Source: Methanoculleus oceani (GTDB taxonomy: Archaea > Halobacteriota > Methanomicrobia > Methanomicrobiales > Methanoculleaceae). Taken from it: a DNA stretch of 64,000 bases. Positions 1 through 64,000 of the stretch are shown here, piece after piece. How positions within the stretch are numbered: position 1 is the first letter of the stretch; the number at the start of each line of letters is the position of its first letter. The notes below the pieces were generated by a model that was not told the origin of the DNA, did no database searches, and saw only the letters and a list, made by a program, of their open reading frames with translations. The DNA lies in assembly GCF_023702065.1 (NCBI RefSeq), contig NZ_QFDM01000001.1:62001-126000 (forward strand), in the 5' to 3' direction. A program made the position numbers and the translations under genes.

Positions 1-226
1 TAGTTCGCGGCAGCGATGCCCGGGGAAGGCGCAACAGGAGCCCCCAACCCACCCGGCATGCGCCATCAGGACCCGGAGGATTATAAGATGAGCCCGGGAA
101 TACATTGAATTTAAACATTGAGCCTTTTGCTGCCCTCAAGACGCAAGCATTTTGCGACTTGCACAGTATATTCGTTGTATCAGCCCATAAATGAGAAAAG
201 AAAAACAGTTTGAAATTCCGGGCGGC
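1..226. other. Gene-free window start
   Basis: No supported coding region is seen here. A small stem-loop (CGCAA..TTGCG, about 142-156) is followed by ACTTGC, which resembles a linker of the hairpin arrays further along, but one copy is too little to claim membership. Confidence 0.4.
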
Positions 227-364
227 TCACTTTATCTTTTTCTCGAGCTTCTTGAGTTTCTTCTTGGCGGCCGGGCTACCCGCAGCCGCCTGCTGCGCGA
301 GTTCTTCTGCCTTGGCCTTCTTTGCTCTGTTTAGTTTCTCCAATTGTTTCTTGCTCGTCGGCAT
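227..364 (-). CDS. Lys/Ala-rich 45-residue protein
   Basis: This is a short gene of 45 codons plus stop. The product starts MPTSKKQLEKLNRAKKAKAE and is almost entirely lysine, alanine, glutamate and leucine, so it should be a basic helical peptide. A GAGGT ribosome-binding site lies seven bases before the ATG at 364. The charge suggests binding to nucleic acid or ribosome, but no family is recognised and that is inference. It is a lone gene, reading away from the zinc-ribbon gene at 697. The good start signal and strong codon bias toward Lys AAG support a real gene. Confidence 0.6.
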   Translation of the reverse strand: MPTSKKQLEKLNRAKKAKAEELAQQAAAGSPAAKKKLKKLEKKIK

Positions 365-696
365 ACAGTTACCTCGCTACGTCTTTGAATGGTTCTATTT
401 ACCATTTTTCCGTCATATACATATCCCTATCGTTGTACCAGCCGAGAAACTCCGGGTAAATGAAAAATCGGCCAATTCAACTGTTGAAGGCGTATGCAAG
501 GAGGAGAGGAAGGAGAAAGCGTATGCAAGGAGAAGGAGAAGGCGTATGCAACCCAGTCGGCTTTGCCGGCGGCAGCCGCCCGCGAAATCCAGGATCCCCC
601 GCGGCAGAGGAGGGAAGATAACCCGGTCTGACAGGATTAGACAGATAAGAAGTCGCGTATCGAAAAATTATTCCATCCACGGCCACAACCCTGAGT
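365..696. repeat. Short direct repeats in an intergenic region
   Basis: This 332-base gap separates divergent genes. It contains two copies of GCGTATGCAAGGAG (490-503 and 519-532) and a third shorter copy at 542-550, embedded in a purine-rich stretch. An AAAAATTATT box near 664-673 sits about 25 bases before the ATG at 697 and is a likely TATA box for a leaderless message. No coding region is supported. Confidence 0.5.
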
Positions 697-912
697 ATGA
701 CCGATGTAAACCGGCCTATAGTGAGAATACGATGCCCCGACTGCGGTGTTGCGCTTCAGATTACGGCCGAGCACTTGAGAGACAACAAGCCGATCGTCTG
801 CAGCGGCTGCAACAAGATCATGACCCTTCGCGACGTCGACAGGTCGATTGACGGTTATTTAAATGATTTCAGGGCGGCGGTTGAAGAGATCGACCGCAGC
901 ACGAAGCACTGA
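697..912 (+). CDS. Small zinc-ribbon protein
   Basis: The 71-residue product carries two CxxC knuckles, CPDC at residues 13-16 and CSGC at 35-38, spaced as in a single zinc ribbon. The rest is a charged helical tail. No Shine-Dalgarno site is visible, but a TATA-like box about 27 bases upstream fits a leaderless transcript starting at this ATG. Such single-ribbon proteins often bind RNA, DNA or partner proteins; the actual role is unknown. It converges with the secreted protein gene ending at 992. Confidence 0.7.
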   Translation: MTDVNRPIVRIRCPDCGVALQITAEHLRDNKPIVCSGCNKIMTLRDVDRSIDGYLNDFRAAVEEIDRSTKH

Positions 913-991
913 CCGGGACGGTTCAATCGTATATCACCGGGCCATATCAATAAAAATAGCCGATGGAGGAGCCCTCCTCCCCCATACCTCG

Positions 992-1747
992 TTATCCCCG
1001 GGTCCCACCGCCGGTTGGGGTATTGACTTCAAATCCCAGAGCGCGTGCAAGGGAACTCTTTAGATCGTTGAAGAAGGTGAAGACCGGTTCGAGCAGCTCC
1101 TGGGGTTTCGCTTTTTGCTCAACGCTGAGTATCCCTCCCTCATAGATCGTCCTTGTCCCGGAGTCCCAGATCTCAACGGTCACCACACCCTCTCTGACAA
1201 ACAGGGCATCGCCGACAAGCAAGCTATCTCCTGCATATGCAGGAAAGATCCGGGCATTTCTATGGATCTCCGCTCTGCCCTGAATATATTTCACCGCTCC
1301 TGCTTCAGTTTGTCCGTAATCCACGTAAATTATCCCGCTGCCCGTCGGGGTTTCCGTCACCTCGGGAGCCGCCGCCTGTCCGGAGCCGCCGCCTGCCCGT
1401 TCGAGCAGGACCGCGGTTCCCCCGGTGCCCCCGCCGAGCATCGTCGCATCGCTCCTGTCGACCAGCTGTATGTCTGCAAACGAGCCGCGCTGCAGGGTGA
1501 TGATGTCTTTATGGCGCAGCGTGTCGCCCACGCCGGCAGGCTGAACGCTCGTGCCGCGTGTGATGGTGATGGAGTATGCACCGACATCCGAAGCCGGGGT
1601 GATCGAGACGATTCGGCCGAGAACCTCCTCATCCGTGTATACCTGCAGTGTGGTATGCGAGCCGGCCTGCCCCGCTGCCGGCAGAACACAGATCGAAAGG
1701 AGCCCGATAATAACAAGTAGACGGTAATGCTTCGATAAGGACTGCAT
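992..1747 (-). CDS. Secreted protein with two FecR-like repeats
   Basis: This 251-residue protein begins with a clear signal peptide (about residues 1-27, hydrophobic core LLVIIGLLSICVLPAAG). Two similar segments, around residues 71-108 and 170-207, both read as GD-L plus a hydrophobic strand, a G-rich turn and ending near GG. They resemble the beta-rich FecR-type domain seen in extracytoplasmic proteins. A glycine/alanine-rich linker joins them. It probably acts on the outer face of the membrane. No operon partner is present. Upstream lies an unusual set of tandem AT-rich repeats (1764-1885) that may contain its promoter. The FecR match is by eye only. Confidence 0.65.
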   Translation of the reverse strand: MQSLSKHYRLLVIIGLLSICVLPAAGQAGSHTTLQVYTDEEVLGRIVSITPASDVGAYSITITRGTSVQPAGVGDTLRHKDIITLQRGSFADIQLVDRSDATMLGGGTGGTAVLLERAGGGSGQAAAPEVTETPTGSGIIYVDYGQTEAGAVKYIQGRAEIHRNARIFPAYAGDSLLVGDALFVREGVVTVEIWDSGTRTIYEGGILSVEQKAKPQELLEPVFTFFNDLKSSLARALGFEVNTPTGGGTRG

Positions 1748-1763
1748 AATAGTAAATAGAGAA

Positions 1764-1885
1764 TCTCATATAAATAATATGAGTAAATAAAGACACCTCA
1801 TGTGAATAATATTAGCAAATATGGGCCCATCCGTGAATAATATTAGAAAATAGAGACATTTCATGCAAATAATGTGTAAACCCAT
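1764..1885. repeat. Four imperfect 32-base AT-rich repeats
   Basis: Four copies of a unit around GTGAATAATATTAG recur with their cores at about 1770, 1802, 1833 and 1865, a period of 31-32 bases. A partial fifth copy overlaps the start of the secreted-protein gene at 1744. Each unit is AT-rich next to GC-rich flanks. The rest of the gap to 2066 shows no gene. The array lies immediately upstream of the minus-strand FecR-like gene, so it may hold regulator-binding sites or several TATA boxes. Confidence 0.65.
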
Positions 1886-2066
1886 AATGTGGCAGCACGA
1901 ACCCATGCGACACAACTCTCGCCCCATGACGGCCTCCCGTCATGAGACGATTTCCTGATACCACGCCGGATAGCGCACCGGGAAATCATCTCCGGATAGC
2001 CCTGCACCGGAACCCGCGAGAAGCCTCACATCTCCGCAACGCATCCCCGGTGCCTTAAGCCCGCCG

Positions 2067-2360
2067 CTACACCAGCCCCTGCAACGTCGCGCCCATCCCC
2101 GGCGGGCCGGCTGCGAACTCTTCCAGGCCGACCCCCATCAGGAAATCAACGTGAGTGGCTGCCAGCTGTTGCTGTGCCCTGACTGCCGCCGAGAGCGGCC
2201 CGTCGATGAGATCTTCCATCGGAAGGCCTCCAAACTGCGAAGCCATATCGGGCAGCGACGATGCAGTGGAGACGGCCGTCGCCCCGGCAACCGGACAGAC
2301 GGCGCTGCCGACCACCGCAACCAGAAGCCCGGCCACAATGAGACTCCTCCATGCTTCCAT
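2067..2360 (-). CDS. Secreted DUF2589-like short protein
   Basis: This 97-residue protein starts with a signal-like segment (LIVAGLLVAVVGSAVCPVAG). It continues with a stretch containing MASQFGGLPMEDLIDGPLSA, which closely resembles the N-terminal part of DUF2589 proteins. Those are normally cytosolic and about twice as long, so this version lacks the usual C-terminal half. Either it is a truncated copy brought behind a signal peptide, or translation truly starts at the internal Met before ASQFGG. No partner genes are adjacent. Function is unknown. Confidence 0.5.
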   Translation of the reverse strand: MEAWRSLIVAGLLVAVVGSAVCPVAGATAVSTASSLPDMASQFGGLPMEDLIDGPLSAAVRAQQQLAATHVDFLMGVGLEEFAAGPPGMGATLQGLV

Positions 2361-2676
2361 TCCCCTATCACCCCCGGGATATGAAAGGGAAGGAAAAACC
2401 CCGATATAAATATGCTGTTTCGTCTTTGAGGCATTTCACATCTTTTCACAGTCCATCCGTGCATCCATGCCCGCTTTTTTCACAACTGTTAAATACCCAA
2501 AAAGTAACAGAATGCTCTATTGGCAGTGTTGATTTGCCGTTAAACGTCCGGATCGTTTCCCGTTATCGCAGACAGCCATTCTTCGCGGTGCACACTCCCG
2601 GGGAGGGGAAGGGACTGCAGACGGTTGCAACGGCAGATGCACCCCGGATACAGAACAACCGTGTGGAGTGCTGTGT
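2361..2676. promoter_or_regulatory. Divergent promoter region
   Basis: This 316-base intergenic region lies between two genes for exported proteins that are transcribed away from each other. It is AT-richer than its surroundings, with a likely TATA element in the CCCGATATAAATATGC segment near 2400 serving the minus-strand gene. No ORF here is convincing. Confidence 0.4.
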
Positions 2677-3138
2677 ATGCAGTTCAATCAAAACAATGCC
2701 GGCAGGGTCCTTTCCGCCCTGCTCATCCTCCTGACCGCCGCCATTCTCGTATCAGGCTGTATCGAGTCATCGGAGAGCGGGAGCGGTTCCCTGGCGGGGA
2801 CGTATTCCGACTCCGGGTACATCCAGATCTGGACGGTCCCTTCAGGTGCGTCCGTCTATGTCGACGGAGAGTACCTGGGGGAGACGGACGATGTGGAGGA
2901 CCTGTCCGTTCGGGTCAGTCCCGGATCGCATAAACTGGAGATATATAAGCAGGGATACGAGTCGTACCTCGAATACCTGTATATCGGTAGCGGCGAGACC
3001 GTGACCAGGGACGTCTTCCTCGAGAGCACCTATTACGACCCGGACCCCGGGCCGGTATGGACACCCGCCCCGACATGGGAGCCGGACCCGACCTATCCGG
3101 GCCCCGTGTACGAGGCAGCCACCCGTCCCATCTATTAA
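2677..3138 (+). CDS. PEGA-domain lipoprotein
   Basis: The 153-residue product has an N-terminal hydrophobic segment ending in the lipobox LVSGC, so it should be anchored outside the membrane by a lipidated cysteine. A single PEGA domain follows, with WTVPSGASVYVDGEYLGET and the later GSHKLEIYKQGYE, the usual surface-exposed beta fold. The C-terminal tail is Pro/Tyr/Asp-rich and probably wall-spanning or disordered. A GTG three codons upstream (2668) is an alternative start. The partner ligand is unknown. A second, much more AT-rich PEGA lipoprotein lies at 11504. Confidence 0.8.
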   Translation: MQFNQNNAGRVLSALLILLTAAILVSGCIESSESGSGSLAGTYSDSGYIQIWTVPSGASVYVDGEYLGETDDVEDLSVRVSPGSHKLEIYKQGYESYLEYLYIGSGETVTRDVFLESTYYDPDPGPVWTPAPTWEPDPTYPGPVYEAATRPIY

Positions 3139-3309
3139 CCTCTTTTCCGGGGCTGCACCTGTTTTCTCTCCTCCGGAGAGCGCCGGGCAGCCTCGTTCAC
3201 GATCCGGCACACGGCTCAAAGCGACGGCGGTCGACTCAGGAATCAAGATCCCGTGCATCATCACGCCGGGTATGTAAAAAAAATGTAGTTTCGGGCCGGC
3301 AGAAACCCG

Positions 3310-5355
3310 TCACCAGATGACGGGCCTCTCTCCGACCTCCCGGTAGAGGGCGTCGCCGGGCCGGATCTCCGGGAAGGCCTCGTAGAACTCCGGTATATTG
3401 AACAGGACGCCGTTCACCCGGAACTTCTCCGGGGAATGCGGATCGGTCAAGACCAGGTTCCGGAGCGAGTCCTCCCGGTCGTTCACCCTCCAGAGGTGTG
3501 GTGCCGCCAGGAAGAACTCCCGGTCCGCGGCGGGATCGGCTGATCCGTTCTCCGTCTTCTTCCACGCGTGGTAGGCCATGGTCAGGCCCCCGAAGTCGGC
3601 GATGTTCTCCCCGAGAGTGAGGTTCCCGTTGACGTAAAGGCCGGGAAGCGCCTCGAACGCATTGTACTCGGCCACGAGCAGGGCCGTCCGGCTGTCGAAG
3701 TTCGCGGCGTCCTCCTCCGTCCACCAGTCCTTCAGGTTCCCGTCCCTGTCGTACTGCCTTCCCTGGTCGTCGAAACCGTGCGTCATCTCGTGCCCGATCA
3801 ACCAGCCGAGCGCCGCGTAGTTGAAGGCGGGGTCTCTATCGGGGTCGAAGATCGGCGGCTGGAGGATGCCTGCGGGGAAGACCATCTCGTTCCGGCTCGG
3901 GTCGTAGTAGGCGTTCACCGTCTGCGGGGGAATAAACCAGACGCTCCGGTCGACCGGCCCGCCGATCTTTTCAAGCCCTTCGGGCCCGTGGATGAAGGAG
4001 TGGGCTCTGGCGGCGCGGACGTTAGCCACGTAGGAGCCGGAGAGGTTCAGCCCGGAGTAGTCCGTCCATTGGTCGGGATACGCGATCTTCTCCCCCATGG
4101 CGGCAAGTTTCTCGCGGGCCGCGGCAATCGTCGGTTCGCTCATCCAGGTGAGGTTTTCCATCCGTTCATCGAAGGTCTCCCGGATGGCGAGGAACATCCC
4201 CGACACCATTCCGCGTGTCCGGGGGTCCACGTAGTCGGCGACGTATGCCCGGCCAACCAGGTCGCCGAGGAACTCGTTCTCCGCCGCCACGACGCGCTGC
4301 CACCGGGGTTTCATCTCCGGAACGCCGTAAAGCGTCGTCTCGTAGAAGGCAAAGTGCTCCTCCTCGAACGATGAAGAGAGGTAGGGGGACGCCTGATCGA
4401 TCAGCCGGTAACGCAGGTAGACCTTCCAGTCTTCGAGCGGAGCGGTCTCGAGCAGGGAGTCGAGTCCCTCCACGTATCCCGGCTGGTAGACATGCACCCG
4501 GCTGACCGGCCCGGAGCCCGGGATGGCGGCGAGGGTCTCCCACCCGACCGCGGGGTACCGCTCCTCGAGTTCGGCGAGAGTATGGATGTTCGTGGTCTTC
4601 TGCAGGTCGCGGTTCTCCTCCTGGCTGAGGTGGGCCGCGGCAAGGGTCTCTTCCATGGCATAGATCGTCCTTGCGTCGGCGGCCGCCTCTTTTGAGGACT
4701 CGCCGGCGAGCACCAGCACCCGGGCTATGTGCTCCCGGTAGGCATCCTGGAGCTCAATGCTTCCCGTGTCGTTCCGGAAGTAATAGTCCCGGTCGGGCAG
4801 CCCGAGCCCGCCCTGGTAGAGGGCCGGAACCATCCCGGTGCTGTCTTCGGGGTTGACCCCGGCCCCATAGAAGTAGACCGGACCAAAACCCCCTTCCAGG
4901 AGAACGACCGTGGTTTCAGTCAGATCGGCACGGGAGTCGATCGCGTCGATCGTCGCGAGGAGATCCGAGAGCCCGCTGAGCCCTTCCTGCTGGATCGTCC
5001 CGGTATCCATGCCCGACCGGTAGAACTCTCCGAGGAGGATGATGTTTCTATCCGCACTCTCCGGCGGGGCGGCCGCCGCCTTCTCGAGGAGTTCATGAAT
5101 ATCACCGTCCACCCCGTCGCGCATCCCGGTCAATATCGCATAGTACTGCTTATCGGCCGGAATGGGGTGCTCCGCCATCCATGCATCATTCACGTAGGCA
5201 TAGAAATCGTCGCCCGGGTGGACGGACTCGTTGAGGGTGAATTCGCTCTCCGTCGCCTGCAACGCGGTATCCGGGACCGTTGTCCCGGCGGGGGCAAAAC
5301 ACCCGGCGGATACGAGAGATGCGAGCAGAAGAAGAGGCAACAGAACGTTTTTCAC
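3310..5355 (-). CDS. M13-family zinc endopeptidase lipoprotein
   Basis: This 681-residue protein belongs to the neprilysin/PepO (M13) family, which cleaves oligopeptides. A signal segment ends in the lipobox LVSAGC, so it is probably anchored on the outer membrane face. Near residue 522 is the zinc site HEMTH, followed by GFDDQGR and by ENIADFGGL, which supplies the third zinc ligand Glu. The substrate-binding motif NAYYDP lies before it. FRVNGVLFN and a C-terminal W close the fold as in the family. Length is normal for M13. It stands alone, converging with the PEGA lipoprotein; it may feed peptides to the cell or process surface proteins. Confidence 0.93.
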   Translation of the reverse strand: MKNVLLPLLLLASLVSAGCFAPAGTTVPDTALQATESEFTLNESVHPGDDFYAYVNDAWMAEHPIPADKQYYAILTGMRDGVDGDIHELLEKAAAAPPESADRNIILLGEFYRSGMDTGTIQQEGLSGLSDLLATIDAIDSRADLTETTVVLLEGGFGPVYFYGAGVNPEDSTGMVPALYQGGLGLPDRDYYFRNDTGSIELQDAYREHIARVLVLAGESSKEAAADARTIYAMEETLAAAHLSQEENRDLQKTTNIHTLAELEERYPAVGWETLAAIPGSGPVSRVHVYQPGYVEGLDSLLETAPLEDWKVYLRYRLIDQASPYLSSSFEEEHFAFYETTLYGVPEMKPRWQRVVAAENEFLGDLVGRAYVADYVDPRTRGMVSGMFLAIRETFDERMENLTWMSEPTIAAAREKLAAMGEKIAYPDQWTDYSGLNLSGSYVANVRAARAHSFIHGPEGLEKIGGPVDRSVWFIPPQTVNAYYDPSRNEMVFPAGILQPPIFDPDRDPAFNYAALGWLIGHEMTHGFDDQGRQYDRDGNLKDWWTEEDAANFDSRTALLVAEYNAFEALPGLYVNGNLTLGENIADFGGLTMAYHAWKKTENGSADPAADREFFLAAPHLWRVNDREDSLRNLVLTDPHSPEKFRVNGVLFNIPEFYEAFPEIRPGDALYREVGERPVIW

Positions 5356-5664
5356 AAGGAGGATGGCTCTTTTTCAGGAATAAGAATTTTGATCTGTGGT
5401 AACCGGGTTTCGGAGGCGATGAAGCGAGCAGCTCCTGATTCTGCATGCAGCCAGTCGTTACTGGAGACTGGCTGAGAAGGAGCACAACCGGGTATGGAAT
5501 GATCGAGGGGTACGGCTTATGCTGCGGCAGCACCGGCAAGAAGATGTGGTCGGGGCATATCCGGGGCCGGGGGATGCGGGAGAACGCGAAGAAGGACCGG
5601 CAGCGGGTCCAGGAGGCAGGACGAAAGGGGAAGGGGCCGGCCGCACCCCCATCCCCGCTCGACC
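5356..5664. other. Intergenic region with nested hairpins
   Basis: No gene is supported in this 309-base gap. An eight-base inverted repeat, CAGCCAGT at 5448-5455 and ACTGGCTG at 5467-5474, contains a competing pairing CCAGT (5451-5455) with ACTGG (5460-5464), so two exclusive hairpins can form. It lies upstream of the M13 peptidase gene on the opposite strand and downstream of the metallopeptidase-like gene. Confidence 0.4.
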
Positions 5665-6159
5665 TTACCTCCCCCCCGCCCCGGCGGCCGCCCGTTCCGT
5701 CAGCCACTCGTAGAACTTGCGGTGCCAGAACGGCACGTCGACCGGCCGGGAAAGCGACTGCCAGGCCGCCCACATAACCCGTTCGGACATGTTCTGCCAC
5801 TCGCCCGCCCGTTTGGCCATATCGTCCGCCGGCTGCCCTACCGCATGCAGGATCTCGTGCCAGATGCGGAGGATCAGCGCCTCATCATCCCTGTCCTCGC
5901 GCGTGACCCGGATGCTTGCCCGGTTCTGCATCCCGCCCCCGAGCGCCCGGGCGGGGATCGCGTCGTCGAAGACGTAGACGGTTCTGTCCGGCACCGGGAA
6001 GGGGAAGCCCTTCCACATTGGGTCCTTCTGGTCGAAATAACGGACTTCCGGTGTCCCGGTCCGGACCGTGAACTCGAAGAACGGCGGAATGAGCCGCAGG
6101 TGCGGCTCAAGCCTCCGCCGCAATTCTTCGGTCTTGAAGAAGAGGTCGAAGTGAGGCAT
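5665..6159 (-). CDS. HEILH zinc metallopeptidase-like protein
   Basis: The protein is 164 residues from the chosen start MPHFDLFF. It contains HEILHAVGQPADD, a classic HExxHxxG zinc site of metallopeptidases, here followed by Pro and Asp, plus a C-terminal tryptophan-rich helix. There is no signal peptide, so it should act in the cytosol. A longer frame reaches 6261, but a TATA-like TTTATTATC at 6181-6189 sits about 25 bases before 6159 and fits a leaderless message from the shorter start. The family is not one I can name. Substrate unknown. Confidence 0.7.
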   Translation of the reverse strand: MPHFDLFFKTEELRRRLEPHLRLIPPFFEFTVRTGTPEVRYFDQKDPMWKGFPFPVPDRTVYVFDDAIPARALGGGMQNRASIRVTREDRDDEALILRIWHEILHAVGQPADDMAKRAGEWQNMSERVMWAAWQSLSRPVDVPFWHRKFYEWLTERAAAGAGGR

Positions 6160-6300
6160 CGGGGCCGCATTGGTGCGGGTGATAATAAATCCTGAGGTCC
6201 GCCGGATACGGCCCGTATCTCCGCCTCCATACTCGTCCGCGGATTCCCCGTATCCGGGCAAGGCGCGGATCGCCGCCGGGACCCTGCGCGCCCGGGATAG

Positions 6301-6633
6301 TTATCCTCGATCTCCACCCTGCAGAGGCCTTTGTTCGAGTGCCTCCTGCCGCTTGTCGATCCATGCCCGGGTCCAGACCCGGAGATCCCTGATGCTGGCG
6401 GACCCCTGCCGGCCGCGCATCGTCCGCAGGTGGTCTTCAAGTTCGTCGGCCATTGAAAATATCAGCGCTTCGGACGCTTCTTCCGGTAACGGCCCTTCTA
6501 CCCGCAGGCGGGCAGCGCCCAGGTCGAGAAAGTGCTGCAACTCGCCTGTTGCCTCGAGGATCGTGGTGAGATCCAGTCTGACAGTAGGCCCCATGAAGAG
6601 GGGATTGACGCACCCGGTAATAACCTCATCCAT
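6301..6633 (-). CDS. Hypothetical protein, 110 residues
   Basis: This is a soluble acidic protein with a helix-rich C-terminal half (ALIFSMADELEDHLRTMR). No motif or family is recognised. It lies upstream of the zinc metallopeptidase-like gene on the same strand, separated by about 140 bases with a separate TATA-like box, so co-transcription is not certain. Codon third positions are strongly G/C like neighbouring genes, which supports it being real. Confidence 0.55.
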   Translation of the reverse strand: MDEVITGCVNPLFMGPTVRLDLTTILEATGELQHFLDLGAARLRVEGPLPEEASEALIFSMADELEDHLRTMRGRQGSASIRDLRVWTRAWIDKRQEALEQRPLQGGDRG

Positions 6634-6817
6634 TTGGTTCAGGGCCCATAGACGACCCCTTCTGTCTGATTCCCACCTTTAAGGACTTCATCCGGCCATA
6701 ACGCCCACCTGCTCCGCGACCGGGTGAGGAGGATCGGGCGGGTCCCCGACCTCCGGGTGCAAATCATTTTAAGGACTCCCGGTACTCAGTGCACGCCCCC
6801 TGGAGTGGGGTCTGGAG

Positions 6818-7303
6818 ATGAAGAAGATGCAGGAGAGATCTGAGGTTATCCTGGAACGCAGGACGCGGACGGCCGGCGAAGAGTGGTTCATGTCGGCCGA
6901 CGACATCCTGGACAAGAACGTGATCAACCCGCAGGGAGACGACCTCGGGGAGATCTCGGATATGCGGATCGGGTTCCCCGAGGGCAAGGTGCAGTACCTG
7001 GTCCTCAGGTACGGGGGCCTGCTCGGCGTGGCGGCAAAGAGGTTCGCCATTCCGCCCGAAGCCGTGATCTACCGTCCGGGGGACGACAACTTCGTCGTGA
7101 ACATCGACAAGCGGCGGCTGGACGACGAGCCGGGATTCGAGGAGGACAACTGGCCCCGGGAAGCGGACTTCAGCCTGATCCAGTCGGCCGGAGCCATGAC
7201 CCCCCCGAGCAGGGAGGAGGCGGAGGCCGTGAAGCGGCAGGAGACTCCCCCGCCCGAGGTCATCACGACGGAGCGGGTCGAGACGCGGCCCCGGCGGAAA
7301 TAA
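6818..7303 (+). CDS. PRC-barrel domain protein
   Basis: The 161-residue product has a PRC-barrel-like core around residues 23-100: SADDILDKNVINPQGDDLGE, then IGFPEGKVQYLVLRYGG, then FAIPPEAVIY. PRC-barrel folds are small beta barrels found in RNA-processing factors and photosynthetic subunits and often mediate binding. The C-terminal 50 residues are charged and Pro/Glu-rich, likely disordered. It has no signal peptide and should be cytosolic. It stands alone; the true partner is unknown. Confidence 0.8.
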   Translation: MKKMQERSEVILERRTRTAGEEWFMSADDILDKNVINPQGDDLGEISDMRIGFPEGKVQYLVLRYGGLLGVAAKRFAIPPEAVIYRPGDDNFVVNIDKRRLDDEPGFEEDNWPREADFSLIQSAGAMTPPSREEAEAVKRQETPPPEVITTERVETRPRRK

Positions 7304-7645
7304 CCCCGGACGACGGTTCGGGGCAGGGACACCTTTTTTCGGCAGGAGGAGAGCGACCGCAAGGAAGATTATCCGGGACCGATGAACGGGCCATGTCGTG
7401 CCGGCACCTGAAGACGGTCCGGCGCCGGAAGAGCGGCCCTGCGTCGACCCTGGTAACCGGGGAGGAACCCCTAACCTCCGGCAGGTCGTCCTCACCGCCA
7501 CGCTCATCTCTGCTGCCGTGAAGGAGAGAATGGGAGGGCAGCCGTAGCGGACGGTTCGCCCTGCACCAGGCTTTTATACTCCGGAACCCATGACGCCGAC
7601 CGTCCATCCCGGCACGCCGGGATGTGGTAACGAGGGGGGGAAAGC
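7304..7645. other. Intergenic region with T-run and promoter
   Basis: A run of six T at 7334-7339 shortly after the PRC-barrel gene is a plausible archaeal terminator. CTTTTATACTCC near 7570 is a likely TATA box for the gene at 7646. A frame of about 42 codons at 7393-7521 is Ser/Arg-rich and not convincing as a gene. Confidence 0.4.
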
Positions 7646-7906
7646 ATGCAGTTCATAAGCATATTCACCTGGGAGCCAGGGAAGGCGGCCGAGATCATGG
7701 AGGCGCGGGCCAGGGAGGAGATTCCGGAAGGTGTGACCCTGATCAACGAGTGGGTCGACATCGTAGGGAACACGGTCTTCCGGCTGATCGAGACGGACGA
7801 CCCAGTCGCCCTCATGAGAGTCAGTTTTCCCTGGAGTGACCTCGGCTATAAAGAAGTGCATCCGGTCATGGAGTCAAAAAAAGCGTTAACTATTCTCAGG
7901 GGATGA
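7646..7906 (+). CDS. DUF3303-like small protein
   Basis: The 86-residue product begins MQFISIFTWEPGKAAEIMEA, typical of small dimeric alpha/beta-barrel proteins annotated as DUF3303, which resemble stress-responsive ferredoxin-like folds. The C-terminal half carries the second beta-alpha-beta unit. It starts after GAGGGGGGAAAGC, a strong ribosome-binding purine run. Likely cytosolic. Biochemical role is unknown for the family. Confidence 0.7.
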   Translation: MQFISIFTWEPGKAAEIMEARAREEIPEGVTLINEWVDIVGNTVFRLIETDDPVALMRVSFPWSDLGYKEVHPVMESKKALTILRG

Positions 7907-7993
7907 GGAGGGGGGCCTTTACGCCCCTCCCCGCAGGCGCCCCGTGCATTTCTGCTCTCTATCGCCCCGGTCGAGCGTTCCGACGCCTGCACA

Positions 7994-8401
7994 CTACAGC
8001 ATCCCCTGCTGCCCCATCGCAACGAGCAGCATCGTCGCCGCCGCCGAGAGCGAGAAGATCGTCACCGCCCAGACGATTATAAACCCGACAATCATCAGCG
8101 GGCTCGTCTCCCGGTAGGGGACGAGCCCCTCGTTCATCCCTTTCGCCGTCCGGTAGGCGTCGTAGCCGCCCCAGAGCCAGACCGCCACGCCCGGAACGAT
8201 CATGACGAAGAGGCCGAGGAGGCTTCCGAGCAGCACCAGGACGCCTCTTATGAATTGTCCGTTGTAGGCCTGCCCGAGGCCGTTGAAGAGGAGTGAAAGA
8301 CCTGCGGCTATCGCCGGGTTCTTCCTCTTCTCCCGGCGGGATACCTCCGCCGCCGCTATAGCATCCGCAAGCGAGACCCGTTCCGCCGCATCGCCGTGCA
8401 T
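7994..8401 (-). CDS. TM2-like membrane protein
   Basis: This 135-residue protein has a charged N-terminal helix and then the motif NPAIAAGLSLLFNGLGQAYN, like the first helix of TM2/DUF5683 membrane proteins. Three hydrophobic spans follow (about 45-66, 67-85 and 100-130) with a tyrosine-containing loop. It should be an integral membrane protein with no enzyme motif. The gene diverges from the voltage-sensor/CorA gene at 8588. Function is unknown. Confidence 0.7.
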   Translation of the reverse strand: MHGDAAERVSLADAIAAAEVSRREKRKNPAIAAGLSLLFNGLGQAYNGQFIRGVLVLLGSLLGLFVMIVPGVAVWLWGGYDAYRTAKGMNEGLVPYRETSPLMIVGFIIVWAVTIFSLSAAATMLLVAMGQQGML

Positions 8402-8587
8402 GATTGTCAGGTACGCCCGGCGGGACTATCATTCTTTCCCGGGTTCCCGACAGGGGACGTGCACGCGAGCGGTCCCGACTGCACGAGTTCATGCCCGTCC
8501 CTGACGATCGACCTCCCACCTGCTATATACGGGAAAGGCGTATACCCGGTGACGCCGGGATCTGCGGGGCCGGCTTCTGGTGGCGGT

Positions 8588-10036
8588 ATGGAACAGGCTG
8601 CAGGAAAGACCCGACAGGAGAGGAAGGCAGATTTCAGGGATCTCGTCTACCGCATCCTCTCCGACGGCCTGATGATCTTCCTCGGCCTGGTGATGGCCCC
8701 AATCGTCATCATACCCCTCCTGGTCCCAACCCTCTCCCAACCGGTCGTTGAGTTCCTCAATATGGCCGATACCACGATCATCGCCATCTTCGTCCTCGAA
8801 TACGTCCTCAAACTGGCCCTTGCAGAGGACCCGGTGAGCCACTTCCTGGACCCCTGGCATCTCCTCGATCTCGTCATCATCACGCTCCCGGTCCTCGAGG
8901 TGGTGCCGATTGCCGGTTCGACCCTCGCGAGGTCTTCCCCCACGCTCCGGCTCCTCCGGGTGGTCCGGGTGGCGGCGGCCGGCGGAAGATCGGTTGAGCG
9001 GATCGAGCCGGAGATTGCCGTCCCGGGGCCTGCGGCACCGGCATTCTCGACGATGCGGATCCGGGGGAGGGTGGGGGATTCCGGAGACGGCGAGAGGGAG
9101 TTTACCCCCGCCGAGGTGAAGAGGTATCTTGACGACCCCTCGGTCGAGGCCTGGTTCGATCTCTCCGGCGCTTCAAGGCTGGATTTCCCGGTGCTCTCGG
9201 AGATCCTCGATCTACCCGCCGTCTTCTTCGAGAGCCGGCTGATGAGACCGTCGCACCCCGGGATTACGTTTGCCGACACGACCCGGCTCATCTTCGTGCA
9301 GGAGCCGGAACGGACGCTCCGCGTTCAAAACGGGGTGCGGATCCCGGTCGTGACGAACATCGGGCTCATTATCGTGAACCGGAGCAGGACGATCATCACC
9401 GTCTCGAAAGCAGAAGACCGCTTCTTCGGACCGATCCGGGCAGGACTCTACGGGAGCGCCCTCGCCGGCGTGCCCCTGGACACCCGGGTCCTCTACGGCT
9501 CCCTTGATGGGATCAACGAGAACTACGCCCGGATCCTCGCGGAGCTGGAGGCCGAACTGATGCGGCTTGAGGGTACCCCCAACAACGAGATGCCGAAGGA
9601 CTTCCTCGATACCGTCTTCCAGCTCAAGCGGGTGAGCAGCGTTCTGGCTTCAAGCCTCTTCCACCAGAGGGAGGTGACGACGATCATCGCGAGGGACCTC
9701 CCCTCTACGAAATCACGGGCAGGAGAGAAGAGCATCTTCGACGCGCTCGCGAACGAGACGGACTACCTGCACGAGAGCGCCGGGAACATCCGGGAAGGCC
9801 TCCTTTCCCTGATCGACGTCCACATCAACACCGTCTCCTACGAGATGAACCGGGCGATGCGGGTGATCGCCGTCCTCTCGGCACTCGTGCTGATCCCGAC
9901 CCTGATCGGGCAGGTACTCGGGACGAACATCCTCGGCACCCCCTTCAGCCTCCACATCTGGCAGGTGACCGCCTGGACGATCATCTCGATGCTCGTGGTC
10001 GGCTGGGTCTTCTACAAACTGGGATGGCTGAGGTGA
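8588..10036 (+). CDS. Voltage-sensor/CorA fusion protein
   Basis: The 482-residue product joins two membrane modules. Residues about 20-140 look like a four-helix voltage sensor: S2 holds FVLEYVLKL, S3 holds WHLLDLVIITLP, and S4 holds LRLLRVVRV with arginine at every third position. No pore helix follows. From about residue 165 the protein looks like the CorA/MIT family: a large alpha/beta cytosolic region, a long helix, then two C-terminal membrane helices. The family signature GMN between those helices reads GTN here (VLGTNILG). A start at 8588 is preferred because GGTGG precedes it and a TATA box lies near 8522. Likely a voltage-influenced divalent-ion channel, but this is inference. Confidence 0.8.
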   Translation: MEQAAGKTRQERKADFRDLVYRILSDGLMIFLGLVMAPIVIIPLLVPTLSQPVVEFLNMADTTIIAIFVLEYVLKLALAEDPVSHFLDPWHLLDLVIITLPVLEVVPIAGSTLARSSPTLRLLRVVRVAAAGGRSVERIEPEIAVPGPAAPAFSTMRIRGRVGDSGDGEREFTPAEVKRYLDDPSVEAWFDLSGASRLDFPVLSEILDLPAVFFESRLMRPSHPGITFADTTRLIFVQEPERTLRVQNGVRIPVVTNIGLIIVNRSRTIITVSKAEDRFFGPIRAGLYGSALAGVPLDTRVLYGSLDGINENYARILAELEAELMRLEGTPNNEMPKDFLDTVFQLKRVSSVLASSLFHQREVTTIIARDLPSTKSRAGEKSIFDALANETDYLHESAGNIREGLLSLIDVHINTVSYEMNRAMRVIAVLSALVLIPTLIGQVLGTNILGTPFSLHIWQVTAWTIISMLVVGWVFYKLGWLR

Positions 10037-10111
10037 GCACTGCCAGCACCGCTGTCCATGATATCCACCTCACTTCCTTTTTCGCATTGTTTATGACCAT
10101 AACGACCCATT

Positions 10112-10768
10112 ATGTATTGCGTGAGAGTATACGTCGATGAATCCGGCGATCTCGGATTTGGACCACGGGCATCTCAGTATTTTGTTCTTGCAGCCATTGT
10201 AGTCCGAGACGATCAGAAGATTCGGCGGTGCTTTAAGAAGATCCGGCAGAGAAAACTCAAGAAATCTCTCAGGGATCTGCCCGAGTTCAAGTTCAACAAC
10301 ACGAAAGGGCTAATAAAAGACCCGATTTTACAATGCATCGCCGATTGCGATCTCGACATCACGTATGCGGTGCTCCGTAAGAATCAGGTGCACAGCAGGT
10401 TGAGGGATAAACAGCAGATCATCTACAATTATCTTACAGGATCCCTCATCTCCAAGATTGCTCATCAGTATGCGACCGAAGGACACATTTATGTCTGCAT
10501 CGACAAATCGACATACAGCCTGGAGCGGGATCATTTCGACGACTATCTCACGTATCGCATGTTCGACGATGGTGCCCCCAATGCAACATCGTTCGATCAG
10601 CTCGCCATAGAGCATCTCGACTCTCGAACGGAACCATGTATACAGGCTGCAGACTTCGTGGCAGGCGCAGTCCATCAGATGTATCGGGAAAACGATGAGA
10701 CTTACTACAGGATTATTGAACCCAGAATCGCGATTGCCCTCGACTTTTTCCAGGGGCGACAGAAGTGA
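10112..10768 (+). CDS. DUF3800 protein
   Basis: This 218-residue protein opens with VRVYVDESGDLGFG, the acidic DExGD hallmark of DUF3800, and ends with QAADFVAGAVHQ, the second conserved acidic patch. The family has an RNase H-like fold and is common on mobile elements and near defence genes; a nuclease role is suspected but unproven. The gene is AT-richer than its surroundings and opens the AT-rich stretch to 12.7 kb, which points to horizontal transfer. No partner gene is visible. Confidence 0.85.
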   Translation: MYCVRVYVDESGDLGFGPRASQYFVLAAIVVRDDQKIRRCFKKIRQRKLKKSLRDLPEFKFNNTKGLIKDPILQCIADCDLDITYAVLRKNQVHSRLRDKQQIIYNYLTGSLISKIAHQYATEGHIYVCIDKSTYSLERDHFDDYLTYRMFDDGAPNATSFDQLAIEHLDSRTEPCIQAADFVAGAVHQMYRENDETYYRIIEPRIAIALDFFQGRQK

Positions 10769-10874
10769 AAGGGTGAACCCTTCCCTACTTTGTCCCACCT
10801 ACCTCATGGTAGCCTCATTCGTTTCGGGAAGGACTTACTCACTATGCATATACAATGTATAATTGAATATAAAA

Positions 10875-11153
10875 TTATGCACAGGCCACGGCAATAACCT
10901 GGGGTCTGCAATCTTGAACCATGCTGCTTTTCTCACATAAGTATTGGACAGAGAAGTGCCTGTTTACCGTGCCGACTGCTTTGCAGGATCTGTTACCTAT
11001 CATCAGTACGGCCCGATAAACGAGGAGCCGGGATCCTCTTACCAGCAGATGCTGCTTCCACGCACCCCTTCCCACACAGGATTTTCGGCGCACATTCTCG
11101 ACGGTAAGTGTGACCAGAACCCCGCCATCCTGATCCAGGACCCCCCGCCTCAC
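10875..11153 (-). CDS. Doubtful 92-codon reading frame
   Basis: This open frame begins at a GTG only seven bases after the stop of the 48-residue gene upstream on the same strand. The start of the product (GVLVTLTVENV) looks protein-like but the rest shows no recognisable motif, and the codon bias is weak. It could be a decayed gene remnant. The region 10769-11160 otherwise holds no supported gene. Confidence 0.2.
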   Translation of the reverse strand: MRRGVLDQDGGVLVTLTVENVRRKSCVGRGAWKQHLLVRGSRLLVYRAVLMIGNRSCKAVGTVNRHFSVQYLCEKSSMVQDCRPQVIAVACA

Positions 11154-11160
11154 GGCAGCG

Positions 11161-11307
11161 CTACCGCGTAAACTCCTTCTCGATCCGCACGCGCCGCCCG
11201 AGTTTCGCCTCGTACCACTCCTGCTGCTTCAAGGCCTGCTTTATGCTCCTGATACGGTGGCGGACTCGCGTCCCCGTCGCCGCATCGATCAGTACCAGCC
11301 TCGGCAT
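11161..11307 (-). CDS. Basic 48-residue protein
   Basis: This short gene encodes MPRLVLIDAATGTRVRHRIR followed by a charged helix and ends in FTR. A GGGGAG ribosome-binding site sits five bases before the ATG at 11307, and an in-frame stop lies ten codons further upstream, so the start is well fixed. GC content is high compared with the AT-rich flanks. The protein has about one third charged residues and should be cytosolic. No family is recognised. Confidence 0.5.
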   Translation of the reverse strand: MPRLVLIDAATGTRVRHRIRSIKQALKQQEWYEAKLGRRVRIEKEFTR

Positions 11308-11503
11308 CTCGATCTCCCCATCGATGCATGGAGCTCGACTTCAGGGGTTACGAAGGTTTCCTTTCGGGATCGGCCTACGCACCGACCGAACATCGGATGG
11401 TGAGCAACAACGAAGCACTGGCTGGAATTAAATGTTCCGTGTTGTCAGAATGGGCCCCTATCATCAAAAAGAGACGTTGTCTCCCTGCATTAACTTCTCG
11501 TCA

Positions 11504-12439
11504 CTACGAAATATAATAATAGTCGGTCTGATACGGGTGAACTATTACTTGCTGGACAAACGAACCATAATTCCCATTTGTAACCAAAAATTCATGGCTC
11601 CCAGCAGGCAGCGTTATTGATAAACTGTTTTGGTGACCATGAAGTGTCCCTCGTAGAGTACCATCGACATAGATTTCTGCACCGATTGCATATGGGCTAC
11701 TCTCCTCAATATTTATACATACCATACCCTCTCCTGAAACCTGTGGAGGAACAGTTGGTTTTGGTGTTGGAATTTCATACAAAAACACGTTCACCTTCTG
11801 AGATTCACCTGGTAAAACGGATACAGTTTTAGTATCTTCATGATATCCAGATCTCTTTGCTGTCACTGTATGAGTTCCAGCCGGAACCGAAATTTCTAGG
11901 TTTGATTTGCGCCCATAATATATCCCGTCAACATAGACTGATGGGGCTTGCACATTTGAAGAGATAATCAGAGTGCCTGGTAGAGCAGCCATTTCTGAAT
12001 AAACTACCATCTGAGCATTGGGAGTAATGTTTATAGATCGATTATAAGTCTCATACCCATGTTTTGATATTGTTATCGTATGGAGGCCGCTAGAGAGTTC
12101 TAATTCGGTAGCTACCTTGTCTCGGCACGTTGCTGCATATTCACCATCAACGCGTACAATCGCTCCAACAATCGGGGATTCAATTCTCAGTCTACCAAAT
12201 GATTGAGTTATCGGGTTCTCGGAATCGACCACATTTTCACGGTTGGTATCCGACTGGTTTTGAGTTGCCGCTACATCTTGTAATTTCACCGTATCGCTGC
12301 TTGATGTTGTTGTACACCCACAAGAGCAAGTGAATACTACTAGTATGAAAGTTACTAGGAGGTAGGGTTTTTTTATTTCCGAATACTCCTTTTTTATTTT
12401 TAACCTTGAGCCAGATCTCCAACGTCTTGTGCAAATCAC
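11504..12439 (-). CDS. Three-PEGA-domain lipoprotein, AT-rich
   Basis: The product, up to 311 residues, has a membrane segment (LLVTFILVVFTCSCGC) ending in a lipobox-like cysteine, so it is probably surface-anchored. Three PEGA domains follow in series, around residues 84-150, 152-220 and 230-310, each with a VDG turn and a G-x-H-x-(I/V) strand. The tail ends in YYYIS. The GTG at 12439 is the only in-frame start, and the 25 residues before the hydrophobic segment are unusually long and basic, so the start is uncertain. Low GC content differs sharply from neighbours and suggests transfer or relaxed selection. Confidence 0.75.
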   Translation of the reverse strand: MICTRRWRSGSRLKIKKEYSEIKKPYLLVTFILVVFTCSCGCTTTSSSDTVKLQDVAATQNQSDTNRENVVDSENPITQSFGRLRIESPIVGAIVRVDGEYAATCRDKVATELELSSGLHTITISKHGYETYNRSINITPNAQMVVYSEMAALPGTLIISSNVQAPSVYVDGIYYGRKSNLEISVPAGTHTVTAKRSGYHEDTKTVSVLPGESQKVNVFLYEIPTPKPTVPPQVSGEGMVCINIEESSPYAIGAEIYVDGTLRGTLHGHQNSLSITLPAGSHEFLVTNGNYGSFVQQVIVHPYQTDYYYIS

Positions 12440-12736
12440 CTAGAAACACCGTACAGTATGTTTGAGGGGACCACTGAAAATGAAGGTTACGATCCGTACA
12501 TATTTTAAGCAGAACAATTTCCTATTATTAATGAACGCTATCTTATCTGTCCGTGACCTGATCCCTACCTTTGGCAGACAAGAAAAATCAGTCTGATAAT
12601 TCGATTTTTGAATTATGTTTTCATAACTCGTTTAGAGACTGTTTTCTTTAATAATTCCCTTTCTGCAATGAAAAATAATGATCTTAGTTTGATTCATCAA
12701 TCCCGATCATCGGGCACTATTCTCACGTTCACTCCA
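12440..12736. other. AT-rich intergenic region
   Basis: About 300 AT-rich bases lie between the PEGA lipoprotein and the epoxide hydrolase gene. Several AT-rich boxes could serve as promoter for the lipoprotein. No coding region or clear repeat is seen. Confidence 0.35.
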
Positions 12737-14071
12737 CTACGTCGGATGCTCACGGAGCGGCCGGAAGAACGCCCGGATATCCCGGGCCATGAGTTCCGGG
12801 ACCTCCATCGGCGCAAAGTGGCCGCCGCGCTCGAGCACCGTCCATCGCCGGATATCTTTGAGGTTGCGCTCCGCATACTCCCGCGGGGGAACCGGGTCGA
12901 TATCCTTCGGGGGGAGCGCGAGTCCCACCTGGACGTCGACCCTTTGATCCGGTGCAAGCGAGGGCGAGACCCACTCCTCGCGGTAGCTGATGTTCCTGAC
13001 CGAGGGAACGCTCGTCCAGTAGAGCATGACATTGGTCAGCAGCTCGTCTTTGCTGAAACGCCGCTCGACATCCCCGTCGCAGTCGCTCCAGGAGCGGAAC
13101 TTCTCGACGATCCAGGCAGCGTAGCCGGCAGGCGAGTCGTTCAGCCCGTAGGCGAGGGTCTGCGGTTTTGTGCCCTGAAGGACTGCATACACACCCTCGG
13201 AAAAACCCCACGCCTGTGATTGCGAGAGGTACTCCCGCTCCGCATCCGAGAGACCCGGGAAGTTCGCCATCAGGATGGGGAAGCCGATGTCGGTGAGGTG
13301 GAGGCCGACGATCGATTCCGGGTGGTGCACGCCCAGGAGCTGCGAGAGCGGACTTCCGCCGTCCCCGCCGCCGGCGCCGAAACGCTCGTACCCGAGTTCT
13401 TCGGTCATCAGCCGCCAGGTTAACTCCGCCATCTTTGCGAGCGGCCGTGCCGTGTCCGATCGCGACATCCCCGGATCGCCGATCAGCGAGGGCACGACGA
13501 CAGTGAACGAGTCGGCGGGATCGCCGCCGAAGCGAGCCGGATCGGTCAGCATCGGGATCAGTTTGAGGTAGCGGCAGATCGAGTCCGGCCAGCCGTGGAA
13601 GAGGATGAGCGGCATCGGATCCGGCCCCTTACCGCGCTCGTGGATGAACCGGAGCTCCGTCCCGTCGATATTGGCGGCGTAGTGGGCGAACCGGTTCAAC
13701 TCCGCTTCGCGGGCCCGCCAGTCGTATTCGTGCAGCCAGTAGTCGGCGAGCTCCTTCATGTAACTCAGGTTCGTGCCGTAGCCCCAGTCCGCACCCTCGA
13801 CCTCGTCGGGCCAGCGGGTGCGTGCAAGGCGGCGGTGCAGGTCTCGGTCGAGGACACCGGTCCGGGTGTGCCGGACGAGGTGAAGGAGAAACTCTTCCAC
13901 CGGTTCGAACGGGGCATGGCACGGGGGAAAGGCGAAGGCCTCGGGCTTTTCATCGTCCGGACGCTGGTGGAGCGCTACGGCGGGAAGGTCCGCGTCGAGG
14001 ACCGGGTGCCCGGCCGGCCGGAGGAAGGGGCGGCGTTCCGGTTCACGCTCAGAATTGCCGCGTAACTTCAC
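12737..14071 (-). CDS. Epoxide hydrolase with lost N-terminus
   Basis: The alpha/beta-hydrolase core is intact: the EHN region (RTRWPDEVEGADWGYGTN), the oxyanion motif HGWPDS, a GGGDGGS nucleophile elbow, and a C-terminal ERGGHFAPME with the catalytic His. The family hydrates epoxides to diols. Homology begins only near 13850. Upstream of that the frame runs antisense through a histidine-kinase fragment, so the first 70 or so residues are not native and no proper start codon exists near the junction. The nucleophile elbow GGGDGGS has Asp where the family keeps it. The gene may be expressed as a chimera or be a pseudogene. Confidence 0.65.
   Translation of the reverse strand: MKLRGNSEREPERRPFLRPAGHPVLDADLPAVALHQRPDDEKPEAFAFPPCHAPFEPVEEFLLHLVRHTRTGVLDRDLHRRLARTRWPDEVEGADWGYGTNLSYMKELADYWLHEYDWRAREAELNRFAHYAANIDGTELRFIHERGKGPDPMPLILFHGWPDSICRYLKLIPMLTDPARFGGDPADSFTVVVPSLIGDPGMSRSDTARPLAKMAELTWRLMTEELGYERFGAGGGDGGSPLSQLLGVHHPESIVGLHLTDIGFPILMANFPGLSDAEREYLSQSQAWGFSEGVYAVLQGTKPQTLAYGLNDSPAGYAAWIVEKFRSWSDCDGDVERRFSKDELLTNVMLYWTSVPSVRNISYREEWVSPSLAPDQRVDVQVGLALPPKDIDPVPPREYAERNLKDIRRWTVLERGGHFAPMEVPELMARDIRAFFRPLREHPT
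13832..14065 (+). pseudogene. Histidine-kinase C-terminal fragment
   Basis: About 77 codons encode the end of a HATPase domain: VQVSVEDTGPGVPDEVKEK, then GKGEGLGLFIVRTLVERYGG, then GAAFRFTLRIAA and stop. These are the G1, G2 and terminal blocks of a histidine kinase; the H-box, N-box and everything upstream are missing. A related complete kinase in the same window (33313-34746) has near-identical motifs at its end, but the sequences differ enough that this came from another paralogue. It abuts the beheaded epoxide hydrolase on the other strand. Confidence 0.75.
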
Positions 14072-14166
14072 GGTTCTCTGTGGCAGGAGCGGTTAGCCTG
14101 CCGATGGAGAGACGTCTGAAAAGATGTAGCCAAAATCGGGGAGAAGAATCGAGGACGAATACGAAA

Positions 14167-14239
14167 CGCCGCCAACAGGACTCGAACCTGTGACATGCTG
14201 GTTAACAGCCAGCCACTCTACCAACTGAGTTATGGCGGC
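14167..14239 (-). tRNA. tRNA-Asn (GTT)
   Basis: The minus strand folds as a full tRNA of 73 bases: a seven-pair acceptor stem (GCCGCCA with TGGCGGC), a D arm, an anticodon stem around CTGTTAA with anticodon GTT, and a T arm holding GGTTCGAGTCC. The discriminator base is G and no CCA is encoded. No intron is seen. It lies between the recombined epoxide hydrolase/kinase locus and a winged-helix regulator operon, with its 3' end pointing to the AT-rich stretch. Confidence 0.95.
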
Positions 14240-14278
14240 ACCGGAACAAGTGCTCTATAATGTCTCGCCTGAATCGTA

Positions 14279-14608
14279 TTAAACATTACGGGAATTCTCT
14301 TTCCGCATAGCCTGCAAAAGATCGATCAGTTCGTCGACCCCGCCCTCGAGATCGGAAAGAAGGTCGGCCGCGAGCGGCGTCGCCACCGCACCGGCCGGGG
14401 AAGCGCGGATATACCCCTCCTGTTCGAGTATCCGCAGCGAGTAACGGACCCGGTGGTAGGGGAGATCCAGGATCTCGGAGAGCTTCATGATCCCGATGGG
14501 CTGGTGCTCCACGACCGCCCGGATCACCTCGAGGTGCCTTGAGACGAGTTCGATCTCGGATTTGAGTTTTGCGAGCATTTCATCCGCCCTCAGGTAAGGT
14601 GGGTTCAC
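14279..14608 (-). CDS. Winged-helix transcription regulator
   Basis: This 109-residue protein contains a helix-turn-helix of winged type: IGIMKLSEILDLPYHRVRYS followed by LRILEQEGYIRASPAGAVAT as recognition helix and wing. An N-terminal helix and a C-terminal acidic helix probably mediate dimerisation. It likely binds DNA as a repressor or sensor; no ligand domain is present. It lies five bases after the small membrane protein gene at 14614 on the same strand, so the two are an operon and the membrane protein may be its signal partner. Confidence 0.8.
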   Translation of the reverse strand: MNPPYLRADEMLAKLKSEIELVSRHLEVIRAVVEHQPIGIMKLSEILDLPYHRVRYSLRILEQEGYIRASPAGAVATPLAADLLSDLEGGVDELIDLLQAMRKENSRNV

Positions 14609-14613
14609 GTGCG

Positions 14614-14847
14614 TTACGGCTGTTCCTGCAGCCAGGCCTTCGTCAGGGTGTAATGCTTCCGGAACGAGACGGAGAAGGCCACCCCGACGGCGAGGAGGAG
14701 GATGCCGATCACGAGGCCGGGGGTTCCTTCTGGCGCGAACCGGAAGAGGACGAAGGCCGCCATGGCGAAACAGAGGACGATGATGTTCAGCATGACCGTC
14801 AGTATGACAAACCTGCCCTTGAAAGCCTGTCTGGTTGCCTCATCCAT
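14614..14847 (-). CDS. Small two-helix membrane protein
   Basis: This 77-residue protein has two hydrophobic spans (about residues 13-35 and 44-61) joined by a short loop and capped by basic residues, so it is an integral membrane hairpin. No family is recognised. It is the first gene of a pair with the winged-helix regulator, and its start region is divergent from the M24 peptidase gene at 14907. Confidence 0.65.
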   Translation of the reverse strand: MDEATRQAFKGRFVILTVMLNIIVLCFAMAAFVLFRFAPEGTPGLVIGILLLAVGVAFSVSFRKHYTLTKAWLQEQP

Positions 14848-14906
14848 TATTCATACTTGAACGCGGTGGTAAAAGTACTTGTGGTTTCAACGAAAGAGCT
14901 GGTATC

Positions 14907-16034
14907 ATGAACGGACTGGATTCGGCTATCCGGGATGCCGGAGCAGCAGCATACGCGGCATACGGATCGTCTGCGGATGCCAACGTACGCTACCTGACCC
15001 GGTTCCGCACCACCGACCCCGTGGTCTACGTCCAGAGGCCGGGCGAGCGCGGGATGATCGTCGTCTCGCAGATGGAGCACGAACGTGCGGTCCGTGAATC
15101 GGTTGCGGCGGTCGTCACCCGCGCCGATGCCGGGTATCTCGAGTACATCAAGGCCGGAGAGCCGCGCTGGCGGGCGACCGCCCACATGATCGCGGACCTC
15201 GCCGGCGGCCCCGTCCTCGTCCCGGCAACCTTCCCGCTCGCCCTCGCCCGGGAACTCGAGTCGTTCCACCCGATCGTGCTCGATGCCGGGGCGGTCGAGG
15301 GGATGCGGGCGGTCAAGACACCGGAGGAGATCGAGTGGATCCGGGCCGCACAGCGGGCCACCGAGGCCGCGATGGAGCATGGGATCGCGCTCATCCGCAC
15401 CTCCGTCCCGAAGGGGGGCATCCTTCACCGGGAAGGCCTGCCCCTCACCTCCGAGGCCGTCCGCGCGGAGATGCACGCCTACCTCCTCGCCCAGGGATAC
15501 CACGGGGTCGACACCATCGTCTCCTGCGGTCCCGACACCGCCCTCCCGCACAGCCCCGGTACGGGGCCGCTCCGGGAGGACGAGCCTATCGTCATCGACA
15601 TCTACCCGCAGGACGACCTCTCCGGCTACCACGCCGACATGACCCGGACGGTGGTGAAGGGCGAGCCGACCCCGGAAGTCCGGGAGATGTACGACGCCGT
15701 CCGGGACGCAAAGGCTCTCGGCATATCGATGGTCCGTGCCGGGGCCGTCGGCGCCGACCTTTATCGTGCGGTGGTGGAGTTCTTCCGCGACCGCGGCTAC
15801 GAGAGCAACATGCAGGGGTTCACCCACAGCCTCGGCCACGGCGTCGGGCTCGAGGTGCACGAGGAGCCGTCGCTCGGACCCCAGGGAGGGGTGCTTTGTG
15901 CCGGCAACGTCGTCACCATCGAGCCCGGGCTCTACTACTCCGGGACCGGCGGCGTCCGCCTGGAGGATATGGGCGCGGTGACAGAGACCGGATTTGACCG
16001 GTTCACCCAATACGAAGAGGAGCTCACGTTATGA
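14907..16034 (+). CDS. M24 Xaa-Pro aminopeptidase-like protein
   Basis: This 375-residue enzyme has an N-terminal creatinase-like domain and a C-terminal pita-bread fold. The five metal ligands are visible: Asp in VIDIYPQDD, Asp in YHADMTRT, His in HSLGHGVGLEVHEEP, Glu in VVTIEPGLYY and Glu in GVRLEDMG. This family removes N-terminal residues before proline and depends on two Mn or Co ions in the cytosol. The ATG at 14907 gives the normal start; a longer frame to 14835 has no ribosome site. It overlaps the next gene by four bases (ATGA), so the two are translationally coupled. Confidence 0.88.
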   Translation: MNGLDSAIRDAGAAAYAAYGSSADANVRYLTRFRTTDPVVYVQRPGERGMIVVSQMEHERAVRESVAAVVTRADAGYLEYIKAGEPRWRATAHMIADLAGGPVLVPATFPLALARELESFHPIVLDAGAVEGMRAVKTPEEIEWIRAAQRATEAAMEHGIALIRTSVPKGGILHREGLPLTSEAVRAEMHAYLLAQGYHGVDTIVSCGPDTALPHSPGTGPLREDEPIVIDIYPQDDLSGYHADMTRTVVKGEPTPEVREMYDAVRDAKALGISMVRAGAVGADLYRAVVEFFRDRGYESNMQGFTHSLGHGVGLEVHEEPSLGPQGGVLCAGNVVTIEPGLYYSGTGGVRLEDMGAVTETGFDRFTQYEEELTL

Positions 16035-16912
16035 TCATGGATGATGAAGTCTACGACGCCTACCGGGAAGCAGGGGCGCTGGCACGAAGGGTGCTCCGCC
16101 GGGGTGCGGGGCTCGTGAAGGAGGGGGCAGGCCTCCTCGATATGGTCGAAGAGACGGAAACGATGGTGACGGAGGAGGGAGCGCTTCTTGCCTTCCCCTT
16201 GAACGTCTCCTTCAACGAGGCCGCGGCCCATGACACCGCCATGCCCGGCGACGAGCGGACGTTTGCCCGGGGCGACCTCATCAAGGTCGACCTCGGGATA
16301 CATGTCGACGGCTACATCGCCGACACCGCCATGACCGTCGACCTCGGGGATCACGGGGCGCTCGTCGAGGCGTCCCGGGCGGCCCTCGAGGCGGCGATCG
16401 CCGCCGTCCGCCCCGGGGTCGCCACCGGGGAACTCGGGACGGCCATCCAGACGACGATCGAGGAGCATGGCTACCGACCGGTCGCAAACCTCACCGGGCA
16501 CGGCCTCGACCGTTACAACCTTCACGCGAAGCCCACCATCCCGAACGTCGCCATGACCGGCGGGGCCGTCATCGAGGAAGGAATGGTCTTTGCGATCGAG
16601 CCCTTCGCCACCACGGGGTCGGGGAGGGTCGGCGAAGCGACGCGCGTGGAGATCTACCGGCAGGTCGCGGCCCGCCCCACCCGCCTGCCGTCGGCAAAGC
16701 GGGTTCTTGAAGCGGCACGGCCGCGGCGTGGGCTCCCGTTCTCCCGCCGATGGGTCCCGGGAGACAAGGTCGAGATCGGGCTTTCCGCGCTGGTTCGGGC
16801 GGGGATCCTCCATCCCTTCCCGATGCTGCACGACGTACCGGGATCGTTCGTCTCGCAGGCCGAGCACACCCTGATCGTCACGGAGGGGGGGTGCGAGGTC
16901 ACCACCCGGTGA
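16031..16912 (+). CDS. map: Methionine aminopeptidase, type II
   Basis: The 293-residue enzyme is an archaeal type II methionine aminopeptidase that removes the initiator Met from new proteins. Metal ligands appear in order: KVDLGIHVDG, IADTAMTVDL, GHGLDRYNLH, FAIEPFATTG and a final Glu in AEHTLIV. The type II insert after the fourth ligand is present (the arginine-rich segment around residue 220-250). It overlaps the preceding Xaa-Pro peptidase gene by four bases, so N-terminal processing enzymes are co-expressed. Confidence 0.93.
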   Translation: MIMDDEVYDAYREAGALARRVLRRGAGLVKEGAGLLDMVEETETMVTEEGALLAFPLNVSFNEAAAHDTAMPGDERTFARGDLIKVDLGIHVDGYIADTAMTVDLGDHGALVEASRAALEAAIAAVRPGVATGELGTAIQTTIEEHGYRPVANLTGHGLDRYNLHAKPTIPNVAMTGGAVIEEGMVFAIEPFATTGSGRVGEATRVEIYRQVAARPTRLPSAKRVLEAARPRRGLPFSRRWVPGDKVEIGLSALVRAGILHPFPMLHDVPGSFVSQAEHTLIVTEGGCEVTTR

Positions 16913-16956
16913 GTTACGCTTATTGACACCGCATGCCAATATGTCTGCTCATAGAT

Positions 16957-18246
16957 ATGACCATTGAAGCGGGTACGCGTGACGTCCTCACCATCATGGA
17001 ACTCCTGCTCACCGCGGAGATATTCAACCGGAACGAGGATCTCGGCATCAACGACCTTCATCCGCGCTGCCGGGAGTTCTTCAGCGCCGGGAGCGGCGGC
17101 AGTTCCGAGGTGAAGCGACCCCTGATCGTGAGCGAGGGGGCGATCAAGAAGGTGTTCGGCAGCCCGGACGCCGTCTGCCAGGCTGTTCGCGCAAACCCGT
17201 TCGTCGGCTACGACGAGTTCGGGCAGCGCCTGAGCCTGCCCTCGCTCGACGCGGCGGCAGGATGGTTCCTCAAGAAGGGCGGGCAGGAGAGGGTCGGGGA
17301 GAACCCCGTGCTCGCATACTTCTTCGAGGGGAAGGACGGCGTCGCCGTCCGGTACCAGGAAGTTCGGGCGAAGAGCCCCCGGTTCGAGGACACGAAGGAG
17401 TACATGGAGGCGAAGGTATCCCGGCTCATCGCCGGGAGCGAGGAGATGCGGGAAGCCCGTGACCTCATCATCATCAGCGCCCCGAACGAGGTCGAGTTTT
17501 CGCTCGCAAAACTGGTCTGCACCCCGCGGCAGGAGGAGATCATCAAAAAGATCGGCGTCGCCCTCGAGCACCGGGGATTCTTAAAAGAGCACGGCATCTA
17601 CGAGTTCGGCCGGCTCCTCTTTGTCGGCCCTCCCGGCACCGGGAAGACCTCGCTTGCGCTCGCGATGTCGCGGGAACTCCACATGCCGGTGCTCGAGGTC
17701 CGTCTCGCGATGGTCACCTCCCAGTACCTGGGCGAGACCTCGAAGAACATCGACCGGATCTTCGACCTAGCGAAGAAACTCGCCCCCTGCATTCTCTTCA
17801 TCGACGAGTTCGACTTCGTGGCGAAGACCCGGGTCAGCGACGATCACGGCGCGATGAAGCGCGCGGTGAACATGCTCTTAAAGAACATCGACCAGATCAG
17901 TTTCGTCAAAAACGGCGTTCTCCTCATCGGGGCGACGAACCACCCCCGTATCCTCGACGAGGCGGCCTGGCGGCGATTCGACGAGGTGGTGGAGTTCCCG
18001 CTCCCCGACCAGGCGATGCGGCAGGCGATCCTCGAGAAGGTCGCCGCCACCATCGAGTGCGAGTGCGACTTCGCGGACCTCGCCGCCCGGACGGAGGGGT
18101 TCTCGGGCTCCGACCTCCGGATGATGATGAAGGAGGCGGTGATGTCGGCGCTGATGGAGGACCGGCACCGGGTCGACCCGGTGGACATCGAACAGGGCCT
18201 CCTCAGGGTCGAGGAGCGCAACATCATCCGCGGCATCGGATACTGA
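16957..18246 (+). CDS. AAA+ ATPase with unknown N-domain
   Basis: This 429-residue protein has an AAA module in its second half: Walker A GPPGTGKTS, Walker B CILFIDEFDF, sensor-1 IGATNHP, an arginine-finger region WRRFDEVVEFPLP, and the C-terminal lid GFSGSDLRMMMKEA. It resembles the FtsH/Cdc48/proteasome-activator class that unfolds proteins in hexamers. The first 190 residues match no domain I recognise and may select the substrate. The MBL hydrolase gene starts one base after its stop, so they form an operon. An ATG eight codons upstream (16933) is an alternative start. Confidence 0.85.
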   Translation: MTIEAGTRDVLTIMELLLTAEIFNRNEDLGINDLHPRCREFFSAGSGGSSEVKRPLIVSEGAIKKVFGSPDAVCQAVRANPFVGYDEFGQRLSLPSLDAAAGWFLKKGGQERVGENPVLAYFFEGKDGVAVRYQEVRAKSPRFEDTKEYMEAKVSRLIAGSEEMREARDLIIISAPNEVEFSLAKLVCTPRQEEIIKKIGVALEHRGFLKEHGIYEFGRLLFVGPPGTGKTSLALAMSRELHMPVLEVRLAMVTSQYLGETSKNIDRIFDLAKKLAPCILFIDEFDFVAKTRVSDDHGAMKRAVNMLLKNIDQISFVKNGVLLIGATNHPRILDEAAWRRFDEVVEFPLPDQAMRQAILEKVAATIECECDFADLAARTEGFSGSDLRMMMKEAVMSALMEDRHRVDPVDIEQGLLRVEERNIIRGIGY

Positions 18247-18247
18247 T

Positions 18248-18976
18248 ATGCAGATCACGCTGCTCGGGACCGGCGACGCCATCGGGACGCCGAAGGTGGG
18301 GTGCGACTGCGAGAACTGCCGGGCGATGACGGCGGCGGGGAGATCAAGGCTCCGGACATCCCTCCTCGTCGAGACGGGAGGAAAGCACATTCTTATTGAG
18401 TCGTCGCCGGACCTCCGGCAGCAGCTCCTCCGGGCCTGCTCCCCCCGCATCGACGCCGTCCTCTGGTCCCACGGCCACTACGACCATTTCATCGGCTTTG
18501 GAGAGTTCTACCGGGTGCAGAAGGTGCCGCCGGCCTATGCGCCGCCGCCGGTGATGGACTACTGCTCCGGCTACCTCCACTTTCTGCCGTTCGAGAAGCA
18601 CCCGGTCCCGGTGTATGAACCGTTCGACCTCTTCGGGGTCACCTTCACGTTCTTTGAAGTGAACCACCCCCCGGTCTACACCTGCGGCCTCCTGATGGAG
18701 CACGACGGCGTCACGGTCGCCTACACCGCCGACACGCGGGAGGATATCCCGGAAGAGAGCCGGGACCTCCTTTCCGGCACCGATATCGACCTCCTCTTCG
18801 TGGACGCCATCGCTCCCGAGGGCTACGCCATCAGCAAGCACATGAACTACGCCGAGGCCGTTCGGTTCGCCCGCGACGTCGGGGCGAAAGACTACCGGTG
18901 CGTCCACATGAGCCACATGGTCCCGCCGGACATGCCGCACGCGGGATACGATATGGAGACGTTCTGCTGGGAGTAG
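18248..18976 (+). CDS. PhnP-like metallo-beta-lactamase hydrolase
   Basis: This 242-residue enzyme carries the MBL motifs SHGHYDHFIGF (HxHxDH), a His in FEVNHPP, Asp in AYTADTRED and a terminal His pair. Its N-terminus GTPKVGCDCENCRA is the cysteine cluster typical of PhnP-type phosphodiesterases, which cleave cyclic ribosyl or nucleotide phosphates and hold extra zinc. The start follows the AAA+ gene by one base, so both are probably made together; the pair hints at a shared process, such as repair or turnover, but the substrate is unknown. Confidence 0.85.
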   Translation: MQITLLGTGDAIGTPKVGCDCENCRAMTAAGRSRLRTSLLVETGGKHILIESSPDLRQQLLRACSPRIDAVLWSHGHYDHFIGFGEFYRVQKVPPAYAPPPVMDYCSGYLHFLPFEKHPVPVYEPFDLFGVTFTFFEVNHPPVYTCGLLMEHDGVTVAYTADTREDIPEESRDLLSGTDIDLLFVDAIAPEGYAISKHMNYAEAVRFARDVGAKDYRCVHMSHMVPPDMPHAGYDMETFCWE

Positions 18977-19023
18977 GCCGGGGAAAGCCCTCCTACCCGT
19001 TCCTCCCGGTTGAAAAGAGGAAT

Positions 19024-19866
19024 TTATTCATTTCTTGCGACGTAGAACGTGACCATCCCGCTCGTCCCGGCCCCGTCGTCCGGCAGGAGGTTTTCGTGCC
19101 GAGAGACGACGTTAAAACCCTGCTTGTTAAGGATGGGCTCCAGATCCTCCGGACGGTAGTAGTGTGTCCAGAAACGATATACCGCCGGCGGGTCCGATTC
19201 CGAGCAGACAGTATGTTGCTGGAGAATGACGCTCGCCTCTTCATAATGGAACGTCTCCGAAAGGGCAAGGTAGGGTGCGTTCTTCCAGAACCCGGCCTCG
19301 GCGGCTTCCCAGGATCTGCCGGGAACCTTCATCGTGTCGGGCGCTTTGGGGTTGAGGGTATCAAAGACGAACAGCCCGCCCGGTTTAAGAGCGCGATGGA
19401 TCTTCTTCAGCAGCCGCGTCCGGTCTTCGGGAGCGAGCACGTCGAAGTCGCAGAAGATCATCATCGCCAGGTCGAACCGGCACTCGAAGTCCATGTCCAG
19501 GTAGTTCTGGTGAATGTAGTCGATCTTCAGGTCTCTCCGGGCCGCCTCCCGTCTCGCATAGGCAACAGATCGTTCTGAATAGTCTACGCCGGTCACCAGA
19601 TGGCCATGTTCTGCCAGCACCTCGCAGTACAGGCCCGGGCCGCACCCGAGGTCCAGTATCGTATTCTGTCCGTCGTGCAGGTGCGTCTCTATCCACTGCA
19701 CGGTTCTCCGGACGGTATCTTTCTTCCTGCTTGCTGCATCGGTTTCCTGGCTGAGATGCATCTCCAGAAGATGCCCGGAGATGTGATCGTCCTCCCACAT
19801 GCTTGCATTGCCCGCCTCAAAAAGAGGGGGGCGTTTTGTTACGTAGGGGATATTCGATATCTGCAT
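19024..19866 (-). CDS. SAM-dependent methyltransferase
   Basis: This 280-residue enzyme has the class I Rossmann motif ILDLGCGPGLYCE, motif II VTGVDYSE, and the post-motif LAMMIFCDFDVLAPEDR with acidic residues. The 70-residue N-terminal region and a C-terminal beta region may select the substrate. It acts in the cytosol. No pathway neighbour is present; small-molecule methylation is the best guess. Confidence 0.8.
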   Translation of the reverse strand: MQISNIPYVTKRPPLFEAGNASMWEDDHISGHLLEMHLSQETDAASRKKDTVRRTVQWIETHLHDGQNTILDLGCGPGLYCEVLAEHGHLVTGVDYSERSVAYARREAARRDLKIDYIHQNYLDMDFECRFDLAMMIFCDFDVLAPEDRTRLLKKIHRALKPGGLFVFDTLNPKAPDTMKVPGRSWEAAEAGFWKNAPYLALSETFHYEEASVILQQHTVCSESDPPAVYRFWTHYYRPEDLEPILNKQGFNVVSRHENLLPDDGAGTSGMVTFYVARNE

Positions 19867-20013
19867 GGTATTCTCCGTTCTCGTAAGGTGGCATTTTCAG
19901 TGGCTTCTTTTTTCCGCCCTGAATAACAGAACCGGGGTGCCGGGGGAGTCCGGCACCCCGCCCCACCCATACCTATAATCCCTCCCGGGACCAAACATAG
20001 GGTGCGTATGGCC

Positions 20014-20292
20014 ATGAAACTCAAACTCCTGGAGCTGACTGACGACAGGGCCCGGATCCTCTTTGAGGGCGAAGGGAAGACCTACATAAACGCGCTCGCC
20101 GCCGAACTCATCAACGATCCCGAAGTGGACGTGGCGCAGCACAGACAGGTATTCCTGTTCGCAGACCCCGAACTGGTCGTCACCACGATCGGCGGCCGGG
20201 CCCCTCTTCTTGCAATCACGGACGCGGCAAAGCGGCTCTCCGGCGTAGCCGGCGAACTCCTCCGGCAGGTGGAAGCCCTCGATACCGCATAG
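20014..20292 (+). CDS. rpoL: RNA polymerase subunit L (Rpo11)
   Basis: The 92-residue protein starting MKLKLLELTDDRARILFEGE matches archaeal RpoL/Rpo11, the partner of Rpo3 in polymerase assembly. The beta-alpha-beta core with INALAAELINDPEVDVAQ is conserved. Two in-frame upstream starts (20002 GTG, 20008 ATG) exist, but 20014 matches the family N-terminus. A TATA box (CCTATAATC) lies near 19970-19978. The gene sits alone next to a methyltransferase gene. The C-terminal helix LLRQVEALD completes the usual length. Confidence 0.88.
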   Translation: MKLKLLELTDDRARILFEGEGKTYINALAAELINDPEVDVAQHRQVFLFADPELVVTTIGGRAPLLAITDAAKRLSGVAGELLRQVEALDTA

Positions 20293-20333
20293 ACGGGAAC
20301 CCGCACGAGGCGGGAACCCCCAACGAGGTGGTT

Positions 20334-20966
20334 ATGAAAAAGAGCGCCGAAGGCTTCACCCGGATTGCCCGGGAAGTCTTTGCCCCCATCTACCCCGTCA
20401 TCGCAGAGCAGGTGCTCGCGTGGTCCGGGATACGGGACGGCATCTGCCTTGACCTCGGGAGCGGTCCCGGCCTCCTCTCCGTCGCGCTCGTAGAGAAGAG
20501 CGATCTTTTCGTCATCGCGCTCGACACCGATCCGGCAATGGCCCGGATTGCCCAGAAGACCGCCGCCGGATTCCCGGACCGGGTGGTCCCGATCACCGGC
20601 GACGTTCACTGCATGCCGATGCGGGACAACTCCGTCTCGCTCGTCGTCAGCCGCGGCTCGGTCTATTTCTGGGAAGACCGGGCGCGAGCATTCCGGGAGA
20701 TCGAGCGGGTACTCCGGCCCGGCGGCGTCGCGTTCGTCGGCGGCAGCTTCGGGACCCCCACGCTCCGGGAGACGATCTTTACCGAGATGCGGCGGCGAAA
20801 CCCCGACTGGGACCGGGACGTCGCCCGGCGGAGCGGGCGGGCGACCCCGGACGTGCTCCGCCGGGAAATCAGCCGGAGCGGTGTCGCCCACGCCCGTATC
20901 AGGGAAGAAGAAGAGGGGATGTGGGTGGAGATCCGGAAAGGCACGATCAGTCGGCCCGCTCGGTGA
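20334..20966 (+). CDS. SAM-dependent methyltransferase
   Basis: This 210-residue enzyme has motif [16 protein letters not shown], motif [10 protein letters not shown], and [18 protein letters not shown] as post-III. It belongs to the broad class I family that methylates small molecules. The start at the ATG 20334 is fixed by a GAGGTG site; the ORF extends to 20328 with a GTG. It begins 42 bases after rpoL on the same strand. The last 20 bases overlap the end of the aIF2-beta gene on the other strand. Function in detail is unknown. Confidence 0.8.
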
Positions 20967-21564
20967 AGATGATCGTCCCGGCGATCCGGGTGATCTTCAC
21001 CTTCACCGTCTGACCCGGCTTTGCGTTCGCGACATACATCGTGTAGCGGTCGATCTTCACCACGCCGTCGCCGCGCTTCGAAAGGAACTGCGGGGTGACG
21101 TCCATGATGGCGCCCTCGACCGGTTTTGCCGCTGCAGAGGGGTCCACCGTCGCTTTCCGCTTCCGGACCGGCCGGTGGCCGCCGCAGGCGTCGCACCGGA
21201 GCGTCAGGACCCGCTCGGTCTTGACCAGGCGGGTGTCGGGCTTTCCGCACTCCGAACAGATGACGTAGTCGTCGACGTAGCCTTTGATGATCGTGTTGAT
21301 CTGCTCCTGCTCGAACTTCCCCGAGAAGACGGCCCGCGTCCCCTCGATCTTGCCGGCGGTGCCGAGCTCCCCGAGGAGGTGCTTCATCAGGTGGTCCTGG
21401 TCGCGCCGGAGGATGCCCGCAATCTCGGCGAAGTTCTCGAGAACCGTGGTCTTCCCCTCGACGAAGGCACGGGCGACGGGAACCGTGAACCGATCCTCAA
21501 ACTCCGTCGGCTCCGTGATATTGGTATACGCCTCCTTCAGGAGGTCTTCATATGACGGGGTCAT
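20947..21564 (-). CDS. Translation factor aIF2-beta with TRAM domain
   Basis: This 205-residue protein is the beta subunit of archaeal initiation factor 2. The N-terminal helix and beta region (about 1-100) are typical, and a zinc ribbon CSEC..CDAC lies around 104-126. A C-terminal TRAM domain (about 145-203: [20 protein letters not shown], then [10 protein letters not shown]) follows. TRAM fusions bind tRNA or rRNA and are seen in this archaeal group. The gene is alone and converges, overlapping 20 bases, with a methyltransferase gene. Confidence 0.9.
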
Positions 21565-21657
21565 ACCCCACTATTGGTCGCGCGACGTCAAAAAGTGAGT
21601 ACCTCATCCGGGGCTTGCGCACGATCATGCAGGCGGGCAGCCCGCCGGTTTTGCAGT

Positions 21658-21938
21658 ATGTTACCGGCTCAGGACCATGCATTGCTGCGAAAAATCCCCG
21701 GACGCGACCCGACCGACGTCGAGCGTGCCCGTTTTGAAAACCTCTGGAGCGAACGCTGCAGTTACCGGCCCACGAAAGCCCTCCTCAAGACACTGCCCAC
21801 GACCGGGAGCGGGATGCTGCTCGGGCCGACGACGCCGCAGTCATGCGGTTCAGCGACACCTGTGCCCTCGCTACCGGGATGGGGAGCCGCAACCACCCGG
21901 GTTACGTGGATCCGTACGACGGTGCCGCGAGCGGGCGG
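21658..21938 (+). pseudogene. purL: Decayed purL 5' fragment
   Basis: The plus strand from the ATG at 21658 encodes the N-terminus of phosphoribosylformylglycinamidine synthase II: ALLRKIPGRDPTDVERARF, then WSERCSYRP. The frame shifts near 21823 and continues as DDAAVMRFSDTCALATGM and NHPGYVDPYDGAAS. The catalytic His in the usual ESHNHP block reads GSRNHP, so it is mutated. The copy stops at about 21938 where the flavodoxin gene of the other strand begins its tail. Only 90 of some 700 codons remain; it cannot be functional. Confidence 0.75.
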
Positions 21939-22399
21939 ACGAGCCCGACCAGGGACTCCACCGCCTCCGGCTTTCGCACCTCCCGCGCCGTGAGCGCGAC
22001 CGCACCCCGGACGTCGGCGCCCCGGTCTGCAAGCATCGCCGTCATCGTATCGAGAGCCTTCCTCGGTGCCCCGCCCGAGGTGCAGAAGACGACCGCGGCC
22101 TTCCCCTCGATGCCCTTCAGGGCGGCGACGGCGGCGTTGACCGCAGGGGTAGGGTTCCCCGCCCACACGGGAGTTCCGACGACGACGGCGTCGTAGCCGG
22201 AGACGTCGATGGCGGCGGGTTCGATAGCGGCGAGCTCCCTTCGCATGGCTCGCGGAGCTCCTTTCAGGTACATCCCCACCTTCGAGTAGCCCGCAAGGTC
22301 TTTTACTTCGATGAGATCGCCTCCGGTCGCAGCAGCGACCTGCTCGGCCACGATCCGGGTGTTGCCGGTCTCCGAGTGATAGATGATGCAGACGGACAT
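21902..22399 (-). CDS. Flavodoxin
   Basis: This 165-residue protein starts MSVCIIYHSETGNTRIVAEQ, the FMN phosphate-binding loop of flavodoxins, with a VVVGTPVWAGNPTPAV loop and TSGGAPRKAL for the isoalloxazine. It carries electrons in the cytosol with FMN. The frame extends upstream to 22441, but the start at 22399 matches the family. The last residues (about APSYGST) are encoded on the antisense of a purL remnant, so the natural C-terminus was probably altered. Partners may include F420 or ferredoxin oxidoreductases elsewhere. Confidence 0.88.
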   Translation of the reverse strand: MSVCIIYHSETGNTRIVAEQVAAATGGDLIEVKDLAGYSKVGMYLKGAPRAMRRELAAIEPAAIDVSGYDAVVVGTPVWAGNPTPAVNAAVAALKGIEGKAAVVFCTSGGAPRKALDTMTAMLADRGADVRGAVALTAREVRKPEAVESLVGLVRPLAAPSYGST

Positions 22400-22454
22400 A
22401 CCGGAGATTACCACCGGCGGGTATAAACGGGTATCGGCCAAAAAGAGAGGGTGT

Positions 22455-23444
22455 TTACTTCCGGAACTGCGGCATGAATCCGCGGAGTTCCTTGCCCACC
22501 TCTTCGATCAGGTGCTCCTCGTCCGCCCTCGTCAGCGCATTGAAGACCGGCCGGTTCACCATATTCTCAAGCATCCACTCCCGGGCGAACTCGCCGTTCT
22601 GGATCTCCTCGAGGACCTCCTGCATCGCCGCGTAGGTCTCCGGCCCGATGACGCGCGGCCCCCGTGTCAGGTCGCCGTACTGGGCGGTGTTGCTGATCGA
22701 GTCGCGCATCTTCGTAAACCCGCCCTCGTAGATCAGGTCGACGATGAGCTTCGTCTCGTGCAGGACTTCGAGGTAGGCCATCTCGGGCGCGTACCCGGCG
22801 TCCACCAGGGTCTCGAACCCGGCCTTGATGAGCGAGGTAATCCCGCCGCAGAGGACCGCCTGCTCGCCGAAGAGGTCGGTTTCGGTCTCCTCGGCAAACG
22901 TCGTCTCGAGCACGACCGCGCGGGTCGCACCGATCCCCCGGGCGTAGGCAAGCGCGATGGCGTGCGCCTTGCCCGTGTGGTCCTGGTGGATGGCGATGAG
23001 GGCCGGGACGCCCTTCCCTTCCTCGTAGGTCCGGCGGACCATGTGGCCGGGCCCCTTCGGGGCGACCATGATCACGTCGACGGTGGGTGGGGGGACGATC
23101 TGGCCGTAGTGGATGTTGAACCCGTGCGAGAACATCAGGCAGGCGTTCTCTCTGATATTGGGGCTGATCTCGGTGCGGTAGACAGCCGCCTGGTTCTCGT
23201 CGGGAAGGAGGATCTGGATGATATCGGCACGCTTGACCGCTTCCGCAACGGAATAGACCTCCAGACCGTCTTCGGATGCTCTCTGCCAGCTGCTGCCGGG
23301 CCGCAGGCCGATGATGACCTGACAGCCGGAATCACGTAGGTTCAGCGCCTGTCCGCGTCCCTGGGATCCATAGCCGATGACGGCGATGGTCTTGCCCTCC
23401 AGGGTGCGGGGGTCTGCATCGGACTCGTAGTATTTTTGCACCAT
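22455..23444 (-). CDS. ilvC: Ketol-acid reductoisomerase
   Basis: This 329-residue enzyme converts acetolactate to dihydroxyisovalerate in branched-chain amino-acid synthesis. Motifs: [16 protein letters not shown] for NAD(P)H binding, GSSWQRA (a serine/arginine-type loop), [32 protein letters not shown] with the Mg-binding acidics, and the Glu in ETYAAM. It is the class I short form with normal length. The gene diverges from mptA. No ilvBN genes are nearby. Confidence 0.95.
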
Positions 23445-23573
23445 AGGTTCTCACTCCCGGTTGGACAGCAAACCTGATAAATATTATATCGCAGAACTTC
23501 ACTGCACCAGTGAGGTTCATTTTAAGGTTGATGAAGAGAAACCTTACTCTCTATACGCTATTGAGGATTTGTG

Positions 23574-24515
23574 ATGGAACTGCCAGATGTCCAGTCCAGC
23601 CTGCCGGAGGTCCGTATCAACCTGACCAGGGTGGGTGTGAAGAACGTCCAAAAACTCGTTGAAGTCGCCCGACCCGGCAAGCGGCCGGTCATTTTCATCT
23701 CCAGATTCGACGTCTTCGTCGACCTGCCGGGAAGTCTCAAAGGTGCGAACCTCTCCCGGAACTTCGAGGTGATCGATGACGTGCTGCAGCAGGCCATCGA
23801 CGGAGATGTAGAGGAGATCGAGGAACTTTGCAGCGCGGTGGCGAGGAAACTCCTCGACCGGCACGAGTATGCGGAGAGAACCGAGGTCCGGATGCAGAGC
23901 AAGTTCATGGTCCGGCGGGAGACGCCGATCAGCGAGACCGGTTGTCATGAGGTCGTAAACGTCCACGCGAGCGCGATAGCCCAGCGGAACGAAGGGAACC
24001 CGATCATCCGAAAGAGCATCGGCGCCGAAGTGACCGGGATGACCGCCTGCCCCTGCGCCCAGAACATCATGAAGGACCATGCCCTGCATGTCCTCGAGAA
24101 CCTCGGCATGGCGGAGGAGAAGATCGAGGCGTTCTTCGACGAGGTGCCGATGGCCACGCACAACCAGCGCGGCCGGGGTTTCCTCTGCATCGAGATCGAC
24201 GACGATCAGCATATCAGCCTCGAGAAGATCATCAAGATCCTGAAGGATTCCATGAGTGCACGCATCTACGAGCTCCTCAAGCGGGGCGACGAGAGTTACG
24301 TGGTGATGGAAGCCCACAAGAACCCGCGGTTCGTCGAAGACTGTGTCCGTGAAATGGCCCGCAAAGTGATCGCGCAGTTCCGGGATCTGCCCGGGGATTC
24401 CGTGGTCACCATAAAACAGACGAACGAGGAGAGTATCCACCAGCACAACGCCTACGCGGAACGAAAGGCGACGATAGCAGAGCTCATCGCGGAGATGGAC
24501 GAGGGCACACTATAA
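23574..24515 (+). CDS. mptA: GTP cyclohydrolase MptA
   Basis: This 313-residue enzyme opens GTP to dihydroneopterin cyclic phosphate, the first step of methanopterin synthesis. The family blocks are visible: LTRVGVKNVQKLVEVARPGK, the Cys/His site ETGCHEVVNVHAS, then TACPCAQNIMKDHALH, and MATHNQRGRG. It needs Fe(II). The start ATG at 23574 follows a GTG at 23571 by one codon. The gene diverges from ilvC; the intergenic 130 bases hold both promoters. Confidence 0.93.
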   Translation: MELPDVQSSLPEVRINLTRVGVKNVQKLVEVARPGKRPVIFISRFDVFVDLPGSLKGANLSRNFEVIDDVLQQAIDGDVEEIEELCSAVARKLLDRHEYAERTEVRMQSKFMVRRETPISETGCHEVVNVHASAIAQRNEGNPIIRKSIGAEVTGMTACPCAQNIMKDHALHVLENLGMAEEKIEAFFDEVPMATHNQRGRGFLCIEIDDDQHISLEKIIKILKDSMSARIYELLKRGDESYVVMEAHKNPRFVEDCVREMARKVIAQFRDLPGDSVVTIKQTNEESIHQHNAYAERKATIAELIAEMDEGTL

Positions 24516-24740
24516 ACGGAATATTATTTTACCTTTTTTATAGATAGTTAACACATTTTAATATTTCTTGTTACGTCTTGCGTAAATCGTAATATTCCGA
24601 AAAATTCCTGAGCGAAAGATATAAACTCTGTTTTCTTCATATTCCTTGTTGACGTACTCATGTACGTTTTCAGTACAGAATTGTGTGGTAACACCAGTAT
24701 AGTGTTCAGAACATCATAATATCGGAATGAGGCGATATAT
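24516..24740 (+). promoter_or_regulatory. frh operon promoter with inverted repeat
   Basis: An ATATAAA box at 24619-24625 should direct transcription from about 24645-24650, leaving a leader of about 90 bases before frhA. ACGTAC (24652-24657) and GTACGT (24662-24667) form a perfect inverted repeat at or just past the start, suggesting an operator or a 5' hairpin. The region is much more AT-rich than its surroundings. Confidence 0.5.
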
Positions 24741-26108
24741 TTGTCGAAAGTTGTAGAGATTTCCCCAACAACGAGACATGAAGGCCATTCAAAGCTCGTT
24801 CTGAAGGTCAACGATGACGGCATCATCGAGCGTGGAGACTGGCTCAGCATCACCCCGGTGAGGGGAGTCGAGAAACTCGCCATCGGCAAGACGATGGAGC
24901 AGGTTCCGAAGATCGCATCACGCGTCTGCGGTATCTGTCCTATCGCGCACACCCTGGCGGGTGTCGAGGCGATGGAGGCATCCATCGGGTGCGAGATCCC
25001 CGAGGACGCAAAGCTGCTGCGTTACATCCTGCAGTGTGCCAACAGGATGCACAGCCACGCCATCCACAACATCCTGTCCCTCCCGGACATGTACCTTCCC
25101 GGAACCGACGTAAAGATCAACCCGTTCACCAAGGAAGAACCGGTCAGGAGCGTCGCTCTCCGGATCCAGCGGCTCCGTGAGATCGGCCAGACCATCGGCG
25201 AGATCGTCGGCGGAGAAGCAATCCACCCGAGCAACCCCCGCGTCGGCGGTATGTACAAGAACATCACCCCGCGTGCCAAGGCGAAGATCTACGATCTCGC
25301 AAAGGAATCCCGGGTGCTCGCGCAGGAGCAGATGGAGTTCATGATCGCGATCTTCCGGAACTACCAGAAGCGCGACTGGGCTGAAGTCGGCGGCGTCGAA
25401 GTCCCGATCCCGAAGGACCTCGGCTACCACAACCAGGGCTACATGGCCACGGCGCCGGTCTACGGCAGCTCGAGCCTCGACGAGACCCCGATGTGGTTCC
25501 CCGAGCGGTTCACCGAAGTCCGCCCCTGGGACTGGTACATGGGCGAAGTCGAGATCGACGAGGCCGACCCGAACTACCCGATCGGCGGCACCACCCCCGT
25601 AGGTACCAAGGCCTGGCCCCAGATGGAGGCCTGCACCGGCGTCCCGCTCTATGACGGCCAGCCGGTCGAGGTCGGACCGCGTGCACGTCAGGCAATCTTC
25701 AAGAACTACGATGAGAAGGGCACCATCGGCCTGCAGATCGCACGCCAGATGGAGTTCCCCGAGACCGCCTACGGCATCATCGACGCGCTCGACGCGCTCG
25801 ACACCTCCGGATCGGTGCTCGCCGACGAGATCCCGCAGGGTGACGGCTCCCTCGGATGGGCCGCGAACGAAGCGCCCCGTGGAACCGACGTCCACCTTGC
25901 CAAGGTCAAGGACGGCCGGGTGCAGTATTACGGGATGCTCGTCCCGACCACCTGGAACTTCCCCACCTGCAGCCGTGCACTGACCGGTGCACCCTGGCGG
26001 CTCGCGGAAGTCGTTATGCGTGGATACGACCCCTGCGTCTCCTGTGCGACGCACATGCTGGTGATCGACGAAGACAAGAGACTGGTGGCCCAGAAACTCA
26101 TTCAGTGA
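24741..26108 (+). CDS. frhA: F420-reducing hydrogenase, alpha subunit
   Basis: This 455-residue subunit holds the NiFe active site that oxidises H2 for coenzyme F420 reduction in methanogenesis. The Ni ligands are RVCGICPIAH near residue 62 and DPCVSCATH at the C-terminus. The protein ends in QKLIQ beyond the second motif, so the C-terminal peptide removed by FrhD is present. Translation probably starts at a TTG (24741) after GAGGCG; no ATG fits the family N-terminus MSKVVEISPTTRHEGH. frhD follows ten bases later. Confidence 0.96.
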   Translation: MSKVVEISPTTRHEGHSKLVLKVNDDGIIERGDWLSITPVRGVEKLAIGKTMEQVPKIASRVCGICPIAHTLAGVEAMEASIGCEIPEDAKLLRYILQCANRMHSHAIHNILSLPDMYLPGTDVKINPFTKEEPVRSVALRIQRLREIGQTIGEIVGGEAIHPSNPRVGGMYKNITPRAKAKIYDLAKESRVLAQEQMEFMIAIFRNYQKRDWAEVGGVEVPIPKDLGYHNQGYMATAPVYGSSSLDETPMWFPERFTEVRPWDWYMGEVEIDEADPNYPIGGTTPVGTKAWPQMEACTGVPLYDGQPVEVGPRARQAIFKNYDEKGTIGLQIARQMEFPETAYGIIDALDALDTSGSVLADEIPQGDGSLGWAANEAPRGTDVHLAKVKDGRVQYYGMLVPTTWNFPTCSRALTGAPWRLAEVVMRGYDPCVSCATHMLVIDEDKRLVAQKLIQ

Positions 26109-26118
26109 GCGTACACGC

Positions 26119-26679
26119 ATGCTATTCCGTGAGATCGTGATCGCAGGATGCGGCAACCCCCTCTACGGAGACGACGGGTTCGGTCCTGCAGTCGTCGAAG
26201 AACTCCAGAAGCTACAACTGCCCGACAACGTCAAGGTAGTCGATGCCGGCCTTGGCGCCCCTCACTTCCTCTTTACGCTGATGGAAGATGCGGAGGTGCC
26301 GGTGAAGAAGCTGATCATCATCGATATCGCCGATTTCGGCGCCAACCCCGGTGATGTGACGAAGCTCCGGCCCGAAGACCTGCCGCCGGGCGCCTACCGG
26401 GATGCCCATTCGTGGGACCTTTCCGAGCCACTGCAGCGATTAAAAGACATCATCGATATCACGATCATCGGGTGCCAGCCCAAGCGTGTCGCGAGCCATG
26501 AGTTTGAACTGGGGCTCACTGAGGAGGTTGAGGAGGCCATTCCCAAAACAGTGCGAATCGTACTGGAGGAGATTGGGGTAGAATATGGGGCTGCTATCAA
26601 CCATCAAGGAACGCATCTTTGGGCGTCGCCGGGAGAAACCACCGGAGATGCCGGGAAGAAACCCGGAGAGCAGGCCTGA
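26119..26679 (+). CDS. frhD: Hydrogenase maturation protease
   Basis: This 186-residue endopeptidase cleaves the FrhA C-terminus after nickel insertion. The family site GCGNPLYGDDGFGPAV provides the nickel-sensing Asp, and IGCQPKRVASHEFELGLT holds the second ligand region. It acts in the cytosol. It lies between frhA and frhG as in other methanogen operons. Its last 95 bases overlap the proposed long start of frhG, so the two are coupled. The C-terminal tail HLWASPGETTGDAGKKPGEQA beyond the core is not conserved in what I recall of the family. Confidence 0.92.
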   Translation: MLFREIVIAGCGNPLYGDDGFGPAVVEELQKLQLPDNVKVVDAGLGAPHFLFTLMEDAEVPVKKLIIIDIADFGANPGDVTKLRPEDLPPGAYRDAHSWDLSEPLQRLKDIIDITIIGCQPKRVASHEFELGLTEEVEEAIPKTVRIVLEEIGVEYGAAINHQGTHLWASPGETTGDAGKKPGEQA

Positions 26680-27544
26680 GGCGAAGCCTGCGGCGAGCGA
26701 GCTGCAGACGAAGCCCGCGGTGAAGCCCTCTGATGTGATTGAAAACGAAAAGGTGGAAGTTGTACAAAAGGAGGAAAAGCCTGTGGCAGAAAAGATTTCG
26801 ATAGGTGAATTACACCTGAGCGGATGTACGGGATGCCTCGTGACGCTTGCGGATAACTACGAGGGTCTCTTCAAGCTGCTCGATGATTACGCGGACCTGG
26901 TCTACGCGTTGACCCTGGTCGACGTGCGCCACGTCCCCGAGATGGACGTGTGCCTGGTAGAGGGGTCGTGCTGTCTGAACGACAAGATCTCGGTAGAGGA
27001 ACTGAAGGAAGCAAGGGAGAAGTCGAAGGTGCTCGTCGCCTACGGCGCCTGCGCAGCCTACGGCAACATCACCCGGTTCTGCCGTGGTGGCCAGTGGAAC
27101 CAGCCCGGTCACGAAGCGTTCGTGCCGATCAGCGAGGTCGTCGATGTCGACCTCTACATCCCGTCATGTCCCCCGTGCCCGCAGCAGGTCAGAAACGTCG
27201 CCGTCATGGCCTACCTGCTGCTTCGGGGCAACGACGAACAGAAGAACCTCGCGACCGCCTACCTGACGCCGCTGATGCAGCTTGCACAGCGCGGCAACGA
27301 GGCCTGCGGCTGCGACCTGATGTATGACGTCATCAACCAGGGTCTCTGCATGGGATGCGGAACCTGCGCCGGCACCTGCCCGGTCCGTGCCATCACCATG
27401 GAATACGGCAAGCCGAACGTGAACCGCGACCAGTGCATCAAGTGCGGCGCCTGCTACGCGCAGTGCCCGCGGAGCTGGTTCAACTTCGACGTCATGAACA
27501 ACTATGAGGGCATCATGGATGCCATCAAGGGAGCCATGCAGTGA
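26585..27544 (+). CDS. frhG: F420-reducing hydrogenase, gamma subunit
   Basis: This subunit passes electrons from the NiFe site through iron-sulfur clusters. The proximal cluster ligands are LSGCTGC, GACAAYGNI and PSCPPCP; two ferredoxin-type 4Fe4S motifs follow (CMGCGTCAGTCP and CIKCGACYAQCP). The 253-residue core begins at the GTG at 26783, which has an AAAGGAGG site at 26767-26773. The frame stays open back to the ATG at 26585, adding 66 residues rich in Lys, Pro and Glu, with an amphipathic start MGLLSTIKERIFGRRR. The codon bias of the extension is coding-like, so the long form is listed; the shorter start is equally possible. Confidence 0.92.
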   Translation: MGLLSTIKERIFGRRREKPPEMPGRNPESRPEAKPAASELQTKPAVKPSDVIENEKVEVVQKEEKPVAEKISIGELHLSGCTGCLVTLADNYEGLFKLLDDYADLVYALTLVDVRHVPEMDVCLVEGSCCLNDKISVEELKEAREKSKVLVAYGACAAYGNITRFCRGGQWNQPGHEAFVPISEVVDVDLYIPSCPPCPQQVRNVAVMAYLLLRGNDEQKNLATAYLTPLMQLAQRGNEACGCDLMYDVINQGLCMGCGTCAGTCPVRAITMEYGKPNVNRDQCIKCGACYAQCPRSWFNFDVMNNYEGIMDAIKGAMQ

Positions 27545-27554
27545 GGTGAGAAAG

Positions 27555-28442
27555 ATGGACGTACTCGGTAACTACAAGTCCGCTATCTCGGCACGCTCGA
27601 CCGACAGGGACATCACAAAGAAGTCCCAGGACGGCGGCATCATCACGACGCTCTTTGCCTATGCGCTCGAAGAAGGCATCATCGACGGTGCCATCGTTGC
27701 GGGCCCAGGCGACGAGCCCTGGAAGCCGGAGCCCATGGTCGCGACCACGAAGGCCGAACTCCTGGCTGCTGCCGGAACGCGCTACAACATCAGCCCGAAC
27801 CTCTACCTGATCAAGGAGGCGACCCGCAGTTACGGCCTTGACAGGGTCGGTATCGTCGGTGTGCCCTGCCAGATCCAGGCTGTCCGGAAGGCCCAGCTCT
27901 ACCCGATCGGCCTGCGCGATGTCGACGACAAGATCGCTCTTGCGCTCGGCATCTACTGTATGGAGAACCTCTCCTACCAGGCGCTCGAAGCGATCGTCGA
28001 GGACCACTGCAACCAGAAGATGGAGTCCGTCAAGAAGATGGACATCGGCAAGGGCAAGTTCACGGTCTACACCGAACGCGGTGCAGTCAGCCAGATGCCC
28101 CTGAAGCTGATCCACAAGTACGTGCAGCCCGGCTGCAACGTCTGCCTGGACTACGTCGCGAACCTCGCCGACATCTCCAGCGGTTCCGTGGGCAGCCCCG
28201 ACGGCTGGAGCACGGTCTTCGTGCGGAGCATGAAAGGCAACGCCGTCTGGGACGGCGCCATGGCCGCCGGTCTCTTCGAGACGAAGCCGATGGACCAGGT
28301 CAAGCCCGGCCTCGACCTCGTGAAGAAGCTCGCAACCGAGAAGATCACGAAGAACCAGAAGAACGTGGATGCACGTAAGACTGTGGGCCTCAAGGCGGAC
28401 GGAACCCCCAAGGGTCTCCGGAACCCCTACGAGTCCCCCTGA
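27555..28442 (+). CDS. frhB: F420-reducing hydrogenase, beta subunit
   Basis: The 295-residue subunit binds FAD and reduces coenzyme F420, completing the FrhABG complex. The family blocks are KSQDGGIITTLFAYALEEG, GVPCQIQAVRKAQLYP, GIYCMENLSY and a later CNVCLDYVANLADIS cysteine pair for an iron-sulfur cluster. A GAGGTGAG site lies directly before the ATG at 27555. The frame upstream to 27504 overlaps frhG and is not used. A run of eight T (28448-28455) ends the operon. Confidence 0.95.
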   Translation: MDVLGNYKSAISARSTDRDITKKSQDGGIITTLFAYALEEGIIDGAIVAGPGDEPWKPEPMVATTKAELLAAAGTRYNISPNLYLIKEATRSYGLDRVGIVGVPCQIQAVRKAQLYPIGLRDVDDKIALALGIYCMENLSYQALEAIVEDHCNQKMESVKKMDIGKGKFTVYTERGAVSQMPLKLIHKYVQPGCNVCLDYVANLADISSGSVGSPDGWSTVFVRSMKGNAVWDGAMAAGLFETKPMDQVKPGLDLVKKLATEKITKNQKNVDARKTVGLKADGTPKGLRNPYESP

Positions 28443-28786
28443 AACACTTTTTTTTCGGTCGGTTCGGCCTCCCCTCAATCGAATATCGCCGTTAACTGAG
28501 TTCTGCCGGGTTTACGTGAAACCGTCGTCCAACCCCGGTCAAGCTGCCCAGGCCGTCACGGATTGGGCATATCACCATGCAGCGGACCGTGCAGGGTTTT
28601 ACAGAATAGACTCGTCTGGATTATCCAGCCGGGTATACAGACCCGGAGGTCGGGGCTATATCTATCAGGAAAAATCGAGGGTGGGGGCCGCCCCGCCGTA
28701 GTTTCCGATTATGTCGGTGGGAGATGGCAGCGGCTCTCTGCTGTTATACATTCCCTTGAAGCGTTTGCCGGGTGCCGTGTTCGTAT
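28443..28786 (+). terminator. frh terminator and gene-free region
   Basis: Right after frhB, eight consecutive T (28448-28455) followed by GC-rich sequence form a likely archaeal transcription stop. The remaining 330 bases to the SpeD homologue hold no supported gene and no clear repeat. Confidence 0.5.
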
Positions 28787-29233
28787 TCAGTCCCTGAACA
28801 GTACCTGGTAGGTTGCCGATTCTGCTCCAAAAAAGTTCCTGCAAAACTCTGCTGCCTTGGAAGGCTCGTATTCCTTGCAGCTGAAGATATCGAGGTAGGC
28901 TGCATTGGTCTCGTTCGCGAAGTGACCGGAGACCAGCGATGTCTCGATGAGCTGGGTCATGGAGAATCCTGCGACCCTCTCACAGGGGCCGAAGTGAATG
29001 ATCTGCGGTTCGCCGAACCTCTTCATATCGATAAGGTCGCACAGTTCGATGATGAACCGGTGAATCTTCTCCGCGTCCCTGATCGATGCCGGGTCGCATC
29101 CCTTCAAATCCACACTCGTGTACAGTCCCCAACAACCGCGCTGCTTGAACTGTGCAACGATCTCTGCGTCGCTTACGGTCTCTGCCATAACGTTGTTTGC
29201 CGCAACGTTGTTTGTCATTACTTTACTAGCCAT
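28787..29233 (-). CDS. SpeD-type S-adenosylmethionine decarboxylase homologue
   Basis: This 148-residue protein matches the AdoMet decarboxylase fold: GCWGLYTSVDLKGCDP, HFGPCERVAGFSMTQL, and IETSLVSGHFANETNAAYLD, then FSC. In authentic enzymes the block before the conserved His is ESH, where the serine becomes the pyruvoyl cofactor; here it reads ETS, so the residue is Thr and the motif is shifted. It may be a non-decarboxylating relative. Normally such enzymes supply aminopropyl for polyamines. The start at 29233 has GGTGAG nearby. The first 16 residues repeat MTNNVAANNVM. Confidence 0.75.
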   Translation of the reverse strand: MASKVMTNNVAANNVMAETVSDAEIVAQFKQRGCWGLYTSVDLKGCDPASIRDAEKIHRFIIELCDLIDMKRFGEPQIIHFGPCERVAGFSMTQLIETSLVSGHFANETNAAYLDIFSCKEYEPSKAAEFCRNFFGAESATYQVLFRD

Positions 29234-29790
29234 GATCTCACCTTCGAGAGGAACTCTGATCGATTGATCTCTGTAGTTTTTGATAGTTCAGATTTTAAAC
29301 TTATCCATTATACTAATGAGAAATAGCCGTTATTTCCCGGTTACACAAGAGCAATCCCTGCGTATCCGAAATTCTACGACGTAATCTTGACCGATTTTGA
29401 AATTGGTGACTTTGCGTGGCCTATCTGCCCCAGAGTATGCAGAGATCCGAGATAAAATCATACTTGGTATGATTATATCCTGGCGCCAGATTTTTTCCGG
29501 GGCCCCTGCTCCGGGGTTTCGTGACGTATCGGGACCGTAAAAATTAACTCTTTTTTCGCTACTGTTTCCAGATTTCTTTTCAGGAGTGAAAAACCATTAA
29601 GTCGGGGTTTGAAAATATCCACTCCCGTACCAGCCAGTACCCCGACCGAAAGGCAGTCGGGCGATGACTACGGGACCCCCCCTCCGGGGTCCGGAGATCG
29701 GGCATCTCCACCACCCGACGCGCATCACCTGTCCCTCCACCGGGCACCCGGCCGGGGACTCGTAAAGAGACCCGCCGCAGGCGGGTGCCC
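29234..29790. other. Intergenic region with several palindromes
   Basis: No gene is supported. ATCATACTTGGTATGAT at 29457-29473 is a perfect inverted repeat (7+3+7) followed by a TATA-like TATATCC. From 29625 to 29790 many hairpins occur close together, such as CCCGCC/GGCGGG and GGACCCC/GGGGTCC. The AT-rich first half probably holds the promoter of the SpeD gene. Confidence 0.4.
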
Positions 29791-29940
29791 TCACCGGACC
29801 ACCGGGGGGCGCCGGTGCGCACGCCGGACGTGGGCGTGGAGATCTTCGAGCGTTGGATACTGCCTGCCGCAGACCGGGCAGATGAACTCGCCCGTCTCCA
29901 CAAAATCAGGGACCCTTCTCCTCCGGGGAGGTTCACCCAT
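29791..29940 (-). CDS. C2H2 zinc-finger mini-protein
   Basis: This 49-residue protein is one classical C2H2 finger, FICPVCGRQYPTLEDLHAHV followed by RRAH, flanked by basic residues. It likely binds DNA or a protein partner. The start at 29940 overlaps the end of the LigD-phosphoesterase gene by eight bases (its stop lies at 29933), so the two are translated together. Single-finger proteins like this are common in archaea. Confidence 0.75.
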   Translation of the reverse strand: MGEPPRRRRVPDFVETGEFICPVCGRQYPTLEDLHAHVRRAHRRPPVVR

Positions 29941-30532
29941 CCTGATCCCTCCCGGCCGCAATCTCCTCGAGCGTCCGGTCGGAGACGACCGACCGCGGTT
30001 CCGTCGCGACCGGGTTTCTGCCGGGGTCCGCCTCGGCATCGTCCATCTTCACGAGGAGCCAGGCCTCGCCCTTCCCGGTCCTGAAGCGGGTGAGCGCATA
30101 CCCGCCCCGGACCTTCTCCCCCTCGAGCCGGAAGGAGACGTGACCCCGGCCGAGGGCCTCGGCGACCCCGATCTTACGCCCCTCCTTCTCTGTGAGGTTC
30201 CGGTAGGTCCCCCGGTCCCAGACGAGAACCGTCCCGGCCCCGTAACTCCCCTCGGGGATGACACCCTCGAAGCCGGCGTAGTCGAGGGGGTGGTCTTCGG
30301 TGGGGACGGCGAGGCGCTTCTCCTTCGGGTCGAGAGACGGCCCTTTCGGAACCGCCCAGGACTTCAGCACCCCATCGGCTTCCAGGCGGAAGTCGTAGTG
30401 AAGCGTGGTCGCGTCGTGCTTCTGGATGACGAAGATAGGATGGGAGGTCGCCTCCCGTTCCCCCGGAGGCTCCGGCGTCCGGGAGAAATTCCTCTTCTCG
30501 CGATACTCATCGAGCGTATCCGGTCCTGCCAT
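29933..30532 (-). CDS. Stand-alone LigD-type 3'-phosphoesterase
   Basis: This 199-residue protein matches the phosphoesterase (PE) domain of bacterial LigD, which trims 3' phosphate or ribonucleotides at DNA breaks. The catalytic His/Asp/Arg block is HYDFRLEADGVLKSWAVPKG, followed by DYAGFEGVIPEGSYGAGTV. The ligase and polymerase domains are absent. It probably works with a separate ligase in end repair. The C2H2 mini-protein gene overlaps its 3' end. Confidence 0.88.
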   Translation of the reverse strand: MAGPDTLDEYREKRNFSRTPEPPGEREATSHPIFVIQKHDATTLHYDFRLEADGVLKSWAVPKGPSLDPKEKRLAVPTEDHPLDYAGFEGVIPEGSYGAGTVLVWDRGTYRNLTEKEGRKIGVAEALGRGHVSFRLEGEKVRGGYALTRFRTGKGEAWLLVKMDDAEADPGRNPVATEPRSVVSDRTLEEIAAGRDQDG

Positions 30533-30572
30533 ACGGGAACTCCGGCGGTACCGGGGATAAGGATTGCCCCCG

Positions 30573-32906
30573 TCACAACTTCCGGCCGGACGCAGGGACG
30601 ATCCGGACGTTCATCTTCTCCGAGCCGATGATCAGGATACCCTCTCCCGGCTGGAAGTTGAGAAGGTCTTTTTCGCTCACCTCGAAGAACTTGGCGTTCT
30701 CCTGGGCCTGCTTCTTGTTCTCCGACCGCATGCAGAACTTCACGGCGATGTTCGCCAGGATCTCCTCGTTGAAGTGGGCGATCAACTGGGACGCAAGGAT
30801 CAGCGAGACCCCGAACTTCCGCATCTCGGTGGCGTACTTGTTTAAGACCGCCTTGATCGCCGTCTTCGATCCGCTCTTCTGGCTCACCAGGAGTTTCGCC
30901 TCGTCGACGATGACAAAGAGCCGGAACTTCGCCCGGTCATCCTCCGTCCCCCGCGGGATCTCGCCCGTCGCCTGGAGGGTGTAGTAGATCCGCCGGAGGA
31001 AGAGGTCCGCAAAGAGGTAGCGCAGATTCTCCGGGAGGGCGTTTAAATTGATATGGGTGATCCCGCCGGAGAGGATCGTGGGAAGGGAAATCTTCTCCTC
31101 CCCCGAGAAGAGTTTGTAGTCGAAGATGTCCTCGAGGTAGGCCGGGATCGCCTCGTCCTCACAGCCCATGATCTCGCCCTCGATATCGTCGAAATCGAGC
31201 ACCCGCGTCCAGGTCTCGGTGTTCCCCGTGATCCCCGACATCCGGTAGCAGTCCTTGATGATGTTCTTGATCTTTCGGCGCTGCTGGATGCCGAGGGTCG
31301 GGAAGTTGATGGAGATGGCATCGACGAAGTCCGAGGTGGCCCGGAGCGGGGTGATCTCGTCGATGGAGGGATCGAGCTCCAGCGGGTTGAAGTAGTACTG
31401 CCCGCCCTCGCGGATCTTGTAGGACCGGATGTCCCCCGTGCTCGCGGCCATGTCCCCGTGGAAGTCGATCAGGACGACCGGCATCGCCTTCGTCGCAAGC
31501 TCCGAGGCGATGCACCGGATCGTCTCGGTCTTGCCGGCGCCCGAGCCGCCGAGGATGATCATGTGGCCGTTGTTGAGCAGTCCCGGCGACCAGTCGACCT
31601 GCCGCCCGTCCGGGGCGTGGCCGAGGAAGATGTCGAGTCCGCCGGCGCGGGGAACGACTGGCCGAAGGGCAGGAGTTCGAGAAGCCGTCGGGCTTCGAGG
31701 AACAGAATTTGAGGAGGCCGCAGACGACGGCACGGACGGGATCGACTCTTTCTCCTCTTCTTCCTCCTCTTCCTCATCGTCGGCGAAGAGGGGTTCGTCC
31801 CACTCGTCCTCCTCCACCCCCTCTTCGGCCTGAGGCATGGGCGTTGCGGCCGCGCTCTCCTCGAAGACGATAAAGGGCTCTTCACGGAGAGGGGGGAGAG
31901 GCTCCGTTGCCGGAGCCGGCCGCTCTATGGCGATTTTTTCAGCAACCTCGGCCATCAGCTCCCGCCCGAGGTCGCGGAGGCGCGCTTCGTAGAGGTTCCG
32001 GTCCTTGACGATGAAACGGGCGAGGTCGACCCCGTCGTCCTCGCGCACCCCCTCGAGGACGTAGATCGCGTCGGTGAGCAGGGAGAGCACCCGCACCAGC
32101 TCGCGGCGGTGAGCCGGCGAGGCCCGGATACGGTCGTAGTCCTCACCGCAGGCGAGGTAACGCAGAACGGTGAACGTCGAGTAGAACGACTCGAGGAGCA
32201 TGTCATAGTGCTCCCGGACCCCCGGGTCGATCCGTTCAAGCATCCCCTTGAGGATGTACGCAAACTCCGGTGGAAAGGTATAGACGACGCCGTCGGCCCT
32301 GGACCCGTCGAGATCGTAGGCGTAGGCAAGGACCGCGCACCCGGCGGCCTTGAGCCGGGCGGCGAACCGCTCGCACTCGGTAAAGAGGCCGGGACTGTTG
32401 TTGAGGAGAAAACTGACGAACGTCTCTTCGGTGCGGGGAAGCGTGGATGGGAAGGTCTTGTTGATAAACGACCCCTTTACGGTCCCCGCGAGAAGGGCCG
32501 GGACGACCTCGTGGATCTCGCGGGCCAGTCCCCGGATATCCAGCGCCCGGAGCCGCGCCTCCATCAGCGGCCGGGCTATCGCTTCTCCGGTAGAGGTCGC
32601 CCTGATCACCGTCGTGCCGTGCCAGGAAGTGGACGCGATGAGGTCGACCTGCCTGAGCGCGAAGAGCGGTCCCGACGTATAAGCGTAACAACTCTGTTCG
32701 ACCACGCCCTCCCCTTCCCCCCGGGACGACGCGCTGTTCTGGGCGATATAGATGTAGAGAAGCGTCTCGACGATGTCGCGGACCTCCTGCAGCCGGAAGT
32801 CCCGCAGGTATTCGATGACGGCGGGAGGGAACGACTCCACCAGGGTACGGACCCCGGCATCTGCATAGCCCATCGCTTTGAGTGCTTCGGTAAGGTCTGT
32901 TGACAC
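30573..32906 (-). CDS. HerA/VirB4-type ATPase
   Basis: This 777-residue protein has an N-terminal domain of some 400 residues without a clear family, then a highly acidic tract (EEDEWDEPLF...EEEEEEEKES, about 430-480). The ATPase domain follows: Walker A GGSGAGKTETIRC, Walker B VVLIDFHGDM, the second acidic strand FVIVDEAKLLVSQ and a sensor in SLILASQLIAHF. This fold belongs to HerA/FtsK-like translocases that pump DNA or protein. The start GTG at 32906 has a GGTGA site; the frame upstream to 33164 is spurious. The acidic linker may keep the N-domain separate. Confidence 0.82.
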   Translation of the reverse strand: MSTDLTEALKAMGYADAGVRTLVESFPPAVIEYLRDFRLQEVRDIVETLLYIYIAQNSASSRGEGEGVVEQSCYAYTSGPLFALRQVDLIASTSWHGTTVIRATSTGEAIARPLMEARLRALDIRGLAREIHEVVPALLAGTVKGSFINKTFPSTLPRTEETFVSFLLNNSPGLFTECERFAARLKAAGCAVLAYAYDLDGSRADGVVYTFPPEFAYILKGMLERIDPGVREHYDMLLESFYSTFTVLRYLACGEDYDRIRASPAHRRELVRVLSLLTDAIYVLEGVREDDGVDLARFIVKDRNLYEARLRDLGRELMAEVAEKIAIERPAPATEPLPPLREEPFIVFEESAAATPMPQAEEGVEEDEWDEPLFADDEEEEEEEEKESIPSVPSSAASSNSVPRSPTASRTPALRPVVPRAGGLDIFLGHAPDGRQVDWSPGLLNNGHMIILGGSGAGKTETIRCIASELATKAMPVVLIDFHGDMAASTGDIRSYKIREGGQYYFNPLELDPSIDEITPLRATSDFVDAISINFPTLGIQQRRKIKNIIKDCYRMSGITGNTETWTRVLDFDDIEGEIMGCEDEAIPAYLEDIFDYKLFSGEEKISLPTILSGGITHINLNALPENLRYLFADLFLRRIYYTLQATGEIPRGTEDDRAKFRLFVIVDEAKLLVSQKSGSKTAIKAVLNKYATEMRKFGVSLILASQLIAHFNEEILANIAVKFCMRSENKKQAQENAKFFEVSEKDLLNFQPGEGILIIGSEKMNVRIVPASGRKL

Positions 32907-33312
32907 GGATTCACCAGCGGGTGCGTTCTCGTGGCGCCGGGGTCTTCCGGGCAGGTGGCGACACGGTACGCTGCACGGTACCGCTGCACGCGATGCGGGC
33001 CTGCGGGCAGCCGCATTGGTGAAGCAGGCGGTTGGGAATAGATTTGCTCTCCGACCTATTAAACATAGGCAGTTTGGAGAAAACCGGCCGCATCCGGCAG
33101 AATGCTCCCGATACGGGAGAGCCGGGGGAGACATCCCGTCCACTCCGTACGGCACCGGTTCCATTCCCGACCGATCTCCGGTGTCTTATCCCCCATGATC
33201 TTACTCTCTTCCTCCGGAATCCGGATAACTCGCCGGAACCTGGAGACAATATGCATGCGGACATTTTTATAATATTAAAATTATATATACAACCAGTCGA
33301 GGTGGGCACCCC

Positions 33313-34746
33313 GTGACTACCCTTACCGAACAGCAGCGAGTGGCCATCGTCATGGCCCTTCTGGCCATATCGATCTTCCTGACCTACTACTTCCACGCCA
33401 TCCTGATGCTCGGGACCGTCTTTTCGCACTTCTTCTACATCCCGATCATCCTGACCGCGCTCTGGTGGGAGAAGCGGAGCATACTGGTCGCCATCTTCCT
33501 CGGCGGGCTCGTCGTCATCAGCAGCGTCCTGTACAGGCCCGATCTCCTGACGTTGAACGACTACGGGCGCGCCCTGATGTTCGTCGTCATCGCCTTCGTC
33601 GTCGCCTCCCTTTCCGAGCAGCTCAAAGGGCGGGAGCGCGAGGAGAAGAAGCAGAGAGATCTTGCTCAGCGCTACCTCGACGTGGCTGCCGTCCTCTTCG
33701 TCGTCATCGGCGCCGACCATACCATCCGGCTCGTCAACCGCCACGGCTGCAAGCTGCTCGGTTATCGCGAGGAGGAACTGCTCGGAAGAGACTGGTTTAC
33801 GGCCGTCGTCCCCGAAGCATCCCGGGAGGGGCGGCGACGGGACTTCGATGCCGCGATCGCCAACAATGCCGCCTTCCCCGGCCGGCGGGAGAACCCGGTC
33901 GTCACGCGGAACGGAGACGAGCTGATCCTCGCGTGGCAGGACACGGTGTTTACCGGCGACGACGGTCGGGCAGCCGGGATAATCGGTTCGGGAGCCGACA
34001 TCACCGACCGGATCCGCGCGGAGGAAGCGTTGCGGGCGGCCCACGGCGAGGCAAACCTCTACCTGGACATCATGGCGCACGACATCAACAACGCAAACGC
34101 CGTCACTCTCGGCTATGCCGACCTGCTGGTCGAGGCGCTGGAGGGGAAGGAGAGGGAGATGGCCCGGAAACTCAGGGGCGGCATCAGCCGGAGCATCAAG
34201 ATAATCCAGAACGTCTCGACGATCCGGCGCCTGCATTCCCATGAGACGACGGCAAGACCCGTGGACCTCGACGCCGTCATCAGGGACGAGATCGCCCACC
34301 ATCCCGATGCCAGGATCGCTTACGAAGGAAAGCCGGTCCGGGTTATGGCCGACGACCTTCTCCCGGAAGTCTTTGCGAACCTCATCGGCAACAGTATCAA
34401 GTTCGGGGAGTCCCGAGCCGAGATCGCCGTCCGCGTCGAGAAGGGCGACGGGACGGTCGGGGTCTCGGTCGAGGATACGGGGCCGGGGGTGCCCGACGCG
34501 GTCAAACCCGTTCTCTTCACCCGTTTTGCGCGGGGCACGAGCGCCCGGAGCGGGAAAGGGCTCGGCCTCTACATCACCCGCACCCTGATCGAGCGCTACG
34601 GCGGGAGCATCAGGGTCGAAGACCGGGTGCCGGGACATCCCGAATGCGGCGCGGCGTTCCGGTTCACGCTCCGGTCCGACCGAACACCGGAGCCGCCGGT
34701 ATCCCCCGCGCCGGCGGCCGGCCGGATGATCACCGCCAGACCCTGA
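33313..34746 (+). CDS. Membrane histidine kinase with PAS domain
   Basis: This 477-residue sensor kinase has three to four N-terminal membrane helices (about 10-105), a coiled linker, a PAS domain (about 120-235: LFVVIGADHTIRLVNRHGCK through GSGADITDR), an H-box (LDIMAHDINNANAV, His near 256) and a HATPase domain with N-box NLIGNSIKFGE, DTGPGVP and GKGLGLYITRT. It phosphorylates itself in response to a membrane or redox/ligand signal. No response regulator is adjacent. The start is GTG at 33313 after a strong TATA region near 33270-33290. Confidence 0.88.
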   Translation: MTTLTEQQRVAIVMALLAISIFLTYYFHAILMLGTVFSHFFYIPIILTALWWEKRSILVAIFLGGLVVISSVLYRPDLLTLNDYGRALMFVVIAFVVASLSEQLKGREREEKKQRDLAQRYLDVAAVLFVVIGADHTIRLVNRHGCKLLGYREEELLGRDWFTAVVPEASREGRRRDFDAAIANNAAFPGRRENPVVTRNGDELILAWQDTVFTGDDGRAAGIIGSGADITDRIRAEEALRAAHGEANLYLDIMAHDINNANAVTLGYADLLVEALEGKEREMARKLRGGISRSIKIIQNVSTIRRLHSHETTARPVDLDAVIRDEIAHHPDARIAYEGKPVRVMADDLLPEVFANLIGNSIKFGESRAEIAVRVEKGDGTVGVSVEDTGPGVPDAVKPVLFTRFARGTSARSGKGLGLYITRTLIERYGGSIRVEDRVPGHPECGAAFRFTLRSDRTPEPPVSPAPAAGRMITARP

Positions 34747-35212
34747 CCGGGTCGATGGCGGCGTCGATGATCAGGTCGAAGTCGAAGAGATCGAGCCAGC
34801 CCATCTTCTCAAACATCTGCATGAAGCAGATGCCCACGACCTTCGCCCCGGGATGGGCGGCGACGGCCGTCTGCACCGCTTCTTTCGCGACAGGGACGCC
34901 CGGCATCGAGAGCCCGCCCATCAGGACGATCACCTTCGGGTCGACGCGGACGACGTCGCCGGAGACCTGCATCCCGACCCCCTCGGCCGGGCGGATCGCC
35001 TTTGCCGCCGCCTCGTCCGCGTAGGGTACGTAAACCTGCTCGAGGGAGAGGTCACGGACGGCGAACCCCAGGAGTTCGATGAAGGGGGTGCAGGTGCCGG
35101 GGCAGCCGTAGTAGACGACCTGGTCGCCCGCACCGAGCCCGATCTGCCGGAGGTATGCCTTGAACGGCCGGAGCATCCCGGGGACGCCGGTGAGTTGCTC
35201 TTTTAATTCCAT
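34730..35212 (-). CDS. DUF2124 protein
   Basis: The 160-residue product matches the archaeal DUF2124 family: VYYGCPGTCTPFIELLGFAV, then PKVIVLMGGLSMPGVPVAKE, and the ending WLDLFDFDLIIDAAIDPVRV. A CPGTC motif could bind metal or a redox group. The protein is cytosolic, of unknown function. A start at MELKEQLTG (35212) matches the family; the frame extends to 35260. It overlaps the end of the histidine kinase by 17 bases on the other strand. Confidence 0.8.
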   Translation of the reverse strand: MELKEQLTGVPGMLRPFKAYLRQIGLGAGDQVVYYGCPGTCTPFIELLGFAVRDLSLEQVYVPYADEAAAKAIRPAEGVGMQVSGDVVRVDPKVIVLMGGLSMPGVPVAKEAVQTAVAAHPGAKVVGICFMQMFEKMGWLDLFDFDLIIDAAIDPVRVWR

Positions 35213-35263
35213 GAATGTCCGGTTGTCGCCGGGGCATATACCGTTACCGGATGCGGCCAATCG

Positions 35264-35611
35264 CTACAGCAGTCCGCACCCGGAGAGGTGATAGAGCCTC
35301 TGGACCCTCTCGGCCGCCTCCTCCGATACCGCTTCACGAATACGGACGAGGATGGTCTCGATATCCTCCTCCGGCATACACCCGAGGTCTTCCCGGCCGG
35401 AGAGGATCTGGTCGGTGAGGTAGCCCCAGTCCTCGTCGGAGAGGCGGCCGACCCTCTCTGCAAAATCCTCCTCGTCCTCGGCGATGTGGTTAGAGACCGG
35501 GGGGAGGATCGAGTGGAACTCGTGCCCCGATTCCGGGCAGAGGACACCGCTGTATTCGGGGGCCAGTTTCCGCAGGATGGCAAAGTCCTTCTCGTCAAGT
35601 TCGCGCGCCAT
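35264..35611 (-). CDS. Hypothetical acidic protein
   Basis: This 115-residue protein is acidic (many E/D) with a central SGHEFHSILPPVSNHIAEDE segment in which two His residues flank a hydrophobic core. It is predicted helical and cytosolic. No family is recognised. It lies upstream of the DUF2124 gene, 51 bases away, on the same strand. A start at 35611 (MARELDEKD) is preferred over 35623. Confidence 0.6.
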   Translation of the reverse strand: MARELDEKDFAILRKLAPEYSGVLCPESGHEFHSILPPVSNHIAEDEEDFAERVGRLSDEDWGYLTDQILSGREDLGCMPEEDIETILVRIREAVSEEAAERVQRLYHLSGCGLL

Positions 35612-35672
35612 GGTGCCGTTCACTCCGGGGTTTGAGGCTTCTTCCGGCTAAAAAATGTTTGGTGCCGCAGGA

Positions 35673-35858
35673 CTACGACTCCGAGAGGAGTTTTCCCGCC
35701 CGGGCGATGCTCTCGGTCCTGAGTTCCTCGAAGAAGATGGTGACCACCTCGCGGTCGACACCGAACGTCTTCGTGACCGCGGCGGTGATCTCGTCTGCGA
35801 GTATCCGTTTCTGTTCAAGCGTCCGTCCCTCTGCCATACGAATGGTTATTACCGGCAT
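35673..35858 (-). CDS. 4-oxalocrotonate tautomerase-like enzyme
   Basis: The 61-residue protein begins MPVITIRMAEGRTLEQKRIL, so the mature N-terminal Pro2 is the catalytic base of tautomerases. The fold is a short beta-alpha-beta unit that assembles in hexamers. Members isomerise enol/keto acids; the physiological substrate here is unknown. Length and Pro position are typical. It is adjacent to a polyprenyl synthase gene on the same strand (34 bases apart). Confidence 0.88.
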   Translation of the reverse strand: MPVITIRMAEGRTLEQKRILADEITAAVTKTFGVDREVVTIFFEELRTESIARAGKLLSES

Positions 35859-35891
35859 GGTTTCTCAGAAGAGAGTGGGGCGGGACGGTAT

Positions 35892-36821
35892 TTATCGTTG
35901 CGGAAGGCCGCCGGGGCAGACAACCCGGAACCCCGTTGCGTCACCCGGCATCTCCCTCGCGATCGTGAGCCCCACGATATCCCGGACCACCTGCCCGAAG
36001 GGTTCCCACGCCTCCGGCGGCTCCCGCTGCCGTCCCGCATCCGCGATCCGGGCGGCTGCACCGTCCGTCTCCCGCTCGAGTATCCGTCCCAGCGCCTGAC
36101 GGGTGCCGTTACTCCCGGAGACGCACCGGAGGAGGAGCGCCTCGGACCCGGGCCGGGACTGGCTCTCTCCAGCAGGCGCGTGCAGGTCCGCGATGTCGTC
36201 GGCGATCTGCATCGCCTTCCCGGCAGAGAGGCCGAAGCCCGCGAACGCGGCGACGACCGTCTCCTCCTCTCCCGCCGCCATGGCACCCCAGGCGGCCGCG
36301 AGCGAGAAGAGGCACCCGGTCTTTCTGGCGATGATGGCGTCATAGAGTTCTGCTGCCGGGAGCTCCGGGCCCCCGAGCATCTCCCAGGCCACGCCCCGGG
36401 CCATGCTCTGCTGGGCTGACGCAAGCATCGTTACGTATCCGGCACCGTAGGGGGCGGCGAGCACGTAGGGGAGAGCGAGGATGCCGACGGCGTCGAGGAC
36501 CGCACGCCCCTCTCCCCGGGTGAGATGAAGGGATGGGGCCCCCCGCCGGACGGTATCCCCGTCCAGCATGTCGTCGAGGATGAGGCTTGCGGCGTGGGCG
36601 AGCTCGACGGCACAGGCGAGGTCGAGCGCCTGGCGGGTGGGTACCGTCGTCCGGGCAAGGCCGGCGTGGATGCGGAGGAGGAGGCCTGCCCGCATCCGCT
36701 TCCCCCCGATGAGGAGCGGGAGGACGCCGGGGTCGATTGCACCCCCGCCGTTCGCCGCCTCCTCGATCCGGCAGTTGACAGCGGGCCTTATCCTCTCGAG
36801 ATACTCGCGAAACGGTATCAT
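35892..36821 (-). CDS. Polyprenyl diphosphate synthase
   Basis: This 309-residue enzyme condenses IPP with allylic diphosphates to make isoprenoid chains for archaeal lipids. The first Asp-rich motif is LILDDMLDGDTVRRG and the second is IADDIADL, with a GGKRMRA substrate-binding Lys/Arg patch near the N-terminus. The second motif is DDIAD rather than DDxxD with two Asp at the end, still metal-binding. Chain length cannot be read reliably from the sequence. The start ATG at 36821 fits. Confidence 0.88.
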   Translation of the reverse strand: MIPFREYLERIRPAVNCRIEEAANGGGAIDPGVLPLLIGGKRMRAGLLLRIHAGLARTTVPTRQALDLACAVELAHAASLILDDMLDGDTVRRGAPSLHLTRGEGRAVLDAVGILALPYVLAAPYGAGYVTMLASAQQSMARGVAWEMLGGPELPAAELYDAIIARKTGCLFSLAAAWGAMAAGEEETVVAAFAGFGLSAGKAMQIADDIADLHAPAGESQSRPGSEALLLRCVSGSNGTRQALGRILERETDGAAARIADAGRQREPPEAWEPFGQVVRDIVGLTIAREMPGDATGFRVVCPGGLPQR

Positions 36822-36949
36822 GGCTCGTCACTCCCGGAAGCCGGTGCATCCCGTTAAGACGCCAGGGCGGTAAAAAGGTGTGGGTCGCCCGGTGCCATGG
36901 GCACTTTCATTGCCCTGCAGAACCACCGGCAGGCCCGGAGGTGCAGCAG

Positions 36950-37885
36950 TTGATCGTCGAGAGGAAGGTGGGACACCTGGAGGTCGGCGATGCGTTCGGG
37001 GACTGGCTCGCGAGCGTCCTCGCCGACCGATTGGCCGGGTGGCGCGGTAAGATCCGGGTCTACCGGGTAGAGCCTGCATCGCACGTCGTCTGCCGGTACG
37101 AGTTCGTCGGTTCCGGGGTCAGCGTGGTCGGAAAGTTCTTCGGCGCGCCGACGGGTGCGAAGACCCACTACAACGCGGATGCGGCGATGAAGAACGAGTT
37201 CCGCCGGCTCCGCCATGTCTCCGGCTGGATCCGCGTTCCCCATGCCATCGCCACGAACAGCCGGTTTCATGCGGTCCTCGTGACCGAGTATGTCCCCGGC
37301 CGGACGCTCCGCGAGCTCCTCGCGGCGAGGATATCCATGTACGACCCCCTGACCGGCGTCGCGCACCTGCTCCGCCGGCTCCACGACGGCACGCGGACCT
37401 CCTGCAAACGGGAGCGCGACTTCGCTTACTTCCACGCGATCCTCGACCAGAACACCCTCCCGGGCTCCCGGAGGAAGCGGTTCGACCGCCTGCTCGGGGC
37501 GTGGTGGCACGGCACGCGGCTTGACCCCGATGCTGGCTGCATGGTCCACGGCGACGCCACGCTCAGCAACTACCTCTTCGACGGCGAGACCTGCGCGATC
37601 GACTTCGAGGGGGCCCGGAACCACACCCACCCGGTCCGCGATCTCGGTATTCTCGCTTCAGAACTCAAGACGTCGGACGGGAGTAGCGCGAGGGCCGAAG
37701 ACTACATCGGTCACCTGCTCTGGCACTATAGTCGTAGCGTTGAAGAGTTCCGGCGCCATACCGCCGTCCTCCCCTTCTTCATGGCGCTCGGATACCTCAG
37801 GATCGCCCGGCTGCCCTGGCGGGCGGCGGAACGTGACTGGCTGCTTTCGGAGGCGGAGGCGTGTCTCGCCGCGATCCACCGGTAG
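36950..37885 (+). CDS. APH-type phosphotransferase-like protein
   Basis: This 311-residue protein has the kinase-like fold of aminoglycoside/choline phosphotransferases: the catalytic HGDATLSNYLF (HxDxxxxN) and the Mg-binding IDFEGA later. A Lys in VVGKFFGAP probably binds ATP. It phosphorylates an unknown small molecule. The TTG at 36950 has GGAGGTG six bases upstream and is the best start; a GTG at 36941 and an upstream ATG at 36878 are alternatives. It overlaps the HAD gene start by 25 bases. Confidence 0.82.
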   Translation: MIVERKVGHLEVGDAFGDWLASVLADRLAGWRGKIRVYRVEPASHVVCRYEFVGSGVSVVGKFFGAPTGAKTHYNADAAMKNEFRRLRHVSGWIRVPHAIATNSRFHAVLVTEYVPGRTLRELLAARISMYDPLTGVAHLLRRLHDGTRTSCKRERDFAYFHAILDQNTLPGSRRKRFDRLLGAWWHGTRLDPDAGCMVHGDATLSNYLFDGETCAIDFEGARNHTHPVRDLGILASELKTSDGSSARAEDYIGHLLWHYSRSVEEFRRHTAVLPFFMALGYLRIARLPWRAAERDWLLSEAEACLAAIHR

Positions 37886-38523
37886 CGGGGGTTCTCTTCG
37901 ACTGCTACGGGACGCTCATCGACGTCCTGACCGACGAACGCGATATCGAGACCTACCGGTACCTCTCGCGATGGCTCATTTACCAGGGCGTCCGGATCAT
38001 GCCCAAAGACCTGCAGGAACTCTACGCCGGCCGGGTCAGGGCAGCGGCCGGCCGGACCGGGGGGCCCCATCCGGAGGTGCGGGTCGAGGAGGTCTTTTCC
38101 GGCATCTGTGCCGAACACGCGGTCTGGAAGATCGACAGCGAGCGGCTCGGCGTCGAGACCGCCCGGGCGTTCCGGGCCGCGTCGCTCCGGCGGCTCGGCA
38201 TCATCGAAAAGAGCCGGCGACTGCTCGACCTCTTTTGCACGCAGAAGACGGGGGTCGTCTCGAACGGGCAGCGGGTCTTTTCGGAACGCGAGATGCGGAT
38301 GCTCGGGCTCTACGACCGTCTCGGCTTCGTCATCTTCTCTTCAGACCTGGGCTACCAGAAGCCGGACCCGCGGATATACGCGGCGGCCCTCGGACGGATG
38401 GGGCTTTCCGCCCCCGACGTCCTCTTCATCGGGGACAACTCCGAGAACGACGTCGATGCTCCCCGGAGGCTCGGGATGCAGGCGCTGCACGTCGAGGAGG
38501 CGTGGAGGCGCTACGGGGTCTAG
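37861..38523 (+). CDS. HAD-family hydrolase
   Basis: This 220-residue phosphatase has all HAD motifs: nucleophile VLFDCYGTLID, motif II VVSNGQ, Lys in YQKPDPRIY, and IGDNSENDVDAP. A cap of helices lies between motifs I and II. It probably dephosphorylates the product or substrate of the upstream kinase-like protein, with which it overlaps by 25 bases; that pairing is inference. The start is GTG at 37861. Confidence 0.9.
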   Translation: MSRRDPPVAGVLFDCYGTLIDVLTDERDIETYRYLSRWLIYQGVRIMPKDLQELYAGRVRAAAGRTGGPHPEVRVEEVFSGICAEHAVWKIDSERLGVETARAFRAASLRRLGIIEKSRRLLDLFCTQKTGVVSNGQRVFSEREMRMLGLYDRLGFVIFSSDLGYQKPDPRIYAAALGRMGLSAPDVLFIGDNSENDVDAPRRLGMQALHVEEAWRRYGV

Positions 38524-38590
38524 CAACGGGAAGCACACGCTAACCGGGGCCGCGGGTTTCATGGGATCCGGGTATACATAGGGCCTCACG

Positions 38591-39331
38591 ATGGACGAAA
38601 GACGGTGGCTGATCGCCCTGGGTGCAGGGCTTATTCTCCTCTCGGTCGTGCTTTACGCCCTGCACTTCCTGATCTTTCGGGACTTCTTCCACATCAGCAT
38701 CTACACGCTCGGCGATATTGCGTTCCTCCCGCTCGAGATCCTGCTGGTGACGCTCGTCTTTCACCAGGTGCTCGCGTCCCGCGACCGGCGGCAGAGGATG
38801 GAGAAACTGAACATGCTCATCGGGACGTTCTTCTCGGTTCTCGGGAGCGAGCTCCTGACCTACATCTCCGACAACGATCCCAACCTGGACGAGATCCAGC
38901 AGCTGCTGATAGTCGACGACACCTGGACCGACGAGACGTTCCGGGAGGTGGAAAAGCGGCTGAAACGGCATCCCTGCCGTGTCGGGGTGGAGAACGTCGA
39001 CCTGGCCGGCGTCAAACGGTTCATAGGGTCGCGCGAGGACTTTCTCCTGCGGCTGCTGGAGAACCCGGTGCTCCTCGAGCACGAGACGTTCACCGAACTC
39101 CTCCGGGCGGTCTTCCACTTCAACGAAGAGCTGCAGCGCCGGCCCGGCTTCTCCGACCTGCCCGGGACCGACACGGCGCATCTCGCAGGCGACCTCGAAC
39201 GGATCTACGGACTCCTGATCCGCGAGTGGCTGGACTACATGCGCTACCTGCAGAAGAACTACCCGTACCTCTTCTCGCTTGCAATGCGGACAAACCCCTT
39301 CGACGAGACGGCATCGGCAGTTGTAGAATAA
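38591..39331 (+). CDS. Archaeal membrane protein, two helices
   Basis: This 246-residue protein has two N-terminal membrane helices (about 7-29 and 40-62) and a long soluble helical domain ending in YLFSLAMRTNPFDETA. The soluble part is rich in Leu and charged residues and contains HFNEEL. It is similar to conserved uncharacterised proteins of methanogens. Function unknown. A hairpin array begins five bases after its stop codon. Confidence 0.65.
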   Translation: MDERRWLIALGAGLILLSVVLYALHFLIFRDFFHISIYTLGDIAFLPLEILLVTLVFHQVLASRDRRQRMEKLNMLIGTFFSVLGSELLTYISDNDPNLDEIQQLLIVDDTWTDETFREVEKRLKRHPCRVGVENVDLAGVKRFIGSREDFLLRLLENPVLLEHETFTELLRAVFHFNEELQRRPGFSDLPGTDTAHLAGDLERIYGLLIREWLDYMRYLQKNYPYLFSLAMRTNPFDETASAVVE

Positions 39332-39817
39332 ACGACGGGCCGAAGGGTGCGACGTTCCAGTGGAACGGAGCAGGAGCACCGAAGGTGCGGGTTGCGACGG
39401 ACAACGTCCGGAGCATGAGAAGCCGTCAGGCTTCGATTCCGGAGTTCGAGAAAATGCGAAGCATTTTCGAGTGACGACTGCCGGAACGGCAGGAGCTTGA
39501 GCACCCTAGGTGCGAATGGCGACGTTCCGTAAGGAACGGAGTTTAAGCGCCGTCAGGTGCGAGTTGCGACGCGTGCCCTAGGGAGGCAGGCGGAGTTTGA
39601 GAAGCTGTCAGGCTTCAAATGCGACGCGTGCCCCAAGGGGGCAGGCGGAGCAGGAGCACCGCAAGGTGCGACTTGTGATGTGTGCCCCGGAGGGTGCGAC
39701 GCTCCAGTGGAATGCGACGGGCCGAAGGGCCAGAGCAGGAGCACCGACAGGTGCGACTTGCGGCGCTCCGCCAGAAGTGGAGTTCGAGTCCCGAAGGGTT
39801 TCGAGTCCGGGCCCCCT
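39332..39817 (+). repeat. Array of about 20 variable-stem hairpins
   Basis: The whole gap between two convergent genes is filled by stem-loops placed every 20-30 bases. Stems differ in sequence but pair perfectly, e.g. CGTTCC/GGAACG (39353-39367), GCACC/GGTGC (39376-39388), GAAGCC/GGCTTC (39419-39434), GAAAATGC/GCATTTTC (39450-39468), TGCCCC/GGGGCA near 39628-39642. Linkers are conserved and alternate: type 1 close to GAGCAGGA, type 2 close to GAGTTGCGA. Loops are three or four bases (GAA, AGT, GTCA, GTAA, GCAA). A second array is at 46169-46276. No direct long repeat exists, so it is not CRISPR. Confidence 0.85.
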
Positions 39818-40642
39818 CTACGCCATCTGCGCCCTGATGTGCTGCACCGTCTCGGGATACTGCTTCTCGAGCCTGTTCTTTTTGAGGTTCTCCCTCACGA
39901 TCCACCGGATGTCTTTGTCGTCGAGGGTGGCGAGCTGCCGCAGGTACTCAAACCCGATCCCGGGAAGGGCGACGATGACCAGGCTGAGCGTGTAGCCGAG
40001 CGCTTTTCGAAGCGCGCGGAAGGCCTCGGACTGCCTCTCCTTCGCGGTGTAGACACGGATCAGGGTCTTCCTGTGGAGCCTGAACGCCGTCTCTGCGAGT
40101 TCCGGTTCCGCGAGGAGGTCCGGTTCGGCAATCCCCGCGACCGCCGCCCGCATGGCGAGCCAGGACCCTCCTTCCACCCAGTCTTCCAGCTCCGGAACCG
40201 TCGTATCCCGTTGCCGCGAGAGGAGGTTCTGAAGTCCCATCGCCACCGCCTCCCTGATTCGCCACCGCGGGTCGTCGGAGGCCTCCGCCAGGTGTTTGAG
40301 CGCCTCCTCGACGCATGCCGGCGATACGGACCCTATCGCACCGATGCCCCGAACACCGCAGAACCCGAGGAACTCGTGCGGGTCTCCCGTCGGCGCATCT
40401 TCCGGAGAGACACAGGCAAGCTCGACACAGAGATCCCACAGGACCCGGTGATCGTCGGCATCGGCAACGGCAAACTCCCGCACGGTCTCGGCAAACGCCT
40501 CCGCGAGCTCCAGGTTTGCCCGGGGTCCGGGGAGACGGCTCTCCGCAACCAGGTAGGCGAGAAGATCCCCGGCGTTTCCGCTCGAAAGAAAACTCGTGAG
40601 CAGCCGGGCAACCTCCCTGATATGGGTCTCTTTGCGGGTCAT
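39818..40642 (-). CDS. HEAT-like helical repeat protein
   Basis: This 274-residue protein is all-helical with repeated units of about 40 residues, such as DDPRWRIREAVAMGLQNLLS and GSWLAMRAAVAGIAEPDLLA, the pattern of HEAT repeats. The C-terminal region contains IRVYTAKERQSEAFRALRKA and ends with RAQMA. HEAT scaffolds bind proteins or nucleic acids; this one resembles DNA-alkylation-repair-like helical proteins by composition only. It lies 42 bases after the GTPase gene on the same strand. Its 3' end abuts the hairpin array. Confidence 0.65.
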   Translation of the reverse strand: MTRKETHIREVARLLTSFLSSGNAGDLLAYLVAESRLPGPRANLELAEAFAETVREFAVADADDHRVLWDLCVELACVSPEDAPTGDPHEFLGFCGVRGIGAIGSVSPACVEEALKHLAEASDDPRWRIREAVAMGLQNLLSRQRDTTVPELEDWVEGGSWLAMRAAVAGIAEPDLLAEPELAETAFRLHRKTLIRVYTAKERQSEAFRALRKALGYTLSLVIVALPGIGFEYLRQLATLDDKDIRWIVRENLKKNRLEKQYPETVQHIRAQMA

Positions 40643-40684
40643 TGTGTGCAGAGAAGAACGACCCGCAGGCAGTAAAAATGATCG

Positions 40685-41170
40685 TTACCGGGCGGCCAGG
40701 GTTGCCACGAAGGCGTCGAGTGCCGCATGGACATTCTCACCGTTCCGCGCGGAGATAGGGTGCACCATCTCCCCGGGGAGATCCCGGCGGACGGCCTCGG
40801 GCACCGCACCCGGACTGTCGCACTTGTTCGCCATGAACGCGAGCGGCACCCTGAGATCCTTCAACTGGCCATAGAGGTGCCGGGTCATCGCGTCCACTCC
40901 CGTGGTGGCGTCCACGACGATGATCGCGCCGTCCATCCCCCGCGAGAGGATCTGCCGGACGAACTCGAACCGTTCCTGCCCCGGCGTCCCGAAGAGGTAG
41001 ACCGCCCGGTCTCTCACCGTCAGCCTGCCGAAATCGAATGCAACGGTCGTGGGTCCTTCTTTCGAGGTTGCCTCGATGTGACGGCTGCGGGGGTCGAGTG
41101 CCTGGATGAAACTGGATTTGCCTGCATTGAAGGAGCCGAATACGACAATCTTGAGCCTGCCTTCTGCCAT
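40685..41170 (-). CDS. Ras-like small GTPase
   Basis: This 161-residue GTPase has G1 VVFGSFNAGKSSF, G3 FGTPGQERF (Gly replaces the usual Asp, as in this archaeal/MglA-like group), G4 ANKCDSP and G5 HPISARNG. It switches between GTP and GDP forms to signal or to organise cell polarity. The gene is divergent from the protein at 41352, and a HEAT-repeat gene follows on the same strand; in bacteria such GTPases often work with small roadblock or helical partners, so these may form one system. Confidence 0.88.
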   Translation of the reverse strand: MAEGRLKIVVFGSFNAGKSSFIQALDPRSRHIEATSKEGPTTVAFDFGRLTVRDRAVYLFGTPGQERFEFVRQILSRGMDGAIIVVDATTGVDAMTRHLYGQLKDLRVPLAFMANKCDSPGAVPEAVRRDLPGEMVHPISARNGENVHAALDAFVATLAAR

Positions 41171-41351
41171 TAGCCTTGTATCGGCACCAGGATGTTTTAG
41201 GGTTTCGCTATGGTGGCGCCGTGGCGAGGATGGAGACGTAGCCGACCGGTTCCAGGAAACATTTTTTCCCGAATCGTGATGGAGGGAATGATCGATGGCC
41301 GGTCTCGCGGGGGGCTTCCTGAACTATATACCGACGGGTCAAAGTACAGGT

Positions 41352-41705
41352 ATGGAGTCGGAGGAGGTGGATTCCGTCGTGCAGGAGATCGTGGCCACCC
41401 TGGATAATCTCTTCCATGCGGAGAAACGTGCAAGACTTCAGGTATCTGCGCTCGAGGAGCGGGAGTATCCCCTGGCCGCGACGTTCGAGATGGTCAGGGA
41501 TCTGGAGGCCGACAGTGCCATCGAGGAGGCTCTCGCCGGGTTCGGTTTCGAATACCACACCGTCGACGACGATGCCGAACTCTGGATCTCGGATGAGCAC
41601 GGGCTGATGGTCTTCCTCTCCTTCACCGCCCCGGACGGGCGGTACTACAACTACAGGATCGTCGCGTTCGACGTCGTCGGCGAAGACGAAGAAAGAAGTG
41701 CGTAA
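41352..41705 (+). CDS. Hypothetical protein, divergent GTPase neighbour
   Basis: This 117-residue protein starts MESEEVDSVVQEIVATLDNL with a helical coiled region (about 1-60) followed by a beta-rich C-terminal part (AELWISDEHGLMVFLSFTAP, then YYNYRIVAFDVV). A TATATACC box at 41326 sits about 25 bases before the ATG, so a leaderless start fits. No family is recognised. It diverges from the GTPase gene and shares its intergenic region. Confidence 0.6.
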   Translation: MESEEVDSVVQEIVATLDNLFHAEKRARLQVSALEEREYPLAATFEMVRDLEADSAIEEALAGFGFEYHTVDDDAELWISDEHGLMVFLSFTAPDGRYYNYRIVAFDVVGEDEERSA

Positions 41706-41814
41706 CCGCTGCGGGTGACGACGCGCCCTCCGCCCGCAACACAGAGGGGTGCCGTGCCAGGTGCTATATACCGTAAACGACATCTGGTGTGCGGCAGAAC
41801 CTGGAGGGATGGAG

Positions 41815-42345
41815 ATGGAACGCTCGGTAAAACGCCTCATGGAAGACAGGGAGAAGCGGCGTGAGGAGAACATCGGCAAATACATCGAGCAACTCTCGGA
41901 CAGGAGCACCCCCTACCGGCTGCGGGCGGCCGAAGCGCTCGGGGGGTGCGCCGATCCGCGGGCGGTCGAGCCGCTGATCGTTGCCCTCTCCGACCCGGAG
42001 AACGAGGTCCGCTGGGTCGCCGCACAGGCGCTCGGGAAACTCCGCGATCCACGGGCGATCGAGCCGCTGCTGCCCCTTCTCGCGGACCCCGACCGGTGGG
42101 CGCGGCGCGGGGCCGCCTGGTCGCTCGGCGAGATAGGCGACCCCCGCGCGGTCGAGCCGATCCTCCCTCTTCTTGCGGACAGAAAGAAGGACGTCAGGAC
42201 GGCCGCCGCCGATGCGCTCGGGAAACTCCGCGACAAGCGCGCGGCCGCTGCTCTCTCCGCCGCGCTCGAGGGTGAGGAGGAGCCCGAGGTTCGGACGGCA
42301 ATCCGGCGTGCGCTCCGGGAGATCACCGGCGAGGCGGGTCTTTGA
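41815..42345 (+). CDS. HEAT/PBS-lyase repeat protein
   Basis: This 176-residue protein has five HEAT-like repeats of about 31 residues with the core DPRAVEPLIxxLxDxxxxVR, typical of phycobilisome-lyase-type repeats; each forms two antiparallel helices. It is a binding scaffold, not an enzyme here. The start at the ATG 41815 has GGAGGG six bases upstream (an ATG at 41809 is too close). Its stop overlaps the TTG start of the aminopeptidase gene by four bases, so they are coupled. Confidence 0.85.
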   Translation: MERSVKRLMEDREKRREENIGKYIEQLSDRSTPYRLRAAEALGGCADPRAVEPLIVALSDPENEVRWVAAQALGKLRDPRAIEPLLPLLADPDRWARRGAAWSLGEIGDPRAVEPILPLLADRKKDVRTAAADALGKLRDKRAAAALSAALEGEEEPEVRTAIRRALREITGEAGL

Positions 42346-45194
42346 CCGAACACGAAGGGCGGGAGAGGCTCTTTCGCTACTATCCGGAGGACTTCGGGGC
42401 GCTCCCCGTGAGAGTTGTCCACATGGATCTCGCCTTCGACGTCTACGACGGCCACACCCGGGTCGTCTCCGCCTTCACCGCCGAGACACTCGACGCGCCG
42501 CTCGCTTCCCTCGCCCTGAACGCCCGCGACCTGGATATCCTCCGGGTCACGTGCGCCGGATATGCCGTCACCTACACCTACGACCGGAGCGCCGCGGCCC
42601 TCACCGTCGCCTTCGACCCCCCGGTCCCCCCCCGGACCCGGTTCACCCTCGATACCGAGACGATCTGCCGGCCGAGCAGCCACGTCCTCGAGGGCCTCTA
42701 CTACGACGGGGCCTGCCCCGCCGGGCCGCCCACCCAGATCACCCAGTGCCAGCAGTGGGGGTTCCAGCGGCTGGTCCCCTGCCTCGACGACATGACCGCG
42801 AAGTGCACCTACACGACGGCGATCGTCGCGGACGACGGGTATACGAACCTCATATCGAACGGCGACCCCGCGGGGCCGCGGTACTACCCGGGCCTCGGCC
42901 GCTCCGTTCAGGAGTACCGGAGCATCACGACCCCGATGGCCCCCTACCTCTTCTTCCTCGGGGTGGGGTGCTACGACACCCACCGGCGCGAGTTCGAGTA
43001 CCCCGACGGGCGGACGTTCTCCCTCGAACTTCTCGCAAAACCCGGCTCTGATGCGGCGGCGGCGGAGCGTGCGCTCGATATCCTCGCGGACGCCGTGATG
43101 TGGGTTCACCTCTTCACCGGCCCCGCGCAGTACCGCGACCACGAGACCCGGGAGGAGGTGTGGCGCCAGGTCCGGGTGCGGGACGAGGCGAAGCACGCCG
43201 GGGACCGGGCAGCCATTGAAGCGTCCAGAAAGGTGCTTGCCGGGCTTGTTGCGGCCATCCAGACAGGCTACGCCTACACGGGAGCAGTCTACCGGGAGAT
43301 CGCCATGCAGAACTCCGACTTCGGCGGGATGGAGAATGTCGGGAACACAACCCTTGCCGCAAACAGGATCATGCCCTACCCCGAAGCGACCGACCCTGCC
43401 TTTGAGTATATGGTCAGGGTGAAGGTCCACGAGTACTACCACAACGAGAACGGCTCCGAGGTGACGGGGAGGAGCCCGTTCGAGCTCTGGCTGAACGAAG
43501 CGGTGACGGTCCATATCGAGAACCGGCACCACGCCTTCCTCTTCGGCGAGGCCTACTCCCGCCTCCAGACCGTGCTCGACCTCCTCGACCCCGAGGCCGG
43601 GACGCTCGTCCTTGACCGGGGCGCGGGCTCGATGCCGATCGAGCCGGACGGGTTCAACGACCCCAACGACCTCGTCACGGGCGTCACCTACGTGAAAGCC
43701 CCCGAATTCGTCAGGATGATCGAGACGCTGATGGGGAAGGAGACGTTTGCGGAAGGGCTCGGCCGCTACCACGACCGGTTCCGGCACGCCAACGCCTCCC
43801 GGGACGACTGGATACGCTGCATGGAGGAGACCTCGGGACAGAACTTCTCGGGGATGGCGGCGACCTGGCTGAAGGAGAGGGAGTACCCGGTCCTCACCGT
43901 GACCCCCACATACGACCCGGCTTCCCGGCGGTTCACCCTCGCCTACCGGCAGAGCCGCTCACCTGAAGGCCGCATCTGGGAGTTCCCGTTCCGGTTCGCG
44001 CTCGTCGACGCCGGAGGCCGGGACCTTACGGACCGGACCGTCCGTATCGCGGACGAGGCAGGGGAGATCGTCATCGACGGCGTCGATCGGCCCGCATTCC
44101 TCTCGCTCAACCGCGGCTACTCCTTCTACGGGAAGGTGGCATACCGGCCGCCGGAGGACGAACTCTACCTCCAGGTGCAGAGCGACACCGATATCGTCGG
44201 CCGCTTCACCGCGTTTGCGGCGCTCGCCGACCGGGAACTACTCCGGCTCCTCGAGGACCCGGACGCGGCGGTCTCGACGCAGTTTGCCGACCTCTGCACC
44301 GCTCTCCTCGCCGACGACCGCCTCATGGAAGAGGCCGGCGGCCAGTTCCTGACGATCTTCCCCTCCGTCGGGGATGAGCGGTTCGCCCACCACTACCGGG
44401 CGCTCTACGATGCCCGGAAAAGGATCCTCGGTGCCGTCGCCGTCCGGCATCCGGATGCCCTTCTTCGCGTCTACCGGCAGGCGGCGAACGCTCCGGGCGG
44501 CTCGGGCTACCTCGGAGGAGAGGCCGCGGCGATCCGGCAACGGCAGAGGAAGAACACCTGCCTCGCGATCCTCGCTACCCTCGATACCCCCGAGGTCCAC
44601 CAGTTGATCGCCCGCCAGTTCCGGGAGGCGACGGCCGCAACCGACCGCCTCACCGCATTTTCGCTGCTCCTCGAGAGCAGTGCCCCGGAGCGCCGGGAGA
44701 TCCTTGCGGCGTTCTCTCTCTCCTCGGCGAGAAGTCCTGTGGCGTGGGAGTCCTTCCTTGCCGCGGTCGCCGGGAGCGATTGCGACGATCTTGTCGCGAT
44801 CCTCCGCGAAATCGAATCCTCGCCCGCCTTTGCAATAGAGCAGGCCGACCAGCAGCGGGCGCTTTACGGGAGGTTCGCGCTGAACAGGAAGCGGTCGCTT
44901 GAGACCGGAGAGGGGCGGGCCTACCTCGCGCAGGTTCTCCGGCGGCTCGCTCCGGTCAATGAGTACAGCACCGTCCGGGCTCTCGACGCGTTTGCGTTCA
45001 TCGACGGGATGGAGCCCCGCCACCGGGTTCCGGCCGTTGCGGTGCTTGCCGACCTCCTTGCCTCCCTCGATGCGGGCGCCCACCCGGCCGTCTACAACAA
45101 CGCCCGCCGCTTCCTCATCGGCGCCCCAAAAGCCGTCCGCGCCTATGAGGAGGAGCACGGGGAGATCCCGGCCCTCCGGGGACTCGCCCCCTGA
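42342..45194 (+). CDS. M1-family aminopeptidase
   Basis: This 950-residue zinc aminopeptidase has the exopeptidase motif GGMENVGNTT and the zinc site HEYYHNENGSEVTGRSPFEL with WLNEAVTVHIE, where the second Glu is 18 residues past the second His. A catalytic domain is followed by an ERAP-like superhelical C-terminal region of some 400 residues. It removes N-terminal residues from peptides after proteasome action in the cytosol. It starts with TTG overlapping the HEAT gene by four bases. Length is typical for full M1 enzymes. Confidence 0.92.
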   Translation: MTEHEGRERLFRYYPEDFGALPVRVVHMDLAFDVYDGHTRVVSAFTAETLDAPLASLALNARDLDILRVTCAGYAVTYTYDRSAAALTVAFDPPVPPRTRFTLDTETICRPSSHVLEGLYYDGACPAGPPTQITQCQQWGFQRLVPCLDDMTAKCTYTTAIVADDGYTNLISNGDPAGPRYYPGLGRSVQEYRSITTPMAPYLFFLGVGCYDTHRREFEYPDGRTFSLELLAKPGSDAAAAERALDILADAVMWVHLFTGPAQYRDHETREEVWRQVRVRDEAKHAGDRAAIEASRKVLAGLVAAIQTGYAYTGAVYREIAMQNSDFGGMENVGNTTLAANRIMPYPEATDPAFEYMVRVKVHEYYHNENGSEVTGRSPFELWLNEAVTVHIENRHHAFLFGEAYSRLQTVLDLLDPEAGTLVLDRGAGSMPIEPDGFNDPNDLVTGVTYVKAPEFVRMIETLMGKETFAEGLGRYHDRFRHANASRDDWIRCMEETSGQNFSGMAATWLKEREYPVLTVTPTYDPASRRFTLAYRQSRSPEGRIWEFPFRFALVDAGGRDLTDRTVRIADEAGEIVIDGVDRPAFLSLNRGYSFYGKVAYRPPEDELYLQVQSDTDIVGRFTAFAALADRELLRLLEDPDAAVSTQFADLCTALLADDRLMEEAGGQFLTIFPSVGDERFAHHYRALYDARKRILGAVAVRHPDALLRVYRQAANAPGGSGYLGGEAAAIRQRQRKNTCLAILATLDTPEVHQLIARQFREATAATDRLTAFSLLLESSAPERREILAAFSLSSARSPVAWESFLAAVAGSDCDDLVAILREIESSPAFAIEQADQQRALYGRFALNRKRSLETGEGRAYLAQVLRRLAPVNEYSTVRALDAFAFIDGMEPRHRVPAVAVLADLLASLDAGAHPAVYNNARRFLIGAPKAVRAYEEEHGEIPALRGLAP

Positions 45195-45195
45195 C

Positions 45196-46035
45196 TCACC
45201 CGTACTCCAGGTGCAGCCCGACGCCCGCCTCCCGAACGTCCGCGATCTTCGAGAGTGCAACCTTTGCCGCAAGGTCGGTGCAGTGGCAGGGGTGAAGGAC
45301 CGCCGGCTGCACCTCCGCAAAATAGTCGAGGATCCCCTGCACCTGCTCCGGCGGCGCGTCGAGGAGGTGGAACCCCCCGATGACGTCGGCGACCCGATCT
45401 TCGTCGCAGATCTCGCGTGCCTGCTCGACGATCGAGCAGATCCCTGAGTGAGAGCAGCCGGTGATGACGACGAGCCCCTCCGCGGTCTTGCAGGCGAGCG
45501 CGGTATCGTCGGCGACGGTGTCGTCCCGGATACCGTCGGGGGTGTAGATGTAGCCGCACGAAGGCGCCCGCTCGAACTCGAACCGCCGCTCGATCTCGCC
45601 GAGGAAGACCAGGTTCTCGGTCAGCCAGAGGGGAGCCGCGGTGAGGAGGACCTTCCCGTGCCGGAAGAGTTCCTCGACCGAGAGGTGGCACCCGATCTCC
45701 CCGACGCCGTCGCAGCTCCGGGTGAGGAACGCGTCGGGATGAGCGATGAACGTGGGCTCGATCCGCTCGCGACCCTCGAGGATAGCCTCGGTATGGAGCC
45801 GGACGAGGGCGTCGAGACCCCAGGTGTGGTCGAGGTGGCCGTGGGAGATGACAATCTCTTCGACGCGGAGGAGGTCGATCCCCATCTTCCGTGCGTTCTT
45901 GACGAGGATGCCCGAGTAGCCGGCATCGAAGAGGACGCGGGTCCCGCCGTCCTCGAGGTAGATCGAGAGCCCGGGTTCCGCGAGGAAGTAGCGGTCGGTG
46001 AGGGTGGCGTTATCGACGAGGACCGTCAGCCTCAT
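45196..46035 (-). CDS. MBL hydrolase, dihydropterin-synthase-like
   Basis: This 279-residue metallo-beta-lactamase protein has VISHGHLDHTWGL (HxHxDH), a DDTALACKT/VITGCSHSG block and HPCHCTD as metal ligands. It is related to the methanogen enzyme family annotated as 7,8-dihydropterin-6-methyl-aminobenzene phosphate synthase, which acts in methanopterin or RNA metabolism. Exact substrate is unknown. It converges with the M1 peptidase gene with only one base between the stops. Confidence 0.82.
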   Translation of the reverse strand: MRLTVLVDNATLTDRYFLAEPGLSIYLEDGGTRVLFDAGYSGILVKNARKMGIDLLRVEEIVISHGHLDHTWGLDALVRLHTEAILEGRERIEPTFIAHPDAFLTRSCDGVGEIGCHLSVEELFRHGKVLLTAAPLWLTENLVFLGEIERRFEFERAPSCGYIYTPDGIRDDTVADDTALACKTAEGLVVITGCSHSGICSIVEQAREICDEDRVADVIGGFHLLDAPPEQVQGILDYFAEVQPAVLHPCHCTDLAAKVALSKIADVREAGVGLHLEYG

Positions 46036-46168
46036 GTGCAGCGTTCACCCCGGGGACGAAGAGGCCGGGAGGCGGCGGAGACCTCGCCCCGGCGGAGAAT
46101 CGGGGGTGTGAACGGATCCATGCAGATACTGGGAACGTCGGGGTTAAGAAGGTTTCCCGGGGGCGTTC

Positions 46169-46276
46169 GCACCTAACGATGCTCATCCTCCGTTCCGGTG
46201 GAACGTCGCGGCTCGAAGACCTTCGGTCTTCTCATGCTCCGTTCCGGTGGAACGTCGCAACTCGCACCTTCGGTGC
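46169..46276 (-). repeat. Second hairpin array, five stem-loops
   Basis: Read on the minus strand, five hairpins follow the stop of the SRPBCC gene at 46291: GCACC/GGTGC (46264-46276), CGTTCC/GGAACG (46240-46254), GAAGACC/GGTCTTC (46215-46231), CGTTCC/GGAACG (46191-46205) and a degenerate one at 46169-46182. The linkers again alternate between GAGTTGCGA-like and GAGCATGA-like, as in the array at 39332. So the family also follows a stop codon here. Confidence 0.85.
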
Positions 46277-46290
46277 TCGAGCTCCGGCTC

Positions 46291-46767
46291 TTACGACCCG
46301 TCGCTTTCCGCACGCTCCCTGAGCGCCCGGTTCATCAGCAGGAACCCGAGATGGGTCGCCCGGAAGGTGCCGGTGAGGTCGACGACGGGCACCAGCAGCC
46401 CGGTGAAGACCTCGGCCTGGACGAACCGCGAACCGTCGCCCTCGGGAGCGATGGTGAACCGGTGTTCTCCGTCGAAGAGCCCTGCGATCAGGACACGGCC
46501 GATCCACCGGAGCTCGTGGTCTTTCGCGACCCGCAGCACCCTCGGGGAAAACCGCATGCTCTTCCGTCCCGGGGGTCGGATCTCGACCGAAAGGCGTGTC
46601 CCCACCCAGGGTTTCCCCTCGATCGAGAGGATGAACGGGTTCCAGTCGGGGTAGGAGGCGAAGTCGGTCAGCACCCGCCAGACGACTCCGGGAGGGGCGT
46701 CGATGATGGTCTCGGCCCGGACTTCCCGGACCAGGATCCCGGAGTGTGCCGGCAGGGGGGCGGTCAT
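46291..46767 (-). CDS. SRPBCC-family protein
   Basis: This 158-residue protein has the START/Bet v1-like fold: ETIIDAPPGVVWRVLTDFAS, PDWNPFILSIEGKP, and a C-terminal long helix LGFLLMNRALRERAESD. Such folds bind lipids or hydrophobic small molecules in the cytosol. The start ATG at 46767 gives the family N-terminus; an upstream frame to 47187 is spurious. Its stop is directly followed by the second hairpin array. The ligand is unknown. Confidence 0.8.
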   Translation of the reverse strand: MTAPLPAHSGILVREVRAETIIDAPPGVVWRVLTDFASYPDWNPFILSIEGKPWVGTRLSVEIRPPGRKSMRFSPRVLRVAKDHELRWIGRVLIAGLFDGEHRFTIAPEGDGSRFVQAEVFTGLLVPVVDLTGTFRATHLGFLLMNRALRERAESDGS

Positions 46768-46923
46768 GCTTTCATCACGATCGCACAGGGGGGGCAGGAA
46801 GGGAGAAAAGGCTTTCTTCCTCCCGCAAAACCGGGAGGGGAGAAGGCAGTCCGGGACTGGTTGCCCCGCGGCGGCCGGAGAAAAGAAGTCGTTCCCGGTG
46901 AAACCAATCTTTGAGAGTGATCC

Positions 46924-47316
46924 ATGACGGAAACAGGATACGAGACCTTCTCCCCCGGGGATCCGGAGGAACTTGAATCGATCGGCTTTGCAGTCGGCGT
47001 GCGGCTCGGGCTCGATCGCTTGAAGGACCTGCAGGAACGCCACGAACTGGAGGTCATCCTCTACTTCGACGAAGACCTCGCCCGGAACTCGACGCTCGAA
47101 GCGGACTTCGCGGACTTCCGGATCGTCCCGGTGCAGGCCCGGCCGTTCATGCCTCTTGCGGTCTTCCTGCAGGTGTTGACGGAGCATGATCCGGGGTTTG
47201 CAGACCGCATGCGCCGGGAGCCCCCGATAGTCGAGGTCCTGGAGACCGGGACGATCGACCGCTACTCCGGGTGCGTCCTCTGCACGAGGCCGTACGTGAA
47301 GGGACTGCTGCTATAA
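46924..47316 (+). CDS. Hypothetical protein
   Basis: This 130-residue soluble protein has an alternating beta/alpha pattern (GFAVGVRLGLDRLKDL, then LEVILYFDEDLARNS) and a Cys-x2-Cys near the C-terminus (GCVLC). No family is recognised. It converges with the 2H phosphoesterase gene, eight bases apart. Codon usage is typical of neighbours. The start ATG at 46924 overlaps the spurious upstream frame of the SRPBCC gene. Confidence 0.55.
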   Translation: MTETGYETFSPGDPEELESIGFAVGVRLGLDRLKDLQERHELEVILYFDEDLARNSTLEADFADFRIVPVQARPFMPLAVFLQVLTEHDPGFADRMRREPPIVEVLETGTIDRYSGCVLCTRPYVKGLLL

Positions 47317-47325
47317 CCCGCCGGT

Positions 47326-47988
47326 CTACCGGCGGGCCGCCCTGCCACGGGCGCCGGGCGTCCGATTCCCGAGATCGAACCCGGCAAGTACCCGGCGGCA
47401 GGTGCAGTGGCTGCCCAGGTGGCAGATGGCGGCCTTCGTCACCTCGAACCGGATCGGAAAGTCGATCCCGGGCAGGATCTCCGGAAGGTTGCCGAACCCG
47501 AGCGTGATGTGCGGTGAGTAGCGCAGATACGCCGAGGTCTTCTGGAACCGGACGAGGCAGTCGACGGATGATGCGGACGTCTCTCCTGCAAACATCTCCG
47601 GTCCGGCCGGGGGCGCAGGATACGGCTTTAATGCGTTCATCACAGTCTTGTGAAAGAGCTGGAGGATCTCCGCCCGGAGGATGTGGAACGCGGAGACGGT
47701 CTCTCCCGTGCCCGAGCGGTGTTTCACGACGGCGTCGACGGTCATCGTCATGGGGGAACACTGCCGGGCAATCCGGTCCACCTTTGCGGTGATCTCCGGG
47801 ATATCGCCGCTTCTTACCGGGAGCATCGCGACCGAGATGTGCGGGAGGCAGTCCTCTCCATCAAGGCGTATTCCCCCGTCCGGGCTGCCGGCGAGCAGGG
47901 TCCGGTTCGCGCCGATCGCCATATCCATGATCGGCCCGGGCGGCAGGAGAACGACATCGATAGCAACCGTATCAGGAAGTTTGTGCAT
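47326..47988 (-). CDS. 2H phosphoesterase (LigT-like)
   Basis: This 220-residue protein has the two HxS/T catalytic motifs of 2H phosphoesterases: HISVAML near residue 50 and HITLGFG near 167. Such enzymes hydrolyse cyclic phosphates or ligate RNA 2'-5' ends. The start MHKLPDTVAI at 47988 is preferred; the frame runs to 48084. A Cys cluster (CHLGSHCTCRR) near the end may bind metal. It is followed on the plus strand by a convergent hypothetical gene. Confidence 0.78.
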   Translation of the reverse strand: MHKLPDTVAIDVVLLPPGPIMDMAIGANRTLLAGSPDGGIRLDGEDCLPHISVAMLPVRSGDIPEITAKVDRIARQCSPMTMTVDAVVKHRSGTGETVSAFHILRAEILQLFHKTVMNALKPYPAPPAGPEMFAGETSASSVDCLVRFQKTSAYLRYSPHITLGFGNLPEILPGIDFPIRFEVTKAAICHLGSHCTCRRVLAGFDLGNRTPGARGRAARR

Positions 47989-48077
47989 GAGGCCGAACTG
48001 GCGAAAGAGGTAGAAAAGAGTTTTCCCCGGGATCGGCAGCCCGCTCCGTGACGCCGCCGGGTCACGCCGGGCCCCGC

Positions 48078-48278
48078 TCACCACCTCACGCCGAAGATCG
48101 GCTCCTCCTCGACGATGTTCGTGATCCTCCGGACACTCGCCTCCACCGGGACGTCCTGCCCTGCGCAGAGTCCCTGTTTGAGTTGCTCGAGGCCCGCAGC
48201 CACCGAATCATCCTTCGAACGGACACCGCTTACCGTCACCCTGAACGTCAGCGTCACCAGCCATTGAGTCGTCTCCAT
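48078..48278 (-). CDS. Small 66-residue protein
   Basis: The product METTQWLVTLTFRVTVSGVR continues with SKDDSVAAGLEQLKQGL and ends IFGVRW. The strand-helix-strand arrangement suggests a small ferredoxin-like or dodecin-type fold. A GAGGGAGAAG ribosome site lies before the ATG at 48278. No family is recognised for certain. It sits 89 bases upstream of the 2H phosphoesterase on the same strand, so both may be co-expressed. Confidence 0.6.
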   Translation of the reverse strand: METTQWLVTLTFRVTVSGVRSKDDSVAAGLEQLKQGLCAGQDVPVEASVRRITNIVEEEPIFGVRW

Positions 48279-48587
48279 CTCTTCTCCCTCAGAACGTGGA
48301 CGGAGTATACCGCCAACGAGTGATAAAGACAGCTCATGAAACCCTCCTGTCCGAAGAGCAAAAAAAGGTGGTGGACTGATGGGTGAGAACGGAGAGCAGC
48401 ACGGTGTTGTGAGCACCCGGATAATGAGGACGTATAGGGAGGTATAGAGCGTTGCAACACGAATGGAGGTATGTTTGCGACCACTCATCCGGTCAATCGA
48501 TCCGGTACCGGCTCATCCGTATCCCGGAGACAGTATAATTCCGATTGCATAAAAATATTTTTGGACCCATATACTTATCGCATCGTA

Positions 48588-48721
48588 TTATGCCCCCCGG
48601 GGGAGCAGCCATGCACAACGGTTATATATAACCATCAGGGAATCTCGGGCTCCGAAGATCTCTATCCAGGAGAGAAGAGAGATGGTCCAGAAGTCCGCGG
48701 CTGCTCCCCGGGGGGGCATAA
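48588..48721. repeat. Inverted repeat enclosing a promoter
   Basis: Arms at 48588-48610 and 48699-48721 are 23 bases each and complementary except at one central base; each arm has an internal C-run/G-run (CCCCCC GGGGG). Between them lie a TATA-like perfect palindrome, GGTTATATATAACC (48620-48633), and the ATG of the ABC operon gene (48682). The right arm encodes codons 7-13. The layout resembles a small MITE-like element or an operator; no target duplication is seen. The upstream stretch 48279-48587 has no gene. Confidence 0.75.
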
Positions 48722-49959
48722 GGAGGCGAGCGATCGGTTGTATCGCGTGCGCACTCATGGTAGTTCTGGTGCTTGTTCCGACAATAGCGACTGCGCAGGC
48801 CCCGACGGTGTTCGTCTCCAACTACACCGTCACCCCCGCCGTCCTGATGCCCGGGGACGAAGGGACGATCACGGTGGTGCTCACGAGTACCGCTTCCCCG
48901 GCCACGGGTTCGCCGCTCAACATCCGGCTGGACCCCGGTACCGGAGAGACGAACACCTCGACAGAGACGCCGGAGAACGCCTACATCGAGAATGTGCTCT
49001 TAAACGGCGAAGGGATCGATGTTCTCTCCGGGAGTTTCCAGGATATCGGCGAGATCGGTCCCGGCCAGTCCTTCCCGCTCACCTTCCAGATCCGTGCTCC
49101 CGGCGAGGCGGGGGTCTACTTCCCGGAGGTCTGGGTCAGCGTGCGGAACGCGGCCGATGTACGGTATCCCGTACCGGTGAACGTCAACTCCGCATACGCC
49201 CTGATCAAGAAACCCGCGCTCCGGGTGGAGAGGACCGTCCCGGCATCCGTCGACCCGGGTGATCCCTTCAACGTCACGCTCACGCTCTACAACGAGGGCG
49301 GGGCAAGCGCAAGCGACATATCCGTCAGCATCAACGCAACCTCCGGCGCGATCACCGCAGGCAACTCGGAGAACTACTTCATCCCCGAACTCGGGGCAGG
49401 GGAAGAGTCGGTCCTCGACCTGACGTTCGAGACCGATACCAGCGCACCCCTCGGACTTACACCTATCCTCGTCACTATCGACTACCGGAGCGCCGATCTC
49501 GCAGAGTTCCAGCAGGTGGCGACGATCGGTGTCCCCATTGTCGGCCGCGCCGAGATGGGCATCGCCTCCATCAGGACCGAACCTTCCCGGATCACCGCCG
49601 GCGACCCCGTGGACCTGACGATCCGGCTGGAGAACACCGGGACGGCGGACGCGGAGTCGGTCCGGGCAACCGTCGAGGGGCTCTCTCTTCCCGGTTCAAA
49701 AGAGGCGTTCCTCGGAACAATCGAGCCCGGCAACGACGGTCCCGCCGTCTTCTCCCTGCAGGCCAGCGAGGCGGGAGAGTTCGACTACACCCTCGTCGTA
49801 CAGTATACCGACGACTACGGGGCGCACACAACCCGGCAGGCCCTGCAGGTTGTTGTTGCGGAATCAAGCCCGATCCTGGCTATCGCCGCCGTGGCAGCGA
49901 TACTCATCATTGTCATCGTGGCCGCGGTCTTCTGGTACCGGAGACAGAAGGAGGAGTGA
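48682..49959 (+). CDS. CARDB-type surface protein of ABC operon
   Basis: This 425-residue protein has a signal peptide (RRRAIGCIACALMVVLVLVP, cleaved near ATAQA), then three or four immunoglobulin-like CARDB domains (PTVFVSNYTVTPAVLMPGDE; LRVERTVPASVDPGDPFNVT; MGIASIRTEPSRITAGDPVD) and one C-terminal membrane helix with RRQKEE. It is likely a surface partner of the ABC transporter encoded downstream, similar to COG1361 S-layer-like proteins. The permease gene follows after one base. Confidence 0.82.
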   Translation: MVQKSAAAPRGGIRRRAIGCIACALMVVLVLVPTIATAQAPTVFVSNYTVTPAVLMPGDEGTITVVLTSTASPATGSPLNIRLDPGTGETNTSTETPENAYIENVLLNGEGIDVLSGSFQDIGEIGPGQSFPLTFQIRAPGEAGVYFPEVWVSVRNAADVRYPVPVNVNSAYALIKKPALRVERTVPASVDPGDPFNVTLTLYNEGGASASDISVSINATSGAITAGNSENYFIPELGAGEESVLDLTFETDTSAPLGLTPILVTIDYRSADLAEFQQVATIGVPIVGRAEMGIASIRTEPSRITAGDPVDLTIRLENTGTADAESVRATVEGLSLPGSKEAFLGTIEPGNDGPAVFSLQASEAGEFDYTLVVQYTDDYGAHTTRQALQVVVAESSPILAIAAVAAILIIVIVAAVFWYRRQKEE

Positions 49960-49960
49960 C

Positions 49961-51169
49961 TTGCCCGTGCTTGCAGGCCTCAGGGTCTCCGCGTTCCTGG
50001 CGTGGAAGTCCATCCAGCGTGGGAGCAGAGGGACGCTCGCCCTCACCATCATGATCATCGCCCTCATCTTCGTGAACCTGGTCTTCCTCCCCTCCATCAT
50101 CTCCGGGGTCGTCGAGACCTTCAACACCCAGTCTATCGACTTCGACCTTGGAAATCTGGTCATCGAGCCCCGGGAGGGGAGCCAGTATATCGACGGCGTC
50201 GGATCTCTCCAGAAGACGGTCGGGCGGATCCCCGGGATCACCGGCACATCACCCCGGATAGCCGCCGGGGCAACCTACTTTTATAAGGGCCGCAACGCCG
50301 CAAGCACGCTTTACGGCATAACGCCCGAGGATGAGCGGTCGGTGACGAGGATTGCCGAGTACATGACCGAGGGAGAGTTTCTCTCGAACGGAGATACCGA
50401 CGCAATCGTCATGGGCACGACCCTCGCGGGGACGGAGGGGGAGGAGGCAGGCGGCCTTCCCTCGCTTCAGGGGGTCGGGGTCGGCGACTCGGTGGAGGTA
50501 GCCTACCCGAACGGCGAGATGCGGACCTACCGGGTGAAGGGGATCTACGAGACCCAGTCCTTCAGCGTCGATACGGCAGCCTTCATCACCAGCCGCGAGA
50601 TGAGCGGGGTGCTCGGCCTCCAGGACCAGGCGTCCATCATCCTGGTGAAGACCGAGGTTAACGGCAGGGAGGAGGAGTACAAGACGGAGATCCTCTCCTA
50701 CGGCATCCAGGAGGAGGTCCGGACGTTCCAGGAGAAGTCGGGAGGGTTCGTCGACCAGGCGATCCAGAGTTTCAACATCATCAACGCCATCTCGACGCTC
50801 GTCAGCCTGATCATCGCCATCGTGGTGGTCTTCATCGTGATCTTCATCAACACCGTGAACCGGCGGCGGCAGATCGGGATCTTGAAGGCGATCGGGATCG
50901 ACCAGCAGATCATCATCAACTCCTACGTCCTCCAGGTGCTCTTCATCACCACCGTCGGGGCGCTGGCCGGGATAGTGCTGAACGCCGGCGTGACGACCTA
51001 CCTGACCGCCTATCCGCTCGTCTTCCCCGGCGGCCCGGTCTACCCGGTCGTGGAAGCGTCGGCAATCCTCCGGAGCATCGCGAGCCTCTTTGCGGTCTCG
51101 GTGGTGGCGGGCTACATCCCGGCGTGGCGGATAGCACGGGAGGATATCCTCTCCGCAATCAGGGGGTGA
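49961..51169 (+). CDS. MacB/FtsX-type ABC permease
   Basis: This 402-residue permease has a first membrane helix near residues 22-45, an extracellular domain of about 200 residues, then three helices ending in AWRIAREDILSAIRG, as in LolC/MacB proteins. The FtsX-type TM2-3 block VVVFIVIFINTVNRRRQIGI is present. It probably moves or remodels something at the cell surface with the ATPase encoded after it. The start is a TTG at 49961 with GGAGG six bases before; the frame upstream is spurious. Four bases separate it from the ATPase gene. Confidence 0.88.
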   Translation: MPVLAGLRVSAFLAWKSIQRGSRGTLALTIMIIALIFVNLVFLPSIISGVVETFNTQSIDFDLGNLVIEPREGSQYIDGVGSLQKTVGRIPGITGTSPRIAAGATYFYKGRNAASTLYGITPEDERSVTRIAEYMTEGEFLSNGDTDAIVMGTTLAGTEGEEAGGLPSLQGVGVGDSVEVAYPNGEMRTYRVKGIYETQSFSVDTAAFITSREMSGVLGLQDQASIILVKTEVNGREEEYKTEILSYGIQEEVRTFQEKSGGFVDQAIQSFNIINAISTLVSLIIAIVVVFIVIFINTVNRRRQIGILKAIGIDQQIIINSYVLQVLFITTVGALAGIVLNAGVTTYLTAYPLVFPGGPVYPVVEASAILRSIASLFAVSVVAGYIPAWRIAREDILSAIRG

Positions 51170-51173
51170 AGAG

Positions 51174-51881
51174 ATGATCGTCGCAGAGGACCTCAGGAGG
51201 GTCTACACCATGGGGAGGGTGGAGGTCCGCGCCCTCGGGGGCGTCTCGCTTGAGGTCGCAAAGGGGGAGTTCGTCGGGATAATGGGCGCGAGCGGCAGCG
51301 GCAAGTCGACACTCCTCCATATCCTCGGGCTCCTCGACCGCCCCGACTCCGGCAGGGTGACGATCGACGGGACCGACGTCCTCGCCCTCTCCGACCACCG
51401 GCGGACCCTCTTCCGGCTGAACCGGCTCGGCTACGTCTTCCAGGACTACGCGCTGATCGGGGAGCTCACGGCACTCGAGAACGTCTACCTAACGTCGCTT
51501 GTCCGGGGGGCATCAAAGAAGGAGTATCTCGACCGGAGCGCCGATATCCTGGAGCGGGTCGGCCTCGGCGACCGGATGGACCACCGGCAGAGCGAACTCT
51601 CGGGCGGGGAGCAGCAGCGCGTGGCGATAGCCCGGGCGCTCGTGAACAACCCGAGCATCCTGCTCGCCGACGAGCCCTGCGCCAACTTGGACAGCCAGAC
51701 CTCGAAGAGCATCCTCGACCTCTTCGCCCGGTTGAACGAAGACCTGGACCAGACGATCGTGATGGTCTCGCACGAGGAGTGGCATAAGGAGTACTTCTGC
51801 CGGGTCGTCACCCTGCAGGACGGGTTGATCGCGGATGTAACGGAGTGCAGGAAGGGGCCACGCCCGGGCGGCGGGGAGTAG
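51174..51881 (+). CDS. ABC transporter ATP-binding protein
   Basis: This 235-residue ATPase has Walker A GASGSGKST, the signature LSGGEQQRVAIARAL, Walker B ILLADEPCANLD (Cys-Ala in place of Thr-Gly) and switch His in MVSHEEWHKEY. It belongs to the LolD/MacB family that powers the adjacent permease. The ATG at 51174 follows GAAGAG. It closes the three-gene operon. Confidence 0.93.
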   Translation: MIVAEDLRRVYTMGRVEVRALGGVSLEVAKGEFVGIMGASGSGKSTLLHILGLLDRPDSGRVTIDGTDVLALSDHRRTLFRLNRLGYVFQDYALIGELTALENVYLTSLVRGASKKEYLDRSADILERVGLGDRMDHRQSELSGGEQQRVAIARALVNNPSILLADEPCANLDSQTSKSILDLFARLNEDLDQTIVMVSHEEWHKEYFCRVVTLQDGLIADVTECRKGPRPGGGE

Positions 51882-52033
51882 CCGGCCGGTCGCTCGCCCC
51901 GAAGTGCCGCACGGTGGCGGTGCCGGTGCAGCCGGGTGCGGCAATTCGGACCTCACACGAGCGGTTGCGGCAGAAAAACCGACGGCGATATTTTTATATC
52001 TAACATGAGATACAACCCCGGCCGGTGAGAAGT

Positions 52034-52210
52034 ATGCAGGAGATGAAGACATTCAGGTGCAAGGACCTTGGCCTTGCGTGCGAGTTTGAGGAGAAGGCAG
52101 AGAGTGAGAACGAGCTGATCAAGCGGGTCGAAGGGCATGTTCAGACAGCCCACCAGATGAACCCGGAACAGCCCGAAGTGCAGGAGAAGATCCGCAAGGC
52201 GATGAAGTGA
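52034..52210 (+). CDS. DUF1059 small protein
   Basis: This 58-residue protein contains KTFRCKDLGLACEFEEKAES, then LIKRVEGHVQTAHQM, the two conserved blocks of DUF1059. The two Cys and two His could hold a metal. A GGTGAG ribosome site lies five bases before the ATG at 52034, and a TATA box (TTTTTATATC) near 51991 drives it. Function unknown; found in many archaea and bacteria. Confidence 0.8.
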   Translation: MQEMKTFRCKDLGLACEFEEKAESENELIKRVEGHVQTAHQMNPEQPEVQEKIRKAMK

Positions 52211-52231
52211 GGGGCGGCAGATTCATCCGGG

Positions 52232-52831
52232 ATGCACGCCACCGGGACAGGTATGGTGCAGCACAGGCATTCCTGGAGACACTCGCCCGAGGAGGAGGCC
52301 GCACGCCGGCGCTGGCAGCATCCGGAGTCCATCCTTGAGGGGATCGGGCTTGCTCCCGGAGGCACCTTCGTCGATGTCGGGTGCGGGGACGGATTCTTCG
52401 CGCTTCCTGCGGCACGGATCGTCGGGCCGCACGGCCGTGTCTGCGGGATAGATATCGATGCCGGAGCGCTGGACCTGCTCCGGGAGAAGGCCCGCTCCGG
52501 GGGTTTCGACAACGTCCTCCTCCACCAGGGGATGGCCGAGGAGATCGTCCTCTGTGACGGATGCGCGGACGTCGTCTTCTTCGGCATCGACCTCCACGAC
52601 TTCGTCGACCCGGTCCAGGTCCTTGCGAATGCAAAGCGGATGGCGCTCGACACCGGAGTGATCGTCGACGTGGACTGGAAGAAGGAACCCCTTCCCCTCG
52701 GCCCGCCGCCCGCAAAGAAGTTCAGCACCGAGCATGCGGCGTCGCTGATGGCGGAGGCGGGGCTGGAGGTCAGGACGGTGGCGGAGTCAGGGCCGTACCA
52801 CTACATCATCACGGCCGTGCCGGGGCGGTAA
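52232..52831 (+). CDS. SAM-dependent methyltransferase
   Basis: The 199-residue enzyme has motif I FVDVGCGDGFFALPAARIVG, motif II VCGIDIDAGAL and a later ADVVFFGIDLHDF block. It resembles the methyltransferases annotated as UbiE/MenG-like or arsenite-type, but no cysteine set for arsenite is present. The start could be 52232 or the ATG 52253 (MVQHRHSW). It lies 21 bases after the DUF1059 gene on the same strand. Confidence 0.8.
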   Translation: MHATGTGMVQHRHSWRHSPEEEAARRRWQHPESILEGIGLAPGGTFVDVGCGDGFFALPAARIVGPHGRVCGIDIDAGALDLLREKARSGGFDNVLLHQGMAEEIVLCDGCADVVFFGIDLHDFVDPVQVLANAKRMALDTGVIVDVDWKKEPLPLGPPPAKKFSTEHAASLMAEAGLEVRTVAESGPYHYIITAVPGR

Positions 52832-52849
52832 AAAAAGGAGGGGCCAGGG

Positions 52850-53434
52850 TTACTTCAGGTTCGCGATGCTGCCGTAATCGACGGCGTTTACGAACGCATC
52901 GAGATCCTGCTTGGATCCGTCGACACTGATATAGACCATGAACCGTTCATTGATGCCGACCCAGGTGCCATAGGAGTCCGGTTCGGTGAAGACCTCCCAG
53001 GCAGGGTGTCCACCGACCGTTTTCTGCTTGTAGTAGCCTTCAGTCGTCTCGAACGCGACAAGCGAGTCCCATGACTCCCAGTAGCCCACACCGTAGTAGG
53101 CCGAGTCCTGGATCATGACCGCTGCCACGGCATCGCCTTTCCTGTAATCACAGGACGCCCAGGTCCACTGGCCGTCATCGGCAGTCCAGGATGCCCCGAC
53201 GGCTTCCTCTGCAGTCCAGCCCGCCGGCGCATCGGGCAGGAGCGAGATAAGGGTCTCAAACGAGACCGCGGTTACGCTTCCCTGTGCGGCCCCGGAGACG
53301 GTAGTGGTGGCGGCAGGGGTTACCTGCGGTGTGGTCGTATCGGATTCGTCCGACGTACAGCCTGCCGTGAGAAGGCAGAGCCCGAGCACAACGAGGAGTG
53401 CCGGGAAGATCAGTTTCTGGGGGGATATTCTCAT
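52850..53434 (-). CDS. Lipoprotein, 194 residues
   Basis: The signal segment LIFPALLVVLGLCLLTAGC ends in a lipobox Cys. A Thr/Ala-rich linker (about 27-50) leads to a globular domain of about 140 residues (LISLLPDAPAGWTAEEAVGA, then KTVGGHPAWEVFTEPDSYG). Membrane-anchored on the outside. No family is recognised, though similar lipoproteins recur in this lineage. It converges with the methyltransferase gene. Confidence 0.7.
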   Translation of the reverse strand: MRISPQKLIFPALLVVLGLCLLTAGCTSDESDTTTPQVTPAATTTVSGAAQGSVTAVSFETLISLLPDAPAGWTAEEAVGASWTADDGQWTWASCDYRKGDAVAAVMIQDSAYYGVGYWESWDSLVAFETTEGYYKQKTVGGHPAWEVFTEPDSYGTWVGINERFMVYISVDGSKQDLDAFVNAVDYGSIANLK

Positions 53435-53632
53435 AATGATGCCCTCAGGGAGTTTTGAACGACAGAATATTATTTATAGCTTATCGTTTTGCAGTACAGG
53501 GCGACTGAAAAGCCCCGAATCTGTTTTGGAGCGCTCACCGATCTCCTCTGGAACGGCCGATCCCCAAATGATCCAGAGATCTCTTCCGGGACTTTCAGTA
53601 AATTATTTACCGGATATGACCAATCATATCGC

Positions 53633-54094
53633 ATGGTTCAGAAAAAGAGTATCTATGCCGTCCTGGTTGCAGGACTCCTGGCACTGTGCATGCTCGGTGC
53701 CGGTTGCACGTCGCAGCCGGCGGAACCGGGAACCCCGACCGCGACGCCCACCCCGGTGGCGACCACGCCGCCCGCGGCGGAAGAATTCGTCTTTAACGAG
53801 ACGAACAACAACGAAACCATCACGCTCCCGGTCGGGAGCGCCATCACCATCAGCCTCGACGAGAACCCGACGACCGGATACGAGTGGAACGTCACCTCTT
53901 CCGCCGGGCTCGAGTACGTGAACGACACTTACATCGCGCCGGAGACCGGACTCGTGGGTGCCGGAGGCGTGCACGTATGGGAGTACCTCGCTGCCGAGGA
54001 AGGCAGCGCCGAGTTCTCCGCGATCTACAAGCGCCCCTGGGAGAACGTGACCGGAAACGAGACCACATTCTCGATGGCGTTTGTCATCGAGTAA
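53633..54094 (+). CDS. Chagasin-like protease inhibitor lipoprotein
   Basis: This 153-residue protein has a signal segment with lipobox (LGAGC), a Thr/Pro-rich linker and a chagasin (I42) domain. The three inhibitor loops are visible: NPTTGYEWN, GAGGVHVWEY and KRPWENVT. In other organisms the family blocks papain-like cysteine proteases. It is probably anchored on the cell surface and may guard against foreign proteases or regulate its own. The ORF start upstream at 53489 is spurious. Confidence 0.88.
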   Translation: MVQKKSIYAVLVAGLLALCMLGAGCTSQPAEPGTPTATPTPVATTPPAAEEFVFNETNNNETITLPVGSAITISLDENPTTGYEWNVTSSAGLEYVNDTYIAPETGLVGAGGVHVWEYLAAEEGSAEFSAIYKRPWENVTGNETTFSMAFVIE

Positions 54095-54125
54095 CCTTCC
54101 ACCCTCTTTTTGCGCATCCGTGCCG

Positions 54126-54896
54126 TCACCGCCCGTTCCCGAACCACCGCAAGACCTCCGTCCCCCGCCACGGCCCTCCATGCGCCCCGTAGACCCGTTC
54201 CGGCCCGAAGGCAAGGAGTGTCCGGAGGCTCCTCCGTGCCGCCGCGGGGTCGTCCATCCTGAAGGGCAGCCGGGGCCTCCCTCCGGGAAACAGAGCAGAG
54301 AGAAGGTCCCCGACGATAGCGGTGCCGCCGGCAACGAGTACCGAGATCGAGCCGGAAGTATGCCCCGGCGTGGGAACGATCCTGCCCCGCACCCCGAAGG
54401 CCGCAAGGTCGGCGATGCCCCTGACGACGATATCGGGCTCAACACCGCCCGAACCGGGAACGGTCTTCCTGCCGCCTGCAAACCTCATCAGGCGCGGGAT
54501 GAGCCCGGCGGGAAAACGCAGCCCGTCAAACCCGAGGCGCATGGCACCGGCGTCGGCCTCGTGGACGGCGACCGGTGCGCCGGTCAGTTCCCGGAGCGCG
54601 TCGGCGCTCCCGTAGTTGTCCGGATGGCCGTGGGTGACCAGGATCAGCGAAACTTCGTCTGGCCTGATGCACGCTCTCCTCATCGCGGCCAGGATGGCCA
54701 TCTCATCCCCGGGGTTGCCGGTGTCGATCAGGATCGCGCTCCGGTCCCTGACAACGAACGCGGTGGTCGGGCCGAGCGGGACGGAGATGACCGCCGGCAG
54801 GTAGCGAACGGCGACGCTCTCTGTCCTTCGTGCCGGAGCCCGGGTAGCCTGTCCGCTCCCGGCAGAGCTCCCCATACCCGGGTCGGCAGCCGTCAT
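54126..54896 (-). CDS. MBL-fold hydrolase with HxHxDN site
   Basis: This 256-residue protein is a metallo-beta-lactamase fold with VTHGHPDNYG where the usual HxHxDH second His is Asn, followed by VPTPGHTSGSISV and VYGAHGGPW. The missing His ligand suggests one-metal use or altered function. It is cytosolic and of unknown substrate. The N-terminal 25 residues are Gly/Ala-rich. It converges with the chagasin-like gene. Confidence 0.75.
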   Translation of the reverse strand: MTAADPGMGSSAGSGQATRAPARRTESVAVRYLPAVISVPLGPTTAFVVRDRSAILIDTGNPGDEMAILAAMRRACIRPDEVSLILVTHGHPDNYGSADALRELTGAPVAVHEADAGAMRLGFDGLRFPAGLIPRLMRFAGGRKTVPGSGGVEPDIVVRGIADLAAFGVRGRIVPTPGHTSGSISVLVAGGTAIVGDLLSALFPGGRPRLPFRMDDPAAARRSLRTLLAFGPERVYGAHGGPWRGTEVLRWFGNGR

Positions 54897-55031
54897 GGCA
54901 TTCTTACCATGAGATACCCTCTCGCCGCATCAATGATTCGGTCGGGGTGGGGGTGGAGGTGGGGCACCGGCAGGCAGCGGCTCCGGCGGTGTTTCAATAC
55001 GCATATATATCGCGGAAACCAGGTTGGCACC

Positions 55032-55574
55032 ATGACTCGTGAGAGAGTGACATCACGGTATCTCCTCGTAATCCTCGCGGTTCTTGCACTGGCGCTCGTC
55101 GTCCCGGCAGCCGCACAGGAGACCATCCCACGGGTGGTGCAACCCGGTGAGACGATCGAGGTGGGGAGCGAACCGCTCGTCCTCGACCTCATCAACCTCC
55201 GCGACCAGGACACATTCAACCCGGTCACTGAACTCCGGTACTACCGGGACGACGACCCCAACAAGCAGGTCGTCAAGGTCATCGGCGTGCCGAACGACGA
55301 CCGCGTCACGATCGGTACTCAAACGCTCAACGGACAGTACGGGCGGTACTACGCGTACAGTGACGAGGACGGCCTGCTCCAGCAGAACAGCATCATATTC
55401 ACGCCCGCTCCGACGGCTACGCCCACAGAGACAACGACACCCACGGCCACGCAGACGCCCACAGAGACGGTAACAGACACAGCCACGGCCACGACGCAGG
55501 CACCGCTCCCGGGACTGATCGCAATCGCCGCAATCGGCATCTGCGGGCTGCTCGCGGCAACGCAGAAGCGATAG
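55032..55574 (+). CDS. Secreted protein with C-terminal anchor, copy 1
   Basis: This 180-residue protein has a signal peptide (YLLVILAVLALALVVPAAAQ), a beta-rich domain (VQPGETIEVGSEPLVLDLIN through YGRYYAYSDE) and a Thr-rich stalk, ending in APLPGLIAIAAIGICGLLAA plus TQKR. That C-terminus looks like an archaeosortase-type sorting signal, but this is not certain. The domain may be DUF3821-like. A second copy lies at 55906 with the same promoter layout, so they are tandem paralogues. Confidence 0.75.
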   Translation: MTRERVTSRYLLVILAVLALALVVPAAAQETIPRVVQPGETIEVGSEPLVLDLINLRDQDTFNPVTELRYYRDDDPNKQVVKVIGVPNDDRVTIGTQTLNGQYGRYYAYSDEDGLLQQNSIIFTPAPTATPTETTTPTATQTPTETVTDTATATTQAPLPGLIAIAAIGICGLLAATQKR

Positions 55575-55696
55575 ACAGGCTCCCGGACAGTCTCGCACTT
55601 TTTTTCAGGCACGAAGCCATTCCGATTGCAAACCCGGCAACCTCCGGCAAGCAGATCCGCTCGCCGGGAGACACGAAACGAGGAGGGGGATCGGGA

Positions 55697-55853
55697 TTAC
55701 GCCAGGTGGTCATCCGGCCACGGGATCTGCTCCTTTAACCTCTTGCGCCGGCAGATACCCTTGACCACGTCGTCCACGATGCCTCCGGGAACCCGCTTGA
55801 ACCCACCGAATTCGATGTTCCACGTCGCACGACGCCCGGTGGCGAACCGGACG
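55697..55853 (-). pseudogene. EF-2 gene 3'-end fragment
   Basis: On the minus strand this stretch encodes the last 50 or so residues of elongation factor EF-2 with many changes: VPGGIVDDVVKGICRRKRLK then EQIPWPDDHLA and stop, matching [20 protein letters not shown] then [11 protein letters not shown] in the full gene at 59606. Similarity continues about 50 bases past the stop. No start exists. It is a duplicated tail, not a gene, lying between the two secreted-protein paralogues. Confidence 0.85.
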
Positions 55854-55905
55854 GCTCCAGCTGCGTTTCAACACATATAAATATTGCGAAAACAAGTTTG
55901 GCACT

Positions 55906-56448
55906 ATGACGTGTGATAAAGTAATATCCCGGTATCTCCTCGCGATCTTCGTTGTCCTTTGCCTGGCGCTCGTCGTCCCGGCAGCCGCACAGGAGACCGG
56001 CAAACTGACGGTACAACCCGGCGAGACGATCGAGGTGGGGGCCGAACCGATCATCCTCGACCTCATCAACCTCCGCAAAGCGGATACGTTCAACCCGGTC
56101 ACGGAACTCCGGCTCTACCGGGACGACGACCCCTTAAAGCAGCTCGTCCAGGTCATCGGCGTGCCGAACGACGACTTCTTCAAGATCAACGTCTACACGC
56201 TCAAAGGGAAATACGGACGGTACTTTGCGTATAGTAAACAGGACGGCCTGATACACGAAAACAGCATCGTATTCGTCCACGCTTCAACACCTACGGCCAC
56301 GGAGACCGTCGCTACGGCCACGGAGACGCCCGCAGAGACACCGGTGGCAACGACCGCCACGGCCACGACGCAGGCGCCGCTCCCGGGACTGATCGCGATC
56401 GCCGCTCTCGGCATCTGCGGGCTGCTCGCGGCGGCGCAAAAGCGGTAG
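55906..56448 (+). CDS. Secreted protein with C-terminal anchor, copy 2
   Basis: This 180-residue protein is the same length as and about 70 percent identical by eye to the product at 55032: signal peptide, VQPGETIEVGAEPIILDLIN domain, Thr stalk and APLPGLIAIAALGICGLLAA ending in AQKR. Its upstream sequence also matches that of copy 1 (GTTTCAA then a TATA box then TTGGCAC before the ATG). The duplication is recent in evolutionary terms. The EF-2 fragment lies between the copies. Confidence 0.75.
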   Translation: MTCDKVISRYLLAIFVVLCLALVVPAAAQETGKLTVQPGETIEVGAEPIILDLINLRKADTFNPVTELRLYRDDDPLKQLVQVIGVPNDDFFKINVYTLKGKYGRYFAYSKQDGLIHENSIVFVHASTPTATETVATATETPAETPVATTATATTQAPLPGLIAIAALGICGLLAAAQKR

Positions 56449-56830
56449 GCAGGCCCCGGTGCGGTGAGGGGTGGGCTCCCTCGCCGTGCCGTCCTCCGGG
56501 AACGTTCATCTAACCTCCTCTATTCCGAAAAACCTCTTCTCAGATCACTCGATAGGCCGGCGGTTTCCTGTAGAACGCCGAAGGGTGGCCCTGCGGAGGC
56601 CTCCCGGCCGGGCAGGTCAATGTTATATACATCCGTGCATACTCCCCGCCCGAGGAAGGATTACCTGTGCGGCCTCTCCCCACGCTCCCTGCGATAACCG
56701 CTCGATACCCACGTCATAGAGTTCCTGTGCTCTCAGGGGTTACGAAAAGCCGTCAGGAGCTTTTCTCCAACACGGGGGTTCCCCGGGCCGGCACTCCAGA
56801 AGCGGCCGGAAGAACCTCCGGGAGGCTGAA
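56449..56830 (+). promoter_or_regulatory. Long 5' leader of propeller gene, copy 1
   Basis: GTTATATACAT near 56620 is a likely TATA box, giving a leader of about 180 bases. The last 107 bases (56724-56830) are nearly identical to those before the paralogue at 58153 and contain hairpins GAAAAGC/GCTTTTC and GGGG/CCCC. Otherwise no gene. Confidence 0.5.
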
Positions 56831-57715
56831 ATGCTGGATAAACGCAACTTCTATGTACCGGTGCTGGCGCTGATCGCGCTCGCGCTTCTCACCGGCATCG
56901 CATCGGCCGCCGAGCATCAGGTCACCAACGCTACGGTGGACCAGGTCTATGCAGCGGTCCTCAATGATCGCATCCTCTGGTCCGACAACCGGACGGGAGA
57001 CCACGACGTCTACCTCTACAACCTGACCGAGGAGAGCGAACGCACCCTCTCCCCGGCGGGCACAGACCAGTTCGCCGCAGCGCTGCCGGCCGGCATGGGG
57101 ATGAGCACAGACCGGGTCGTCTGGGAGGACAATCGGAGCGGGAACCGTGACATCTACCTCTACGACCTCACCACGGGAGAGGAGACGCAGATCACCAACG
57201 GGTCCGGCCACGAGGTCAACCCCGCCATCGCCGGCGACTGGATCGTCTGGCAGGACAACCGGAACGGCAACTGGGATATCTACCTCTATGACCTCTCTAC
57301 CGGACAGGAGACCCGGATCACCGAAAACGAGAGCGCGCAGATGACCCCCGCCGTCACGGAGAGTATGGTCGTCTGGAACGACTACCGGAACGGCAACTGG
57401 GATATCTACGCCTGGACGCCCGATGAAGCGGCACCGTCCGCCCCGTCTGTGCCGGGACCGGCCGGGACGCCCGCTCCAGGGGCCGATCTGACACCCTCTC
57501 CACCCGGAGCGCCGGGTACGGTCACCCCGACACCGGAAGCGACGACAACCCCCTCACCAACCTCAACGGTAACCCCGGCAGAAGACCTGCCGCCAACAAC
57601 CGCACCGCCAACAGGAACCCTGCCGCCGTTGACCTTCATAGCCGTGACACCTACGACGCTGCCGCCGTTGACCTTCGTAACCGTGGCGCCAACCCAGCCG
57701 CCGGTAATCCTGTGA
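56831..57715 (+). CDS. Secreted propeller-repeat protein, copy 1
   Basis: This 294-residue protein starts MLDKRNFYVPVLALIALALL, a signal peptide ending near SAAE. Four repeats follow, each carrying a D-N-R or D-Y-R block then W/Y-D-I/V-Y (ILWSDNRTGDHDVYLYNLTE; VVWEDNRSGNRDIYLYD; IVWQDNRNGNWDIYLYD; VVWNDYRNGNWDIYAW), the TolB/propeller-like signature. The C-terminal 100 residues are Pro/Thr-rich stalk. It is probably a surface protein. A paralogue lies at 58153. The fold needs more repeats than four to close, so oligomers are likely. Confidence 0.85.
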   Translation: MLDKRNFYVPVLALIALALLTGIASAAEHQVTNATVDQVYAAVLNDRILWSDNRTGDHDVYLYNLTEESERTLSPAGTDQFAAALPAGMGMSTDRVVWEDNRSGNRDIYLYDLTTGEETQITNGSGHEVNPAIAGDWIVWQDNRNGNWDIYLYDLSTGQETRITENESAQMTPAVTESMVVWNDYRNGNWDIYAWTPDEAAPSAPSVPGPAGTPAPGADLTPSPPGAPGTVTPTPEATTTPSPTSTVTPAEDLPPTTAPPTGTLPPLTFIAVTPTTLPPLTFVTVAPTQPPVIL

Positions 57716-58152
57716 CTGAAACCGGAACAGATGCGAAACCCGGCATAACCGCCGGCCCCGCATCGCGCCCTGCGGGACGACACGGGGGCCCGGATAGAGG
57801 CGGCCCGCCCGTCATGCTCCCGGACTCCCGCGGGGCCTCGGCAGGGGTCGGCGCGAAATCCCCTCCGCGCCCGAAAGGAGAGATGCGGGGCATTGCAGCG
57901 GAAAGGCCGGTCTGCATCGCGATCCTGTACCCGGCAGGCTGCTATTATATACAGCCAGACCCATTCCCCGCCGAGGAAGGATCACCCGTGCACCCTGCTC
58001 CCCCAATCTCTTGCGATTACCCGTTTGATGCCCATACCAGAGATATCCTGTGCTCTCAGGGTTACGAAATGCCGTCGGGAACCTTTCTCCAACACGGGGG
58101 TTCCCCGGGCCGGCACTCCAGAAGCGGCCGGGGGAATCTCCAGGAGACTGAA
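57716..58152 (+). promoter_or_regulatory. Long 5' leader of propeller gene, copy 2
   Basis: ATTATATACAGCC near 57944-57956 is the likely TATA box. The last 106 bases before the ATG match the leader of the first copy, including GGGGGTTCCCC and the CACTCCAGAAGCGGCC segment. The rest of this 437-base gap has no gene. Confidence 0.5.
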
Positions 58153-59106
58153 ATGCTGGATAAACGCAACTTCTATGCACCGGTGCTGGCGCTGATTGCC
58201 CTCACGCTCCTTGCCGGTGTCGTATCGGCAGAAGAACATCAGATTACCAACGCTTCGGTGGACCAGGTCTATTCAACGGTGCTCGACGACCGCATCCTCT
58301 GGTCCGACAACCGGACAGGCGACTACGACGTCTACCTCTACAACCTGACCGAGGAGAGCGAGCGTGCGGTCTCGCCGCCGGATACCGACCAGTTCGCCTC
58401 AGCACTCCCGGCCGGCATGGGGATGAGCGGAGACCGGATCGTCTGGGAGGACAACCGGAGCGGGAACCGGGATATTTACCTCTACGAAATCGCCACGGGA
58501 GAGGAGAGCCAGATCACGAATGAGACCGGCCATGAGGTCAATCCTGCCGTCGCCGGGGACTGGATCGTCTGGCAGGACAACCGGAACGGCAACTGGGATA
58601 TCTATCTCTACGACATCGCCACGGGAACGGAGACGCAGATCACCACGGACGAGAACGTGCAGATGACCCCTGCGGTCACGGAGAGCATGGTCGTCTGGAA
58701 CGATTACCGGAACGGCAACTGGGACATCTACGCCTGGACACCCGACGCAACGGCACCATCCGCGCCGTCTGGGCCGGGGGCGGGCGGGATCCCTGCTCCA
58801 GATGCGCCGCCGGCTCCAGGGGCCGATCCGACACCCCCACCACCCGGGGCATCTGGCACGACCACCCCCCCGACCACTTCGGCACCAACCGTGACATCGA
58901 CAGCTACCCCGACCCCAACACCGGAGGAGGATTACGAAGTCGGTGAAGTACCCCCGGGACCATCGCCTGAATCGCAGGGGGGACCACCTGTAACGCCGGT
59001 AACCTGGACACCCGTCGAGGTAACGCCGAGAATTCCGCTACCCAGCGAGCTAGGCGATCCGCCGCTCGTCGTAACACCGACGCCCCCGATCCCGGGGCCG
59101 CTCTGA
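58153..59106 (+). CDS. Secreted propeller-repeat protein, copy 2
   Basis: This 317-residue paralogue of the product at 56831 has the same signal peptide and four propeller units (last VVWNDYRNGNWDIYAW). Its Pro/Thr/Glu-rich stalk is longer, with PEEDYEVGEVPPGPSPESQG. The 3' part (58817-59090) is repeated as a second copy directly downstream with a period of 275 bases. The start ATG at 58153 is fixed by homology. Probably surface-exposed. Confidence 0.85.
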   Translation: MLDKRNFYAPVLALIALTLLAGVVSAEEHQITNASVDQVYSTVLDDRILWSDNRTGDYDVYLYNLTEESERAVSPPDTDQFASALPAGMGMSGDRIVWEDNRSGNRDIYLYEIATGEESQITNETGHEVNPAVAGDWIVWQDNRNGNWDIYLYDIATGTETQITTDENVQMTPAVTESMVVWNDYRNGNWDIYAWTPDATAPSAPSGPGAGGIPAPDAPPAPGADPTPPPPGASGTTTPPTTSAPTVTSTATPTPTPEEDYEVGEVPPGPSPESQGGPPVTPVTWTPVEVTPRIPLPSELGDPPLVVTPTPPIPGPL

Positions 59107-59366
59107 CACCCCCTCCACCCGGGGCATCTGGCACGACCATCCCACCGACCACTTCGGCACCAATCGTGAAATCGATAGCTACCCCGACCCCAACACCGGA
59201 GGAGGATTACGAAGTCGGTGAAGTACCCCCGGGACCATCGCCTGAATCGCAGGGGGGACCACCTGTAACGCCGGTAACCCGGATACCCATCGAGGTAACA
59301 CCGAAAAGCCCGCTACCCAGCGAGCTAGGCGATCCGCTGCTCGTCGTAACACCGACGCCCCCCGAT
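58817..59366 (+). repeat. 275-base direct duplication of a gene tail
   Basis: The stalk-encoding sequence 58817-59090 is repeated at 59092-59366 with a few substitutions. The second copy is in another frame relative to the gene and lacks a start, so the frame 59166-59381 is a remnant. It stops in PPDIIVK. The repeat probably arose by unequal recombination. Confidence 0.85.
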
Positions 59367-59605
59367 ATAATCGTCAAGTGATCGGATCCAGACCGGCGTA
59401 GAATCTCAGATACACCCGGTGGGACATGCCCCTGCATTCCAACGGGCCTACTGAGTAGCAGAGCATACAGATGTTTAAAGGTCGGAGACGGAGCTATCTC
59501 GAGGGTAGTTTTCAGCAACAAATTCCTGCCGGCAGTCTCGCGCGGTGAAGAGAACGCATCCGCTCGCCGCAGAGAAAAACAAAAAGGGAGGGTATCGGGG
59601 GGTGA

Positions 59606-61798
59606 TTACGCCAGGTAGTCGTCCGGGCGCGGGATCTGTTCCTTCAGACCCTTGCGCCGGCGGATGTTCTTGACCACGTCGCCCACGATGCCGGCGGGGA
59701 CCAGTTCGAACCCGGCGAACTCGGTGCTCCACATCGCACGCCCTTCGGTGGCGGACCGGATGTCTCCGGCAAACCCGAAGAGCTCGGCGACCGGCGCCCT
59801 GCCGACGATCGTCATCGTGTCGCCTTCGCTCAGCATATCGGAGACCTGACCGCGCCGACCCTGGATCTGCGAGGTTGCCGCACCCATCTGGTCGGTCGGG
59901 ACCGTGATCTGGATCTTCTGGATAGGCTCGAGGAGCGAGTCGCCGCCCATCAGCAGCCCCGCCTTGACGGCGCTCCTGACCGCCGGAATGACCTGACCGG
60001 GACCGCGGTGAATGGCATCCTCGTGGAGTTTCACGTCCACCAGCCGAATTTTCAGGTTCTGGACCAGCTCGTCGGCGAGCGGGCCGCCGCGGAGCGCTTC
60101 GCGCCAGCCGTCGAGGACCAGTTCCATCGTCTCGTTGAGGTACTGGATACCCTTCGTCATGTCGATGAACATGTTGGTAGCCTCGATCGCCTTGACGTTC
60201 TTGGCCTCGTCCTTATCCATACCGGCGGCAACGAGGGCATCACGCCGCTCGAGCGCCTGCTGGTTCATCGAGACCTCGCCGTCCTGGATCGCCTTCACGA
60301 CTGCCGGGTCCATCGGCTCGAGCTCGATGTAGAACCGGTTGTGGCGGTTGGGCGACTTCCCTTCGACCGGGCCTGCCCCGCTCGTGATCGTCTCGCGGTA
60401 GACGACGATCGGCGGGGAGGTGATGATCTCGACACCCTTGTCGCGCTTGATGCGGCCGGTGATGATCTCGAGATGGAGTTCGCCCATGCCGCTGATCAGG
60501 TGCTCGCCGGTCTCCTCGTTGATCGAGACCTGCACCGTCGGGTCTTCCTTGCCCACCTGCCGGAGGACCTCGACGAGCTTCGGGAGGTCCTTCATGCTCT
60601 TCGCCTCGACGGCGACGGTCATGACCGGCTCGGAGTAGTGCTTCAGCGACTCGAAGGGAGTCATATCGATGAGCGTCGTGACGGTCGAACCGACGATGGC
60701 GTCCTTTAAGCCCGTCACGGCGGCAATGTTGCCGGCGGCCAGTCCTTCCACCTCGATCCGCTCGGCACCCATGAAGATACCGACCTGAGCGAGGCGGTTC
60801 GCGCGCTTTGCCGTACCCATGACGTAGCACTCGGTGCCCCGGCGGAGCGTCCCCGAGAAGAGACGGCCGGTGGCGACCTCGCCTGCATGCGGGTCGAACG
60901 ATATATCGGTGACCATCAGGCAGACGGGGCCGTTCGGGTCGCAGTTGATCATTGCCTTGCCCTCGGGGGAGGTGTAGTCGCCGTGCCAGATGATGTGGAC
61001 ACGCCGGTCCTGGGCCTGGAGGGGGTTCGGGAGGTGCTTGACCACCATGTCGAGCAGCACGGCATGGAGGGGGCTGTTCTTCGCCAGCCACTTCATGTCG
61101 CCGGTGTTGCACTTCTCGTAGACATCCTTGAACGAGACACCGCTGCTCTTCATGAACGGAGCGGAGACGGCCCAGTTGTAGAGAGCCGAGCCGAAGGCGA
61201 CGGTGCCCTTCGCGGCATCCAGTTTCCAGCCTTCGTTATACATCTTCTCGTTCATGCCCTTGATCAGTTTGTTGACCTTGTCGATCACCTTCGCGAGGCG
61301 GATCTGCATCTCCTGCTCGTCCACCTTCAGCTCGTTGATCAGCCGGTCCACCTTGTTGATGAAGAGAACCGGGCGGACACCCTCCTTCAAGGCCTGCCGC
61401 AGCACCGTCTCCGTCTGGGGCATGGTGCCTTCGACCGCGTCCACCACGACGACGGCGCCATCCACCGCACGCATGGCGCGGGTCACGTCACCGCCGAAGT
61501 CCACGTGGCCGGGGGTATCGATCATGTTGATGAGGTACTCCTCCCCGCCGTACTCGTGGACCATCGATACGTTGCTCGCATCGATGGTGATGCCGCGTGC
61601 CTGTTCCTCCTCGTCGGAGTCCATGAAGAGCTGTCTGCCGGCGAGCTCCTCGCTGATCATGCCTGCGCCGGCGAGCAAATTGTCCGAGAGTGTTGTCTTT
61701 CCGTGATCGATGTGGGCGACGATACCGATGTTCCGGATGTGCTCCGGCTTGTCCATCAGCTCCGTCACCCGCTCTACCATCTTCTTTCGTCTGGTCAT
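59606..61798 (-). CDS. Elongation factor EF-2
   Basis: This 730-residue GTPase moves tRNA and mRNA on the ribosome. The P-loop is [11 protein letters not shown]3 is [10 protein letters not shown]4 is NKVD. Switch I includes ARGITID. Near the C-terminus is [14 protein letters not shown], whose His is modified to diphthamide. The start [15 protein letters not shown] at 61798 has a GGTG site six bases upstream; a frame extends to 61810. It closes the rps12-rps7-EF-2 operon on the minus strand. A tail fragment lies at 55697. Confidence 0.96.
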
Positions 61799-61827
61799 GA
61801 AATACACCAAAAAAATAATAGAGAGTT

Positions 61828-62418
61828 TTAGCGGGCAGCCTTTGCAATACGTTCTCTTTCTTCTTTCTTCGAGACGGCGTATGAGCGGGTGTCGCCGTTC
61901 GCCGCAGCGATCAGCTCTTCGGCAAGCGCCTCGCTCACGCTCTTCTTCTTCTTGTGGCTCGCCTGCAGGACACCGGCAGTGATGAACCGGAGCGCAGTAT
62001 CGACACGGCGCTGGGGAGCGGTATCGACCGACTTCGGCACGTTGATACCGCCGTATTTCAGCCGGACGGTCTCCTCGCGGGGCCCGGTGTTCGCGACTGC
62101 GTCCACCAGCACCTGAACCGGGTTCTTCTTGGTCTTCTTGTTGACGATCTCGAAGGCGTCCCGGACGATGCGGATGGCGAGTTCTTTCTTGCCGGTATTG
62201 TTCTCGGTCTGCATCAGCTTGTTGATCAGGCGCTCGACGATCAGCATGTTGCTCTTGTTGAACTGCTGGCCGACGAGCTTGCCGCAGGAGTGCGGCACGA
62301 TCATCGTGTGCAGGTTCACGTAACGGGCAAGGCTCGGGTCCTGGATCTCCACCTCGCTCATGTCCCAGCGGTTAAAGAGGAGCTGCTGGGCTCCCGTTCC
62401 CGCCTCTGCTTCTACCAT
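61828..62418 (-). CDS. rps7: Ribosomal protein uS7
   Basis: This 196-residue protein is the archaeal small-subunit protein that nucleates the 3' major domain of 16S rRNA. Conserved blocks: [40 protein letters not shown] and the C-terminal [20 protein letters not shown]. Length is usual for archaea. The rps12 gene ends five bases before its start, and EF-2 follows 29 bases after its stop. Confidence 0.96.
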
Positions 62419-62423
62419 ACTAT

Positions 62424-62852
62424 TTACCTCCGCGGCTTCTCCTTGCGGCCCGTGACCATTTCACGCAGGCTGACGTTGTTCACCTTGGTCACGACGAACC
62501 GGACGCCGGGGATATCACCCATCGACCTGCCCAGTCTGCCGCCGATGCCCTCGATCTCGACCTCATCGTGTTCGTCGATGAAGTTGATGGCACCGTCGCC
62601 GACGGCGAACGCCGTTACCTGACGACCGTTCTTGATCAGCTGTACGCGGACGCACTTCCTGATCGCAGAGTTCGGCTGCTTTGCCTCAACACCCACCTTC
62701 TCGAGAACAATCCCGCGGCCCTGCGGTGCTCCCTCAAGGGGGTCGGATTTCACATCGAGCCCGAGCTGGCGCCGTGCGTAAACGGTGTCGTGCCACCGGT
62801 TATTATTTGCGTCGCGCTTCAGTTTTCGGGCTGCAAATTTACCATTTCCCAT
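62424..62852 (-). CDS. rps12: Ribosomal protein uS12
   Basis: This 142-residue protein lies at the decoding centre. It holds [20 protein letters not shown], the block containing the conserved PNSAxRK loop, and the basic C-terminal GRKEKPRR. It is the first gene of the operon with rps7 and EF-2. A TATA box (AATATATAAATCC on the minus strand, near 62925-62937) lies upstream, with an AACGCGCGTT palindrome at 62913-62922 near the transcription start. Confidence 0.96.
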
Positions 62853-62989
62853 CGAATACCCTCGTATCAGTTGAATTTGTGGATAGGAGCAACTCCTGGT
62901 GTGCTATAAAGCAACGCGCGTTACGGATTTATATATTGTGGAACCCGTCTGCGCGCCGATCTTCCGCCTTAATTATTTGATCGGGAGCT

Positions 62990-63005
62990 GATATAATATT
63001 ATATC
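62990..63005 (+). promoter_or_regulatory. 16-base palindrome in queD promoter
   Basis: GATATAATATTATATC is a perfect palindrome that covers the expected TATA box of the queD/queE operon and ends 20 bases before the ATG at 63026. A regulator binding here would block transcription-factor access. Confidence 0.5.
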
Positions 63006-63025
63006 CTGGCGGGCAACCTTCATTG

Positions 63026-63439
63026 ATGATAACCCGGATATACAAAGAGGTTTTTTTCGAGGCTACCCATCGCCTGATCCACTATCAGGGGAAGTGTTTC
63101 CGGCTGCACGGTCACCAGTGGCGTGTAGAGACCTGGATCGAGGGTGAGGCCGATGAGCGCACCGGGATCGTCCTTGACTACAACTGCATCAAAGAGGTCG
63201 TCGGACGATTCGACCACCAGGTGATCTTAAACGAGGACGACCCCATGGCGGCATGCATCGAGGCGTTCCATCCGGTCGTCACCACCCCGGGCGACCCGAC
63301 GAGCGAGCTCCTTGCCGGCCTCGTCGCGGAGATGATCGATGCCGAAGCCGCACGGCAGGGACACGATGCCCGCGTGGCGAAGATCCGGGTCTGGGAGTCG
63401 ACGACCTGTTACGCAGAGCGCACCTATGATCGTCAGTGA
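63026..63439 (+). CDS. queD: 6-carboxytetrahydropterin synthase, QueD-type
   Basis: This 137-residue enzyme of the 6-pyruvoyl-tetrahydropterin family makes carboxytetrahydropterin for archaeosine/queuosine. The zinc His are in ATHRLIH and RLHGHQWRVE, and the DHQVILNEDDP block and VWESTTCYAERTY contain the catalytic Asp/His-Glu. It is usually followed by QueE, as here with a 14-base overlap. The leaderless ATG at 63026 is preferred to the TTG at 63023. Confidence 0.92.
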   Translation: MITRIYKEVFFEATHRLIHYQGKCFRLHGHQWRVETWIEGEADERTGIVLDYNCIKEVVGRFDHQVILNEDDPMAACIEAFHPVVTTPGDPTSELLAGLVAEMIDAEAARQGHDARVAKIRVWESTTCYAERTYDRQ

Positions 63440-64000
63440 GATCTTCCGGAGCCTTCAGGGGGAGGGGAAGAACCAGGGGCGGCCCTGCACATTCGTCCGG
63501 CTCGCCGGGTGCAACCTCCGGTGCGCCTGGTGCGACACCTCCTACGCCAGGGAAGGCGGGACGGAGATGAGCGTCATAGAGGTCCTCGACCGGGTCTGGC
63601 TGCAGAACGGGAAGCAGATCTGCATCACCGGCGGGGAACCACTCCTGCAGCAGGAGGAGGTTCTCGAGCTCCTCAAGAAGTTCAGCCTTCATGGATATAC
63701 CGTCGAGATCGAGACGAACGGCACCCGCGACTTCCGGCGGATGCAGCCGTACGCCTCCATCTGCATGGACGTCAAGTGCCCCTCGTCGGGCGAGAAGAGC
63801 GATCTTTCGCTCCTCTCATTCATCACCCCCCGCGACTGCGTCAAGTTCGTGGTGGCGGACGAGGACGACCTCCTCTATGCACAGGCGGTGATGAGCCGGT
63901 GCGAGATCCGCGGCGAGGTCTTCATCTCGCCGGTGGAGGGGTCCGATTACCGCGCCATCGCAGACTACGTCGTGAAAGAGAACCTCCCGGCGAGGTTCCA
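63426..64000 (+). CDS. queE: 7-carboxy-7-deazaguanine synthase, 3' cut by window
   Basis: This partial radical-SAM enzyme converts carboxytetrahydropterin to 7-carboxy-7-deazaguanine. The N-terminal EIFRSLQGEGKNQGRPCTFV leads to the cluster site CNLRCAWC (CxxxCxxC), then CITGGEPLLQ and VEIETNGTR for SAM binding. The last codons are missing at the window edge. It overlaps queD by 14 bases, so the two act in the same archaeosine pathway and are translated together. Confidence 0.93.
   Translation, partial: MIVSEIFRSLQGEGKNQGRPCTFVRLAGCNLRCAWCDTSYAREGGTEMSVIEVLDRVWLQNGKQICITGGEPLLQQEEVLELLKKFSLHGYTVEIETNGTRDFRRMQPYASICMDVKCPSSGEKSDLSLLSFITPRDCVKFVVADEDDLLYAQAVMSRCEIRGEVFISPVEGSDYRAIADYVVKENLPARF

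Follow-up and report, generated by a model that had tools for sequence, protein, structure and literature searches.

REP, BIME and REPIN sequences are short, dispersed, extragenic hairpins that occur in clusters and are linked to RAYT transposases (PMC3116915, PMC3733652, PMC6006769). The REPIN doublet, an inverted pair, is a mobile unit and is thought to move via single-stranded hairpins. Other small palindromic units are the double-hairpin elements of Allomyces mitochondrial DNA and the GC clusters of yeast mitochondrial DNA (Paquin et al. 2000, in PMC2800124, PMC4478555). They are tiny mobile units (GC42 is 42 bp) with no known enzyme of their own; they are intergenic, they merge and shuffle, and they are flanked by short repeats, for example AG. 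The Rickettsia palindromic elements (RPE) insert not only in spacers but also within genes (PMC3733652), and IS621-type IS110 elements aim their insertion at dispersed palindromes, namely REP hairpins (PMC11208160). For archaea, a survey of satellites lists a 45-nt and a 51-nt family in M. marisnigri (Fam_48_45_4 and Fam_102_51_3) and names M. conradii as the only archaeon with transposed non-coding satellites (PMC6749651). That survey defines families by period only, and describes no hairpins, mobility, or genus-wide family (PMC6749651). Apart from its listing, we found no description in the literature of the Methanoculleus module family that is reported here.

The locus that we studied is an array of hairpins in a Methanoculleus genome. 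We consider it likely that a miniature mobile DNA element has built this array by nesting, namely a REP-like archaeal double hairpin that inserts into its own kind. Like REPs and REPINs, the two-hairpin module is dispersed, extragenic, palindromic, and present in high copy. The module resembles REPIN, GC-cluster, and double-hairpin mobile DNA, but it has neither the tag, the enzyme, nor the inverted doublet of the REP/RAYT system. Instead of a GTAG or CGTC tag it has feet of the form CGA..GAG (the CGAC before hairpin 1 reads as GTCG on the complementary strand and differs from the CGTC tag of PMC3733652). Its hairpins lie head-to-tail on one strand instead of forming an inverted pair, its stems vary freely, and its host is archaeal. 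Furthermore, the array-rich genomes lack Y1/RAYT, and the gene is found in array-poor ones only.

With the mitochondrial double-hairpin elements the module shares a two-hairpin unit whose presence or absence is polymorphic between relatives; this is a likeness by description, and we do not claim homology. The mitochondrial elements are eukaryotic, and the portions of the sources that we drew on report for them neither a rule of GA..GA flanks and GNA loops with freely covarying stems nor nesting that is specific for orientation and for a position in the 3' arm. The RPEs differ in size, sequence, and host, and RPE-4 and RPE-6 belong to CGTC REP families (PMC3733652). An IS621-type element is a full insertion sequence with a recombinase, whereas here the insert is a 45-bp hairpin unit in a genome without IS110. 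Finally, the 45-nt and 51-nt satellites of M. marisnigri are probably the tandem-amplified form of the two-hairpin module.

The array and its parts

The window is a stretch of 64,000 nt, and its 486-base gap at 39332-39817, between two convergent genes, is packed with hairpins. The first-pass annotation had placed the array correctly: it starts one base past the TAA stop of the upstream gene (38591..39331, + strand; 246 aa, without a match in Pfam) and extends to the stop of the downstream gene (39818..40642, - strand; 274 aa, with a weak match to HEAT repeats that is below the cut-off). The array reads in the CGA-stem-GAG orientation on the + strand, and the 2.45-Mb genome has about 40 such arrays in all. 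It contains 11 perfect non-overlapping stems of at least 5 bp, as compared to a mean of 1.4 and a maximum of 4 in dinucleotide shuffles, and 14 stems of at least 4 bp, versus 5.0 in shuffles. Once imperfect and half hairpins are counted, there are 18-19 hairpins, and the initial estimate of about 20 was fair. The z-scores for RNA folding are -7.6 (+ strand) and -6.3 (- strand).

All of the parts of this array are on the + strand. It opens with the 5' half of an interrupted hairpin 1 (CGA CGGGCC gaa GGG, 39333..39347). This is followed by a nested insertion of 91 bp (39348..39438), which comprises two modules with hairpins at 39353-39367, 39376-39388, 39398-39410, and 39419-39434. The rest of the host's 3' arm (CCG) and its GAG foot are at 39439..39444, as identified from the sequence and from the filled/empty comparison. 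In genome G007 (locus L199), the host is intact and reads ACGACGGGCCGAAGGGCCGGAGTTCAAGAAAATGCGAAGCATTTTC where the window reads GGGCCGAAGGG-[91 bp]-CCGGAG; the insertion is absent from that orthologous site, with a subject gap of 0. G011 (L197) is the same with small changes, and the filled/empty pattern is seen in four sequences.

A hairpin of type 2, GAAAATGC gaa GCATTTTC, was found by the scan for perfect stems at 39450..39468, and the GAAAACGC/GCGTTTTC stem found elsewhere is a two-sided compensatory change relative to it. At 39475..39518 is a canonical module (60.5 bits with covariance model (CM) R1), with CTGCCG/CGGCAG as hairpin 1 and GCACC/GGTGC as hairpin 2. The next module, at 39520..39565 (CM R1, 39.3 bits), combines CGTTCC/GGAACG with GCGCC/GGTGC. 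Two modules have a long hairpin 1: CGCGTGCCC..GGCAGGCG with GAAGC/GGCTTC (39570..39616, recognized from sequence) and CGCGTGCCCC..GGGGCAGGCG with GCACC/GGTGC (39622..39674; CM R1, 36.1 bits). At 39679..39712 are two consecutive interrupted half-hairpins (TGTGTGCCCCGGAGGG and CGCTCCAGTGGAA), each followed by TGCGAC, which from their sequence and from an architecture like that of other nested sites appear to be degenerate nested sites. The array ends with a module of CGGGCC/GGGCC and GCACC/GGTGC (39715..39759; CM R1, 50.7 bits) and with degenerate terminal hairpins (39764..39805; stem scan and sequence).

The family forms another array 7 kb downstream, on the - strand (46164..46303); this one has three modules, with CM R1 matches at 46164-46208, 46210-46257, and 46259-46303. 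The window also has weaker CM matches at 31655-31685 (+) and 48106-48139 (-).

Constant feet and loops, covarying stems

The module has the form nnCGA-[hairpin 1]-GAG-nnn-GA-[hairpin 2]-GAG. The two-hairpin module, originally proposed to be about 50 bases, is a unit of about 45 bp. Hairpin 1 is CGA-[C..G]-GAG and hairpin 2 is nGA-[G..C]-GAG, which agrees with the earlier observation that stems begin with G after one type of linker (type 1) and with C after the other (type 2). The linkers themselves had been described as two conserved sequences in strict alternation. Because the flanks follow the CGA..GAG rule, these two "linkers" are mostly the feet of adjacent hairpins. They share one form, GAG-n2..4-CGA, in which C-G, G·A, and A·G make up the hairpin feet, leaving a true linker of only 2-4 nt. 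The alternation is real, but it is broken at 39333-39353 and 39679-39718, so that hairpin types cease to alternate precisely at the nested sites.

Stems flanked by GA...GA are 16-17 times more common than expected by chance: in stretches drawn from around matches, there were 138 versus 8.8 expected in 292 kb of the array's own genome and 475 versus 27.4 expected in 906 kb from other loci. From the established chemistry of nucleic acids, we infer that the feet form sheared tandem G·A pairs. The loops are also constrained. Of 374 triloops, 284 are GNA (with all four bases at N), as compared to 10% in other hairpins, and 158 of 214 tetraloops are GNNA, as compared to 6.6%; the copies are related, and these are not counts of independent events. 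Loops of the form d(GNA) are stable in single-stranded DNA. As cited in PMC9969394, d(cGNNAg) is a selected motif for stable DNA tetraloops (Nakano et al. 2002). RNA would favor GNRA, so the excess of GNYA loops (135) over GNRA loops (23) speaks against RNA.

To measure covariation, we extracted 15-nt hairpin-1 segments by their flanks alone, without regard to the stem, which makes for an unbiased test. Among 182 distinct segments, the frequency of pairing per position was 0.60-0.82, versus 0.27-0.58 with shuffled partners. In an alignment of 37 modules, preselected to have at least 4 pairs per stem, the covariation score was 0.410, as compared to 0.149 ± 0.016 for shuffled alignments and no more than 0.096 for slid ones. 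The first-pass annotation had claimed that the stems differ and yet pair, which holds across the genus. It had also claimed that selection acts on pairing. Selection is a further step, since the repair of quasipalindromes, in which one arm corrects the other, would give the same covariation; our data fit both. Moreover, hairpin 2 has a small vocabulary of stems, which includes GCACC, GAAGCC, GAAGACC, GAAACCC, and GAAAACGC. Some of the apparent change in stems therefore reflects the choice of module. The stems of hairpin 1 vary more freely.

At five loci (L013, L014, L018, L032, and L037), some stems occur with an inverted loop (GAAAACGC-GAA-GCGTTTTC and GAAAACGC-TTC-GCGTTTTC). Inverted loops are expected from intrahairpin template switching.

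A module that moves, nests within its own kind, and is concentrated in one genus

G044, G042, G024, G012, G008, and G001 have no such array in their orthologous spacers. In G044 and G042, whose flanks are 90-91% identical, the spacers are unrelated and 91-92 bp long; in G024, G012, and G001 the gap is just 14-19 bp. G007, G046, and G011 have shorter arrays. More broadly, the size and content of arrays turn over between species whose flanks are 88-93% identical.

Single modules of 43-50 bp also form precise filled and empty sites between related species. For example, L159 and L184 differ by 48 bp with GTG on either side, and L144 and L107 differ by 46 bp with AG (the right flank is 95% identical over 533 bp). 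Further pairs are L042/L027, L027/L024, and L187/L183 (nested). Some insertions are within genes: between L123 and L224 a methyltransferase gene (L123:3885-4619) differs by a net 45 nt with the frame kept, and between L110 and L251 a small unknown gene (L110:4347-4730) has in-frame additions at two sites, one of 16 codons and one of about 15. These insertions in L123 and L110 are reminiscent of Rickettsia palindromic elements. The repeats that flank module sites are 0-5 nt and partly ambiguous, and there is no target duplication of fixed length. These relatives are 80-95% identical and no event within a strain was seen; gain instead of loss is indicated at the window site by two relatives, and is a matter of plausibility at the others. 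Arrays also grow in tandem, as in perfect arrays of 45 bp x 9.2 and 46 bp x 7.2; G019 has a perfect 45-bp array. Among the options offered by the first-pass annotation, it is the selfish repeat that agrees with a dispersed family, presence/absence polymorphism, nested insertion, and in-frame insertion in genes.

The genus also has dispersed copies of a larger, MITE-like palindromic element (L024, L027, L029, L035, L039, L041-L043, L107, L134, and L184). This element has inverted ends (for example, GTGGATATCGCCA..TGGCGATATCCAC), a GC-rich central hairpin, and C-rich arms, and it often hosts two-hairpin modules, sometimes in both orientations.

For nesting, we virtually excised each of 205 modules and accepted new hairpins whose halves were not already paired. 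In 20 cases, excision brought back a host hairpin; these cases include orthologs, and the independent events are fewer. All 20 junctions fall in the stretch from the last loop base to base 3 of the 3' arm, and the 5' arm has none. When the cuts were shifted, there were 0-4 restorations, except for 7 at -8 nt and 17 at -6 nt. Under one strict rule for orientation, 8 modules have the same orientation as their host and 0 have the opposite.

The array matches 70 places in its own genome by BLAST, and the covariance model identified at least 153 modules there and at least 179 in G019, which we take to be M. marisnigri JR1. (As to a bias for one replication strand, the strands among the matches listed for G019 look mixed by eye.) In a search of the order, 33 of 35 Methanoculleus genomes were positive; the family is not peculiar to one genome. 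Some near-complete Methanoculleus genomes (G002 and G023) have fewer than 10 modules. Nearly all of the positives from outside the genus had 1-8 matches; the exception was G092, from a sister genus, which had 86 modules upon rescoring; G047 rose to 15 (some of these extra-genus matches are from metagenome-assembled genomes (MAGs), which might be contaminated). Among 345 genomes from the phylum, the matches were to Methanoculleus and to just two weak others. In a pattern scan of 84,980 species, all of the matches listed were to Methanoculleus or to a MAG of a methanogen or euryarchaeote. Viral contigs gave no match to the module family.

In G047, which belongs to another family of the order, three loci (L240, L249, and L259) have arrays of the same style with a different vocabulary (GGTTTC, CGACTTCGTCG). 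G047 is a 71%-complete MAG, and its arrays could be a related family or contamination. Arrays also lie at the ends of many MAG contigs (e.g., G005:C9:16-149 and G042:C126:13-101), so that short-read assemblies probably break at them and MAGs understate their number.

Profile searches of the array's own genome did not identify Y1/RAYT (PF01797), reverse transcriptase (PF00078), or IS110 (PF02371); the latter two are sporadic in other genomes. We consider all three to be unsupported as mobilizers. PF01797 was absent from all 11 of the array-rich genomes tested, in searches that included positive controls, and present in 5 of the 9 array-poor genomes tested. The Y1 transposase genes are in array-poor species only (G020, G002, G022, G023, and G013), which is a striking negative association.

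Alternative explanations and implications

The main alternative is that no enzyme is involved, and that replication slippage and template switching at hairpins (by quasipalindrome correction and microhomology-mediated duplication) build the arrays. These processes would copy adjacent hairpins, invert loops, and keep the arms complementary. The perfect tandem copies, the flanking repeats of 0-5 nt, and the lack of a transposase among the Y1, reverse transcriptase, and IS110 profiles are as this explanation predicts; so are the GAA and TTC loops on some stems, which are typical of intrahairpin template switching. Template switching at stalled hairpins could also yield part of the nesting. However, the breakpoints match the ends of modules instead of falling at random points, single modules are found at unique sites within genes, and the modules are abundant mainly in one genus, although hairpins occur everywhere. 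We therefore view an enzyme-free origin as unlikely. The array was also considered as a CRISPR array, which we rejected: its linkers are 2-4 nt and its stems are self-complementary, instead of constant repeats with unique spacers.

The other explanations would give the array a function, and the placement of arrays relative to genes bears on each of them. Arrays are mostly intergenic. At 120 loci in other genomes, arrays are overrepresented in convergent gaps and underrepresented in divergent ones; in the array's own genome the distribution of gap types is near background, with 10 of 31 assigned arrays in convergent gaps as compared to 48 of 215 gaps (genes were called by a simple codon-usage script, and single calls may err). 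An enrichment behind stop codons, which the first-pass annotation had raised, is seen for units on the gene's own strand: 17 same-strand units versus 2 opposite-strand units lie 0-40 nt past a stop, a measure that is somewhat asymmetric, since for units on the opposite strand hairpin 2 lengthens the distance by about 25 nt. This excess and the convergent gaps of the other genomes would suit a transcribed structured RNA or a protein-binding platform in the 3' UTR, as had been suggested at first, and a stem flanked by GA..GA is similar to the NC helix of a kink-turn, which might be bound by L7Ae. In a kink-turn, a 3-nt bulge separates a C helix from this NC helix with its GA/AG. Nevertheless, we think that a role as RNA is very improbable: in tandem gene gaps the strand of the array is random (27 same versus 25 opposite), the loops are GNYA, most units lack a C helix beside them, the array has no match in Rfam up to E = 1, and six relatives lack it at the orthologous spacer. 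Equally doubtful is the idea that selection keeps the arrays as structural sites in the DNA for a protein of the nucleoid, a topoisomerase, or a condensation protein, as has been proposed for REP/BIME. Many copies, mainly intergenic and strongly structured, and a shortage in divergent gaps of the other genomes fit with such sites, but the turnover of arrays between species with similar flanks and the scarcity of modules in G002 and G023 do not. A bidirectional terminator, another of the initial suggestions, would explain a location between convergent genes, but we give it almost no credence: there is no run of more than 4 Ts in the window's array on either strand, convergent gaps are not strongly preferred in this genome, and relatives manage with a gap of 14-19 bp that has no array.

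If the array is instead a nest of mobile elements, as we favor, then a module might be excised or copied via a folded single strand. Its sheared-GA foot and GNA loop would be recognized by their shape, and not by the sequence of the stem, and the module would be inserted at a nick close to another hairpin's tip. Stems that are diverse but paired would be expected because only the fold matters, or because the arms template each other's correction, or both. No host function would be required. In its most specific form, which we offer tentatively and as a possibility that we would not bet on, this is a minimal archaeal mobile DNA of about 45 bases, without genes, that is recognized by shape, nests within its own kind near hairpin tips in a specific orientation, and is moved by an enzyme other than RAYT or an HUH Y1 transposase.

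Our results carry a caution for genome analysis, which is that covariation, even if strong, does not require a functional RNA. The modules also probably account for breaks in Methanoculleus assemblies and for the 45-nt "satellites." Because there are array-rich genomes without Y1/RAYT as well as array-poor relatives (G002, G013, G017, G018, G020, G022, G023, G041, and G087), the spread of gene-less hairpin elements could be tested in cultivable Methanoculleus. If our interpretation is true, then mobile DNA like REP/REPIN and the double-hairpin elements would extend to the archaea with a different set of rules: the sequence of the stem is free, while the foot and the loop are fixed and match motifs of exceptionally stable single-stranded DNA hairpins.
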